Position numbers and translations under genes: made by a program. Below, piece after piece: positions 1 to 44,751 of a stretch of 44,751 bases of DNA (position 1 is the first letter of the stretch; each line of letters starts with the position of its first letter). The stretch is from Vicinamibacterales bacterium (GTDB lineage Bacteria > Acidobacteriota > Vicinamibacteria > Vicinamibacterales > Fen-181), in NCBI GenBank assembly GCA_036504215.1, contig DASXVO010000019.1, positions 1 to 44,751 of the forward strand, in the 5' to 3' direction. Below the pieces are notes generated by a model. It was not told the origin of the DNA and searched no databases. It saw only the letters and a list, made by a program, of their open reading frames with translations.

Positions 1-406
1 GCGGCCGATCCCCGGATCTCGCGCCGCGCCGCGCTGTCCGGGCGAAGCCTCCCGGCGACGGCCTTCCGTCCGATGACAGGCCGCGGGGGGAGAGGACGGG
101 TCCGAGCCCCCATACCCCCACGGCCAGATCACCACGCCGCCACCGTCCGGCTCGATGCCCTGACGCAGGTGGGCGGTCTACGCCGCGCTTGGCGAGACCC
201 GTGGTTCGGCCCCGCTCACTCTGCCCTGGGCCGCGTCGATGGGCGCCCCGCCGGCCGTGTCACCGGGCCGCGGCGGCCGATCGTCCGGCGTGGACCGCCA
301 GTTCGCCCACCGACTCCGGTCGGTCTGCGCGGCAATCGCCTGCTCCGGCCGGCGTGTCACCGGTCGCCGCCACCCGCTGGCGGGCTTTGAAACCGGTTCT
401 ATGTCC
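1..406. other. No recognisable gene; GC-rich edge region
   Basis: This stretch lies downstream of the amidase gene and is very GC-rich. The open frames crossing it are Arg/Pro/Gly-rich on both strands, have no ribosome binding site or recognisable domain, and look like chance frames. I see no RNA gene or clear terminator. It may be the tail of an intergenic region whose neighbour lies outside the window. Confidence 0.5.
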
Positions 407-2077
407 TCAGAGCGTCACGGTCGCCGGGAACGTGGGCGGCTTCCGGTGTTTCGTTGCCTGCTCGTACGCGTAGGCGTAGCCGATGAGTTTGCCCTCGCTC
501 CACGCGCGGCCGAAGAAGGACAGGCCGACGGGCAGCCCGACCGCGTAACCGCCGGGAACGGTGATGTGCGGATAGCCGGCGACGGCCGGGTAGGTGGAGC
601 AACCGCCGGGGCCATAATCACCGTTTACGAGATCGGTGAGCGACGCCGGACCGCTGGTCGGCGCCACGAACGCATCGAGCTTGTATCTTGCCATCACGGC
701 GTCGATGCCCAGGGCCCGTGACAACCGGCGGTTCGTGGCCAACGCCGTGCGATACGCGACGTCGGTCAGCGGTCCTTTCTTCTCGGCGCGAATGAAGATC
801 TCCTGGCCGAAAAACGGCATCTCGCGGTCCTTGTGCGTCTCGTTGAACTCGATGATCTCCTTCAGCGTGTGCGCCGGGGCCTTTGGACCGAGGGCGGCCA
901 GGTAGGCGTTCACGTCGGCCTTGAACTCGTACAGCAGCACGTCCATCTCGCTGTCCGAGAATCCCCTGGACGGTGGCAGGTTCGCCGGATCGACAATCAC
1001 CGCGCCAAGCTGCTTCAGGACCGCAATCGCTTCGTCTGCGATCTTGTCCGCGTGAACGCTCTGCCCGAAGCACTCCTTTCGCGGAATGCCGATGCGCGCG
1101 CCCTCGAGCGCGTGCGGATTGAGATACGTGGTGTAGTCGGTCTTGCTCTTCACGGCCGCGTTCTTCGTTGCCACGTCGTCCTGATCGGCGCCGACCAGCG
1201 CGCCGAGGAGGATGGCCGCTTCACCGACCGTGCGCGTCATCGGGCCGGCGGTGTCCTGGCTGTGGGCGATCGGGATGATCCCGGCCCGGCTGACGAGACC
1301 GAGCGTCGGCTTGATGCCCACGAGCGAGCAGTTGTTCGAGGGCGAGACGATGGAGCCGTCGGTTTCGGTGCCGATGCCGACGGCCGCGTAGCTCGACGCG
1401 ATTGCGCCGCCGGTGCCCGAGCTCGAACCCGACGGATTCCGGTCGAGCGCGTACGGGTTCTTCGCCTGGCCGCCGCGCCCGCTCCACCCGCTCGACGAGT
1501 GTGACGAACGGAAATTCGCCCACTCGCTGAGGTTGGTCTTGCCGAGGATGATGGCGCCGGCTTCCCGCAGTCTGCGGGCGACGAATGCGTCCTTCGCGGG
1601 AATCGAGCCCTCCAGGGCGAGCGAACCGGCGGTGGTCGTCATGCGGTCGGCCGTGCCGATGTTGTCCTTCACGAGCACGGGAATGCCGTGCAGCAAGCCT
1701 CGCGCGCCCTTGCTCTTCCGCTCGGCATCGAGCGCGTCGGCAATCGCCAGCGCGTCCGGATTCAGCTCGATGACGTGGTGCAGCGCGGGGCCCTGCTTGT
1801 CGAGCGTCTCGATCCGCCCAAGGTATTTCTCGACGAGCGAGCGCGCCGTCTCCTGACCCGACTCCATGCGTTTCTGCAGGTCCCCGACGGTCGCTTCTTC
1901 CAGATCGAACGCCAGGACGGGCGCGGGGGCCGGCCGCGGGGCCGCCGAGGCGTCCGGCACGGCAAGCGGCATCGACACGGCCGCGGCCATCGCGCCGCCG
2001 ATCGCGCCGTAGCGAAGGAATTGCCGACGGTCCACCGGTCCCGTCACGTGCCCTGACGATTCGCGCTGGTCGTTCAT
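407..2077 (-). CDS. Tat-exported amidase (amidase signature family)
   Basis: Predicted 556-residue hydrolase of the amidase signature family, which cleaves amide bonds with a Ser-cisSer-Lys triad. The likely Lys is K137 in VLVKDNIG, the cis-Ser lies in the GSSSGTGG loop near residue 218, and the likely nucleophile is S242 in TETDGSIVSP. The N-terminus carries a twin-arginine signal (DRRQFLRY followed by an Ala/Gly-rich hydrophobic stretch ending ASAAPRP), so the enzyme should be exported folded. The frame stays open further upstream to 2863, but that part is antisense to the next gene. The ATG at 2077 has a GGAGAG ribosome site and begins directly before the Tat signal. The substrate cannot be told from sequence. 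It is divergent from the radical SAM gene with 39 bp between them. Confidence 0.93.
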   Translation of the reverse strand: MNDQRESSGHVTGPVDRRQFLRYGAIGGAMAAAVSMPLAVPDASAAPRPAPAPVLAFDLEEATVGDLQKRMESGQETARSLVEKYLGRIETLDKQGPALHHVIELNPDALAIADALDAERKSKGARGLLHGIPVLVKDNIGTADRMTTTAGSLALEGSIPAKDAFVARRLREAGAIILGKTNLSEWANFRSSHSSSGWSGRGGQAKNPYALDRNPSGSSSGTGGAIASSYAAVGIGTETDGSIVSPSNNCSLVGIKPTLGLVSRAGIIPIAHSQDTAGPMTRTVGEAAILLGALVGADQDDVATKNAAVKSKTDYTTYLNPHALEGARIGIPRKECFGQSVHADKIADEAIAVLKQLGAVIVDPANLPPSRGFSDSEMDVLLYEFKADVNAYLAALGPKAPAHTLKEIIEFNETHKDREMPFFGQEIFIRAEKKGPLTDVAYRTALATNRRLSRALGIDAVMARYKLDAFVAPTSGPASLTDLVNGDYGPGGCSTYPAVAGYPHITVPGGYAVGLPVGLSFFGRAWSEGKLIGYAYAYEQATKHRKPPTFPATVTL

Positions 2078-2101
2078 CGGAAGCTCTCCTGCCAGAGGTC
2101 C

Positions 2102-2110
2102 TGCTATGCT
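2102..2110 (+). promoter_or_regulatory. Extended -10 promoter, possibly leaderless transcript
   Basis: TGCTATGCT fits an extended -10 element (TGN followed by TAnnnT). It ends six bases before the ATG at 2117, so the predicted transcription start falls on the start codon itself. The radical SAM gene has no well-placed Shine-Dalgarno sequence, which agrees with leaderless translation. This is pattern-based only. Confidence 0.4.
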
Positions 2111-2116
2111 GACCCC

Positions 2117-3349
2117 ATGCTGTTTCGAGGGCGGCTTCGCAACGATTCGGCGGCCCTGAGTCACAAGGATACCTCCGTTTCGCTGGCCGTCGGCGAGGGC
2201 TGGGTGTCCGCGTGGGACCTCGGCGGCCGGCTCTACAGCATCTGGAAGAATGGGCACACGTTTCGTCGCGGCCTCACCGGACAAGTACTGCACAAGTGGC
2301 GTGATGACACGCGCGGCGCATTGAATCCGTACGACGCGCGCCACCGCGTGCGCCTGGAAGGAGCGGAGGCAGACGCGCTCGTCGACGAAGCTGCCGCCCG
2401 CGCGGCCGAGGCCGCCGACCGGGTGGCCCGGTTTCGCGAAGGCTGGCGCGACGGTTCGGGCGGCATGCCCGGCGCGGACGTGGAGCCGCTTCTCGCCCGC
2501 TGCGCAGCCTTCGACGCGCGAGCCGCGCGCGAAGACGCGGAGCGCTTTGCCGCGGTCTATCGGCCGATCGGGATGCTGCCCCCCGATCAGTATCTGTCGG
2601 TGGTCCTGCAGGCTACGGAAGGCTGCTCCTTCGGAAGTTGCACCTTCTGCGACCTCTACGATCGTCCCTATCGGGTAAAGTCTCCCGCCGACTTCGCTCG
2701 ACATGCGGACGAGGTGAAGGCGTACCTGGGTGAGTCGATCAGTCTGCGCCGACGCTCCATCTTCCTCGGCGCCGCCAACGCGATCGCCATCCCGATGCCG
2801 CGGCTGGTGGAGCTGTTCGGGGTGCTCTCCAGCCAGTTCGACCTGGCGAACCAGCCCGTTCACGCGTTCGTTGACGGCTTCACCGGAACGCGCAAGGGGT
2901 CGACCGACTACTCATGCCTGCACGCGCTCGGCCTGCGCCGCATCTACGTCGGCCTGGAGTCCGGCCACGACCCGCTTCTGGCGTTCGTGCGCAAGCCTGC
3001 CACCAGGACTCAAGCCGTCGAGGCGGTGCACGCCATGAAAGAGGGCGGGGTGTCGGTGGGTGTGATCGTGATGATCGGATTGGGTGGGCACCGCTATTCT
3101 GCGGCTCACGTCGCGGACACCGTCGACGCCGTCAACGCGATGGGCCTGGGCGCCGGCGACGTGCTCTACTTCAGCGACCTCGTCGAGGTTCCTGGCACGG
3201 CATACCCCGGGCTTGCCGCCGCGCACGCCCTGGATCCGCTCGATCTCGATGCGCGCCTCGCCCAACTCGCCGCCATCCGCAGCGCCCTCGTGTTCGGCGC
3301 CACCGCACCCCAGCTCGCGCGATACGACGTGCGGGAATTCATCTACTGA
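2117..3349 (+). CDS. Radical SAM protein
   Basis: Predicted 410-residue radical SAM enzyme. The cluster-binding cysteines are C170, C175 and C178 (GCSFGSCTFC, spacing CX4CX2C). This spacing occurs in a broad COG1032-like group with motifs such as GC..N.CTFC. The chain continues with a TIM-barrel-like pattern: FLGAANAI, a glycine-rich VGLESGHDPLL strand and VIVMIGLGG. The first 150 residues are not recognisable and may be a family-specific domain. The reaction is unknown. Start choice: the ATG at 2117 is the first in frame and lies just after an extended -10 element, without a ribosome site. It stands alone, divergent from the amidase, and is followed by the promoter region of the superoxide dismutase operon. 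Confidence 0.85.
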   Translation: MLFRGRLRNDSAALSHKDTSVSLAVGEGWVSAWDLGGRLYSIWKNGHTFRRGLTGQVLHKWRDDTRGALNPYDARHRVRLEGAEADALVDEAAARAAEAADRVARFREGWRDGSGGMPGADVEPLLARCAAFDARAAREDAERFAAVYRPIGMLPPDQYLSVVLQATEGCSFGSCTFCDLYDRPYRVKSPADFARHADEVKAYLGESISLRRRSIFLGAANAIAIPMPRLVELFGVLSSQFDLANQPVHAFVDGFTGTRKGSTDYSCLHALGLRRIYVGLESGHDPLLAFVRKPATRTQAVEAVHAMKEGGVSVGVIVMIGLGGHRYSAAHVADTVDAVNAMGLGAGDVLYFSDLVEVPGTAYPGLAAAHALDPLDLDARLAQLAAIRSALVFGATAPQLARYDVREFIY

Positions 3350-3401
3350 CCTTCCCGCGCACTTCGCACACAGCACTCACCACGTGGCCCTTCTCTCCAT
3401 C

Positions 3402-3431
3402 TTGACTCCTCCACAAACCCTCTGTACTAAT
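3402..3431 (+). promoter_or_regulatory. Candidate sigma-70-type promoter of the SOD operon
   Basis: TTGACT at 3402-3407 and ACTAAT at 3426-3431 are separated by 18 bp. An alternative -10, TACTAA, gives a 17-bp spacer. It lies in the only AT-richer part of the gap between the radical SAM gene and sod, and predicts a leader of about 95 nt that contains the hairpin at 3493-3513. Confidence 0.4.
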
Positions 3432-3492
3432 GGGCTCGATCCCAGCTTGATCCACGGAAGCACAAGCTTCTCTCCCGCCCGCGGACGACCAT

Positions 3493-3513
3493 CTCGAAGG
3501 GGTGTCCTTCGAG
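3493..3513 (+). promoter_or_regulatory. Leader hairpin or operator dyad upstream of sod
   Basis: A perfect 8-bp inverted repeat (CTCGAAGG and CCTTCGAG) encloses a 5-nt GGTGT loop. It ends six bases before the AGGAGG ribosome site of sod (3520-3525). As RNA it could affect translation or mRNA stability; as DNA it could be a dimeric repressor site. No U-tract follows, so it is not a terminator. Confidence 0.5.
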
Positions 3514-3531
3514 CACTACAGGAGGCACAGC

Positions 3532-4110
3532 ATGGCTTACACGGCAAAGGACTACTCCGCCCTGATCGGCATGCCCGGCTTCAGCGAGACGCTGCTGAAG
3601 AACCACTTCACGCTCTACCAGGGCTACGTCACCAACACCAACAAGCTGCTCGACGCGCTCGACGCGATGCTGAAGGACGGCAAGGCTGGCACGCCCGAGT
3701 ACGCCGAATTGAAGCGGCGTCTCGGCTGGGAGTTCGACGGGATGCGGCTCCACGAGTTCTACTTCGAGAACCTCGGCGGCAAGGCGCCGCTCGCTCCCAC
3801 CGGGAAGCTCGGGAGGAAGCTGACGGCCGACTTCGGCAGCCACGAGAACTGGGAGAAGGATTTCAAGGCGACCGGCGCGATGCGCGGGATCGGCTGGACG
3901 GTGCTCTATCAGGATCCGACGAACGGGAAGCTGGCGAACTTCTGGATCACCGAGCACGACGGCGGCCATCCGGCCGGCTGCACGCCGCTGCTCATCATGG
4001 ACGTGTTCGAGCACGCCTTCATGATCGACTACGGCCTCAAGCGCCCGGACTACATCGCGGCGTTCTTCAACAACATCGACTGGAACGCGGTCGAAGCGCG
4101 ACTCAAGTAG
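3532..4110 (+). CDS. Superoxide dismutase, Fe/Mn family
   Basis: Predicted 192-residue Fe/Mn superoxide dismutase, converting superoxide to oxygen and hydrogen peroxide. The metal ligands fit the family pattern: H25 (NHFTLYQGYV), H74 (RLHEFYFENL), D157 and H161 (MDVFEHAF). Two details are unusual. The common DVWEHAY motif has Phe in place of Trp. Where Mn enzymes have Gln in an NQD motif, 15 residues before the ligand Asp, this protein has H142 in EHD; that position tunes the metal potential. There is no signal peptide, so it is probably cytoplasmic. An ORF extends 10 codons upstream to a GTG, but the ATG at 3532 has an ideal AGGAGG six bases away. The next gene begins one base after the stop, so it is probably co-transcribed with the two CydA-like subunits. 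Confidence 0.95.
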   Translation: MAYTAKDYSALIGMPGFSETLLKNHFTLYQGYVTNTNKLLDALDAMLKDGKAGTPEYAELKRRLGWEFDGMRLHEFYFENLGGKAPLAPTGKLGRKLTADFGSHENWEKDFKATGAMRGIGWTVLYQDPTNGKLANFWITEHDGGHPAGCTPLLIMDVFEHAFMIDYGLKRPDYIAAFFNNIDWNAVEARLK

Positions 4111-4111
4111 G

Positions 4112-5737
4112 ATGGATTACCCGCTCTGGTCGCTGCCGGCCAAAGGCCTGCTGATCGCCTTCGTGGCGGTGGTGCACGTCTTCATCTCGCACTTCGCCGT
4201 CGGCGGCGGCCTCTTCCTCGTCCTGGCCGAGCGGAAGGCCCGGCGCGAGGGCGACGAGGCGCTGCTCGGCTACGTCCGCCAGCACAGCCGCTTCTTCGTG
4301 ATGCTGACACTCGTGTTCGGAGCGATCACTGGTGTCGGCATCTGGTCCACGATCGGCCTGGTTCACCCCCAGGCCACCTCCACGCTCATCAGCGTCTTCC
4401 TCTGGGCGTGGGCGATCGAGTGGACGTTGTTCGCGACCGAGATTGCCGCGGCGATGGTCTACTACTACGGCTGGGACCGGCTCGATGCGCGCACGCACGT
4501 CACCGTCGGCTGGATCTACTTCGTCGCCGCCTGGCTGAGCCTCTTCGTCATCAACAGCATTCTCAGCTTCATGCTGACGCCCGGAAGCTGGATTACGAAC
4601 CGCAGCCTCGTCTCTGGCTTCCTGAATCCGACCTTCCTGCCGTCGCTCGTCGCGCGAACGCTGGTGGCGTTCGGCCTCGCCGGGTTGTACGCGCTGCTGA
4701 CGGCGGCCCGGATGCGGGACCCGGCGCTGAAGGAGAAGGTGGCGCGGTACGCGCTGCGCTGGATCGTCCCGATGGCGATCGGCCTGCCGGTCGCGGTGAC
4801 GTCGTATCTGGGCGTGGCCTTCCTCGTCGGTGTGCCGATCGGCGAACCGCTCGGCGGGAACTCGGGCGCGGTCGACGGCCTCGCCAGCGCGCTCCTCCAC
4901 GGCAGCGCGAGCGGCAACCCGGTCGCGATTCGCGCGACGCAAGTGGTCATCGTGGCGTCCACGTGGACGCTGCTGCTGGCGCTCGTGGCCACCACGATCC
5001 GGCGGCGGCGGTACGGCCTGCCCCTGGCGCTGGCCATCCTCGCCGCGACCTTCACCGCGATGGGCGCCGGCGAGTGGGTTCGGGAGGACCTGCGCAAGCC
5101 GTACGTGATCGGCGGCTACATGTTCGTGAACGGCGTTCGCGCGACGTCCGCCGCGGACGACCGCTTCTCCATCACCACCGTCAACCGGGATGGCGTGCTG
5201 CAGTCGGCGCTGTGGAAGCGGCCCATCGGGGCGACCGCTGACCGCACGGCCGCCGAAGGTGCGGAGGTGTTCCGGCTGCTCTGCACGCCGTGCCACACGC
5301 AGGATGGATATCTCGCCATCAGACCACTGGTGCGCGGCAGGGGCCAGGAGGCCATCCGTTCGACGCTCGCGAACCTGGACACCTGGCGGGGCCGACGCAT
5401 GCCACCCTTCACCGGGACCAATGCCGAACGCGAGGCACTGTCTGCCTATCTCACACGTCTCGGCGGCGGCCGGCTCACGCCCCGGTTGGACGGACCATCG
5501 GCCGATGTCGGCTACACGTACTTCGAGGCCAATTGCTCCGCGTGTCACGGCTCGGGTGCCGATTTCCAGATCGGCGGACGCGGCCGCACCGTCGCGCAGT
5601 ACTACGAGACGCTCGGCAGACTTCCGCAGGTGAACGACGTGATGTCGGCATTCAACGGGACCGACGACCAACGCAGAGCGCTCGCCGATTACTTGACGAC
5701 GCTGCCGGCGGCTGCTGGAACGCGAGGTGTCCGATGA
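4112..5737 (+). CDS. CydA-like membrane subunit with C-terminal diheme cytochrome c
   Basis: Predicted 541-residue membrane protein. The N-terminal 330 or so residues resemble CydA, the heme subunit of cytochrome bd oxidase. VVHVFISHFAVGG fits helix 1 with H22 at the place of the helix-1 heme ligand. AIEWTLFATEI holds two acidic residues (E103, E110) near the conserved CydA Glu pair, and YYYGWDRL matches the CydA FFFGWDRL segment. By eye, the position of the second heme-b His (E. coli H186) seems to be Arg here. The C-terminal part is periplasmic-type cytochrome c with CTPCH (C391-H395) and CSACH (C475-H479). Such c-type fusions suggest a member of the bd superfamily that is not a classical quinol oxidase. 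It follows sod by one base and overlaps the next gene by 4 bp (ATGA), so the two subunits should be made together. Confidence 0.82.
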   Translation: MDYPLWSLPAKGLLIAFVAVVHVFISHFAVGGGLFLVLAERKARREGDEALLGYVRQHSRFFVMLTLVFGAITGVGIWSTIGLVHPQATSTLISVFLWAWAIEWTLFATEIAAAMVYYYGWDRLDARTHVTVGWIYFVAAWLSLFVINSILSFMLTPGSWITNRSLVSGFLNPTFLPSLVARTLVAFGLAGLYALLTAARMRDPALKEKVARYALRWIVPMAIGLPVAVTSYLGVAFLVGVPIGEPLGGNSGAVDGLASALLHGSASGNPVAIRATQVVIVASTWTLLLALVATTIRRRRYGLPLALAILAATFTAMGAGEWVREDLRKPYVIGGYMFVNGVRATSAADDRFSITTVNRDGVLQSALWKRPIGATADRTAAEGAEVFRLLCTPCHTQDGYLAIRPLVRGRGQEAIRSTLANLDTWRGRRMPPFTGTNAEREALSAYLTRLGGGRLTPRLDGPSADVGYTYFEANCSACHGSGADFQIGGRGRTVAQYYETLGRLPQVNDVMSAFNGTDDQRRALADYLTTLPAAAGTRGVR

Positions 5738-6810
5738 TCCCCGGACCGGATGTCGTGCCGCTCCCGGCGCCGCCCTGGTTGCTCTCGACGTTGCTGATGC
5801 TGCTGTTCGTGCTGCATCTGGTGCCGATGAACCTCCTGCTTGGCGGTTCTATCATCGCGGCGGTCTCCCGCATCCGCGGCCGCACGAACGCCCACGCCGC
5901 CGCGCTCGCGGACCTCATCGCACACGCGCTCCCCGTCATCGTGGCGGCGACGGTGTCCCTCGGTGTGGCCGCACTCCTGTTCGTGCAGGCGCTCTACGGC
6001 CGTCTGTTCTTCACGGCGGCGGTGCTGATGGCCGCCGCGTGGCTGGGTCTCGTCGTCCTGTTGATCCTCGCCTACTACGGCACGTACGTCGGCGCGGCTC
6101 GGCGGTCGGCCGGGTTGGCCTGGGTGATTGTCGTGCTCGTCGCCGCGATCGGCTTCATCCAGTCGAACGTGATGAGCCTGATGCTTCGGCCGCCATCTCT
6201 CTCGGCAAAGTTCGCGCTCAGCGCTGCCGGGCTGCACTGGAACCTCGGCGATCCAACGCTTGCACCTCGCTGCCTGCACATGCTGATCGGGTCGGTCGCC
6301 GTGTCGGGCGCGGCTGTCGCCGCGATGGGCCTGGTGGCCCGGCGGCGCGATGTGCTGTTCGCGAATTGGCTCGTGCATCACGGCGTGCTGTGGTGCGCCT
6401 GCGGAACCGTGGTCAACCTGCTGGCGGGTTTCTGGTGGCTGGGCGCGCTGCCCTCGGAGATCCTGCTGCGCTTCATGGGACGAGACCTCGCCGGGACCAT
6501 CGCCATGGGCGTTGGCATTCTCGCGGCCCTGTCGGCGCTCGGTCACTTCATCCCCGCGGCTTACGCCGGTGCGCCCGGCTCGCTCGTTGTCGGCGGCGTC
6601 GGCAGCCTGGCCGTCAGTCTGGCGTCGATGGCCTTCGTCCGCGACGTTGTCCGCCGCGCGATGCTGCAAGGCGCGGGCTTCGCAATCACGACATCGCTCG
6701 CCCCTCAGTGGGGCGCGATCGCCGTGTTTGCGCTGCTGCTCGTCACAGCCGCGGGCACAATCGTCTGGATGGTGAAGAAACTGATGACGCCTGCGAGGAC
6801 TACGGCTTGA
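5734..6810 (+). CDS. Second CydA-like integral membrane subunit
   Basis: Predicted 358-residue protein, hydrophobic almost throughout, with about nine membrane segments. It looks like a divergent second copy of the CydA fold. LLFVLHLVPMNLLLGG resembles CydA helix 1 with H28 at the ligand position. RCLHMLIGSVAVSGA resembles the helix around CydA H186, here H182, the ligand that the upstream subunit seems to lack. IQSNVMSLMLRP resembles the conserved loop after GWDR. I infer that the pair forms a heterodimer in which heme ligands are divided between subunits. There is no cytochrome c motif. The start ATG overlaps the upstream stop. Its 3' end overlaps the convergent HAD gene by 11 bp. It could also be described simply as a cytochrome-associated membrane protein of unknown family. 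Confidence 0.72.
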   Translation: MIPGPDVVPLPAPPWLLSTLLMLLFVLHLVPMNLLLGGSIIAAVSRIRGRTNAHAAALADLIAHALPVIVAATVSLGVAALLFVQALYGRLFFTAAVLMAAAWLGLVVLLILAYYGTYVGAARRSAGLAWVIVVLVAAIGFIQSNVMSLMLRPPSLSAKFALSAAGLHWNLGDPTLAPRCLHMLIGSVAVSGAAVAAMGLVARRRDVLFANWLVHHGVLWCACGTVVNLLAGFWWLGALPSEILLRFMGRDLAGTIAMGVGILAALSALGHFIPAAYAGAPGSLVVGGVGSLAVSLASMAFVRDVVRRAMLQGAGFAITTSLAPQWGAIAVFALLLVTAAGTIVWMVKKLMTPARTTA

Positions 6811-7501
6811 GCCCTGAGCCCGCTCGCTCGAGCAGCGTCGCGAGTTCGCCGAGCGAGTGCACGCGGAGACAGTCGAAGGCTGCGTAGAGGTCGAGCGGAT
6901 CGAGGAGCGCCGCCTGCAGCCCGGCACCCCTGGCTCCCATCACGTCCACGTTGAACAGATCGCCGACGTGCATCGTCTCGACCGCGATCGCACCGGAGCG
7001 TTCGAGCGCCCGCTGGAACAGCCGCGGGTCGGGCTTCTCCACGCCTTCTTCCGTCGAGTCGAGCATCAACTGGAAGAACGGCGCGAGGCCCAGGCGCTCC
7101 ATCAGGAACCTGAGCTTCCCATTCGCGTTCGACACCACGACCAGCTTCAGGCCGAGGCCGCGCATCCGCTCCAGGGCCTCGCGGACGCCATCTGGCACCG
7201 TTTCCCAGAGGTTCACGCGGGTGTGGTACGCCTGCAGGTCGGCCAGCGCAGCATCCGTCTTCTCCGACGTCGTGACGCCCGCCTTGTCGAGGACCAGGTT
7301 GAAGTAGAGCCAGCCGCGTTGCTGGTCGCTCACGGCCCTGGAAAGGCCGAGATCCAGATCGTGCCTGGCCCGCGGATCGGCGTCGGCCAGGACGGCGGGC
7401 AAGACGTCCACACCGTGTGCGGCCAGCGCGTCGCTCACGCGCTGCCAGTTGGGAACGACGAGAACGCCGCCGGCATCGAGGAAGAGGGTCGTGATGGGCA
7501 C
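6800..7501 (-). CDS. HAD-superfamily hydrolase
   Basis: Predicted 233-residue cytoplasmic HAD phosphatase. Motif I is FLDAGGVL with the nucleophile Asp, though the second Asp of the usual DxD is Gly, as in several HAD subfamilies. Motif II is VVVSNANG, motif III the Lys in VEKPDPRLF, and motif IV HVGDLFNVDVMGA. A helical cap lies between motifs I and II. The substrate is unknown. Start choice: GTG at 7501 begins just before the first beta strand. A TTG at 7516 would add five residues. Neither has a ribosome site, but an extended -10 (TGGTATCCT) ends five bases before the GTG, so the mRNA may be leaderless. The C-terminus overlaps the end of the CydA-like gene on the other strand. Confidence 0.88.
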   Translation of the reverse strand: MPITTLFLDAGGVLVVPNWQRVSDALAAHGVDVLPAVLADADPRARHDLDLGLSRAVSDQQRGWLYFNLVLDKAGVTTSEKTDAALADLQAYHTRVNLWETVPDGVREALERMRGLGLKLVVVSNANGKLRFLMERLGLAPFFQLMLDSTEEGVEKPDPRLFQRALERSGAIAVETMHVGDLFNVDVMGARGAGLQAALLDPLDLYAAFDCLRVHSLGELATLLERAGSGLKP

Positions 7502-7506
7502 GGGAT

Positions 7507-7515
7507 AGGATACCA
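7507..7515 (-). promoter_or_regulatory. Extended -10 element directly before the HAD gene
   Basis: Read on the minus strand, TGGTATCCT fits TGN plus TAnnnT and stops five bases before the GTG at 7501. The predicted start of transcription coincides with the start codon, as in leaderless genes. No -35 element is evident. Confidence 0.35.
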
Positions 7516-7519
7516 ATCA

Positions 7520-7603
7520 GGTGCTGAAGGTGCTACAGGTGCTTCGGGTGCTATAGGTGCTGGTGCTGGGGGTGCTACGGGTGCCAGAGGTGCTTGAGGT
7601 GCG
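7520..7603. repeat. 9-bp minisatellite (GGTGCT plus three variable bases)
   Basis: About nine tandem units of GGTGCTNNN, with one NNN missing in the middle (two adjacent GGTGCT) and slightly decayed last units. The hexamer is nearly invariant while the three following bases vary freely. It sits between the exonuclease III gene and the HAD gene. Read as protein it would give Gly-Ala-X on the plus strand or Ala-Pro-rich on the minus strand, but neither frame belongs to a credible gene. Confidence 0.85.
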
Positions 7604-7663
7604 GTGCTGAAGGGACGGTACTGAAGGGGCGGCGCTGAGACTGCCTGAACTCCGACCGCTGCA

Positions 7664-8422
7664 TTAGAGCATTTCGAATTCCGCGACCACTGGCGCATGG
7701 TCGCTCGTCCCCTCCTCGCGATAGACGGGACAGCGGACGGCGTGGGCGGCGACGGCGCGGCTTGCCAGCACGTAGTCGAGGCGCCAGCCGATGTTGCGCT
7801 GTCGCATGTTGCGCCACGGCGGCCACCAGGTGAACAGTTGGTCGTTGTCCGGGTCGAGGGCGCGGCCGACATCGACGAGACCGCGAGACAGGATCCGCTC
7901 GAGCAGCGCCCGCTCTTCGGGAAGCTGGCCGATGGCGTTCGGCTTCCGCTCCTTCGGATGCACGTCCATCTCGGTCCGCGTGATGTTGAGGTCGCCGCAG
8001 AGGACGAGCGCCTGTCCCCGATCACCGGCGGCGCGCACGTAGTCGTCCATCGCCTCGAGGAACCGCAGTTTCGCCGGGAAGTCCTTGCCGCCGTTCGGCA
8101 CGTAGACCGAGCTCACGGTCACGTCCCCGATCGTGGATTCGACGATGCGCGTTTCGAAATCGAAGGGAGGGTGGTAGAAGCGCGGGCGTTCCGGGCACGT
8201 GTCCTTGCGAGCGAGCAGTGCCACGCCGGAGTAGCCCTTGCCGCCGTGCCAGTGGCACCAGTAGCCGTCCATGTCGATGAGTGATGCCGGTATCTGATCC
8301 GGCGCGGCCTTGATTTCCTGGAGGCAGAGCACATCCGGCTGCTCGCGCACCAGCCAGTCCAGCACCTGCGCCTCTCGCGCACGGATGCCGTTGACGTTCC
8401 AGGTCGCAATTTTCAGGTACAC
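7664..8422 (-). CDS. xth: Exodeoxyribonuclease III / AP endonuclease
   Basis: Predicted 252-residue ExoIII-type enzyme, which cuts DNA at abasic sites and removes 3' nucleotides in base excision repair. Family motifs are in order: ATWNVNGIRAR at the N-terminus, LQEIKA with the metal-binding Glu, VSSVYVPNGG, CGDLNITRTEMDVH, IGWRLDYVLAS, and the C-terminal TSDHAPVVAEF with the catalytic His. Length is normal for the family and no motif is missing. There is no signal peptide. The start is a GTG at 8422. It may be transcribed toward the HAD gene, though the minisatellite and a separate -10 lie between them. Confidence 0.95.
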   Translation of the reverse strand: MYLKIATWNVNGIRAREAQVLDWLVREQPDVLCLQEIKAAPDQIPASLIDMDGYWCHWHGGKGYSGVALLARKDTCPERPRFYHPPFDFETRIVESTIGDVTVSSVYVPNGGKDFPAKLRFLEAMDDYVRAAGDRGQALVLCGDLNITRTEMDVHPKERKPNAIGQLPEERALLERILSRGLVDVGRALDPDNDQLFTWWPPWRNMRQRNIGWRLDYVLASRAVAAHAVRCPVYREEGTSDHAPVVAEFEML

Positions 8423-8505
8423 GAAATCACCAATATTCAGGCGCCAGGCTGATCAGGTGGCTGCACTGTCGCTGAGGTGCGCTCGGCGAGTGCTCAGCCG
8501 GGCGC

Positions 8506-11500
8506 TCACTTCAGCGTGACGTGCTGGTACACCGAATACCTCCCGTACGTCTCGTAGAACGGCTTGAAGGGCACGCCGTCGATGCTGAAACGGAGCGTCG
8601 CGGGATCGCCCGTGATCGTCTTGCCGATATCGGAGGCGTCGAGGGTGACCGGGCGCCAGTCGCTGCGCGGGGCCGCTTCCTCGGCCGCGAGCAGGACCGG
8701 GCCATAGAAGAGGCTGGCGACGTTCGGCTGGTCCACGACCGGCACGAGGTGGAAATTGAACGGGATGCGAAGCTCGATCGCATCGTTCGACCGCCAGGTC
8801 CGGCGCAGCGTCAGGTAGCTGCCTGGCACCGCCTTGACCGGCTGCTCGCGGCCGTTGATCCGGACGAAGATGCCGCGGGCTGCCCAGCGCGGCACCCGGA
8901 TCTTGATGTCGAACGCCCCACCGCCCTCGAGGACGAGCCTGGTCGTGTCGGCGTATGGGAAATCGGTCTGCTGCTTCACCACCACCTTGCGCTCGGCCCA
9001 ATGCAGCGTGGACGGCACGAAGAGGTTGACGAACAGCGTCTTGTCGTCGGCGCTCTTGAAGTAGATGGAGTCCTGGAGCTTGGTGTTGCTTTCGAGGGCG
9101 GTGCCGTTGCAGCAGGTGAAGCCGCTCATGTCGGCGTTCCCGAATCGCTTCTGCGATCCGGGATTGAGCGGGACGTGGTAGGTGTTCCCAGCGTCGTCTT
9201 CGGCGACCGACGCGAGAATGTGGTTGTAGAGCGCCATCTCGTAGTGGTCCATGTACTTCGCCGTCTGGTCGAACATGAAGAGCTGGCGGTCGAGCTTCAG
9301 CAGGTTGTAGGTGCCGCACGTCTCATTCTGCCCGCCGTTGGCGAAGCCGTTCTCCCACAACGTGTCGGGCTCGGCGGTGAAGCACTCCGCGTTGTTCGGA
9401 ATGCGCGCGCCGGCCACGCCCCCAATGCTGTACATGTAGTCGTTGGTCGCCATGTCCCAGAAATTGTCGGCGATCACATAGTAGGGCCGTTCACCGGTGT
9501 CGCGGAAGGTCTCGAGCGCACCCGTGATCTGCGGGATGTGCTGGTTGGCGTGCTTGCCGCGAATCGTATCGACGTTCCTGGCCAGGCCGTGATCGTGCGC
9601 CGCGTTGCCGAAGAAGAAGTTGGTGTTGTCGAACAGCCTGGCGCATTCCAGGAACTGCCGGTCGCGGGTCAACCGGTACAGGCGTGCCATCACCTCGTTC
9701 ATGCCGCCGTACTCGCCCGCGATGTAGCGGCCCCACATGCTGATGCGCGTCTCGGCCGGGAGGACCTTGAGGCGGGCGTAGGCCCACGCGCCCATGCCCT
9801 GGGCGATCTCCAGGGCTTTGCGGTTGCCTCCCACTTCGTAGCAGTCGAGCAGGCCGGCGACGATCTTGTGCAGGGTGTAGTAGGGGGCCCAGATCTGCGT
9901 GTCCTGTGTGCCGTAGGTGGCGCCGCGCTCGAGCATGATGAACTGATCGGGGGGATAGGCACTGATGAAGCCCCGTCCCCAGTTCCAGTAGTCGGTCCTG
10001 ATCGCCCCGACCCTGAGATTCGAATCATAGCCGGCGCGGCCCGGGCCGGGCGGCACTGCGGCCGGATCGGCGTTGAACGGGCCGCCTGGCTCCACGGGCC
10101 TGCCCGACTTCTGCGAGAGCTCGTAGAGCGTGTCGATCAGGTAGTTCATCTTCTGGAGGAAGTTCGCCCTCAACGACTCGTCGTACGTGGTGCTGGCGTA
10201 GGCCTGGACGATCGCCGACAGGTAGTGACCGGTGGCGTGCCCGCGCAGGCGTGTCGTCTGGTTGTCCCACCCGCCGAGCTGCTGCGCGCCGCCAGGCTGC
10301 GGCTGTCCGAAGGCGTCCCTGAAGTTGTAGAGAAAACGGTCGGGATTGGCCGTCGCCAGCGTCCGGATGAACTTGTCGCGGTTCTTGATGAACGGCGTAT
10401 CACGCCCCTTGGTGTCCTGGTTGAGGACGACGCGACCGAGCGGAAAGGGCTCCACCGTGCGCACGGGAACCGCGGCCGGATCGCTGGCCGGCCTCACCGC
10501 CACCGTCGCCTTGGGGTGGAACGTCGTGCCGGGCACGGTGCCCGTCACCGTGTAGGTGCCGGGCTTCCCCACCTGGCTGTTGTCCCTCGGCGCCGGCCAG
10601 ATCACGCGGACATCTGGGCCGCTGGCGCCATTCCGGTACACCGCGGGGATCTCGCGCGGCAGCCGCGGGAGATGGCCCACGACCGTCCCGGCCTGGATGT
10701 CTGGAACGCGGTCCACGCGCGACGCCAGCGGGGATTCCCGGGGGATGGCGGCGGTCGAGATGACCGGCGCGGGCGGGGCGCCGCGGCGACCGCCGGACTG
10801 GCGGCCCGAGGCGTTGCCCTGGATTGTGGCCACCTGGGCGTCGGTCAACACGACGCGGTAGATGCGGACGTCGCGCAGCCTGCCTTGGAGTGTCGCTGCC
10901 GCCGCGTCCTGGACACGGCCGAAGTAGAGACGCTTCGCATCACCGGACGCCTGGTTGCTCAACTGCACCGCCGTCACGGTGACGTTTGTCGCCTGGCCCA
11001 CCCGGACGCCGTCCAGATACGTCGTCAAGAGGCGGTGTGCGGGGTCGAGCACGACGGCCAAGTGGACCCACTGATTCACGGGCACCGGTGCGGCGGTCGT
11101 CTCCATCCGCGCGTCGCCGGACGCGATCGATGCGCGGAAGCCGGCCCCGCTCACTTCGGCGAACATCCTCGCCGACCCGCTCTGCCCGAAATCGAAAAAG
11201 GGTCCCGAGGCTCCGGTCGGCAGGAACAGCCAGCCCGTGATGCTGATCGCGTCTTCTCCGGCCAGGGCGTGACCGGGGAGCTCGATATGGGCGCCGTTGC
11301 CCGCCAGCTCCAGCGCCGTGCCGAACCGGGGGTCCTCGACGAACGCACCGCCGCTTCCACGTAGCGCCGCATGGAACTGGTTCCTGGAGGAATCCTCCGT
11401 GTTTCGGCTGCACACGTAGCGCGCAACCAGCGCGGTTTCGCCGATCCCATCGAGGAACTGGTCGCCCCCTTGAGGGACGTCGAACCCGGAGACGACCGGC

Positions 11501-11550
11501 GCGGCGAGGACCGCCGCCAAGAACAGTCCGAGGAAGGTCCGCTGGTTCAT
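8506..11550 (-). CDS. Secreted LamG / Ig-like / GH127 beta-L-arabinofuranosidase-type enzyme
   Basis: Predicted 1014-residue secreted protein with a signal peptide (MNQRTFLGLFLAAVLAAPVVSG). Residues of about 35-250 form a LamG/concanavalin-like domain (GWLFLPTG, WVHLAVVLD, TYLDGVRVG). About 285-365 is a bacterial Ig-like domain (GKPGTYTVTGTVPGT). The rest is a GH127 (DUF1680) domain. The known GH127 enzyme uses a Zn-bound catalytic Cys. The equivalent residues are visible as E743 and C745 (NETCGTYN) and C813-C814 (FTCCNGT), so the catalytic site looks intact. The family releases beta-L-arabinofuranose from plant glycoproteins and glycans; the exact linkage here is unknown. The ORF extends 27 codons upstream, but the ATG at 11550 begins the signal peptide and has GGAG before it. 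It lies 99 bp downstream of the next glycosidase-like gene and is probably in the same transcription unit. Confidence 0.9.
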   Translation of the reverse strand: MNQRTFLGLFLAAVLAAPVVSGFDVPQGGDQFLDGIGETALVARYVCSRNTEDSSRNQFHAALRGSGGAFVEDPRFGTALELAGNGAHIELPGHALAGEDAISITGWLFLPTGASGPFFDFGQSGSARMFAEVSGAGFRASIASGDARMETTAAPVPVNQWVHLAVVLDPAHRLLTTYLDGVRVGQATNVTVTAVQLSNQASGDAKRLYFGRVQDAAAATLQGRLRDVRIYRVVLTDAQVATIQGNASGRQSGGRRGAPPAPVISTAAIPRESPLASRVDRVPDIQAGTVVGHLPRLPREIPAVYRNGASGPDVRVIWPAPRDNSQVGKPGTYTVTGTVPGTTFHPKATVAVRPASDPAAVPVRTVEPFPLGRVVLNQDTKGRDTPFIKNRDKFIRTLATANPDRFLYNFRDAFGQPQPGGAQQLGGWDNQTTRLRGHATGHYLSAIVQAYASTTYDESLRANFLQKMNYLIDTLYELSQKSGRPVEPGGPFNADPAAVPPGPGRAGYDSNLRVGAIRTDYWNWGRGFISAYPPDQFIMLERGATYGTQDTQIWAPYYTLHKIVAGLLDCYEVGGNRKALEIAQGMGAWAYARLKVLPAETRISMWGRYIAGEYGGMNEVMARLYRLTRDRQFLECARLFDNTNFFFGNAAHDHGLARNVDTIRGKHANQHIPQITGALETFRDTGERPYYVIADNFWDMATNDYMYSIGGVAGARIPNNAECFTAEPDTLWENGFANGGQNETCGTYNLLKLDRQLFMFDQTAKYMDHYEMALYNHILASVAEDDAGNTYHVPLNPGSQKRFGNADMSGFTCCNGTALESNTKLQDSIYFKSADDKTLFVNLFVPSTLHWAERKVVVKQQTDFPYADTTRLVLEGGGAFDIKIRVPRWAARGIFVRINGREQPVKAVPGSYLTLRRTWRSNDAIELRIPFNFHLVPVVDQPNVASLFYGPVLLAAEEAAPRSDWRPVTLDASDIGKTITGDPATLRFSIDGVPFKPFYETYGRYSVYQHVTLK

Positions 11551-11649
11551 ACCGAAGCACTCCGTGGCTGAAGACACCGACAACTCGGGCGATCCCCTGT
11601 GCGGCCGCTCACCGGGCTGAGGCCGCGACACAAGTCGTGAGCACTCGAT

Positions 11650-14481
11650 TCATCTGGATCGACCTCGGCCGCTCGAGACGTCCAGCACCGTGGTCGTCGC
11701 GCCGAGCGGCACGATGTACGCGCCCCGCTCCGACTTCAGGCCCGCAGCCCGCGGTGCGAACGTGCCGACGCCGGCCACCGCCGCCGGCTGTTCCACCCGC
11801 ACGCGGGCCACGGGCGTCACCCCGGTTGCCGGGGCCAGGCTGAGACGCACGGTCCGCGCGGCCACGTCGAACTCCACCCGTTCGAAGTGCCCCGCATCGA
11901 GCGTGATCCACAACCCGAGCGGCGCGAGGTAGACGCGCATGCGGAACGAATCCCGCGGCTCGACCACCACCCGCGAACCCCGCGCCGAAACGACTCCCCC
12001 GAACGCCTGCCAGCCGAACTCGGGGTCGTGCACGACGTACGTCCCGGTGTTGAACGCGTGGCCCAGGAAGTTCTGTGCGCAGTCTCCCGAGATCGCGTCG
12101 CGCCTCAGCATGTCGGGAAACGAGTGGAACGCCGGCGCCAGGAAGCCGTCGGCGTCGATGTTGGTGAGCGCGCCCATGGCACCCGCGAATCCAACCCGCA
12201 GCAGGTGCAGATCCTCTGGATGCTCACGATAGCCGGCCAACACCGGGATCGCGTTGAGGCCCGATCCGTAGTGATGGAGCTGCCGTTCGACGCGCCGCAC
12301 CTTCCCCGCGTACTGGAAGTCCCAGTAGCGGCGCGCGCTGCCGTTGTAGGCCCAATGCGGCACGGTGGGCATGTAGGCGACGATCGCATCCAGCGTCACC
12401 CGCGCCTTGGCCAGGTCGCCGAAGTACGTCGTCCAGGCGTAGACCTCCTCCTGCCCCGTCGAGTCCCACGGCATCTCGCTGCCGAAGGGGTAGGCGAGTT
12501 TCGTCCACACCGCCGTGCGCGCCTTCATCCGCGCCTCGAGGTCGGCCGCCTGGTCCTTCCAGCCCTCGCGCTGCAGGTCGCGCAGGATCTCGACGAAGAC
12601 CGTCCCCTCCATTTGCCCGAACTGCGCGTAGCGCGGGGCGTGCACCACCATCGCGACCGACGTCCGGTACGCCTTGTCGAGATACCAGTCCCACTGGTGA
12701 TTGGTCACGAGACCGACGTGGTTCCGCGCCAGGCGATACATCGTCCAGTGCAGCGCCGCGACATGCGGGTAGTTGTAGGAGCGATCCACGGCTTCCGTGG
12801 CGTCCTTCTTCCAGCTCGTCCAGGTGGTCCAGTTGAGGTCGCCCCGATAGTAGCCGGGCGGCATCTGGTCCGGCTGGTAGTAGAAGAGGCTCTTGCGGAC
12901 CGCGTACTGGCGCGGGCCGTCGCCGTACTGCAATCCGCCCCAGACCACACCGTCGATGAACTGCTGGTACTTGGCCAGCTCCGCCGCCACGGGCCGGCCC
13001 AGTTGCTTCAACGCGCCCGCCAGCCACGACGAGCCGCCCTCGTCGCCAAGGCCGGCAATCCAGACACGGCTGTCCTCGGTGACGATGCGGTTCTCGTCGC
13101 GGTCGTAGGTCATCACCGACGGGCTGCGCTTGAACGGGTCCGCTGGATCGACGAACCACTGGCGCGTCGTCATGAAGCGGCCCATGTCGTCGACCGCTTC
13201 GGACGGCGGCTTGGTGACCAGGTAGTGGATCGTCTGCACGACGCCGTCGGCGTAGGTGATCGTCAGGCGCGCCCGCCCGGGCGTCGTGCCGCGCAGCGAG
13301 TAGGCCTTCCAGCCGCCGGGCGTCGGCGCCTGCTTCGTCGCGGTCAGCGCAGCCGCCGGATCGACGCGCATCGACGCGATCGCGCTCTGGTACTTCAGGA
13401 ACAGCCGCGCTTCCGCGTCGGCCGGGACGACGTAGCCCGGGAGGCCGACGGCGACCGGGCGCGAGCGTGCCGCGAGCGCTCGTTCGATCGCGCGGATATC
13501 CGCCGCTTCGACGAAGGCGACACCGTAGCTCACCGACGCGCCGGGCGCGACGGTGCGCCTGGTTGGCGGGTTCCACTGATCGACGTTCTTCCACTCCGAT
13601 TCGGCGTGCGCCTGGCTGTGCACCATCCAGTCGAAGAAGCCCTCGAACGTGACGCCGCGCGGCGTGGGATCGGTGAAGGGTGGCGGCTCGGCCGGGACGG
13701 GCTGCGGTCCAGCGGCCGGGGATCCGGGTGGGCGCGGCGGGTTGAGGATCGGGCTGTAGGCCTCGAACGGCGTGCGGCCGTCGGGGACGACCAGCAGGGC
13801 GGGCCCCTTCCCGTTCAGCCGCGTGACCTGCAGGTACCCGGCGTCGAGACCCAGGTAAGGATCTGAGAAGACGCATGCGGCGTGCGCCTGATCGAGCGAC
13901 CGGCCGCTCAAGATGTTGTTGAAGACCATCGGGATCCCGAGACTGCCCACCTCCACGGGTTCCGCGGAGTGGTTCGTCAGCACGAACCGGAGGACCAGCG
14001 CGCCGTTCTCGACGCGCCACTCGCGCGTGACGCGGACGGGCAGGTCGGGCGGCAGCGTCGGGGAGAGATCGGCCGCCGCAAGGAGCGGCTGTGAGGCCGG
14101 AAGCACGGTCACCGCCGTCCGCGACCGTGCGGTCGAGTAGCTCTTCCACGCGCCGGCAGTTCCCACGCGAACGCGCAGATCGAGATCGCCGAGATGGTAG
14201 TAGCCGTTCCGCGAGCGTTCGACGAGCAGGTCGCCGGGCGTGAAGTCGAACCCGCCCGCCCGCTTCGACTTGAGCGCGGCGACGGTCTGCGACGACCGCA
14301 CGAGCGTCAACTCGAAGTCCGGCGTGTCCAGCGTCAACGTACCCTGCTCGAGCATCGGACCCGGCGTCGGGACCGGTTTCGGCGGGCGCTGATGGATACT
14401 GGAACCCGTTGGGCCGCCCGCGGCCGCCACAGAGAGGCAGGCGCCGAGCGCGAGCGCGCCGGCACGCAGTGCACGTGTCAT
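11650..14481 (-). CDS. Large exported glycosidase-like protein (probably DUF5695, six-hairpin fold)
   Basis: Predicted 943-residue exported protein. The N-terminus (MTRALRAGALALGACLSVAAAGG) is a signal peptide, possibly of lipoprotein type. The N-terminal half looks like beta-sandwich (LTLDTPDFELTLVRSSQTV, VLRFVLTNHSAEPVEVGS). The C-terminal half is rich in Trp, Tyr and helical repeats (YNYPHVAALHWTMYRLARNH, WDSTGQEEVYAWTTYFGD, GDCAQNFLGHAFNTG), as in six-hairpin glycosidases. I assign it tentatively to DUF5695 from memory; the catalytic acids cannot be named. Its place between a TonB-dependent receptor and a GH127 enzyme suggests it acts on the same glycan. The ATG at 14481 has a GGGAGA ribosome site; 24 further upstream codons are in frame but lack signal-peptide character. 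Confidence 0.72.
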   Translation of the reverse strand: MTRALRAGALALGACLSVAAAGGPTGSSIHQRPPKPVPTPGPMLEQGTLTLDTPDFELTLVRSSQTVAALKSKRAGGFDFTPGDLLVERSRNGYYHLGDLDLRVRVGTAGAWKSYSTARSRTAVTVLPASQPLLAAADLSPTLPPDLPVRVTREWRVENGALVLRFVLTNHSAEPVEVGSLGIPMVFNNILSGRSLDQAHAACVFSDPYLGLDAGYLQVTRLNGKGPALLVVPDGRTPFEAYSPILNPPRPPGSPAAGPQPVPAEPPPFTDPTPRGVTFEGFFDWMVHSQAHAESEWKNVDQWNPPTRRTVAPGASVSYGVAFVEAADIRAIERALAARSRPVAVGLPGYVVPADAEARLFLKYQSAIASMRVDPAAALTATKQAPTPGGWKAYSLRGTTPGRARLTITYADGVVQTIHYLVTKPPSEAVDDMGRFMTTRQWFVDPADPFKRSPSVMTYDRDENRIVTEDSRVWIAGLGDEGGSSWLAGALKQLGRPVAAELAKYQQFIDGVVWGGLQYGDGPRQYAVRKSLFYYQPDQMPPGYYRGDLNWTTWTSWKKDATEAVDRSYNYPHVAALHWTMYRLARNHVGLVTNHQWDWYLDKAYRTSVAMVVHAPRYAQFGQMEGTVFVEILRDLQREGWKDQAADLEARMKARTAVWTKLAYPFGSEMPWDSTGQEEVYAWTTYFGDLAKARVTLDAIVAYMPTVPHWAYNGSARRYWDFQYAGKVRRVERQLHHYGSGLNAIPVLAGYREHPEDLHLLRVGFAGAMGALTNIDADGFLAPAFHSFPDMLRRDAISGDCAQNFLGHAFNTGTYVVHDPEFGWQAFGGVVSARGSRVVVEPRDSFRMRVYLAPLGLWITLDAGHFERVEFDVAARTVRLSLAPATGVTPVARVRVEQPAAVAGVGTFAPRAAGLKSERGAYIVPLGATTTVLDVSSGRGRSR

Positions 14482-14522
14482 GGTCGTCTCCCGAGAGTCA
14501 GGTCGACGCGCAACAACAACGC

Positions 14523-14551
14523 GGGGCGGGACCCGAGTCAGGTCCCGCCCC
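14523..14551 (-). terminator. Strong hairpin between the receptor and glycosidase genes
   Basis: A perfect 11-bp inverted repeat (GGGGCGGGACC and GGTCCCGCCCC) with a 7-nt loop. On the minus strand it is followed by GCGTTGTTGTTGCG, which is T-rich but not a clean U-tract. It lies 175 bp after the receptor stop and 42 bp before the next start, so it may be a partial terminator or mRNA-stabilising hairpin that lowers enzyme expression relative to the receptor. Confidence 0.6.
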
Positions 14552-14725
14552 ACATTACCAGCCGTTCGGCGAGCGACGCCAGCGAACCCTTCGCCTGCGG
14601 CCCGGTGCCGACCTCCAGGGCCTACCCTTCGACTCCGTCGTGTTGACCAACGTCTCGCGCGGAAAGCGCCCGTTCCACAGGGTGCGCAGGGCGCGAAGCG
14701 TGGTCGACACCCGTGAGCTCAGGGT

Positions 14726-17700
14726 CTAGAACGACAGCTTCGCACCAAGCTGGATCACCCGCATGGAGCGGGTCGAGGTCACCCGGCCGAACGTCGTGCT
14801 CGTGGTGCTGGTCGACGGATTGTTGAGGTTCACCTGGTTGAACGCGTTGAACGCCTCGATGCGGACCTGCAGCACGGTCCGCCTGATCGAGACACTCTTG
14901 ATCAGCGACACATCGGTGTTGAAGTAGGACGGGCCGCGCAGCGAGTTGCGCTCGAGGTTCCCGAGCGTCCCCTGCGACGGGAACGAGAAGCCGGACAGCT
15001 TGAATGCCCCGGTGAGCCAGTCGTCCTGCGTCTTGCTCCCGAGGTTCAGATCACTGGTTGGCCCGTTGATGCGATCACCCGTCACGCCATCCGCATTGAA
15101 ATCGCACGTCGGGTAGGTCGACGGGCACGTCACGTTGAACGGGGCGCCGCTCTGCCAGAAGGTGATCGTGTTGATCTGCCAGCCGCCGAACACCGCGTTC
15201 ATCGCCTTGTGGGCCGAGTTGAACGGAATCTGCCACAGGATGTTCGCCGCAATCTTGTGGCGGATGTCGTAGTCCGCGTACCCGTAGTCGAGCTGCGGCT
15301 GCGTGACCTCGGTGGCGCTTGCCGGCGTGTCGTACGTCTTGCCGAACGTGTACGCGAACTGGAACGAGAGGCCGTGGTCCAGCCGCCGCTTCAGGCCGAG
15401 GGCCAAGCCGTTGTACTTCGAGTCGATGCGGCTCTCCGCCAGCCCGACGCTCGCGAAGCTCGGGTTGAGCCGGTTGCGCACGCCGTCCAGCATGTCACCC
15501 GCGAACCGGTTGTAGTCCTCGCCGCCCGGGCCGTCGGTGCTCATCAGGTTCCGGCCTGCCGACCCGATGTAATTGACGTCCAGGACGAGCTTCCACGGCA
15601 TCTCGCGCTGGATCCCGGCAAACCAGTTGTACGAATACGGGGTCGTGGTAGCCGGATCGATGACCCGCAGCGCCACGCGGGCGCCCTTGATGCCCCCGTT
15701 TGCGTCCACACCGCGCCCGAGCGCCGGGTTGTCAGGATAGTTCGGCCCGAGCGTGTAGACGATGGGCGTGCCGTTCTGCACGCCGGCAGTCGCCTGCGCG
15801 AACTGCGGCGGGTTGAACTTCTCGTCGCTCCAGACGGTGTTGTTGATCCGGTTGTAGGAGATGCCCCAGCCGCCGCGAACGACCATCCGACCCGTCGTGG
15901 TCGGATCCCACGCGAAGCCGAAACGCGGCGCGACGTTGTTCCAGTCGGTGTTGTACAACCTGTCCGCGGCCACGGCCTTCGCCGTCGCGATCTGCTCCTG
16001 CCGGGTCGAGCCGGAGCCGATCGAGATGGCGTTGAACTGCCCGGGCGACTTGGTCGGGTTGCCGAAATTGTCGTAACGCAGCCCGACGTTGAGGGTCAGG
16101 TTCGGCCGCACCTTCCAGTTGTCCTGGATGAACCCGGAGAACTCCTTCGTGCGGTAGTGCGACGTCGCGAAGATCGTCTTGCCGGTCGCCGGGTCCACCG
16201 CACGCGTCTCGGTGAACGGCTCGTCGTCGGCGAAGTCGAAGATGCTCTGGAAGCTGTAGTTCGGACGCTGCCAGTGGTGCATCTCGCTGTCGTCCGCGCC
16301 CCAGCTGAACTGCCCGCCCATCCGCAGGCTGTGGCTGCCGCGCGTCATCGTCAGCGTGTCCTTGAATTCGAAGTTGTTCTGCGTGTAGTAGATGGGGTGC
16401 CAGAAGTCCACGCCGAATCCCGGGATGCCGCCGATCGCCGAGATGGAGATCGTCGGCGTCTCGGGCGTCGGGTCGCCGGTCTCACCGTGCATCCGCACGA
16501 AGCCGAATCCCACCTCGTTCAAGATCGTATTGGAGAGGACCTTCGTGTAGCCGAGCGTGAAGAGCTGGTTGGCGACCGGGTACGGGTGGTTGAACGCGGA
16601 GCGCACGTAGTTGGTCCACGTCTCGATGCCCGAGCTGTAATAGGTGCCGCGGATCCGGTCGTTGCCCCCGTTCATCACGTGGTCGATGCGAACGTTGAAC
16701 TGGTTGCCGGTCCGGTTGTTCCGGCTGTTGTAGTTGATCTGCCCGACGTCCGGGATGCCGTCCAGTGTCTTCGAGTAGACGTTCGCGCCCTTCGCCGGGC
16801 TGCCCAGGTCCGTGAGGCCGGTCGTCGGGTAGGACGGCGGCCGGTACGTGCTGAGCAGCTTCGCCGCGATCGAGTTGGGCCGGGTGGACGTGACGTAGTT
16901 GACGAACGCCTCGGTCTCCACGGTGACGAGCGAGCCCGACCCCGAGACCTCGCGCACGCCCTCGAACGACCCGAAGAAGAAGGTCCTGTCCCGCTTGACC
17001 GGCCCGCCGAAGCTGCCGCCGAAGTCGTTGCGCTTGAAATCGGGCTTCTTGGTCTCGAACATGCCACGGGCGCGCAGCGACTGGTCGCGGTGGAACTCGA
17101 ACAGGCTGCCCGAGAACCGGTTGGTCCCTCCACGGGTGACGATGCTGACCGCCGCGCCGCTGTTGCGGCCGTACTCGGCCGACTGGTTGTTCGAGATGAC
17201 CTGGAACTCCTGCACCGCTTCGGCGTTCGGCACGACCAGCACGGTGCCGCCCCACGGCGTCCCGTTGATGCTCATCCCATCGACCATCGCGTTGTTGCCG
17301 CTGCCGCGCTGGCCGCTCGCCGTGATCCCGAGCCCCTGCTCGGCGGACAGGAAGTCGGTCGAGCCCGGGATGCCGTTGATGCCCGGCTGCAGCGCGGCGA
17401 GGGCCATGACGTTCCGACCGACCAGCGGCAGCGCCTCGAGCTGCTTCCGTTCCACCACGGCGGACACGCTGGCAATCTCGGTCTGCACCATGGGCGCCTC
17501 ACCGGTGACCGTGATGGTCTCGGCGATCGCTCCCGGCTGCAGGGTGAAGTTCAGGCCGAGCGTCGCGCCCACCTCGATGTCGACCTTCGGGCGCGAGAGC
17601 TTGCCGAAGCCTTGCAGTTCGACCGTCACATCGTAGACGCCGGGCTCGATGCTGGGGAGCCGGTAGACGCCGCGCTCGTTCGTGACCGTGCTCCGCGCAA

Positions 17701-17887
17701 CGCGGGTGCCGGTGTTGGTGGCGGTCACGGTCACGCCCGGCAGCACGCCGCCAGTCTGGTCGGTGACCGTGCCCTGGATGGTTGCCAGCTGCAGCTGGGC
17801 GACGGCCGGCACCGCGAGCGCGAGCAGGCAGAACAGGATGAGGGGGACGGCGGCTGCGATTCGCCGGCGGTAGAACCGGTTCTTCAT
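14726..17887 (-). CDS. Oar-like TonB-dependent outer-membrane receptor
   Basis: Predicted 1053-residue outer-membrane transporter. After a signal peptide ending at PAVAQ come a carboxypeptidase-regulatory-like domain (about 38-115, IQGTVTDQTGGVLPGVTVTATN) and a plug domain (about 125-240, with ITVTGEAPMVQTE and LPLVGRNVMALAALQPG). A long beta-barrel follows, ending in Phe (IQLGAKLSF). This design is typical of Acidobacteriota, where such proteins are thought to import glycans and other large substrates using TonB energy. No SusD partner is nearby. It is the first gene of the unit that continues to the two secreted glycosidase-type proteins, and it lies under the promoter and double operator at 17951-18033. 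The start has a GGAGG ribosome site. Confidence 0.93.
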   Translation of the reverse strand: MKNRFYRRRIAAAVPLILFCLLALAVPAVAQLQLATIQGTVTDQTGGVLPGVTVTATNTGTRVARSTVTNERGVYRLPSIEPGVYDVTVELQGFGKLSRPKVDIEVGATLGLNFTLQPGAIAETITVTGEAPMVQTEIASVSAVVERKQLEALPLVGRNVMALAALQPGINGIPGSTDFLSAEQGLGITASGQRGSGNNAMVDGMSINGTPWGGTVLVVPNAEAVQEFQVISNNQSAEYGRNSGAAVSIVTRGGTNRFSGSLFEFHRDQSLRARGMFETKKPDFKRNDFGGSFGGPVKRDRTFFFGSFEGVREVSGSGSLVTVETEAFVNYVTSTRPNSIAAKLLSTYRPPSYPTTGLTDLGSPAKGANVYSKTLDGIPDVGQINYNSRNNRTGNQFNVRIDHVMNGGNDRIRGTYYSSGIETWTNYVRSAFNHPYPVANQLFTLGYTKVLSNTILNEVGFGFVRMHGETGDPTPETPTISISAIGGIPGFGVDFWHPIYYTQNNFEFKDTLTMTRGSHSLRMGGQFSWGADDSEMHHWQRPNYSFQSIFDFADDEPFTETRAVDPATGKTIFATSHYRTKEFSGFIQDNWKVRPNLTLNVGLRYDNFGNPTKSPGQFNAISIGSGSTRQEQIATAKAVAADRLYNTDWNNVAPRFGFAWDPTTTGRMVVRGGWGISYNRINNTVWSDEKFNPPQFAQATAGVQNGTPIVYTLGPNYPDNPALGRGVDANGGIKGARVALRVIDPATTTPYSYNWFAGIQREMPWKLVLDVNYIGSAGRNLMSTDGPGGEDYNRFAGDMLDGVRNRLNPSFASVGLAESRIDSKYNGLALGLKRRLDHGLSFQFAYTFGKTYDTPASATEVTQPQLDYGYADYDIRHKIAANILWQIPFNSAHKAMNAVFGGWQINTITFWQSGAPFNVTCPSTYPTCDFNADGVTGDRINGPTSDLNLGSKTQDDWLTGAFKLSGFSFPSQGTLGNLERNSLRGPSYFNTDVSLIKSVSIRRTVLQVRIEAFNAFNQVNLNNPSTSTTSTTFGRVTSTRSMRVIQLGAKLSF

Positions 17888-17950
17888 GACACTCCTCCAT
17901 CAACGAGGCCGGCCGGGGCGACCCGGCTGGTACCGGGCCGTCGTTCGGAC

Positions 17951-17962
17951 GTAAACGTTCAC
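17951..17962. promoter_or_regulatory. LacI-type operator, distal copy
   Basis: GTAAACGTTCAC is a 12-bp near-palindrome around a central CG (one mismatch), matching the core of the second site at 17981-17996. Its centre is 32 bp from the centre of that site, close to three helical turns, which would suit two repressor dimers on one face of the DNA. It lies in the predicted leader of the receptor gene. Confidence 0.65.
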
Positions 17963-17980
17963 GATTGGGGCCACGGCTTA

Positions 17981-17996
17981 CCGTGAACGTTCACGG
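17981..17996. promoter_or_regulatory. LacI-type operator, proximal copy
   Basis: CCGTGAACGTTCACGG is a perfect 16-bp palindrome around CG, the symmetry expected for LacI/GalR-family proteins. It is centred about 10 bases after the predicted transcription start of the TonB receptor gene, the classical position for blocking initiation. The regulator encoded at 18237-19367 is the obvious candidate to bind it. Confidence 0.8.
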
Positions 17997-18004
17997 TGGG
18001 CCGT

Positions 18005-18033
18005 AGCTTAGGCAAAGACGGAGTCCCTGTCAA
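18005..18033 (-). promoter_or_regulatory. Sigma-70-type promoter of the TonB receptor gene
   Basis: On the minus strand a perfect TTGACA (18033-18028), a 17-bp spacer and TAAGCT (18010-18005) form the best housekeeping-type promoter in the window. The start of transcription should be near 17998, giving a leader of about 110 nt that carries both operators. Confidence 0.72.
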
Positions 18034-18065
18034 CCGGATGCTCACCGGATGCTCACCGAATGCTC
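18033..18065. repeat. Three tandem 11-bp repeats at the -35 region
   Basis: Units ACCGGATGCTC, ACCGGATGCTC and ACCGAATGCTC follow one another without gaps. The first base of the array is also part of the receptor promoter -35 element. The 11-bp period is close to one DNA turn, so an activator could bind along one face. Confidence 0.85.
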
Positions 18066-18100
18066 GAACGCGTGTTCGAACGCGTGCCCGAACACGCCAA
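18065..18100. repeat. Three tandem 12-bp repeats upstream of the receptor promoter
   Basis: Units CGAACGCGTGTT, CGAACGCGTGCC and the decayed CGAACACGCCAA continue directly from the 11-bp array. The junction of the first two forms TTCGAA with flanking GCGTG. It lies between the lacI-type gene stop and the receptor promoter. It may be a regulator-binding array or a simple slippage repeat. The remaining bases up to 18236 show nothing else I recognise. Confidence 0.75.
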
Positions 18101-18236
18101 GCGCTGCTCTGCGTCGCGGTCGTTGCACACGGGCGCTCGACCGGACCCATCGGCACGCTCGACGATGACGCGCGGTTGGCCGCGCCGGAGACGGCCGTCA
18201 TGGAGCAGTTCGGCATGCTGCGCAGGCCGGCAAGTG

Positions 18237-19367
18237 TCAGCGTGGGCGAGGAGCCCGGGGCGACTCCAGATCGGGCGGGCGGGTTTCGAGGTCATCCCGG
18301 TCGGGACGCAGCCGGTCGAGCACCAGGTCGAGATTGCTCCGCATGACCACGTGCGGCACCACCATCAGCCGCGGCGGCGGAACGGTGCCGTCGAGCAGGA
18401 ATTGGTAGAGCGCCTGCACCGCGAGGCGGCCCTGCGTGATCGGCCGCTGGTACACCGTGGCTGCCACCACGCCCTGGCGGATCCACGGCACGAGGTCCGG
18501 AAACAGGTCCGTCGTCACGACCGTCAACGATTCCGCGCGCCCATCCTGTCTGATCGCTTCCAACACCGGCAGCGAGTTCACCGTGCTGACGTAGATCCCC
18601 CGCAAGTCGTCGCGGGCCCTCAACAGGCTGACCGCCTGCCGATACCCCGCGCTCTCGTCGTCGTGTGCCTCGACGATCGACGCCATGGAGAACCGGGGGC
18701 CAGCCACCGCGAGGCTCGACTCGAATCCGCGGAGCTTGTCGGCGTGGTCCTGCGTCCCCAGCCACCCCGTGAAGAAGGCGACCGGACCTCCGCCAGGCAG
18801 GAAGCGCGCGAGGAGTTCGCCGGCCACAGCCCCCACGGTGAATGGGTCGGCGGACACCGACGTGAGTCGCTCGGTGCCCGGCGCGTCGGTGACGACGCAC
18901 ACGACCGGCACCTTCTTCCGGGCGGCGCGTTCGATCCACGGCTCGAGCGCGAGCGGGTCTCCCGGGGCAACGACCAGTCCGTGGACGCCGGCCTCGAGTG
19001 CCTCACGGAACGACTCGACGTCGCCGTGGCCGAGCCGCGCGTGGTCTCGGAACTCCACCTGGAGCGTCGGCTGGAGGAGTGCCGCCGCCTGGCGGACGCC
19101 GTCGCGGACCGGGTCCCAGAACAGCGCCAGCTCGCGCGGCAGATGGACCGAGATGCGGAGGGCCGTCCCCGCCTGCAGGCGGCGGGCAGCGAGGTTGGGG
19201 CGGTAGCCGAGCGCCGTGGCGGCTTCGAGCACCCGCGCCCGCGTCCCGGGGTTCACGCCAAGCTTGTCGTGCAGCGCGCGGTCCACGGTGCCAATCGACA
19301 CGCCGAGCGCACGGGCAATATCCTTGATGCCAACCGGCCGTCCTGGAGTATTCGGTCGCGCCTTCAC
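18237..19367 (-). CDS. LacI-family transcriptional regulator
   Basis: Predicted 376-residue DNA-binding regulator. The helix-turn-helix is near the N-terminus (VGIKDIARALGVSIGTVDRALHDK, about residues 11-34), followed by the hinge helix pattern (LGYRPNLAARRLQAG) and a periplasmic-binding-protein-like sensor domain (LVVAPGDP, VVCVVTDAP, IYVSTVNSLPVLEA, VVTTDLFPDLVPWI). It should sense a sugar released from the imported glycan and control the receptor and glycosidase genes. Start choice: GTG at 19367 has AAAGG seven bases upstream. An ATG at 19487 adds 40 Arg/Ala-rich residues and overlaps a TACAAT -10-like hexamer (19491-19486), so I reject it. The IGTVDRAL recognition helix is typical of the subgroup with ribose-type sensor domains. 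Confidence 0.9.
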   Translation of the reverse strand: MKARPNTPGRPVGIKDIARALGVSIGTVDRALHDKLGVNPGTRARVLEAATALGYRPNLAARRLQAGTALRISVHLPRELALFWDPVRDGVRQAAALLQPTLQVEFRDHARLGHGDVESFREALEAGVHGLVVAPGDPLALEPWIERAARKKVPVVCVVTDAPGTERLTSVSADPFTVGAVAGELLARFLPGGGPVAFFTGWLGTQDHADKLRGFESSLAVAGPRFSMASIVEAHDDESAGYRQAVSLLRARDDLRGIYVSTVNSLPVLEAIRQDGRAESLTVVTTDLFPDLVPWIRQGVVAATVYQRPITQGRLAVQALYQFLLDGTVPPPRLMVVPHVVMRSNLDLVLDRLRPDRDDLETRPPDLESPRAPRPR

Positions 19368-19745
19368 TCTCACACCTTTCGCGGCGTTCGCACGTGGTCC
19401 AGGCTTCCGGCCTGCGCCAGCCGCGGGCGGGGCAACGGCGGCTCGCGCGCGAAATCCCGCGCGGCGGCCGCCACGAAGCGACCCCATTGTAACCGCCGTT
19501 GAGCCACGACCGCCGTGGCGTTCTCGGCGACGATCGCCGGTCAGTGGGCGCAGCGGGTACAACCAGGAAGCCTGCAAGGACACGATAGGCCAGAGCGGCG
19601 ACGGCTGTGCTTGACCCGGCGCGACGGCGGGCACTACGCTGAAACTGGCTTCCGAATTGTCAGCCTGAGTTCTCTCGCCGCGGCCATCGGCGCGACTGCC
19701 CGGCACGCGCGGCTCGGACCTCACGCTGCGCTGAGAGTGTGAATT
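19368..19745. promoter_or_regulatory. Divergent intergenic region between lacI-type and ntrC-type genes
   Basis: No gene is credible here. On the minus strand TACAAT at 19491-19486 could be the -10 of the LacI-type gene, without a clear -35. On the plus strand TTGACC (19611-19616) and TACGCT (19635-19640) with an 18-bp spacer could drive the NtrC-like gene. Short frames in both directions have no ribosome sites or recognisable domains. Confidence 0.35.
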
Positions 19746-21140
19746 GTGCCCCCCGAGCCCTCTTCCGCGCGTGAACTGTTGGTCTGCACGGCCGATCGGT
19801 CACGTGGCGACGCGCTTCTGGCGTTGCTGGCGCGCCATGGGCTGATCGGTCGCGTCGCTCCCACCGAGCCGCAGGCGCTCGACTGTCTCGATCGCAACCC
19901 CAGGCTGGCGCTGCTCATCGTCGATACGGACGTGCAGCACCCCGACGGTGCCTCGCTGTTGCTCGCGGCCCGCCAGGTCCGGTCCGACGTCGGCGTCATC
20001 ATCCTCAGCGACACCCCGTCCATCCGGGCGGCGACAGAAGCCATTCGACGCGGGGCGGAGGACTTCGTCCCATTCCCGTGCTCGGACGACGCGTTGATGG
20101 GATCGATTACACGCGCGTTGGGCGCCTCGACCCAGGGCGCGCCCGCCGGCTTGCCCATTTCGCGCACCACCGACGACGATCAACTGGCGGCGCTGTCGAG
20201 CCTGGCGCCAGCCATGACGCGGCCGCTCGAACTGGCTCGGGCGGCGATGCGAAGCGACACTCCGGTCCTCATCGTCGGGGAGACGGGCACGGGCAAGGAG
20301 AGATTGGCCAGGGCGATCCATGCCAGCAGTCCGAGAGCTGCGCGGGCGTTCGTCCCGGTCAACTGCACGGCGCTGCCGGCGGATCTGCTCGAGAGTGAAC
20401 TCTTCGGACACCGTCGCGGCGCATTCACCGGAGCCGTGAGCGATCATCGCGGGCTCTTCCTCGCCGCCAACCGCGGGACCATCTTTCTCGACGAGATCGC
20501 GGATCTGCCGCGCGCTGCGCAGCCCAAGCTGCTACGTGTCCTGCAGGACGGCGAGATTCGGCCCGTGGGCGGCCTCGACCGGGTGAGAGTCGATGCACGC
20601 ATCATCGCGGCAACGAACCGAACCATCCGCGAAATGCACGACGGCGCGATGCGGGACGATCTCTTCTACCGGCTCACGATCCTGGTGATCGAGCTTCCCC
20701 CGCTTCGACTCCGGCGCGAGGATCTGCCGGAGCTCGTGCCGCGCCTGCTGGCCAGGTTCCAGTCGAACGCTCGCCGCTGCAGCATCACCCACGAGGCGCT
20801 CGACCTGATCCGCGAATTGCCGTTCCCGGGGAACATCCGCCAACTGGAGAACCTGCTGCAGGCGGGCGTGGCCCTGTTGCCCACGCACCGCGACACGCTG
20901 ACGAGACACGACATCGCGCAACTCGTGACGCCCGACCACCGGACACCTGACGTGGCATTCGATTTCCACCCGGAAGCGCTTCGATTGTCCACGCTCGAGC
21001 AGCGGGCGATCGGCGCCGCGCTCAATCGATCCGGGGGCAACAAGACGCGCGCCGCCGAGTTGCTCGGCATCTCGCGCGATACCCTTTATCGGAAGCTGAA
21101 GGAGTTCGCCGACGAGCCGGAACTGCGTCCGACATTCTGA
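19746..21140 (+). CDS. NtrC-family sigma-54-dependent activator with degenerate receiver
   Basis: Predicted 464-residue enhancer-binding protein. Residues 10-130 form a receiver-like domain. About 150-370 is the AAA+ domain with Walker A GETGTGKE, the sigma-54 contact loop GAFTGA (225-230), Walker B GTIFLDEI and the FYRL sensor region. The C-terminus has a Fis-type helix-turn-helix (NKTRAAELLGISRDTLYRKL). The receiver is unusual: D60 is at the phosphorylation position, but the acidic pair is T15-A16 and the invariant Lys is F110. It may therefore not be controlled by ordinary phosphorylation. No kinase gene is adjacent. The ATPase and DNA-binding parts look functional. A candidate sigma-54 promoter 130 bp downstream suggests that the following redox operon is its target. 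The start is a GTG with a GAGAG-like ribosome site. Confidence 0.92.
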   Translation: MPPEPSSARELLVCTADRSRGDALLALLARHGLIGRVAPTEPQALDCLDRNPRLALLIVDTDVQHPDGASLLLAARQVRSDVGVIILSDTPSIRAATEAIRRGAEDFVPFPCSDDALMGSITRALGASTQGAPAGLPISRTTDDDQLAALSSLAPAMTRPLELARAAMRSDTPVLIVGETGTGKERLARAIHASSPRAARAFVPVNCTALPADLLESELFGHRRGAFTGAVSDHRGLFLAANRGTIFLDEIADLPRAAQPKLLRVLQDGEIRPVGGLDRVRVDARIIAATNRTIREMHDGAMRDDLFYRLTILVIELPPLRLRREDLPELVPRLLARFQSNARRCSITHEALDLIRELPFPGNIRQLENLLQAGVALLPTHRDTLTRHDIAQLVTPDHRTPDVAFDFHPEALRLSTLEQRAIGAALNRSGGNKTRAAELLGISRDTLYRKLKEFADEPELRPTF

Positions 21141-21174
21141 CGACTCCGCCGTAGTACGCCCGATTCTCTGACAG

Positions 21175-21193
21175 TGCGCCGTGTTGCGCCGTG
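21175..21193 (+). promoter_or_regulatory. Direct repeat, candidate enhancer site
   Basis: TGCGCCGTG occurs at 21175-21183 and again at 21185-21193, a 10-bp period. It lies about 100-120 bases upstream of the start predicted for the sigma-54 promoter, where NtrC-type activators usually bind. It is a direct repeat, whereas many such sites are inverted repeats, so the call is tentative. Confidence 0.35.
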
Positions 21194-21270
21194 GCGCCGA
21201 CCGCGCATCAGCAGGCCGAAAGGCCCATCAACACGACATCCCCACCTCGAGAGTTCGCGTCACGGGCGCC

Positions 21271-21285
21271 CGGCCCGGGCCTTGC
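21271..21285 (+). promoter_or_regulatory. Candidate sigma-54 (-24/-12) promoter of the redox operon
   Basis: CGGCCCGGGCCTTGC matches the sigma-54 pattern TGGCACG-N4-TTGC at 9 of 11 defined positions, with the key GG (21272-21273) and GC (21284-21285) separated by exactly 10 bases. Transcription would start near 21297, giving a leader of about 34 nt before the ATG at 21331. The adjacent upstream gene encodes a sigma-54 activator, which raises the likelihood. Confidence 0.6.
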
Positions 21286-21304
21286 GTAATGAGATCACTA
21301 CGCA
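21283..21304. promoter_or_regulatory. Near-perfect dyad overlapping the -12 element and start site
   Basis: Arms TGCGTA and TACGCA enclose ATGAGATCAC, within which TGA and TCA are again symmetric; 18 of 22 positions pair. It covers the GC of the -12 element and the predicted start, so a dimeric protein bound here would block the promoter. It could also fold in the 5' end of the transcript. Confidence 0.5.
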
Positions 21305-21330
21305 CAGACCAACTCCAAGGAGTGTCCGGC

Positions 21331-22746
21331 ATGGCTGAGCCCTCACCGCGCCGCGTGGCTGTCTCGATGTCAGTCGGCTGGCTGATTGTCCTGCTCATCG
21401 GGCTCGGCGCGACAGACGCCAGCGCGATTCCGGCGTTCGCGCGGAAGTACCAAACGAGCTGTCAGACCTGCCACGTCGTCTTCCCGAAGTTGAACGCCTT
21501 CGGGGAAGCGTTTCGATTGGCGGGCTACCGGATGCCGAAGGAAACCGAGGAGATGATCAAGGAGAAGCCGGTCAGCCTCGGATCGCCGGCGTACAAGCGG
21601 CTCTGGCCCAAGGCGGTCTGGCCGGGAGAAATCTCGAGCGCGGTCCCGCTGGCGGTCAACTTCAAGTTCGCCGACGTGAATACCTCCACGCTGAACGCGG
21701 ATGGCACGGTCACCAAAGTCTGGAACGACTTCCAGTTCCCGCAGGAGGCGAACATCTTTGCGGCCGGCACGCTCGGAGAGCACGTGTCGTACCTGGGAGA
21801 ATTGAGCTTCTCCCAGAATCCGGACGACTCCGTCTCCGTGTCGATCGAGCACGCCAACATCGCCTTCGACTCGCCGTTCGGTCCCGAGAACATGTTCCAC
21901 TTCAAGGTCGGCAAGTTCACGCCCAACCTGGTGGACGGGTTCCAGGAAATGTGGATCTCGACCGATGCGGGGATCGACACGGCGTTCGCGTACAACCCCA
22001 TCGGGCTCCACGGGGGCACCGGGCTCGTCGAGGGCATCAGCCCCGAGCCCATCGGCCTGCCGAAGCTGATCCGGGGGATCGAGGGGTATGGAATCGTCAA
22101 CCACCGGATCCTGTACGTGGCCGGCATTGCCAACGGGATCTCGCCGGGCCCGAACGGACGGTTCGACGGCAACAACGCGAAGGACTACTACGCGCGGGTC
22201 GACTACAAGTTCGGCGGCATGGGGCTCGACGGCGACATGGGCGGCCGCGAGGCGCCGGCCGAGAACTGGCGCGACGACTCGCTGCGAGTCGGCGCCTTCG
22301 TCTACCGCGGCGACGGATCGGACATCAACTACTCGCTGACGACCGACGCGCAGACGCCGGTCAACATGCAGGACGTCAACTTCCTGCGGACCGGCCTGTA
22401 TGCGAGCGTCTACTGGCGCGACCTGAACGTCTACACCGCGTACGTCCACGGCACCGACACGCTGCGGACGTTCGATCCGGCGAACCGCGCCCAACTCGAC
22501 GAGATCTCGCCCTCGTATCACTCCTGGTTCGCGCAGGCCGATTACGTCTTCTACCCCTGGCTCCACGGGGCATTTCGCTACGAACTCCTGAGGCCGGGCG
22601 ATCCCGACGCGCCGAGCGTGCGACTGGTGGTGGCCAATGCCAGTGCGCTCATTCGAGCCAACGTCAAGGCGATCGTCGAGTATCAACGCGACCTCGAGAC
22701 CGGCGAGAACCACTCGTTCAACATCGTCGTCCGCTTCGCGTTCTGA
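21331..22746 (+). CDS. Exported barrel-like protein with N-terminal heme c
   Basis: Predicted 471-residue exported protein. A hydrophobic signal (VGWLIVLLIGLGATDASA) is followed at once by FARKYQTSCQTCHVVFPKLNAFGEAFR, holding a single CXXCH (C44-H48). The remaining 400 or so residues have no further heme motif. They show alternating polar and aromatic strands and end in Phe (HSFNIVVRFAF), as in outer-membrane beta-barrels. Proteins with this IPAFARKY..SCQTCH start are familiar to me from other bacteria as poorly characterised cytochromes. I infer an outer-membrane porin-like protein with a heme plug that could pass electrons or a redox substrate across the outer membrane. The ATG at 21331 has an AAGGAG site; 50 upstream codons are in frame but cross the sigma-54 promoter. 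It is the first gene of the redox operon. Confidence 0.78.
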   Translation: MAEPSPRRVAVSMSVGWLIVLLIGLGATDASAIPAFARKYQTSCQTCHVVFPKLNAFGEAFRLAGYRMPKETEEMIKEKPVSLGSPAYKRLWPKAVWPGEISSAVPLAVNFKFADVNTSTLNADGTVTKVWNDFQFPQEANIFAAGTLGEHVSYLGELSFSQNPDDSVSVSIEHANIAFDSPFGPENMFHFKVGKFTPNLVDGFQEMWISTDAGIDTAFAYNPIGLHGGTGLVEGISPEPIGLPKLIRGIEGYGIVNHRILYVAGIANGISPGPNGRFDGNNAKDYYARVDYKFGGMGLDGDMGGREAPAENWRDDSLRVGAFVYRGDGSDINYSLTTDAQTPVNMQDVNFLRTGLYASVYWRDLNVYTAYVHGTDTLRTFDPANRAQLDEISPSYHSWFAQADYVFYPWLHGAFRYELLRPGDPDAPSVRLVVANASALIRANVKAIVEYQRDLETGENHSFNIVVRFAF

Positions 22747-22804
22747 GAGACGCGACCGGCAGCACACCGACGCCCGGAACCACGCGACACCACGGGAGAC
22801 TCGC

Positions 22805-23422
22805 ATGACCTGCCACCGCCGATTGATCGTCTTCGTCATCGCCGTCGCGATCGGCCTGGTTGTCGCGCTTCCAGGCGCGCACGCCGCCGGGCCCGCAATC
22901 ACGGGAACCGTGAAGGCCACAGGACTCTCGTCGAATGCCGACGCCGTCGTGTTCGTCGTGCAGGCGCCCGGCACCTTCAAGCCGCCCGCCGAGCCGATGA
23001 CCATGGATCAGAAGCAGTTCCAGTTCATCCCGCACGTGATGCCCGTCGTGCTCGGCACGGTCGTCAAGTTCCTCAACAGCGATCCCACGCCGCACAACGT
23101 GTTCTCGCCGGACTTCGAGAAGTACAACCTGGGCACGTGGCCTCAAGGTCAGACCAAGGACCGCCCGTTCGCGGCGTGCGCGAAGTTCCCCTGCGTCTAC
23201 ACCCAACTGTGCCGCGTGCACCCGGAGATGGAGGGGTTCGTCGTCGTCGTGCAGAACCCGTACTTCGGCGTCACCGACAAGGCCGGCCATTTCGCGATCG
23301 ACGGCGTTCCACCGGGCAGTTACACGCTGGCCGTGTGGCATCCGAAGCTCAAGGCGCAGCCCAAGCCGGTGATTGTCGAGGCGGGAAAGCCCGCGACCGT
23401 GGACTTCGTGCTCGCCCGGTGA
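22805..23422 (+). CDS. Exported cupredoxin with carboxypeptidase-regulatory-like tail
   Basis: Predicted 205-residue exported blue-copper-type protein. After a signal peptide ending at AHAA, a plastocyanin-like domain holds the likely type 1 copper ligands H97 (TPHNVFSPD), C136, H139 and M142 (LCRVHPEM). A short domain at about 155-205 (VTDKAGHFAIDGVPPGSYTLAVWHPKL) resembles carboxypeptidase-regulatory-like or MauL-type modules. Such proteins act as small periplasmic electron carriers or copper-binding accessory factors. In this operon a carrier between the bc complex and the barrel-cytochrome is the simplest reading. The gene starts 58 bp after the previous stop, with a GGGAGA ribosome site, and ends 20 bp before the flavoprotein gene. 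Confidence 0.85.
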   Translation: MTCHRRLIVFVIAVAIGLVVALPGAHAAGPAITGTVKATGLSSNADAVVFVVQAPGTFKPPAEPMTMDQKQFQFIPHVMPVVLGTVVKFLNSDPTPHNVFSPDFEKYNLGTWPQGQTKDRPFAACAKFPCVYTQLCRVHPEMEGFVVVVQNPYFGVTDKAGHFAIDGVPPGSYTLAVWHPKLKAQPKPVIVEAGKPATVDFVLAR

Positions 23423-23442
23423 CGCGTGACGGAGGCAGACGC

Positions 23443-25356
23443 ATGGCCTGGCGCCTCTACCCGACGGTCGTGCCGACGTTTCAGTACTTCCTCGATCTGA
23501 TCCCGTGCCGGACCGCGTGTCCGGTGCACACCAATGCCGGCGCATACGTCCGCGCGGTCGCCGACGGCAACACCGCGCGAGGCTATGACATCGCCCGCGC
23601 ACCCAACCCGCTCGCGTCGGTCTGCGGGCGGATTTGCGCCCATCCGTGCGAGTCGAAATGCCGGCGGGGCACCATCGACCAGCCGATCTCCATTCGCGCG
23701 CTGAAGCGCACGCTGACCGAACGCCACGGCGTCGAGAACCGGATCGGCGCGCCCCGGACGACGCCGCTCCAGCCGCTGGGCCTGGCCGTTCGAGAGGGCG
23801 GGGAGGCCAGGCGGATCGCGGTCGTCGGCGCCGGCCCGGCCGGCGTCAGTTGTGCGCACGACCTCGCGATGATGGGCTACCGGGTCACCCTCTTCGAGGC
23901 GGCACCGGTCGCCGGCGGAATGTTGTATCAGGGCGTGCCCGAGTACCGCCTGCCGCGCGACATCATCCGCAGCGAGATCGACCAGGTCCTGGCGCTTGGC
24001 GTGGAGTTCCGTCCCAACTGGCGGCTGGGTCGTGACTTCACGGTGGCAGACCTGATGCGCAACGACTACGCCGCGGTCTTCCTGGGCCTCGGCGCGACGC
24101 GCGGGCGCGACCTGAACATCCCCGGCCGCGAACTCGACGGCGTCATCAACGGCGTCGACTTCCTGCTCAACGTCAATCTCGGTTACCACGTCGCGGTTGG
24201 CGAACGCGTGGTCGTGATCGGCGGCGGCAACGTGGCGATCGACGTCGCGCGCACGGTGCTGCGGTACGCCCAGCCCGAGGAGCGCGCGGACGTTCCGCGC
24301 GGCGCAAGTGAACTGCTCCAGGCGTGGGGCTACGACAACGCCTTCATCGACGCGGCCCGCACGGCGCTGCGCCTCGGCGCCCGTCACGTGCAGCTCGTGT
24401 GCCTCGAGTCCAGGAACGAGATGCCGGCGACGCCGATCGAGGTCAACGAGGCCGAGGAAGAAGGGATCACGCTGCTGGCGGGACGAGGACCGAAGGCGAT
24501 TCTCGGGTCGGGCAATCGCGTGTCGGCGCTGGAGACGATCGACGTGGCGTCGGTGTTCGACGCCGGCGGTCGCTTCAACCCGAGCTTCGTCGCCGGAAGC
24601 GAGAAGCGCGTCGAGGCGGACACCATCATCCTGGCCGTCGGGCAGCAGCCCGACACGGCCTGTCTGTCGGCGGACTCGGAGATCGAGATCACGCCGCGCG
24701 GGCTGGTGGCGGTGGACCCGCGCACGCTCTCGACGACCCTCCCGGGCGTGTTCTGTGGAGGCGACCTCGCATTCGGCCCGCGCATCGTGATCGAGGCCGT
24801 CGCTGACGGAAAGCGCGCCGCGCTCGCGATCCACGAGCACCTCGGCGGCGGAGCCGTGCCCCGAGCGAAGGCGCGCTTCGTTCTCACCGGGCTCGACCGG
24901 TCGGGCGATCACTACGACCGGATTCGGCGGCACGAACCGCCGAGCCTGGCCGTGACCAGGCGGACGGGCTTCCGGGAGGTCGAGGAAGCGTATGGAGAGT
25001 CGGAAGCCCGCGCTGAAGGCTCCCGCTGCCTGCAGTGCAACGTGCAGACGGTCTTCGACTCGGAACGATGCATCCTGTGCAGCGCCTGCGTGGAGATCTG
25101 TCCGGAGGCCTGCCTGACGCTCGTACCCGTGTCGCAACTGCGTGGCGGAGTGGAATTGGACGGCGTCCGCCAGGCCCTCGACGCGGGCGAGGATGCCGGC
25201 GCGATCGTGAAGGACGAGGAGCGCTGCATCCGCTGCGGCCTGTGCGCGGTGCGTTGCCCGACCAGGGCGATCACGATGGAGCTGCTCGATCTCGACGAGT
25301 CGCCGGTCACGGCGCTCGGTCTGTTCCACGAAGGGATGGGAGAGGCGCGGCGATGA
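23443..25356 (+). CDS. GltD-like FAD/NAD(P) oxidoreductase with ferredoxin clusters at both ends
   Basis: Predicted 637-residue cytoplasmic-type flavoprotein. The N-terminus has the cysteine set of glutamate synthase small subunits (C22, C26, C61, C65, C69, C73), expected to bind 4Fe-4S clusters. A FAD Rossmann motif lies at about 125-135 ([12 protein letters not shown]) and an NAD(P)-binding one at about 257-268 ([12 protein letters not shown]). [21 protein letters not shown] is the conserved flavin-binding end. A further ferredoxin domain has two CX2CX2CX3C motifs starting at C543 ([12 protein letters not shown]) and C595 ([12 protein letters not shown]). No GltB partner is present. The stop overlaps the Rieske gene start (ATGA). 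I infer that it links NAD(P)H or ferredoxin to the quinone/bc complex instead of making glutamate. A GGAGG ribosome site precedes the ATG. Confidence 0.88.
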
Positions 25357-25823
25357 GCGTGACGCCAGACCGCGCGGCAGACGGCGCAAATCGCCGCCAG
25401 TTCTTCCTGGCCGGCGTCGTGGCCCTCGGTGTGTCGGTGACCGGATTCGTCGCCAGCACCTTGCGGTTTCTCGTGCCCAACGTGCTCTACGAGCCCCCAG
25501 GCCGCTTCACCATCGGCAACCCCGCCGACTTTCCGCCGGGCTCGGTCACCTTCCTCGAAGACCGTCGTCTGTTCGTGTTCAACACGGCCGAGGGCTTCTA
25601 CGGCGTCTCGTCGGTCTGCACGCACCTCGGATGCAACGTCAAGCGAGGGGGGCCGGGATTCCAGTGCCCGTGCCACGGGAGCCAGTTCGACGACAGCGGC
25701 CGCGTCGCACGCGGGCCGGCCCCCACGCCGCTCGCCTGGTATGCGCTCAGTCTCTCGGCGCGCGGCGAACTGGTCGTGGACGTGGATCGAACCGTTGGGC
25801 CGGACTTCCGGCTGCGGGTGTGA
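25353..25823 (+). CDS. Rieske iron-sulfur protein of a bc complex
   Basis: Predicted 156-residue Rieske protein. A twin-arginine motif (NRRQFFLAG) and one hydrophobic helix (about 18-42) should anchor it in the membrane with the cluster domain outside. The 2Fe-2S ligands are C89 and H91 (CTHLGCNV) and C105 and H108 ([12 protein letters not shown]). C94 and C107 would form the stabilising disulfide of true bc-type Rieske proteins. It is close to the size of b6f-type Rieske subunits. It takes the first electron from quinol and passes it to cytochrome c. It overlaps the flavoprotein gene by 4 bp and precedes cytochrome b by 45 bp, so the three are clearly one unit. Confidence 0.95.
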
Positions 25824-25868
25824 GTCTCTCGCGCCCCGAACACTCGAACGCGTCTCGCGGAGCAACCA

Positions 25869-27119
25869 GTGACTGAGACGATCGTCCGCCGAACGGCGGG
25901 ATGGCTCACGGCGATCGGAAGATCGGTGGCTCGAATCGGCTGGCCGCGTACCGACAAGGACCGCGCGGCCGTGATGATCTCCAGCCTGTTCCTCCACATC
26001 CATCCGGCGCGCGTCAGTCGGCACGCGCTGCGGCCTCGCGCCACGCTCGGGCTCGGCCTGGTCTCGGCGGTGCTCTTCGGGGTGCTCACGGTTACCGGGC
26101 TCGCCCTGATGCTCTATTACGTCCCGTATCCCAACGAGGCGTACCGGAGCATGAAGGATCTGCAGTTCGTCGTGACCTTCGGTGTGGTGCTCCGCAACAT
26201 GCACCGCTGGTCGGCCCACGCGATGGTGGCCGTCGTCTTCCTGCACCTGTGCCGGGTGTTCTGGACGGGCTCCTACAAGGCGCCTCGCGAGTTCAACTGG
26301 ATCGTCGGCGTCTCTCTGCTGCTCCTGACCCTGGCCCTCTCGTTCACCGGCTACCTGTTGCCGTGGGATCAGCTCGCCTACTGGGCGATCACCGTCGGGT
26401 CGAGCATCGCCGCGTACACACCGCTCGTCGGCCGCGAGGTCAAGTTCCTGCTGCTCGGAGGTCACGTCATCGGGCCGATGACGCTGCTGCGCTTCTACGT
26501 CTTCCACTGCGTGGTGCTGCCAGGCCTGGTCGTGATGCTGGTGTCACTCCACATCTGGCGCGTGCGGAAGGACGGCCTCAGCGGCCCCACGGTCACGGTG
26601 GCACCGGTGGAAGAGACGGGCGGGGTGTTCCCGCCGTCGACGAAGACCTACGGCCTGATGGCACTCACCAGGCGGCCGTCGGCGTCGGTGGCGGCGCGCG
26701 ATCCGCACGACGAAGTGTTCGCCTGGCCGCACCTGTTGTACCGCGAGTTGCTGGTGACGCTCGCGGTCGTCGTCGCGCTCCACATCGTGTCGCTGCTGTT
26801 CAATGCGCCGCTCGAGGAGATGGCCGATCCGACCCGGACCCCCAACCCCGCCAAGGCGCCCTGGTACTTCCTCGGCCTCCAGGAACTCGTCCACTACTCG
26901 GCGTTCGTCGGCGGGGTGCTGGTGCCGACCGCGATCGTGGCGGCACTCATCGCGCTGCCGTATCTCGACCGGAACCCGCATGGTGCCGGCGTCTGGTTCG
27001 CTTCGGAGCGTCGTCTCGCCAACACGATCTTCACGGCGATCGTCGCCGTGGCGATCGTCCTGACGGTGGTCGGCACGCTCTTCCGCGGAGCGAACTGGGC
27101 CTGGGTGTGGCCATGGTAG
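25869..27119 (+). CDS. Cytochrome b of a bc complex, one-piece, PWY variant
   Basis: Predicted 416-residue membrane protein that oxidises quinol and carries two b hemes. The heme ligands are H112 and H126 (13 residues between) and H213 and H228 (14 between, the cytochrome b6-type spacing). [11 protein letters not shown] and RKDGLSGP also resemble b6. Unlike b6f, the N-terminal heme part and the subunit-IV-like C-terminal part are in one chain. The quinol-site PEWY motif reads APWY ([16 protein letters not shown]), lacking the Glu. From knowledge of the family, changes there are common in low-potential, menaquinol-using complexes. The GTG start at 25869 follows the Rieske stop by 45 bp; the stop overlaps the octaheme gene by 7 bp. 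About 35 residues precede the first membrane-associated segment. Confidence 0.94.
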
Positions 27120-29149
27120 CGAGGTTCCACGTTGCGTTTGCCCTGCTGAGCGTCGCGTTCCTGGTGGTCTTCTCGTGGGTGTTTCTCAGCGAATACGGCG
27201 CCGAGTGGCGGGCGGTGCAGGCGCGGTTCGGGACCATCGAGCGGTCGCTCAAGAACCCGCACCAGCTCGCGCAGGCGTCACCGGTCGGTGGCCTCCGGCA
27301 AGTGTGGCTCGCCGACCTCGGCCGCGTGGACCGCTGCACGACGTGCCACCTGGGAATCGACGACCCCGCGTTCGCATCGGCGCCCCAGCCGTTCCGCACG
27401 CACCCGGGCGCGTGGCTGACGACGCACCCGGTCGAGCGCTACGGTTGCACGGTGTGCCACGACGGACAGGGCGAGGCGACCGACTATCGGCACGCCGCAC
27501 ATCAGCCGATCCCGTTCGTTCAGCGGCCCATGCGGACGCTCGAGACCATCGAAGCCACGTGCGGCAGTTGTCACCGGGCCATCGATCCCCCAGATGCCCC
27601 GATGCTGCAGACCGGGCGCCGCCTGATCGCGGAATCCGGGTGCGTGAGCTGCCACGAGATTCCCGGCTTCGAGTCGACGACGTTCAGCGGCCCGGCGCTC
27701 GACAGCCTCGCCTACAAGGTGCGGCCCGGCTGGCTGCAGGGCTGGCTGCGGGATCCCAAGTCGTATCTGCCCCATTCGAAGATGGGGAATTTCAGGCTGA
27801 CCGCGACCGAGGTCACCGGCCTCCAGGCGCTGCTCCTGTCCCAGCGCGACACGTTACCCGCCGACAGCACCGCGATTGACTGGAAGAAAGGGGACACCGC
27901 CAAGGGCAAGGCGCTCTTCGGCGAGCTGCGCTGCGTGACCTGCCACGCGGTCGAGGGGCGGGGCGGCACCACGGGGCCAGAACTGACGCGAATAGGGGAC
28001 AAGGTGCGTCGCGACTGGCTCTTCGGCTTCCTGAAGGATCCGCACCGCGACCAGCCGCAGACCGCGATGCTCCAGTACCGCCTCACCGATGACCAACTGC
28101 GCGACCTGACGGCGTTCCTCCTGGACGAATACAAGACGGGCACCGAGCCGGAAACCGCGTCGGCGCCGTACCAGGACGCACCTACCGTTGCCGCCGGGCG
28201 GGCTGTCTTCGTGCGGCGCGGCTGCTACAGCTGCCACCGGCTCGCCGGCATTCGAGCGACCGGTAGAATCGGACCGAGCCTGGCTGGAGTCGCCGACCGT
28301 GACCCCGACGAGGAGACCTACGGTTCATCGAGCGTTCGACACTCGACCGACAACTACATCTACCTGAAGGTGCTGAAGCCGGACGCGCTCGGTTCTCCAT
28401 CCCTGATGCCGACTTTTGGGTTTGCTCCAGGGGACGCGGCAGCCGTCGCCGTGGCGCTTGCGAGCCTCCGCAAGGGCGACCTTCCGGCATCCCGTGTGCA
28501 GCAGGCCATTCCACCGAAGCCCTACCAGCTTCGCGGACCGTTCGGCGATCTGGCTACCCGGTATCGATGCCTGAGTTGCCACAGCATCGACGGATCCGGC
28601 GGCACGCTCTCAACCGTGCCGCTCGACCGGATCGGCAGCCAGTTGCGGCGAGACTACCTGGCGTCGTACCTGCTCAACCCGGGCGCGGTCCGGGTCAGCC
28701 TCGAGGCGCGGATGCCGCAGTTTCACATGTTGCCGACCGAGGCGTCTGCCATCGCCGACTACGCCGCGGCCGTGTTCCTCGATGACACACTCGACCGCTA
28801 CGACGCGAACTTCACGGCCGAGGACGGCCGCCGCGGGGGCGCCCTGTACCGACAGTTGGGATGCGTGGGGTGCCACCAGATCAACTCACAGGGCGGATAC
28901 GTTGGGCCCGACCTGTCCGACACTGGCGCGCGGTTGCGGCCCGGGTGGATCGACGCGTGGCTGATGCACCCGGCTCAGTACAAGCCGGGCACGCTGCAGC
29001 CCGACTACGGGCTGTCAGCGGCGGACTCGCGATCGCTGACGGCGTACTTGAGCGGCCTGCACGCGCCGGCGGCCAAGGTCGTGCCTGGCCGGGCTCGAAC
29101 CTCGGCTCGCGGCCTGTCCGATTGGACTCGGCCGAACGGAACACAGTAG
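27113..29149 (+). CDS. Membrane-anchored octaheme cytochrome c
   Basis: Predicted 678-residue protein with one N-terminal membrane helix ([17 protein letters not shown]) and eight CXXCH motifs: CTTCH at C75, then CTVCH, CGSCH, CVSCH, CVTCH, CYSCH, CLSCH and CVGCH at C584. Several successive c domains share a repeated layout (G..LF...CVTCH, P.L..IG.KVR.DWL..FL.DP), suggesting growth by duplication of a monoheme unit. The first three hemes are more closely spaced. It is in the position of cytochrome c1 in the complex but far larger, and could be an electron wire from the Rieske protein to soluble carriers. Its start overlaps the cytochrome b stop (ATGGTAG). No known enzymatic octaheme signature such as CXXCK is seen, so I regard it as an electron-transfer protein. 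Confidence 0.92.
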
Positions 29150-29157
29150 GAGGTCTC

Positions 29158-29604
29158 GTGCGAGTCTTGCGCCTGATCGCGGCGATGGCGATAGTGGTGC
29201 CTGGCGCTGCGGGATGCCACGGGAAGGGCGCCGTCCAGATGACGGACCCGATGCTCGAGGCCCTGCGCGCGCAGTCGCGAGAGGCGGGCCTCGGTTACGC
29301 GGAGGCGCAGGGCAAGCACCTGTTCGATCGCTACTGCGCCACGTGCCACGGCGACGGCGGGAAGGGCGACGGTCAGAACGCCTCGAATCTCACGCCGCCG
29401 CCGCCCGACCTCACTGCCCCGAAGCGGCCGCCCGATCAGGGCGACCTGCGCAAAGTGATCGCGGAAGGCAGCGCGGCCATGGGCCGCTCGCCGCTCTCAC
29501 CGCCATATGGCCGGAGCCTCAGCGCCCAGGAGATCGATTACCTGACGCTGTACTGCCGGGCGCTCGCACGCCCCGCCCCGAAGAAGCAGGGCGGTGGCGG
29601 CTGA
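29158..29604 (+). CDS. Small monoheme cytochrome c, probably lipoprotein
   Basis: Predicted 148-residue exported cytochrome c. The N-terminus (VRVLRLIAAMAIVVPGAAGC) may be a lipoprotein signal with C20 as the lipid site, although the box is not ideal. The heme is bound by C60, C63 and H64 (YCATCHGDGGKGDGQ); M107 in the AAMGRSPLS stretch is a likely sixth ligand. This is a class I cytochrome of the cbb3-subunit-like type. The GTG start lies eight bases after the octaheme stop and has AGGAGG upstream. As the last gene of the operon it probably carries electrons away from the octaheme subunit toward an oxidase or reductase encoded elsewhere. Confidence 0.9.
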   Translation: MRVLRLIAAMAIVVPGAAGCHGKGAVQMTDPMLEALRAQSREAGLGYAEAQGKHLFDRYCATCHGDGGKGDGQNASNLTPPPPDLTAPKRPPDQGDLRKVIAEGSAAMGRSPLSPPYGRSLSAQEIDYLTLYCRALARPAPKKQGGGG

Positions 29605-29682
29605 GCGAAGGTGAGTGAACTGAATTCAGTGCAGCAGATCCTCGATCGGAATCAGTGACAGCGCCTCAGAACGCGTGCCCTG

Positions 29683-30864
29683 CTAGTCCGGGATCCCACC
29701 GCTCGGCACCGGGTTGGCTGGCCACACCTCGAGGAACTGGACGGTCGTGGCGCGGCCCCCGTAGCCAAGGCTGTAGATGTCGTAGGCGTGCCATGCGCCG
29801 TCGATGACGATCGTCAGCTTGTCGCAGGAAATGGCACCCGACGGGTTCTGCTGGCGCCCTGCCTGGAAGCCGCCCAGTTGCAGGTGCCAAATCGTCCGGA
29901 GCAGCAACTGCTCGGCCGCGGCAACCGCCTCACCCTCGGTCCCGAAGACGGCCGTGTACTGCGGGAACTCCTTCGCGGTCGCGTAGACGATGTCGCTGGC
30001 TCGTTGGGCTGTCAGCGGCCCGCCCGGGACGTGGTTGCCGCTCGGCGGCGGCGTCGTGACCGACACGGGCGTGACGAAGTTCTGCGTCTGCGTCCACGGA
30101 CTCGTGTGCTGGCCGTCCGAGGCCTGCGCGCGCCAGTACCAGACGGTCCCTGCCACGAGTGCGGACGGCGGCGCGTACGACGTCTGGTTCGACTGCTCGG
30201 CGACCGCGCCCGACATGACGTTCGACACGAACATGTAATCGCGGCTCACCTGGAATTGGTACGAAATCGCGCCGGCGGGCCCCGACCGGCTGGCGTTGTT
30301 GATCAGCAGGGTCGGCTGCGCATTCGCCGTCGTCACGCCGTTGATGGGCGAGACCGCGGTGGGCGCATTGACCGCCACCGGCGTCGCGCGCCTCAGTGTC
30401 TCGGTGCCGTTCACCGGGCCGAAGCACGTGGTGCCGGAGTAGGTGATAGGGAGCGTTTCGCCGCTGACTGTGCCGGTTCCGCTCAGTGTGAAGGCGCACA
30501 CCGAGAGGCCGGTCGCCGTGCCCGATCCGCTCGCGGTCACGGTCACCTTTGACCCGTTGAGCTGACCCTGTCCCGAGCCCGTGACGGTGTAGGGGCCGCA
30601 CACGGCCGAAAAGTCACCCGCGATCGACGTCGCCGTCTGGCTCGTCACCTGCCACTGGAAGTTTCCGCACGACGTCGGCGAACTTGTCGGAGACGTGCCG
30701 GTGGCCGACGTCCATGTCCCCGTATATGACGGCGCGGCCGGAGTACCCGGCGTCGGGTTGGTGTTGGTTGGGGCTGTCGGGTTGCTCTTCTGCTCGAACG
30801 AGCACGCCGTCGCCAGCATGGCCATGGCCGCCAGGGTGATGAGTGCGGATACACGTCTGGTCAT
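29683..30864 (-). CDS. Lipoprotein with fibronectin III-like domain
   Basis: Predicted 393-residue lipoprotein; the signal ends at LATAC with the lipid-bearing Cys near residue 20. A Pro/Thr/Asn-rich linker follows. Residues of about 45-155 are Ser/Thr/Gly-rich with three or four Cys and look like a small beta domain (YTGTWTSATG, FTLSGTGTVSG). About 165-270 resembles a fibronectin III-like module (APTAVSPINGVTTANAQPTLLI, WYWRAQASDGQHTSPWTQTQNF). The last 100 residues (AQRASDIVYATAKEFP, WHLQLGGFQAGRQQNPSGAIS) contain a motif recurring in exported acidobacterial proteins, as far as I recall. Function unknown. Start choice: ATG at 30864, though the codon before it is GTG. A GATAAT hexamer lies just upstream with no ribosome site, so the transcript may be leaderless. 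It is convergent with the redox operon. Confidence 0.8.
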   Translation of the reverse strand: MTRRVSALITLAAMAMLATACSFEQKSNPTAPTNTNPTPGTPAAPSYTGTWTSATGTSPTSSPTSCGNFQWQVTSQTATSIAGDFSAVCGPYTVTGSGQGQLNGSKVTVTASGSGTATGLSVCAFTLSGTGTVSGETLPITYSGTTCFGPVNGTETLRRATPVAVNAPTAVSPINGVTTANAQPTLLINNASRSGPAGAISYQFQVSRDYMFVSNVMSGAVAEQSNQTSYAPPSALVAGTVWYWRAQASDGQHTSPWTQTQNFVTPVSVTTPPPSGNHVPGGPLTAQRASDIVYATAKEFPQYTAVFGTEGEAVAAAEQLLLRTIWHLQLGGFQAGRQQNPSGAISCDKLTIVIDGAWHAYDIYSLGYGGRATTVQFLEVWPANPVPSGGIPD

Positions 30865-31070
30865 CACCAGAGATTATCGGCAGGGGGCGCTGGAGCTTTA
30901 GTGGGCATCCGCGCGAGGATCGTCTTCCTGCTGTCTCAAGAAACCTCAGCCGGTGCCGATTAGGCAGAGTACGGCGCATTTGCGCGGTCCGACGTTTGCG
31001 AGGAGCGAGTTGTCAGCGGGACGCGGGCCGACGGCCAGCCGGACCTGGGTCGGGCGGCACGGAGTGACCG

Positions 31071-33011
31071 GTGAGAAAGAACCCGACGGCCAGCCCTCGC
31101 CACCATCGGCTCCGGCGGGGCGACAAGTTCCTTGCTCAGGGCCTGCTGAACCAGGCCATCTCCGAGTATTCGCACGCCGTCGAGGCCACGCCCGGGAATT
31201 GGGTCGCGGTGGGCACGCTCGCCGATCTCCTGCTGAGGGCCGGAGATATCGAACGCGCGATCGAGCAGTATCTCCGTATCGCCGACTACCTCCATTCGCA
31301 CGGCGTGCTGCCGAAAGCAGCCGCTGTCTACGGGAGGATCCTCAAGCTCAGGCCGGACGTCGAGCACGCGCAGATGAGGTCGGCGGACATCTCGGTTGTC
31401 CAGGGTTCGCTCGTCGAGGCCAAGCGGCTGTTGACGGCGGTCGCGGCGAGCCGGCTGGGGCGTGGCGATCGGCACGGTGCGATCGAGATTCTCCATCGGA
31501 TCGGCGAGTTGGACCCGGATGACCTGGCCGCGGGCGTTGCCGCCCCAGTCGCGGGTGGTGCGATCGGCGACACGCAGGTGGCGATCGAGCGCCTGGTTTC
31601 GCTTTCGGACCGGTTCCGCCAGCGTGGCGACCTCGCGGGGAGCCTTGGGGCGCTCGAGGAGGCCGCGAGGCTCGATGCGGAGAACACTGCCGTCGTCGGG
31701 GCGTTGGTCGCCCTGTGCATCGAGACCGGTGAACTGGACCGTGCGGTCGGGTACGCGTCCGGTTCCAGAGAATTCCGAACGATCGCCGCGGCGCTGATGG
31801 CAGCGGACCGCCCTGCGGACGCGCTCGCGGTACTCGAGCAGGCGCTCGAACGCGACCCGTCCGACGACGAGACGCGCCTCCTGATCGTCCGAGAGAGAAT
31901 CCGTACCGGAGACCTCGACGGAGCCCGCGCGCGCCTGCCAGGTGATCCGAGCCAACCGGACCTTCTGCTCTGCCGGGCCGAGATCGAGCTGCTGTCCGGG
32001 AACGCCGGCGGAGTTCGCACGCTGGCGCAGCGCGTGATCGCAGCCGACCCCGCGCGTCGGGGGGAATTGATCCAGCTCGGCCTGCGTCTCGGTGAGCGCG
32101 CCGCGGACGCCGCGTTCGAGTGCGTGGATGTCGGAACCGACGCCGCGTTGGAGGAGCACAATTGGTCCGATGCCGCCTCGGCGCTCCACGAGTTCGTGGT
32201 GGCGGTACCGCCCCACGTCCCGGCGCTGATGAAGCTGGTGGAGGTGTGCGTCGATGGCCGGCTGGACGAGATGCTGCACGACACCCAGGCGCGGCTGGCG
32301 GAGGTCTACCTGCTCGCTGGCCGGGCCGGTGAGGCGCGGGTCATCGCCGAGGATCTTCTGGTGCACGAACCGTCGAAGCCGGCGAACGTCGAACGGCTTC
32401 GTCGGGCACTGACGCTGCTCGGCGAGTCGGATCCAGACGCCTGCATCGCCGAACAGCTGAACGCCGATCCGGTGTCCGCGATGTTCGGCGATCCCGGCGG
32501 GGCCGCCGTGCGGGCGCCCGCAGCGCCAGAGGCGCTCAGCGCGCCGACCGTCCGGACCGAGGACAAGGCGCCGGCCACGAGCGAGTCGAGATCGCCGCGA
32601 AAGGACACCCGCGGTGGCAAGCCGCGCCCGGGACGTGTGCCGGCCGCGACGGAACAGTACCGCGACGCGCTCGGTCTGTGCAAAGCCGGACGGACTGAGG
32701 AGGCCATCGCGGCGCTGAAGGAGGCGGTGCGATCGCCGCGTCATCGGTTCGAGTCCGCCAGGCTCCTGGCCACGATCTATTGCGAGGGCGGCAAGCTTCA
32801 CGACGCGATCGAATGGTACGAGCGCGCGACCCAGGCGTCGCCTGGCCCGGAAGCCACGCACGACGTGCTCTACGACCTGGGGTGCACGCTGGTGACGGCC
32901 GGCGAGTCGGACCGGGCGCTCGCCATCTTCCTCGAATTGCAGGCGGAGGCTCCAGGCTACAGGGACGTGTCGAAGCAGCTCGAGGGCCTCTTGCGGCGTG
33001 CGAGAGGCTAG
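31071..33011 (+). CDS. TPR-repeat protein of a signalling cassette
   Basis: Predicted 646-residue soluble protein made of tetratricopeptide-like helical repeats. Clear units include GDKFLAQGLLNQAISEYSHAVEATPGN, AGDIERAIEQYLRIADYLHSHG, LPKAAAVYGRILKLRPDV and, at the C-terminus, KLHDAIEWYERATQASPG. A low-complexity Ala/Pro/charged linker at about 485-525 separates a larger N-terminal array from a smaller C-terminal one. There is no signal peptide or membrane helix, so it is cytoplasmic. TPR arrays mediate protein contacts, and the downstream CheX and CheY-like genes suggest it scaffolds that system. The start is a GTG with GGAGTG upstream. It lies 200 bp from the divergent lipoprotein gene. Confidence 0.85.
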   Translation: MRKNPTASPRHHRLRRGDKFLAQGLLNQAISEYSHAVEATPGNWVAVGTLADLLLRAGDIERAIEQYLRIADYLHSHGVLPKAAAVYGRILKLRPDVEHAQMRSADISVVQGSLVEAKRLLTAVAASRLGRGDRHGAIEILHRIGELDPDDLAAGVAAPVAGGAIGDTQVAIERLVSLSDRFRQRGDLAGSLGALEEAARLDAENTAVVGALVALCIETGELDRAVGYASGSREFRTIAAALMAADRPADALAVLEQALERDPSDDETRLLIVRERIRTGDLDGARARLPGDPSQPDLLLCRAEIELLSGNAGGVRTLAQRVIAADPARRGELIQLGLRLGERAADAAFECVDVGTDAALEEHNWSDAASALHEFVVAVPPHVPALMKLVEVCVDGRLDEMLHDTQARLAEVYLLAGRAGEARVIAEDLLVHEPSKPANVERLRRALTLLGESDPDACIAEQLNADPVSAMFGDPGGAAVRAPAAPEALSAPTVRTEDKAPATSESRSPRKDTRGGKPRPGRVPAATEQYRDALGLCKAGRTEEAIAALKEAVRSPRHRFESARLLATIYCEGGKLHDAIEWYERATQASPGPEATHDVLYDLGCTLVTAGESDRALAIFLELQAEAPGYRDVSKQLEGLLRRARG

Positions 33012-33083
33012 TGTCGGTCGGATTCCACAACGATGGCCGCATGGTTGCGCCGGTGGAAGGCGGACCACGGGAGGAGGAGTGGC

Positions 33084-33554
33084 GTGCTCGAAGTCGCTGA
33101 ACGGGTGTCGGCAACCACGCAGGAACTGTTCGCGTCGATGATGGGTCTTCAGGCGAAGGAGGGCCCGTTGATCGACCTGCCCAACACTGAAGCCAGCACG
33201 GAAATCGTCGCTTTCGTGGGCCTGTCGGGAAGCTCCGCGGGCATGGTGGGCGTGTACTCCTCGAGTGCTCTCGCCTGCCACATCGCGGGAGCCCTGCTCG
33301 GCGAAGAACGCCACGAGGTGGACGACGAGGTGCGCGATGCGTTCGGTGAGGTGGCCAACATCATTGCCGGCAACGTCGCGATTGTGCTCGGCGACATGGG
33401 CGAGACCATCCAACTCTCGCTTCCCACGGTCATCGTCGGCAAATTCCTGGTGACTTCGATTCTCAACACCGTCCCGCCGCGCCGCGCGAGGAAATTCAGC
33501 GTGGACGGCGAGGATCTGTACGTCGAGCTCGCGCTTCGGCGTGGCGAGGACTGA
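33084..33554 (+). CDS. CheX-like phosphatase
   Basis: Predicted 156-residue CheX-type protein. CheC/CheX/FliY proteins dephosphorylate CheY with a Glu and an Asn on one helix; the matching residues are E89 and N92 in AFGEVANIIAGN. The surrounding pattern (IVAFVGLSGSSAGMVGVYSS, VIVGKFLVTS) also fits CheX. It should be cytoplasmic and dimeric like its relatives. Start choice: the frame opens at 33033, but GTG at 33084 has a strong GGAGGAG site and gives the family's normal length. The stop is one base before the CheY-like gene, so the two are translationally close. No chemoreceptor or CheA is nearby; the partner kinase may be one of the two encoded downstream. Confidence 0.85.
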   Translation: MLEVAERVSATTQELFASMMGLQAKEGPLIDLPNTEASTEIVAFVGLSGSSAGMVGVYSSSALACHIAGALLGEERHEVDDEVRDAFGEVANIIAGNVAIVLGDMGETIQLSLPTVIVGKFLVTSILNTVPPRRARKFSVDGEDLYVELALRRGED

Positions 33555-33555
33555 C

Positions 33556-34422
33556 ATGGATATCCTCATCGTGGACGATTCGGTGACGACCAGGAAGGTC
33601 ATCAAGCGCAGCCTGGTCAACAGCGGGATCCGAGACGACCAGATCGGCGAGGCGGGCGACGGCCTCGCTGCCCTCGAGGTGCTGCAGGCGCAGCAGGCCC
33701 CCATCCTGGTGCTGTGCGACGTGAACATGCCGAGGATGAGCGGGGAGATCCTGCTGGAGAAGGCCGCCGCTCTCCCGGAGAAGCACGTCTTCGTGATGGT
33801 GACGAGCGTCGCCACGGCCCGCAAGAAGCTCGAGCTCATGCGATTGGGCGCGCAGAAGATCGTCCCGAAACCGTTCGACCCGACAATGCTCGCCGACGTG
33901 ATCGGGCCGTACCTGCGGCACGAGGTCCAATCGGCGGCGGAGCAGGCCGAGGCAGAGCCGCCGCAGACGCCCCTGCCGGACGGAGCCGCGCTGACGACGC
34001 TCGGCCTGGCTGCCCTTCAGTCGGTCCTCGAACAGATGGCGTTCACCGAGGTGATCGTCGTGAGCGACGAGCCGCCGACGACGATCCTGTTCGGCGCCAG
34101 CGTCCGGCTGGATGCCGACATGAAACGGTGGATCGTGCGCCTCGCGACTGATGCGCGTGCCGCAGGCGAACTGTCGAATCGCATCACCGGCCAGGACCCG
34201 GGCGAGGACGAGGGCCTGCGCCTCGACGCGATGAGGGAACTCGTGAACATGGTGGGCGGCGACCTCGTCAACCGGACGGTTGCACGCTTCGACGGTGCCA
34301 CGCCGTCGCTGCCAACCTCGAGCGTCCTGCCGGCGGGCGCGGTCCGGCCGGGCACGATGCGCGGACTGCGCCTCGTGCCGGGTGGACACCACGTCTGGCT
34401 CGGCGTCGAACGGCTGCCCTGA
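33556..34422 (+). CDS. CheY-like receiver fused to a CheX/CheC-like domain
   Basis: Predicted 288-residue response regulator. Residues 1-120 form an intact receiver: acidic pair D7-D8, phosphorylation site D55 (LCDVNMP), VTS and the conserved Lys in IVPKPFD. After a Glu/Ala/Pro linker, residues of about 145-288 look like a CheX/CheC domain, with E228 and N231 in RELVNMVGGDLV matching the phosphatase pair. A receiver carrying its own phosphatase-like domain could limit its signal lifetime or act on other receivers. Start choice: ATG at 33556, one base after the CheX stop; the frame opens five codons earlier inside that gene. There is no DNA-binding or enzyme output domain other than the CheX-like part. 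Confidence 0.83.
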   Translation: MDILIVDDSVTTRKVIKRSLVNSGIRDDQIGEAGDGLAALEVLQAQQAPILVLCDVNMPRMSGEILLEKAAALPEKHVFVMVTSVATARKKLELMRLGAQKIVPKPFDPTMLADVIGPYLRHEVQSAAEQAEAEPPQTPLPDGAALTTLGLAALQSVLEQMAFTEVIVVSDEPPTTILFGASVRLDADMKRWIVRLATDARAAGELSNRITGQDPGEDEGLRLDAMRELVNMVGGDLVNRTVARFDGATPSLPTSSVLPAGAVRPGTMRGLRLVPGGHHVWLGVERLP

Positions 34423-34583
34423 CACGGCCGACAGCACCTCCGCGTTCTGGGCGTCGTGGGGGTCGAGGCGAGTTGGAAATCGGACTCGTCGTGTTCGCTT
34501 TTCGCGCGAACGGCCGATAGACTACTCGGGCCGCTTTGGGAAGCCGCGCCACGGGGCGCGAGCGGGGGCTCGAGGGCGCCGCG

Positions 34584-36671
34584 ATGAGACGGGTTGTCCG
34601 GCCCGAATACACCGCCGACTATCTGGCCTTGGCCTACGGGCTGGCCTATTGCGGCTGGCTCTGCGTCCGAACGCCCGGAACGCCGGCCACCCTCTTCGTT
34701 GCTGAAGTCGCCTTCTACCCCCTCGGGCTGGCCGTCGGCTGGCTGTACCTCCGAAACGCCGGCGTGCCGGGTCTGGAACGCCGAACCCGTCTTGGCTGGA
34801 CGCTCCTCGGCTTCGGCGCCTTCGTCCTCTGGATTCTCGGCGCCACGTGGTCGAGTTTCATTGGCTCGGTCGGCAGCGCGACGGATCCCGCCTGGGATGG
34901 CCCGCTGGAAATCCTCCAACAGCTCCTCCTGGTTGCTGCGTTTCTGGTCTTTCCCGGACGCACGGTGACCTCTCGTGGCAGAAGACGTCTCGCGGCGGAC
35001 TTCGGGCTGATCCTGGTCGCCGGCTTCGTGCTGGCCTATCACTACGGCACGCGCGCCGCAGCCCGGGCTTCGCCGGCGAGCCCCTCGGAAGTGGCGTACG
35101 TGCAGTCCGTGCTCGACTGGGTGGTGTTCGTCGCCTTGGCGGTGGGCGTGCTGCAGAAACGGGAGGGCGCGACGCGCGGCGCCTTCCTGTGGTTGCTGGT
35201 GGCCAACACGCTGTACCTGGCCGCCAATTACCAGTTGGCGGGAACGCCCACCTATCATTCTGGCGACAGCGTGGACGGGATCTGGTTCGCTGCCTGGGCC
35301 TGTCGGTGGACGGCCGCCCGATCTGCGTGGCACCGCTATCGAGCGGCGCCGGTCACGAGCCTTCGCGCTGCCGACACGCCGGTCAGCGACCTCCGTGGCG
35401 GCCTGTTCTCGTACGCGCTCGTCGCGGGAACGTTTGCGCTTCTCGTCGGACGGGTGACGTTCGGCGAACGCGAGCACCTCGAGATGTTCGTGCTCTCGGC
35501 CACGGTCATGGCCGGCTTGCTTCTGATCAGGCAGGTGGTGGAACTGCGCGAGAACCGGCGTGTCTTCGAAGGTCATCTCGCGCAGGAGGCCCGTTTTCGC
35601 TCCCTCGTCCAGAACGCGTCGGACGTTGTGCTGATCATCGATGAACGCGAATGCGTGTCGTACGTCAGCGCTTCGGCAGATCGCATACTTGGCCCACGCG
35701 CCATCGTCCCGGGAGTTCGCCTGGCCGACCTCCTTCCGAACGAGGATGTCGCGGACCTCGCGGCCACCTTCGCCAAGGCTCCGGGGGGCGTGGCCCGGCG
35801 GCAGACGAGGCTGCGCGCCGCCAGCGGCGAATGGCGTGCCGTCGAAATCGCGGCCACCGACTTGCGGGCCGATCCGGCCGTCGGCGGAATCGTGCTCAAC
35901 TGTCGCGACGTGACCGAGCGCAGCGAACTCGAGGACCAGCTCCGCCAGGCGCAGAAGCTCGATGCCGTCGGCCATCTCGCGGGCGGATTGGCTCACGACT
36001 TCAACAACGTGTTGACGGTCATCCGCGGGTACGCCCAGTTGGTCCGCGACGACTTCCCGCCGTCGTCTCGGGCGGGAATGGATCTTCAGAACATCGAAGA
36101 GGCCGTCGACCGTGCCGCGGCCGTGACCCAGAAACTGCTGGCCTTCAGCCGGGAGCAGGCCGTTCACCGAACCGTGCTGGATCTGAATGCGGTGCTGCGC
36201 GGACTCAGTCCGCTGCTACGGCAGTTGCTGACGGATCGAATCGAGGTGGACATCGACTTCGGGGTCGGGCTGTGGACCATCAGGGCCGACCAGAGCCAGA
36301 TGGAACAGGTCATCGTCAACCTGGTCAGCAACGCGCGTGACGCGATGCCGCAGGGTGGCCGCGTGCGAATCAGCACCGCCAATCGCATTCTCACCGCACC
36401 GATGCCGGCAACCGGTGGCTTGCCGGCGGGCGATTACATCGCTCTCGTCGTCAGTGACCAGGGCACCGGGATGTCGGACGAGGTGCGCGAGCGCATCTTC
36501 GAGCCGTTCTTCTCGACCAAGCCGAAGGATGAGGGTCTCGGACTTGGGCTCGCGATGGTCCACGGCATCGTCACCCACTCCGGAGGACGCGTGGTCGTCG
36601 AGAGCGCCGTGGGCCGCGGCACGACGTGCACGATCCTGCTTCCGCGCGGCGTGGAGGACCGCGCGTCATGA
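34584..36671 (+). CDS. Membrane PAS sensor histidine kinase
   Basis: Predicted 695-residue kinase. The first 320 or so residues hold about eight hydrophobic segments of an uncharacterised membrane sensor type. A short linker leads to a PAS domain (about 335-455, EARFRSLVQNASDVVLIIDE), then the dimerisation domain with H471 in LAGGLAHDFNN and an ATP-binding domain (N583 in NLVSNARDAMP, DQGTGMSD, FEPFFSTKPKDEGLGLGLAM). It should autophosphorylate in response to a membrane or redox signal and pass phosphate to a receiver, perhaps the CheY-CheX fusion upstream. The ATG at 34584 has GAGG upstream; an in-frame ATG at 34536 is possible. Its end overlaps the next kinase start by 4 bp. Confidence 0.93.
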   Translation: MRRVVRPEYTADYLALAYGLAYCGWLCVRTPGTPATLFVAEVAFYPLGLAVGWLYLRNAGVPGLERRTRLGWTLLGFGAFVLWILGATWSSFIGSVGSATDPAWDGPLEILQQLLLVAAFLVFPGRTVTSRGRRRLAADFGLILVAGFVLAYHYGTRAAARASPASPSEVAYVQSVLDWVVFVALAVGVLQKREGATRGAFLWLLVANTLYLAANYQLAGTPTYHSGDSVDGIWFAAWACRWTAARSAWHRYRAAPVTSLRAADTPVSDLRGGLFSYALVAGTFALLVGRVTFGEREHLEMFVLSATVMAGLLLIRQVVELRENRRVFEGHLAQEARFRSLVQNASDVVLIIDERECVSYVSASADRILGPRAIVPGVRLADLLPNEDVADLAATFAKAPGGVARRQTRLRAASGEWRAVEIAATDLRADPAVGGIVLNCRDVTERSELEDQLRQAQKLDAVGHLAGGLAHDFNNVLTVIRGYAQLVRDDFPPSSRAGMDLQNIEEAVDRAAAVTQKLLAFSREQAVHRTVLDLNAVLRGLSPLLRQLLTDRIEVDIDFGVGLWTIRADQSQMEQVIVNLVSNARDAMPQGGRVRISTANRILTAPMPATGGLPAGDYIALVVSDQGTGMSDEVRERIFEPFFSTKPKDEGLGLGLAMVHGIVTHSGGRVVVESAVGRGTTCTILLPRGVEDRAS

Positions 36672-39166
36672 TTCCGCGGGTGCGGGCGGCGCTTTGTTCC
36701 CCCTACCTGGGCGATGGCGTGGCCGCGCTGTACGCCGTGGCGTATCTCGCCTGGGCAGCCGTGCACGAGTCCGGGACGCCGCTGAACGACTTCATCGCCG
36801 ACGCCGCGTTCTACCCGTTGGGCTTGACGGTGTGCTGGCTGGCCTTGCGCAACGCCCGCGCCGCTTCGCGCACGGGCCTGGGCGTTCGTGACAGCGTGGC
36901 GTGGCGTTTGCTCGCGGCCTCTGCGCTGACGCTTTGGATCAGTGGCACGGCCTGGGCCAACCTCGTGAAGCTCACCGGGCTGACCAGCACGCCGGGCTGG
37001 ATCCACGGCCTGGAGTATCTCCAGCTGTCCCTGACCATCGCGGCCTGCCTGACGTTTCCTGCCCGCCGGCCCGTCCCGCGGGCACGCGTCCGCTTCTGGC
37101 TGGATGTCGCCTTGATGCTCGTCGCGTCGGGTGCGCTCGCCGCGCTCTACCGAAGCTCCGTGATCGCACCCGTGTCGAATGTCGAGTGGCTGAACTTGGT
37201 GATCGTGCGGGCGGCGCTCGACTGGGGTGTGTTCTTCACGCTCGCCGTGGGGGTCTTCCACAAGCGCGACCGCACAATCCGCGTGGTCGCGGCTTGCCTG
37301 CTCGCCGCGAACATCTGCGTGCTGATGGCCAACTGGCTGCTCACGACGCTGCCGAGCTATCGGGCCGGGAACCCGGTCGATGCCCTGTGGTTCTCCGCGT
37401 GGGTCTTGAAGGCCGCTGCGGCCCGATACGCGTGGCATCGGTATCGCCTGGGGCGCGGCCGCGACGAGAGCGACGATGACAGTGAGTTCCGCGGGGCAGC
37501 CCTGCCCCGGGCCATCGTGGCAACGGCGTTCGTGCTGCTCGTCTACGAGGTATTCACCGATCCGTCTGGAGCCATCCGGGTCTTCGTGTACGCGGCGGCC
37601 GCGATGGGCACGCTCCTGGTCTCGAGACAGGTGGCCGAACTGCGCGAGAGCCGACGATTGTTCGAGGACCAGCTCGCGCTGGAGGCACGGTTTCGGTCCC
37701 TCATCCAGAACTCGTCGGACATCGTCCTGGTGATCGGCGATGAGGGCCGCATCTCGTACGTCAGCCCGTCCGCCTCGCACGCCCTGGGGAACGGTGCGAT
37801 CGAAGTCGGTTCCGCGCTCCGCGATCTCGTTCCGGCCGACGACCTGGCGGGGCTGGCCCCGCTGTTGGACGGAACGCTCCGCGACTCGAATCGCCTCGCG
37901 TGCCGTATGAGGACCGCCACTGGCGGATGGCGCGACATCGAGATGCTGTCGACCGACCTGCGATCGGACCCGGCCGTCGGCGGCTTTGTGCTGAACGGCC
38001 GCGACGTCACCGACCGTAACGATGTGGAGCGCAAACTGCGTCACACGCAGAAGCTCGAGGCGATCAGCCATTTGGCGGGCGGCATCGCACACGACTTCAA
38101 CAATGCCCTGACGGCCATCCGGGGGTCCACCGAGCTCCTGCTCGAAGAGGTGCCGCCGACATCGTCAACGGCGGCGGACCTCGGGAACATCACAGAGGCG
38201 GTCGACCGGGCGGCGGCGGTGACCGGGCAGCTGCTGGCGTTCAGCCGACGACAGGCCGTTCAACGCAAGGTCCTCGATTTCAACATGGTTCTGGCAGGCC
38301 TCGGGCCACTCCTGCGTCAACTCGTGACCGATCGCATCGAGGTTCGGCTTCAATGCAGCCCGTCGCTCTGGCCGATCAAAGCCGACCCTGGGCAGCTCGA
38401 ACAGGTGATCATCAACCTGGCCACGAACGCCCGCGACGCCATGCCCCGGGGTGGCAGCCTGCGCATCACGACCACGAACCGGACCATCACCGCACCGTCC
38501 CTCGACATCAGGGGGGCAGAAGCCGGGGAGTATGTTTCAATCATCGTCAGCGACGATGGCGTGGGGATGTCGGAGACGGTCAGGCTCAGGATCTTCGAGC
38601 CGTTCTTCTCCACGAAGTCCAGGGACAAGGGCATGGGACTGGGCCTTGCGATGGTGCAGAGGATCGTCGCCCAGTCCGACGGGCACATCGCCGTCGAGAG
38701 CACCGAGGGCCAGGGCACGGCGTTCACTATCCTGTTCCCGCGAACCATGGACGCACCCGAGGTCTCTGCCGACACGCCGCCACCGCCAGGCCTCGTGCGC
38801 GCACGGCGCCGGGTGCTGCTCGTCGACGATGAGCCTGGCGTGCGGACGGTGGTGCGTCGCATGCTCGAGCGCGCCGGGTACCAGGTACTGGATGCCGCCG
38901 GAGGCCGGGAAGCGCTGGCGATTCTCGACGCCGAATCGACCGCGGTCGACCTGCTGCTGACCGATCTCGTGATGCCGGAGATGGACGGCCGGCAATTGAT
39001 CGCGCGCTTCCGGGAACGCTGTCCGACCACGCCGATCGTCTGCATGACGGGGTTCGCGGGTGAGCCGATCGGTGGCGACGGGGCCGACATCGCCACGACG
39101 GTCGTGACCAAACCGTTCTCCTCCGACACGCTGGTGCGCGTCGTCTCGGAGGCGGTGGGGCCATGA
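36668..39166 (+). CDS. Hybrid PAS histidine kinase with C-terminal receiver
   Basis: Predicted 832-residue paralogue of the kinase just upstream: the same multi-helix membrane sensor (GDGVAALYAVAYLAWAAVHESGTPL, ADAAFYPLGLTVCWL), PAS domain (about 340-460, EARFRSLIQNSSDIVLVIGDE), H475 in LAGGIAHDFNN and an ATP-binding domain (NLATNARDAMPRGG). In addition it has a C-terminal receiver (about 714-832, RRRVLLVDDEPG) with D766 in LLTDLVMPEMDG and the conserved Lys in VVTKPFS. The receiver may take phosphate from either kinase. The start ATG overlaps the previous stop (ATGA), so the tandem pair is co-translated and arose by duplication, with the receiver gained or lost by one copy. Confidence 0.93.
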   Translation: MIPRVRAALCSPYLGDGVAALYAVAYLAWAAVHESGTPLNDFIADAAFYPLGLTVCWLALRNARAASRTGLGVRDSVAWRLLAASALTLWISGTAWANLVKLTGLTSTPGWIHGLEYLQLSLTIAACLTFPARRPVPRARVRFWLDVALMLVASGALAALYRSSVIAPVSNVEWLNLVIVRAALDWGVFFTLAVGVFHKRDRTIRVVAACLLAANICVLMANWLLTTLPSYRAGNPVDALWFSAWVLKAAAARYAWHRYRLGRGRDESDDDSEFRGAALPRAIVATAFVLLVYEVFTDPSGAIRVFVYAAAAMGTLLVSRQVAELRESRRLFEDQLALEARFRSLIQNSSDIVLVIGDEGRISYVSPSASHALGNGAIEVGSALRDLVPADDLAGLAPLLDGTLRDSNRLACRMRTATGGWRDIEMLSTDLRSDPAVGGFVLNGRDVTDRNDVERKLRHTQKLEAISHLAGGIAHDFNNALTAIRGSTELLLEEVPPTSSTAADLGNITEAVDRAAAVTGQLLAFSRRQAVQRKVLDFNMVLAGLGPLLRQLVTDRIEVRLQCSPSLWPIKADPGQLEQVIINLATNARDAMPRGGSLRITTTNRTITAPSLDIRGAEAGEYVSIIVSDDGVGMSETVRLRIFEPFFSTKSRDKGMGLGLAMVQRIVAQSDGHIAVESTEGQGTAFTILFPRTMDAPEVSADTPPPPGLVRARRRVLLVDDEPGVRTVVRRMLERAGYQVLDAAGGREALAILDAESTAVDLLLTDLVMPEMDGRQLIARFRERCPTTPIVCMTGFAGEPIGGDGADIATTVVTKPFSSDTLVRVVSEAVGP

Positions 39167-39217
39167 CCGGCGACGGCCGCCGAGTGCGGATTGTGGCCGT
39201 AGTTGCGAGTCGAAGTG

Positions 39218-40720
39218 CTAGGGTTTCTCCCCGACGGCCGCGTAGTCCATGTAGGTGAACAACTGCCCGTTGAGCACGTCCACGTTGCGGTTGAACTCCT
39301 CGGCGATCTCGCGGAGTGATGGGTCAACGCCGCCAACGGCGAGCGAGAGAGGATGCAGCTTCGCTTCAACCGGGTAGGGCGAGCGGTAGCGGATGTCCAC
39401 GTTCCCGAAGCCGCGGGCCACGAGCAGGAAGCGCAGCGTGTCAGGGTGGATCGGGCGCACGTGCGTGATGTCCCGGATGTAGCTCGAGAAGAACGCCGCC
39501 CAGCACGCCGGGTTCACGGTTTCGAGCACGACGCGTCCACCAGGCCGAAGCTTGGCACGCACGAGATCGAGGAGGTGGAGCAGCCGGTCGGGCGGCAGAT
39601 GTTCGACGACCTGCGCGGCGAACACGGCCCCCACCGACTCGTCGGGCAGCGCCGCGAGGAAGTCCAGGCCGTCGGCCTGCGTGACGTCGAGGCCGAGCGC
39701 GTGACACCGCGCCACCATCTCCATGTTCAGGTCGACGCCGCGCGCCGTGATGCCGTGCTCCTTCAGCGCCTGCAGGAACTCGCCCCGCCCGCACCCCAGA
39801 TCGACGACATCTCCGGCCTCGGAGAGCAGCGGCAGGTAGTCGGCCAGGCGATCCTTGATGTCCTCGACCGAGCCCCGGTACAGGTCCTCGAAGCCGGCGT
39901 AGGTCCGCGAATCGGCGTCGCTGGCGAGCTGCTCGCGCGAGGAGGGAGATACGACGGGCGGGACGCCCGTCCCACTCTGTGGGGAGGACAGGCTCGTTCC
40001 CGGCGGGACGCCCGTCCCACTCTGTGGGACCGACGGACTCGACGCCACCGTGTAACTCTTCTCGCTTGCCGGCCGGGCGAGCCGCAACTCCTGCTCGATG
40101 CGCGCGCGCAGTTCGGCAAACCTCGTGTCGAGGCGTTGATCGCGAAACTGGGACTGCTCGCGGCGCTTCAATAGTTCGTCGCCGAACGCGTTCAATCCGG
40201 CCGCGAGGCCTTCGGTGCGACGTTCGAGTTCATGGCGCTGGACGGCGATCTCGTAGCGGTCCTTCGTATCGACGTAGAGCGTGACCTGCTGGAGATAGTG
40301 GATGAGGCGTGACTGGAGTCGAACGAGCGCCCCGAACTCGTCGGTGATCCGGTCCGCCATGGCCGCCACGGCCGCCGCCGATTCGTCGCCGCGCGTGGCG
40401 TTGCGGACGGCGTGCTGAACGACCGCGGCGTTGAAAGCCTGCTGCTGCTGGAGCATCGGCCCGATCAGCCGCCAGACGAAACCCGCGACCCGCGCCTTCC
40501 AGCCGTCGAACGGCACGGGCTGCGCCGGAACGATCGTCTGCAACTCCTGGAGCGATGACAGCTGCGAATGATCGGGCGGAGGCGGAAGAGGCGGCAGGGA
40601 AGGCGGCTTGGTGAGTGCCGCGTCCACGCCGCCAAGGGCGTCGTTGTAGAGACGATCGGCCTGCTCGCGCTCGCCCTTCAGGCGAACGAGATCGGCGTCG
40701 GAGACGCTGCGGTTGTACAC
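39218..40720 (-). CDS. SAM-dependent methyltransferase with N-terminal coiled coil
   Basis: Predicted 500-residue protein. About 75-230 is helical and Glu/Gln/Arg-rich, with coiled-coil character (LVRLQSRLIHYLQQVTLYVD, RHELERRTEGLAAGLNAFGDELLKRR). A Ser/Pro/Gly-rich linker at about 230-265 holds two copies of SGTGVPP encoded by a DNA repeat. From about 295 comes a class I methyltransferase domain with motif I VVDLGCGRGEFLQAL near 306 and VFAAQVVEHLPPDRL, LRPGGRVVLETVNP. Such fusions are often found in polysaccharide or O-antigen modification genes, where the coiled coil sets chain length or membrane association; here there is no such neighbour, so the substrate is open. The GTG start at 40720 has GGAGAG upstream. 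Confidence 0.88.
   Translation of the reverse strand: MYNRSVSDADLVRLKGEREQADRLYNDALGGVDAALTKPPSLPPLPPPPDHSQLSSLQELQTIVPAQPVPFDGWKARVAGFVWRLIGPMLQQQQAFNAAVVQHAVRNATRGDESAAAVAAMADRITDEFGALVRLQSRLIHYLQQVTLYVDTKDRYEIAVQRHELERRTEGLAAGLNAFGDELLKRREQSQFRDQRLDTRFAELRARIEQELRLARPASEKSYTVASSPSVPQSGTGVPPGTSLSSPQSGTGVPPVVSPSSREQLASDADSRTYAGFEDLYRGSVEDIKDRLADYLPLLSEAGDVVDLGCGRGEFLQALKEHGITARGVDLNMEMVARCHALGLDVTQADGLDFLAALPDESVGAVFAAQVVEHLPPDRLLHLLDLVRAKLRPGGRVVLETVNPACWAAFFSSYIRDITHVRPIHPDTLRFLLVARGFGNVDIRYRSPYPVEAKLHPLSLAVGGVDPSLREIAEEFNRNVDVLNGQLFTYMDYAAVGEKP
39957..39983. repeat. Palindromic 27-bp repeat inside the methyltransferase gene, copy 1
   Basis: A 27-bp element containing GGGACG-CC-CGTCCC, able to form a hairpin, and ending in ACTCTGTGGG. 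It is identical to the copy at 40002-40028, 45 bp away (15 codons), and keeps the reading frame. It encodes part of an SGTGVPP linker motif on the minus strand. Confidence 0.88.
40002..40028. repeat. Palindromic 27-bp repeat inside the methyltransferase gene, copy 2
   Basis: Exact second copy of the 27-bp element at 39957-39983, in the same orientation and codon phase. The 18 bases between the two differ from the element. Both lie in the flexible linker between coiled coil and methyltransferase domain, where insertion would be tolerated. Confidence 0.88.
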
Positions 40721-40838
40721 GTGTGGCTCTCTCCTGGTCGACAGCGACAGACTATCATGGCTCGGGGCGCGGGGCGCGGGGCTCCAGGCCGGCCGCGCTC
40801 GGAGCGAGGCCCGTGTCTCTGAGGCGAAGAGTGCGAGA

Positions 40839-42002
40839 ATGGCCCGGATGAAGGTGCGGTGCCTGTCGATTCACGCCGACTATCGCTGCCGCCACTCGGG
40901 TGCGTGCTGCACGTCCGGATGGGCCATCCCGGTCGAGCGCGGGTTGCTGCCCAGGCTCACGAGCGCAATCGACGCCGGTCGTCTGGTCGTGCCGTCCGCG
41001 CCGAGCGGGACTCCGTCGCCGTTCCTCGTGCCCGACCACGCACCGGCAGAGGTCGCGGCCGTGCTGCGGACAGATGCGGCGGGCACCTGCTCGTTCTACC
41101 GTCGTGGCGACGGCCTGTGCGCGATCCAGCACGCGCTCGGCCACGGTAGCCTCCCGGCATCCTGCCAGCACTTCCCTCGTGTGTGTCTCCTCGAGCCGGA
41201 TGTGGTGTGGGTCACGCTTTCCCACTACTGCCCCACGGCGGTCGATCTGCTCTTCCGGACCGACGTCGAGCTGTCAGTCGTCGAGGCTCCCTCCACGCTC
41301 AATGGAAACGAGATCGAGGTCGAAGGGCTGGACGCGCGAGAGACTTTTCCGCCGCTCGTTCGTCCCGGCCTGCTCGCGGATCGCGAGATCTATCACGCCT
41401 GGGAGCGTTTCTTCATCGAGGCGCTCGGCGAGGACGCCACGCCGGAGCGCGCCCTTGCACGGGTATCACAGGTGACCGAGCGATTGCGTCGTTGGCAGCC
41501 CGGACCGACCGCGCTTCCGGAGGCGCTCGATTCGGCGATCGCTGACGTGGGTGATCCCATCGCCGACCAACCGGCCGCATCGCCGCCCGCGCGCCCCCCA
41601 TCGCAAGCGGTCATCAACTCCTATCGGCTGGTCTGCTCCGCGATTCCCGACAAGACGATGGGCGATGGCCCGTCGTTCGATCTGGAGAAGGCCTTGACGG
41701 AGAACGTCGATCCTTCCTGGCCGGCGTTCTCACGCGCGATTGCCAATTACGTCGCGTCGAAAGCCTTCGCCAACTGGAGTGCGTATCAGGGTCACGGCCT
41801 CCGCACGGTGGTGCGCTCGGTGGAAGTTGCTCTCGATGTGTTGCGCCTGGAGGCGGCAAGGCAATGCGCATCGGCCGGCCGGCCGCTCGACGCGGACCTC
41901 CTGCGCAACGCCTTCCGCGCGGCCGACCTGCTCCTCCTCCACCTCGTCTCCCCGGAGCAACTGGCCGATCGGCTCCGCATCATCGAGAACGAGCGCACAT
42001 AG
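40839..42002 (+). CDS. YkgJ/FliB-like cysteine-cluster protein
   Basis: Predicted 387-residue cytoplasmic protein. The first 140 residues carry a cysteine cluster (YRCRHSGACCTSGWAIPV, then GTCSFYRRGDGLCAIQHALGHGSLPASCQHFPRVC, then HYCPTAVDLL), as in the YkgJ family and FliB flagellin lysine methylases, thought to bind an iron-sulfur cluster or zinc. The rest is helical and not recognised. No flagellar gene is present in the window, so a flagellin role is not supported. Start choice: ATG at 40839, with another ATG three codons later; further upstream codons are in frame but overlap the divergent methyltransferase promoter region. The ribosome site is weak. Confidence 0.8.
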   Translation: MARMKVRCLSIHADYRCRHSGACCTSGWAIPVERGLLPRLTSAIDAGRLVVPSAPSGTPSPFLVPDHAPAEVAAVLRTDAAGTCSFYRRGDGLCAIQHALGHGSLPASCQHFPRVCLLEPDVVWVTLSHYCPTAVDLLFRTDVELSVVEAPSTLNGNEIEVEGLDARETFPPLVRPGLLADREIYHAWERFFIEALGEDATPERALARVSQVTERLRRWQPGPTALPEALDSAIADVGDPIADQPAASPPARPPSQAVINSYRLVCSAIPDKTMGDGPSFDLEKALTENVDPSWPAFSRAIANYVASKAFANWSAYQGHGLRTVVRSVEVALDVLRLEAARQCASAGRPLDADLLRNAFRAADLLLLHLVSPEQLADRLRIIENERT

Positions 42003-42034
42003 CACTTGGCACTTTGCACGTCTCCATCACCGCG

Positions 42035-43792
42035 TCAGTACCTCCAACTCCTCACATCCGCCCCGGGCGGCGCGGACAGCAGAATCCGTTCGACGATCTT
42101 CGGCGCGAACATCTGGGCGTAGCGCAGCCGCGAGATCGCGTTCGGCTGCGTGTGGTCACCGTTCCAGCAGTGTTCGGCACGCGCGCCGTAGTCGACCTCG
42201 CCCTCGTAGGGTGGCGTCGTGGTGGTCTTCAGGAATTCCTCGACGAGGTACACGGCGTTGTTGAGGTGGTAGTTGTCCGCTTCGCCGACGTAGATGTGGA
42301 TCTTGCCACGGAGTTTCGGTCCGATCTTCGCCCAGTCGCGCTGCAGGATGTGGCCGATGTCGTAGTGGTCGCGCCAGTACGCCGCGACGCCGGCATCGAT
42401 GATGCCCGTGCGCTTGTCCCAGATCGGCTTCGGGTAGCCGTCGGGGCCGACCGGTGAGAAGACCGCCTGCCAGATGTCCCACTGCCCGCCCGATCGCCCC
42501 TTGTCACCGAGCACGAGTTCCAGCCGGTTCATCGCCTCGATAGTCGTACTGATATGTCCCAGGTAATTGCGCAGGCCAGGCCGCGGGACCCTCCGCCACG
42601 GCCCTTCCGTGAAGTACGCGTTCTTGTCCTTGTAGATGTCGATGACGGTGTACTGGCGGAAGTCGATCGGATCGGGACACGCCGCGAAACAGCCGTTGTA
42701 GAAATCCGGGTACAGCACCTGGACGCCGAGTGCCTCCCATCCGCCCGTGGAACCGCCGTACATGAACCGCGCCCACCCTTCGCCGAGGCCGCGAAACTGC
42801 TTCTCGATCGCCGGGATCAGCTCCTCGTTGATCGCATCGCCGTACGGCCCGAGGTTCTCTGAATTCACCGCGTAGGAGTCGTCGTAGTACGGGTTCGCGT
42901 GCTGGATCTGCACGATCAGGAAGCGCGGGAACTTCGGCCCCGTCCAGTCCTTGTAGAACTGGTGGGCGTACTCCTGCTCCGTCTTGTTGTAGCCCGGCCA
43001 GTTGAAACGCTCGGAGTGCTCGGGTTTCAGGCTGGGATCCGGCGGCTCTTCGCGGAATCCCTCGAAGGTGTACGGGAAATGACCGTGATCGATGACGAGC
43101 GGGTAGCGCGCTTCGGGATGCTGGTCGAAGCCGAACGGCACGAGCACGTGAGCGCCGAGAAACATCGGCCGCCCCCAGAACTTCGTCAGCTTCTCGCTCT
43201 GGATGCGGATGTGCCGGATGTACTTGGTCTCCGGCGGATCCGGGATTGGCGGAACCACCTTGTCGAGGGTCAACGCAATCTCGCCGCTGCGCGTCGGGTC
43301 GATCCGGATCTTGCGCGGCGAGCTGTACAGGTTGCCAGGCGCACGACTCCACTGTCGTCCTTCACCCCTGTCCATCGGCAGCTTCACCGTGTGGCCGTCG
43401 GCCCGATGGAACGTCTCGTAGGGCTGCAGCAGCGCCTGCACGGTATAGGTGCCGGGCGGAACGTGCGAGAGGTCGTCGATGGGATACGCGACCGCGGTCG
43501 TGTCGAGGATGGCGGGGACGTTCGGCGTCATTCGATCGACGTCCACGCCGGCGACGATCTGCGTGGTCGGGCTGTCGTTGATCTGGAAGCGCGGCTCGGC
43601 GCGGTCGTCGTTCGAGATCATCACCAACAAGCGCCCGTCGATCGGGATCGAGCCCGCCTGCGCCGGCAGGCTCACCACGAACCGAAGGGCCCCGGACGGC
43701 CCGCGAGGGTTCACTTGACCCGCCACGCGAAGCCCCATCACGACCACGGCCAGAAGGCCAACAAAGAGGAGAATAGTCACTCGCTGTCTCAT
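42035..43792 (-). CDS. Secreted esterase-like alpha/beta hydrolase
   Basis: Predicted 585-residue secreted protein with a signal peptide (RVTILLFVGLLAVVVMGLRVAGQ). Residues of about 30-190 form a beta-rich N-terminal domain (RFVVSLPAQAGSIPIDGRLLVMIS, PPGTYTVQALLQPYETF). The C-terminal part is an esterase-D-like alpha/beta hydrolase with the nucleophile S348 in MYGGSTGGWEAL, a likely Asp in IYVGEADNYHLN and the His in HCWNGDHTQPN. Feruloyl esterases and related polysaccharide esterases belong to this family, so a role in plant polymer breakdown is possible but not shown. An AAGGTG ribosome site precedes the ATG. It is convergent with the cysteine-cluster gene. Confidence 0.88.
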   Translation of the reverse strand: MRQRVTILLFVGLLAVVVMGLRVAGQVNPRGPSGALRFVVSLPAQAGSIPIDGRLLVMISNDDRAEPRFQINDSPTTQIVAGVDVDRMTPNVPAILDTTAVAYPIDDLSHVPPGTYTVQALLQPYETFHRADGHTVKLPMDRGEGRQWSRAPGNLYSSPRKIRIDPTRSGEIALTLDKVVPPIPDPPETKYIRHIRIQSEKLTKFWGRPMFLGAHVLVPFGFDQHPEARYPLVIDHGHFPYTFEGFREEPPDPSLKPEHSERFNWPGYNKTEQEYAHQFYKDWTGPKFPRFLIVQIQHANPYYDDSYAVNSENLGPYGDAINEELIPAIEKQFRGLGEGWARFMYGGSTGGWEALGVQVLYPDFYNGCFAACPDPIDFRQYTVIDIYKDKNAYFTEGPWRRVPRPGLRNYLGHISTTIEAMNRLELVLGDKGRSGGQWDIWQAVFSPVGPDGYPKPIWDKRTGIIDAGVAAYWRDHYDIGHILQRDWAKIGPKLRGKIHIYVGEADNYHLNNAVYLVEEFLKTTTTPPYEGEVDYGARAEHCWNGDHTQPNAISRLRYAQMFAPKIVERILLSAPPGADVRSWRY

Positions 43793-43902
43793 CGTGCACC
43801 TTGACGGGGGTCAGCCAGATGATCTCACGGCTGGAGGGAGTGGGAAAGCCTCCCGAGCGACTCTGCGGCCGCTGCGAATTCTCTGGAGGACTCCGCTTCG
43901 CG

Positions 43903-44616
43903 CTAGCGCACGCTGTCGAGCGCCTGATCGTAGACCCGCTTCAGTTCAACCGTGCGCCCCATCGGCCCACCTTCGGCCCTGGTCGTCACGATCAGCTGCA
44001 GGCCTTCGGCGGCCTTCACGTAGGTCTGGGTGACCTTCATGCCGCCATCCAGCTTCACCTCGGTGACGAGCGAGCGGCCGTCCCACCTGGTCTTCCGCTC
44101 GACGGTCGCACCCTCGAACGTCTGCTTCTCCTTGTTGCCGTCCGGCTTCAGCACCACTATCCGGCCCTCGTCGTCGGTCAGGCTGATCGAGTCGGGGTGC
44201 TGAACGATGACCAGCGTCTTCGGCGCCGCCAGCAACGCGCGCATCTGCTCGCGGGACGCGCCGCCGCGATCCGCAGGACGGCCCTCGCCGCCGGCCATCC
44301 GACCGCCCCGGCCTCCCGCACCGCCGCCCACGCCCCCGCCACGTCCGCCCATGCCGCCGCCCATACCCCCCGGGGGACGGCCGCCGCCGCCCCGTCCGCC
44401 TCGACCCTCTCCGCCTTCGCCAGCCCCTCGTGCGGCCTCGGAGGGGTTGTCGCTCTGCCGCGCATTGAAGTCCCAACGACCCGAGAGATTCGCCGGTGCC
44501 GACAAAGCGGACTTGGCCGCGTCGTCCTGCGCCGATGCCGTCGGCGCGGCGAGCAGCAGTGCCATGAACGCGACGGCGCAGAGGCTGGGTGTGACTGACA
44601 ATCTGGAACCGGACAC
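43903..44616 (-). CDS. Exported Gly/Arg-rich protein of unknown function
   Basis: Predicted 237-residue exported protein. The signal peptide ends at PTASAQ. Residues of about 42-55 (NLSGRWDFNARQSDNP) begin a small domain that is interrupted by a 60-residue Gly/Arg/Met-rich low-complexity tract (about 58-118, runs such as GGRGGGGRPPGGMGGG). It resumes as a beta-rich domain (LVIVQHPDSISLTDDEGRIVVLKPDG, TEVKLDGGMKVTQTYV, LIVTTRAEGGPMGRTVELKRVYD). The folded part recalls lipocalin-like exported proteins that are common in Acidobacteriota. The function is unknown. The start is GTG at 44616 with AAGGAAGG upstream. The last 135 bases of the window beyond it show no gene. Confidence 0.8.
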   Translation of the reverse strand: MSGSRLSVTPSLCAVAFMALLLAAPTASAQDDAAKSALSAPANLSGRWDFNARQSDNPSEAARGAGEGGEGRGGRGGGGRPPGGMGGGMGGRGGGVGGGAGGRGGRMAGGEGRPADRGGASREQMRALLAAPKTLVIVQHPDSISLTDDEGRIVVLKPDGNKEKQTFEGATVERKTRWDGRSLVTEVKLDGGMKVTQTYVKAAEGLQLIVTTRAEGGPMGRTVELKRVYDQALDSVR

Positions 44617-44751
44617 GCGAGGCCTTCCTTCCCGGCAGGGCTGTCTTCAGACTACTACGACTTTCTCCGACCAGGCGATTGTCACAGCAATTTCACGCGT
44701 GTCCGGGATTCGGTCGCCGCCATCACGTCGCGGCGGGGCGGAAGGCCGGCC

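Follow-up and report, generated by a model that had tools for sequence, protein, structure and literature searches.

A c-heme CydA-like protein and a divergent CydA-type partner: a candidate cytochrome c:O2 oxidase pair in Acidobacteriota

Introduction

The heme ligands of Escherichia coli CydA are H19, H186 and M393, and its Q-loop binds quinol through K252 and E257. The division of the bd superfamily is reportedly the work of Murali, Gennis and Hemp (2021, ISME J 15:3534), in whose scheme the OR-C family is said to be without a quinol site and to carry heme c on the catalytic subunit. A title of Murali (2021) reportedly concerns the archaeal CydAA' of Caldivirga, an oxidase of two CydA paralogues that oxidises quinol. 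In the cited passages of PMC8509429, PMC10839748 and PMC13189123, the superfamily is split into qOR, OR-C and OR-N, with cytochrome c as the proposed donor outside qOR. According to the part of a 2021 review cited here (PMC8509429), the bd enzymes characterised to date are without exception quinol oxidases, and an enzyme using another donor was still to be obtained. Titles cited in PMC8951039 indicate that E99, E107 and E445 matter in the E. coli enzyme.

Here we describe two overlapping genes, P1 and P2, from a window (the whole analysed stretch of 44,751 nucleotides) on contig 19 of a 5.9-Mb genome. The literature searched yielded no description of a c-heme CydA pair in Acidobacteriota. Judging from sequence comparison, we consider it probable that P1 and P2 together form a heterodimeric cytochrome c:O2 oxidase of the CydA/CydA' type, belonging to the non-quinol branch of the bd superfamily. 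The family libraries searched do not recognise the partner subunit of this module; the module itself lies within the known bd superfamily.

Locus organization and genomic context

The features of the locus are as follows.

3532..4110, + strand: Fe/Mn superoxide dismutase (SOD; Sod_Fe_C, E 3.1e-27)
4112..5737, + strand: P1, 541 aa, CydA-like subunit fused to a C-terminal diheme cytochrome c
4175..4192, + strand: P1 helix 1 motif H22-V-F-I-S-H27, with H22 aligned with E. coli CydA H19
5072..5095, + strand: P1 helix 8 motif E321-W-V-R324-E325-D-L-R328, aligned with E. coli W441...E445...R448
5282..5296, + strand: first heme-c motif of P1, CTPCH, residues 391-395, with M430 downstream
5534..5548, + strand: second heme-c motif of P1, CSACH, residues 475-479, found in only part of the P1 family
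5734..6810, + strand: P2, 358 aa, divergent CydA-type partner (CydA') with nine predicted transmembrane helices
5815..5817, + strand: P2 H28, aligned with E. coli CydA H19 (hhalign)
6277..6279, + strand: P2 H182, at the position of H186, the ligand of heme b558 in E. coli CydA (hhalign)

The ATG start of P2 at 5734 overlaps the stop codon of P1 (ATGA). Upstream, the SOD gene ends one base before P1 begins; its open frame extends back to 3502, an AGGAGG precedes the ATG at 3532, and the gene is probably co-transcribed with P1. The preliminary description had linked the pair to superoxide dismutase. SOD lies beside P1 in the window and in relatives from the same genus and family, and in none of the other loci screened for it. 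With the linkage confined to genus and family, a place for SOD in the conserved module was rejected.

A canonical cydA and cydB occur together on another contig of the genome, which also encodes one heme-copper oxidase; P1-P2 is thus not the ordinary bd oxidase of this organism. Six NrfD-type genes lie on other contigs. Within the window, positions 23137-29149 (+ strand) encode a pyridine nucleotide-disulphide/4Fe-4S oxidoreductase, a Rieske protein, a cytochrome b and a multiheme cytochrome c of ~677 aa. The latter three lie at 25-29 kb, and the cluster represents an unusual bc-type complex, ~20 kb from the oxidase pair and a candidate electron donor for it. Some of these systems of the genome could feed cytochrome c.

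P1 combines a CydA core with a cytochrome c domain

P1 matches PF01654 (Cyt_bd_oxida_I) with 60 bits (E 1.8e-16), best over residues 15-222, and its CydA-like part comprises eight predicted transmembrane helices (~ residues 10-326). Profile-profile comparison with canonical CydA gave E 7e-10, and the heme-free structural model of P1 matched solved CydA structures with Z 26-29 (best 28.8). The models of P1 and P2 are single chains without hemes, built from shallow alignments, with mean pLDDT of 69 and 76.

Residue conservation was counted over the 63-member P1 family. H22, E103, E110, E325 and R328 fall at the places of E. coli H19, E99, E107, E445 and R448, the last two having been placed by counting back from a common R-x-P motif, and these five positions are kept in 60-63 of the 63 members. 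Individually, H22 and E103 are each present in 62/63 and E325 in 60/63, while E321, R324 and R328 are each found in 63/63. The acidic pair E103/E110 is spaced by seven residues, compared with eight in E. coli, and is followed by GWDRL; both the helix 1 histidine and this combination of acidic pair and GWDRL had been proposed for P1 from the sequence, and the alignment bears them out. A further near-invariant histidine of helix 1, H27 (60/63), was absent from that proposal. Where E. coli CydA has H186, P1 carries A181/R182, with R182 in 63/63. Thus, no counterpart of this low-spin heme b558 ligand was found in P1 in the alignment of the 63 members with E. coli CydA, in agreement with the earlier reading that P1 is without the second heme-b histidine.

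E325 is replaced by alanine in two members and by glutamine in one. The alanine variants are encoded at L030:6214-7866 and L031:260-1831, both of which keep E321. This pattern makes E321 a candidate for the actual ligand of the P1 family. In the same two proteins the second heme-c motif is degenerate (CLLGH in L030) or missing (L031).

The C-terminal domain of P1 (~ residues 375-530) matches cytochrome c in two stretches (PF13442, E 2.4e-13) and carries the two motifs CTPCH and CSACH, as expected from the earlier suggestion that the protein ends in two c hemes. Across the family, two heme-c motifs are present in 34/63 proteins, one in 24 and three in 3, so that 61/63 carry at least one; the two proteins without a motif (L033 and L034) are both cut by a contig end. 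The columns of the first motif and M430 are kept in all 61 of the 61 proteins that reach the domain, and M430 is likely the axial ligand of the first c heme. Family medians for lysine plus arginine are 6, 3, 4 and 2 in the inner loops and 0, 0, 1, 2 and 3 in the outer ones. This positive-inside charge pattern, together with the eight helices, places the c domain of P1 in the periplasm by prediction. The loop between helices VI and VII has ~38 residues, is variable, and is even shorter in L052, L054 and L055; judged by its length across the P1 family, the quinol-site Q-loop of canonical CydA is absent from P1.

P2 is a predicted second CydA-type protein

P2 had no match in Pfam or NCBIfam, a profile of its relatives had none in the PDB by sequence even at E 10, and a search of plasmids was likewise negative. 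Profile-profile alignment (hhalign; 62 P2 and 63 P1 proteins) related P2 to P1 with probability 97.8 and E 9e-13, and the match to the CydA profile, at E 1e-4, was weak by sequence. An AlphaFold2 model of P2 (13 sequences, mean pLDDT 76, pTM 0.78) matched solved CydA chains with Z 26-30 over ~340 residues, the highest being 30.1 to 5doq_A. Together, the profile match to P1 and the Z of 30 to CydA show P2, as far as profile and model predict, to be a divergent second CydA-type protein. The preliminary description had seen two CydA-like halves in the pair and proposed a CydA profile search as a check. This view was confirmed, directly for P1 through PF01654 and, for P2, through the P1 profile and without a direct Pfam match of its own; the best structural scores of the two models were Z 28.8 and 30.1.

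Two other assignments of P2 were rejected. As a CydB, it would have to be reconciled with a CydB profile probability of 0.6%, with CydA as the best-matching chain of each bd entry, and with the lack of a match of P2 to the CydB domain PF02322. As an NrfD-type protein, it has lower fold scores (Z 17-20 against alternative complex III subunits, well below CydA) and no Pfam match.

H28 of P2 aligns with E. coli H19 and is conserved in 61/61 proteins, so that a CydA-like helix 1 histidine is present in both subunits, as had been noted at the outset. R303 and R307 hardly vary, and 56/62 proteins have D or H at position 304; by motif comparison with P1, positions 304 and 307 occupy the places of E445 and R448. 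The earlier idea that H182 of P2 supplies the heme ligand missing from P1 fared less evenly. H182 is present in 53/62 proteins, and phenylalanine or methionine replaces it in the other nine, among them all six members of the bc-linked clade described below; no conserved second axial ligand for such a heme was seen in the P2 family. H182 may possibly take over from the heme b ligand that P1 lacks.

Some P2 proteins are extended. In a deep clade (L157:7414-8706, L158:6603-7922 and L160:7170-8582) P2 carries a C-terminal c-heme motif, and both subunits would thus bear heme c there. At L046:10205-11893 the P2 frame continues C-terminally for ~200 residues with a CLTCH motif, which could be a fusion.

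The pair is widespread and jointly inherited in Acidobacteriota

P2 was detected in 20 of 193 genomes of the class, with P1 in the same 20, and in 91 of 396 Acidobacteriota genomes. In distant loci, which were found via P2 and within this one phylum, a P1-type protein was close by in 40/40, side by side with P2 in 34 and with intervening genes in six. Across 59 loci, the pairwise distances of P1 are correlated with those of P2 (r 0.88), and the highest of 2000 shuffles reached at most 0.23; since shared genome ancestry contributes to this correlation, it speaks for joint inheritance more than for direct contact. A scan of genome contigs with P1, which reached close relatives, returned 14 records under the names Acidobacteria, Acidobacteriota or Vicinamibacteria(les) and one further record labelled uncultured bacterium. 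P1-P2 is a widespread, jointly inherited module. It suggests a function for P2-type proteins, which occur in roughly one in four of the Acidobacteriota genomes sampled; the phylum is abundant in soils.

CydA-like proteins of another kind also occur in the phylum. Loci L197 and L198 (genomes G206 and G200) encode proteins of 633-658 aa that score ~90 bits to PF01654 and are without c heme; no CydB match was found in these two genomes. Both are similar to the bd-like oxidases of 14 helices known from Nitrospira and Nitrospina.

A bc-linked clade and the proposed electron path

The six loci with genes between P2 and P1 (L140, L142, L143, L145, L146 and L148) form one clade (support 100/94), and the study window lies outside it. 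By Pfam, a Rieske protein is encoded between P2 and P1 in L140 and L146 and a cytochrome b in L140, L145, L146 and L148; in L143, both genes were recognised by eye. Clusters of the P2-Rieske-cytochrome b-P1 type (L140, L143, L145, L146 and L148) coincide with the loss of H182 from P2.

This linkage supports electron entry via cytochrome c, and of the independent hints it speaks most strongly for a chain that runs from quinol over a bc complex and cytochrome c to O2, with the pair as its last member. The predicted periplasmic location of the c hemes points the same way, so that the early proposal of electron delivery through cytochrome c has gained ground from both. With the P1 profile, a CydA-like protein of 633 aa from the same phylum, which has no c hemes, reaches 53 bits and E. 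coli CydA 11 bits; this fits the non-quinol side of the bd superfamily.

We infer heme occupancy, electron path, O2 as the substrate and charge separation in P1-P2. Under the proposed mechanism, the four-helix core of P1 would hold two active-site hemes, with H22, E103/E110, E321/E325 and R328 as candidate residues, and P1 would itself bring the periplasmic cytochrome c domain at which electrons enter; P2, as CydA', would occupy the place of CydB. Electrons would leave the quinol pool by way of alternative complex III or a complex of the bc type, reach a soluble or fused cytochrome c, and pass from there over the c hemes of P1 to the diheme site, where O2 would be reduced to water with protons from the cytoplasm.

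Alternative explanations

A different purpose for the same electron donor appears unlikely to us. A cytochrome c-fed, bd-type P1-P2 might act in detoxification (NO, peroxide) or in scavenging O2 under stress, with SOD co-expressed: SOD ends one base before P1 and adjoins it in close relatives, the cydAB genes and the heme-copper oxidase already serve respiration in this genome, and the cited passages of PMC10839748 report a part of canonical bd enzymes in detoxifying O2 and NO. However, the SOD linkage is limited to the family of the window, and the neighbours in the other clade, Rieske protein and cytochrome b, are parts of a respiratory chain. These two genes also give that clade its own means of quinol oxidation, which argues against a quinone-linked P1-P2 that would use an overlooked quinone site and transfer electrons between quinone and cytochrome c like alternative complex III; the near-invariance of the oxygen-reducing core heme residues of P1 argues against it too. 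We hold such a role to be unlikely, even though the cited part of PMC3578206 proposes it for the bd-like proteins of nitrite oxidisers and the membrane subunits of alternative complex III have the same fold, at lower scores (Z 16-20).

Whether P2 itself binds a cofactor bears on the division of labour within the pair. That P2 is a structural partner without redox cofactor, with P1 alone catalytic, is compatible with a cytochrome c:O2 oxidase and has, in our estimate, a considerable chance that falls somewhat short of even. The CydB of canonical bd enzymes is heme-free, H182 is lost in 9/62 P2 proteins, and the P2 family showed no conserved second axial ligand. Against this stand the near-invariance of H28, R303 and R307, the D or H at position 304 in 56/62, the alignment of H28 with E. 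coli H19, and the motif-based match of positions 304 and 307 to E445 and R448.

Beyond the heterodimeric cytochrome c:O2 oxidase that we favour, a wider reading is offered tentatively, and we rate it as rather doubtful. P2 would be a previously unrecognised subunit type, paired with a c-heme CydA throughout Acidobacteriota in an oxidase whose heme-binding is split between two CydA paralogues, and the bc clustering in one clade would suggest a single quinol-to-oxygen supercomplex without heme-copper oxidase. As a well-defined target of two genes, for which the partner, an alignment of the family, candidates for the heme ligands and a naturally bc-linked form are at hand, P1-P2 makes the idea of a bd-type enzyme acting as a cytochrome c oxidase directly testable.

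Comparison with known systems

P1 shares with OR-C and OR-N a CydA-type active-site core, the lack of a conserved quinol site and cytochrome c as the proposed donor. Two features reportedly typical of OR-C, a c-heme motif (61/63) and an absent Q-loop, are found in P1, which is likely an OR-C member on sequence grounds. CydAA' pairs are named in OR-N and in Archaea in the cited portions of the sources, which do not name a c-heme pair such as this one. The OR-N CydAA' of Nitrospinota and Nitrospirales, as described in the cited parts of PMC10839748, PMC12342949 and PMC3578206, likewise has two CydA-like subunits, no CydB and a presumed cytochrome c donor. The Nitrospina bd-like protein is given 14 transmembrane helices in the cited section of PMC3578206, whereas P1 has eight and fused c hemes, and P2, unlike the OR-N CydAA', is a short protein undetected by PF01654. 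With TO_3/TO_4 of Candidatus Manganitrophus (PMC9040806) as the point of comparison, the P2-Rieske-cytochrome b-P1 linkage seen here occurs in one Acidobacteriota clade only.

Neither P1 nor P2 matched PF03916 (NrfD), so the likeness to alternative complex III is one of fold (Z 16-20). Caldivirga CydAA' has two CydA paralogues, as does the present pair, which differs in being bacterial, in having c hemes and in being without a Q-loop. With canonical CydAB (E. coli, Geobacillus), the pair has the fold in common (Z 28-30), and P1 has equivalents of H19, E99/E107, E445 and R448; it differs from CydAB in that the Q-loop quinol site and the b558 ligand are missing from P1, c hemes are added, and CydA' replaces CydB.
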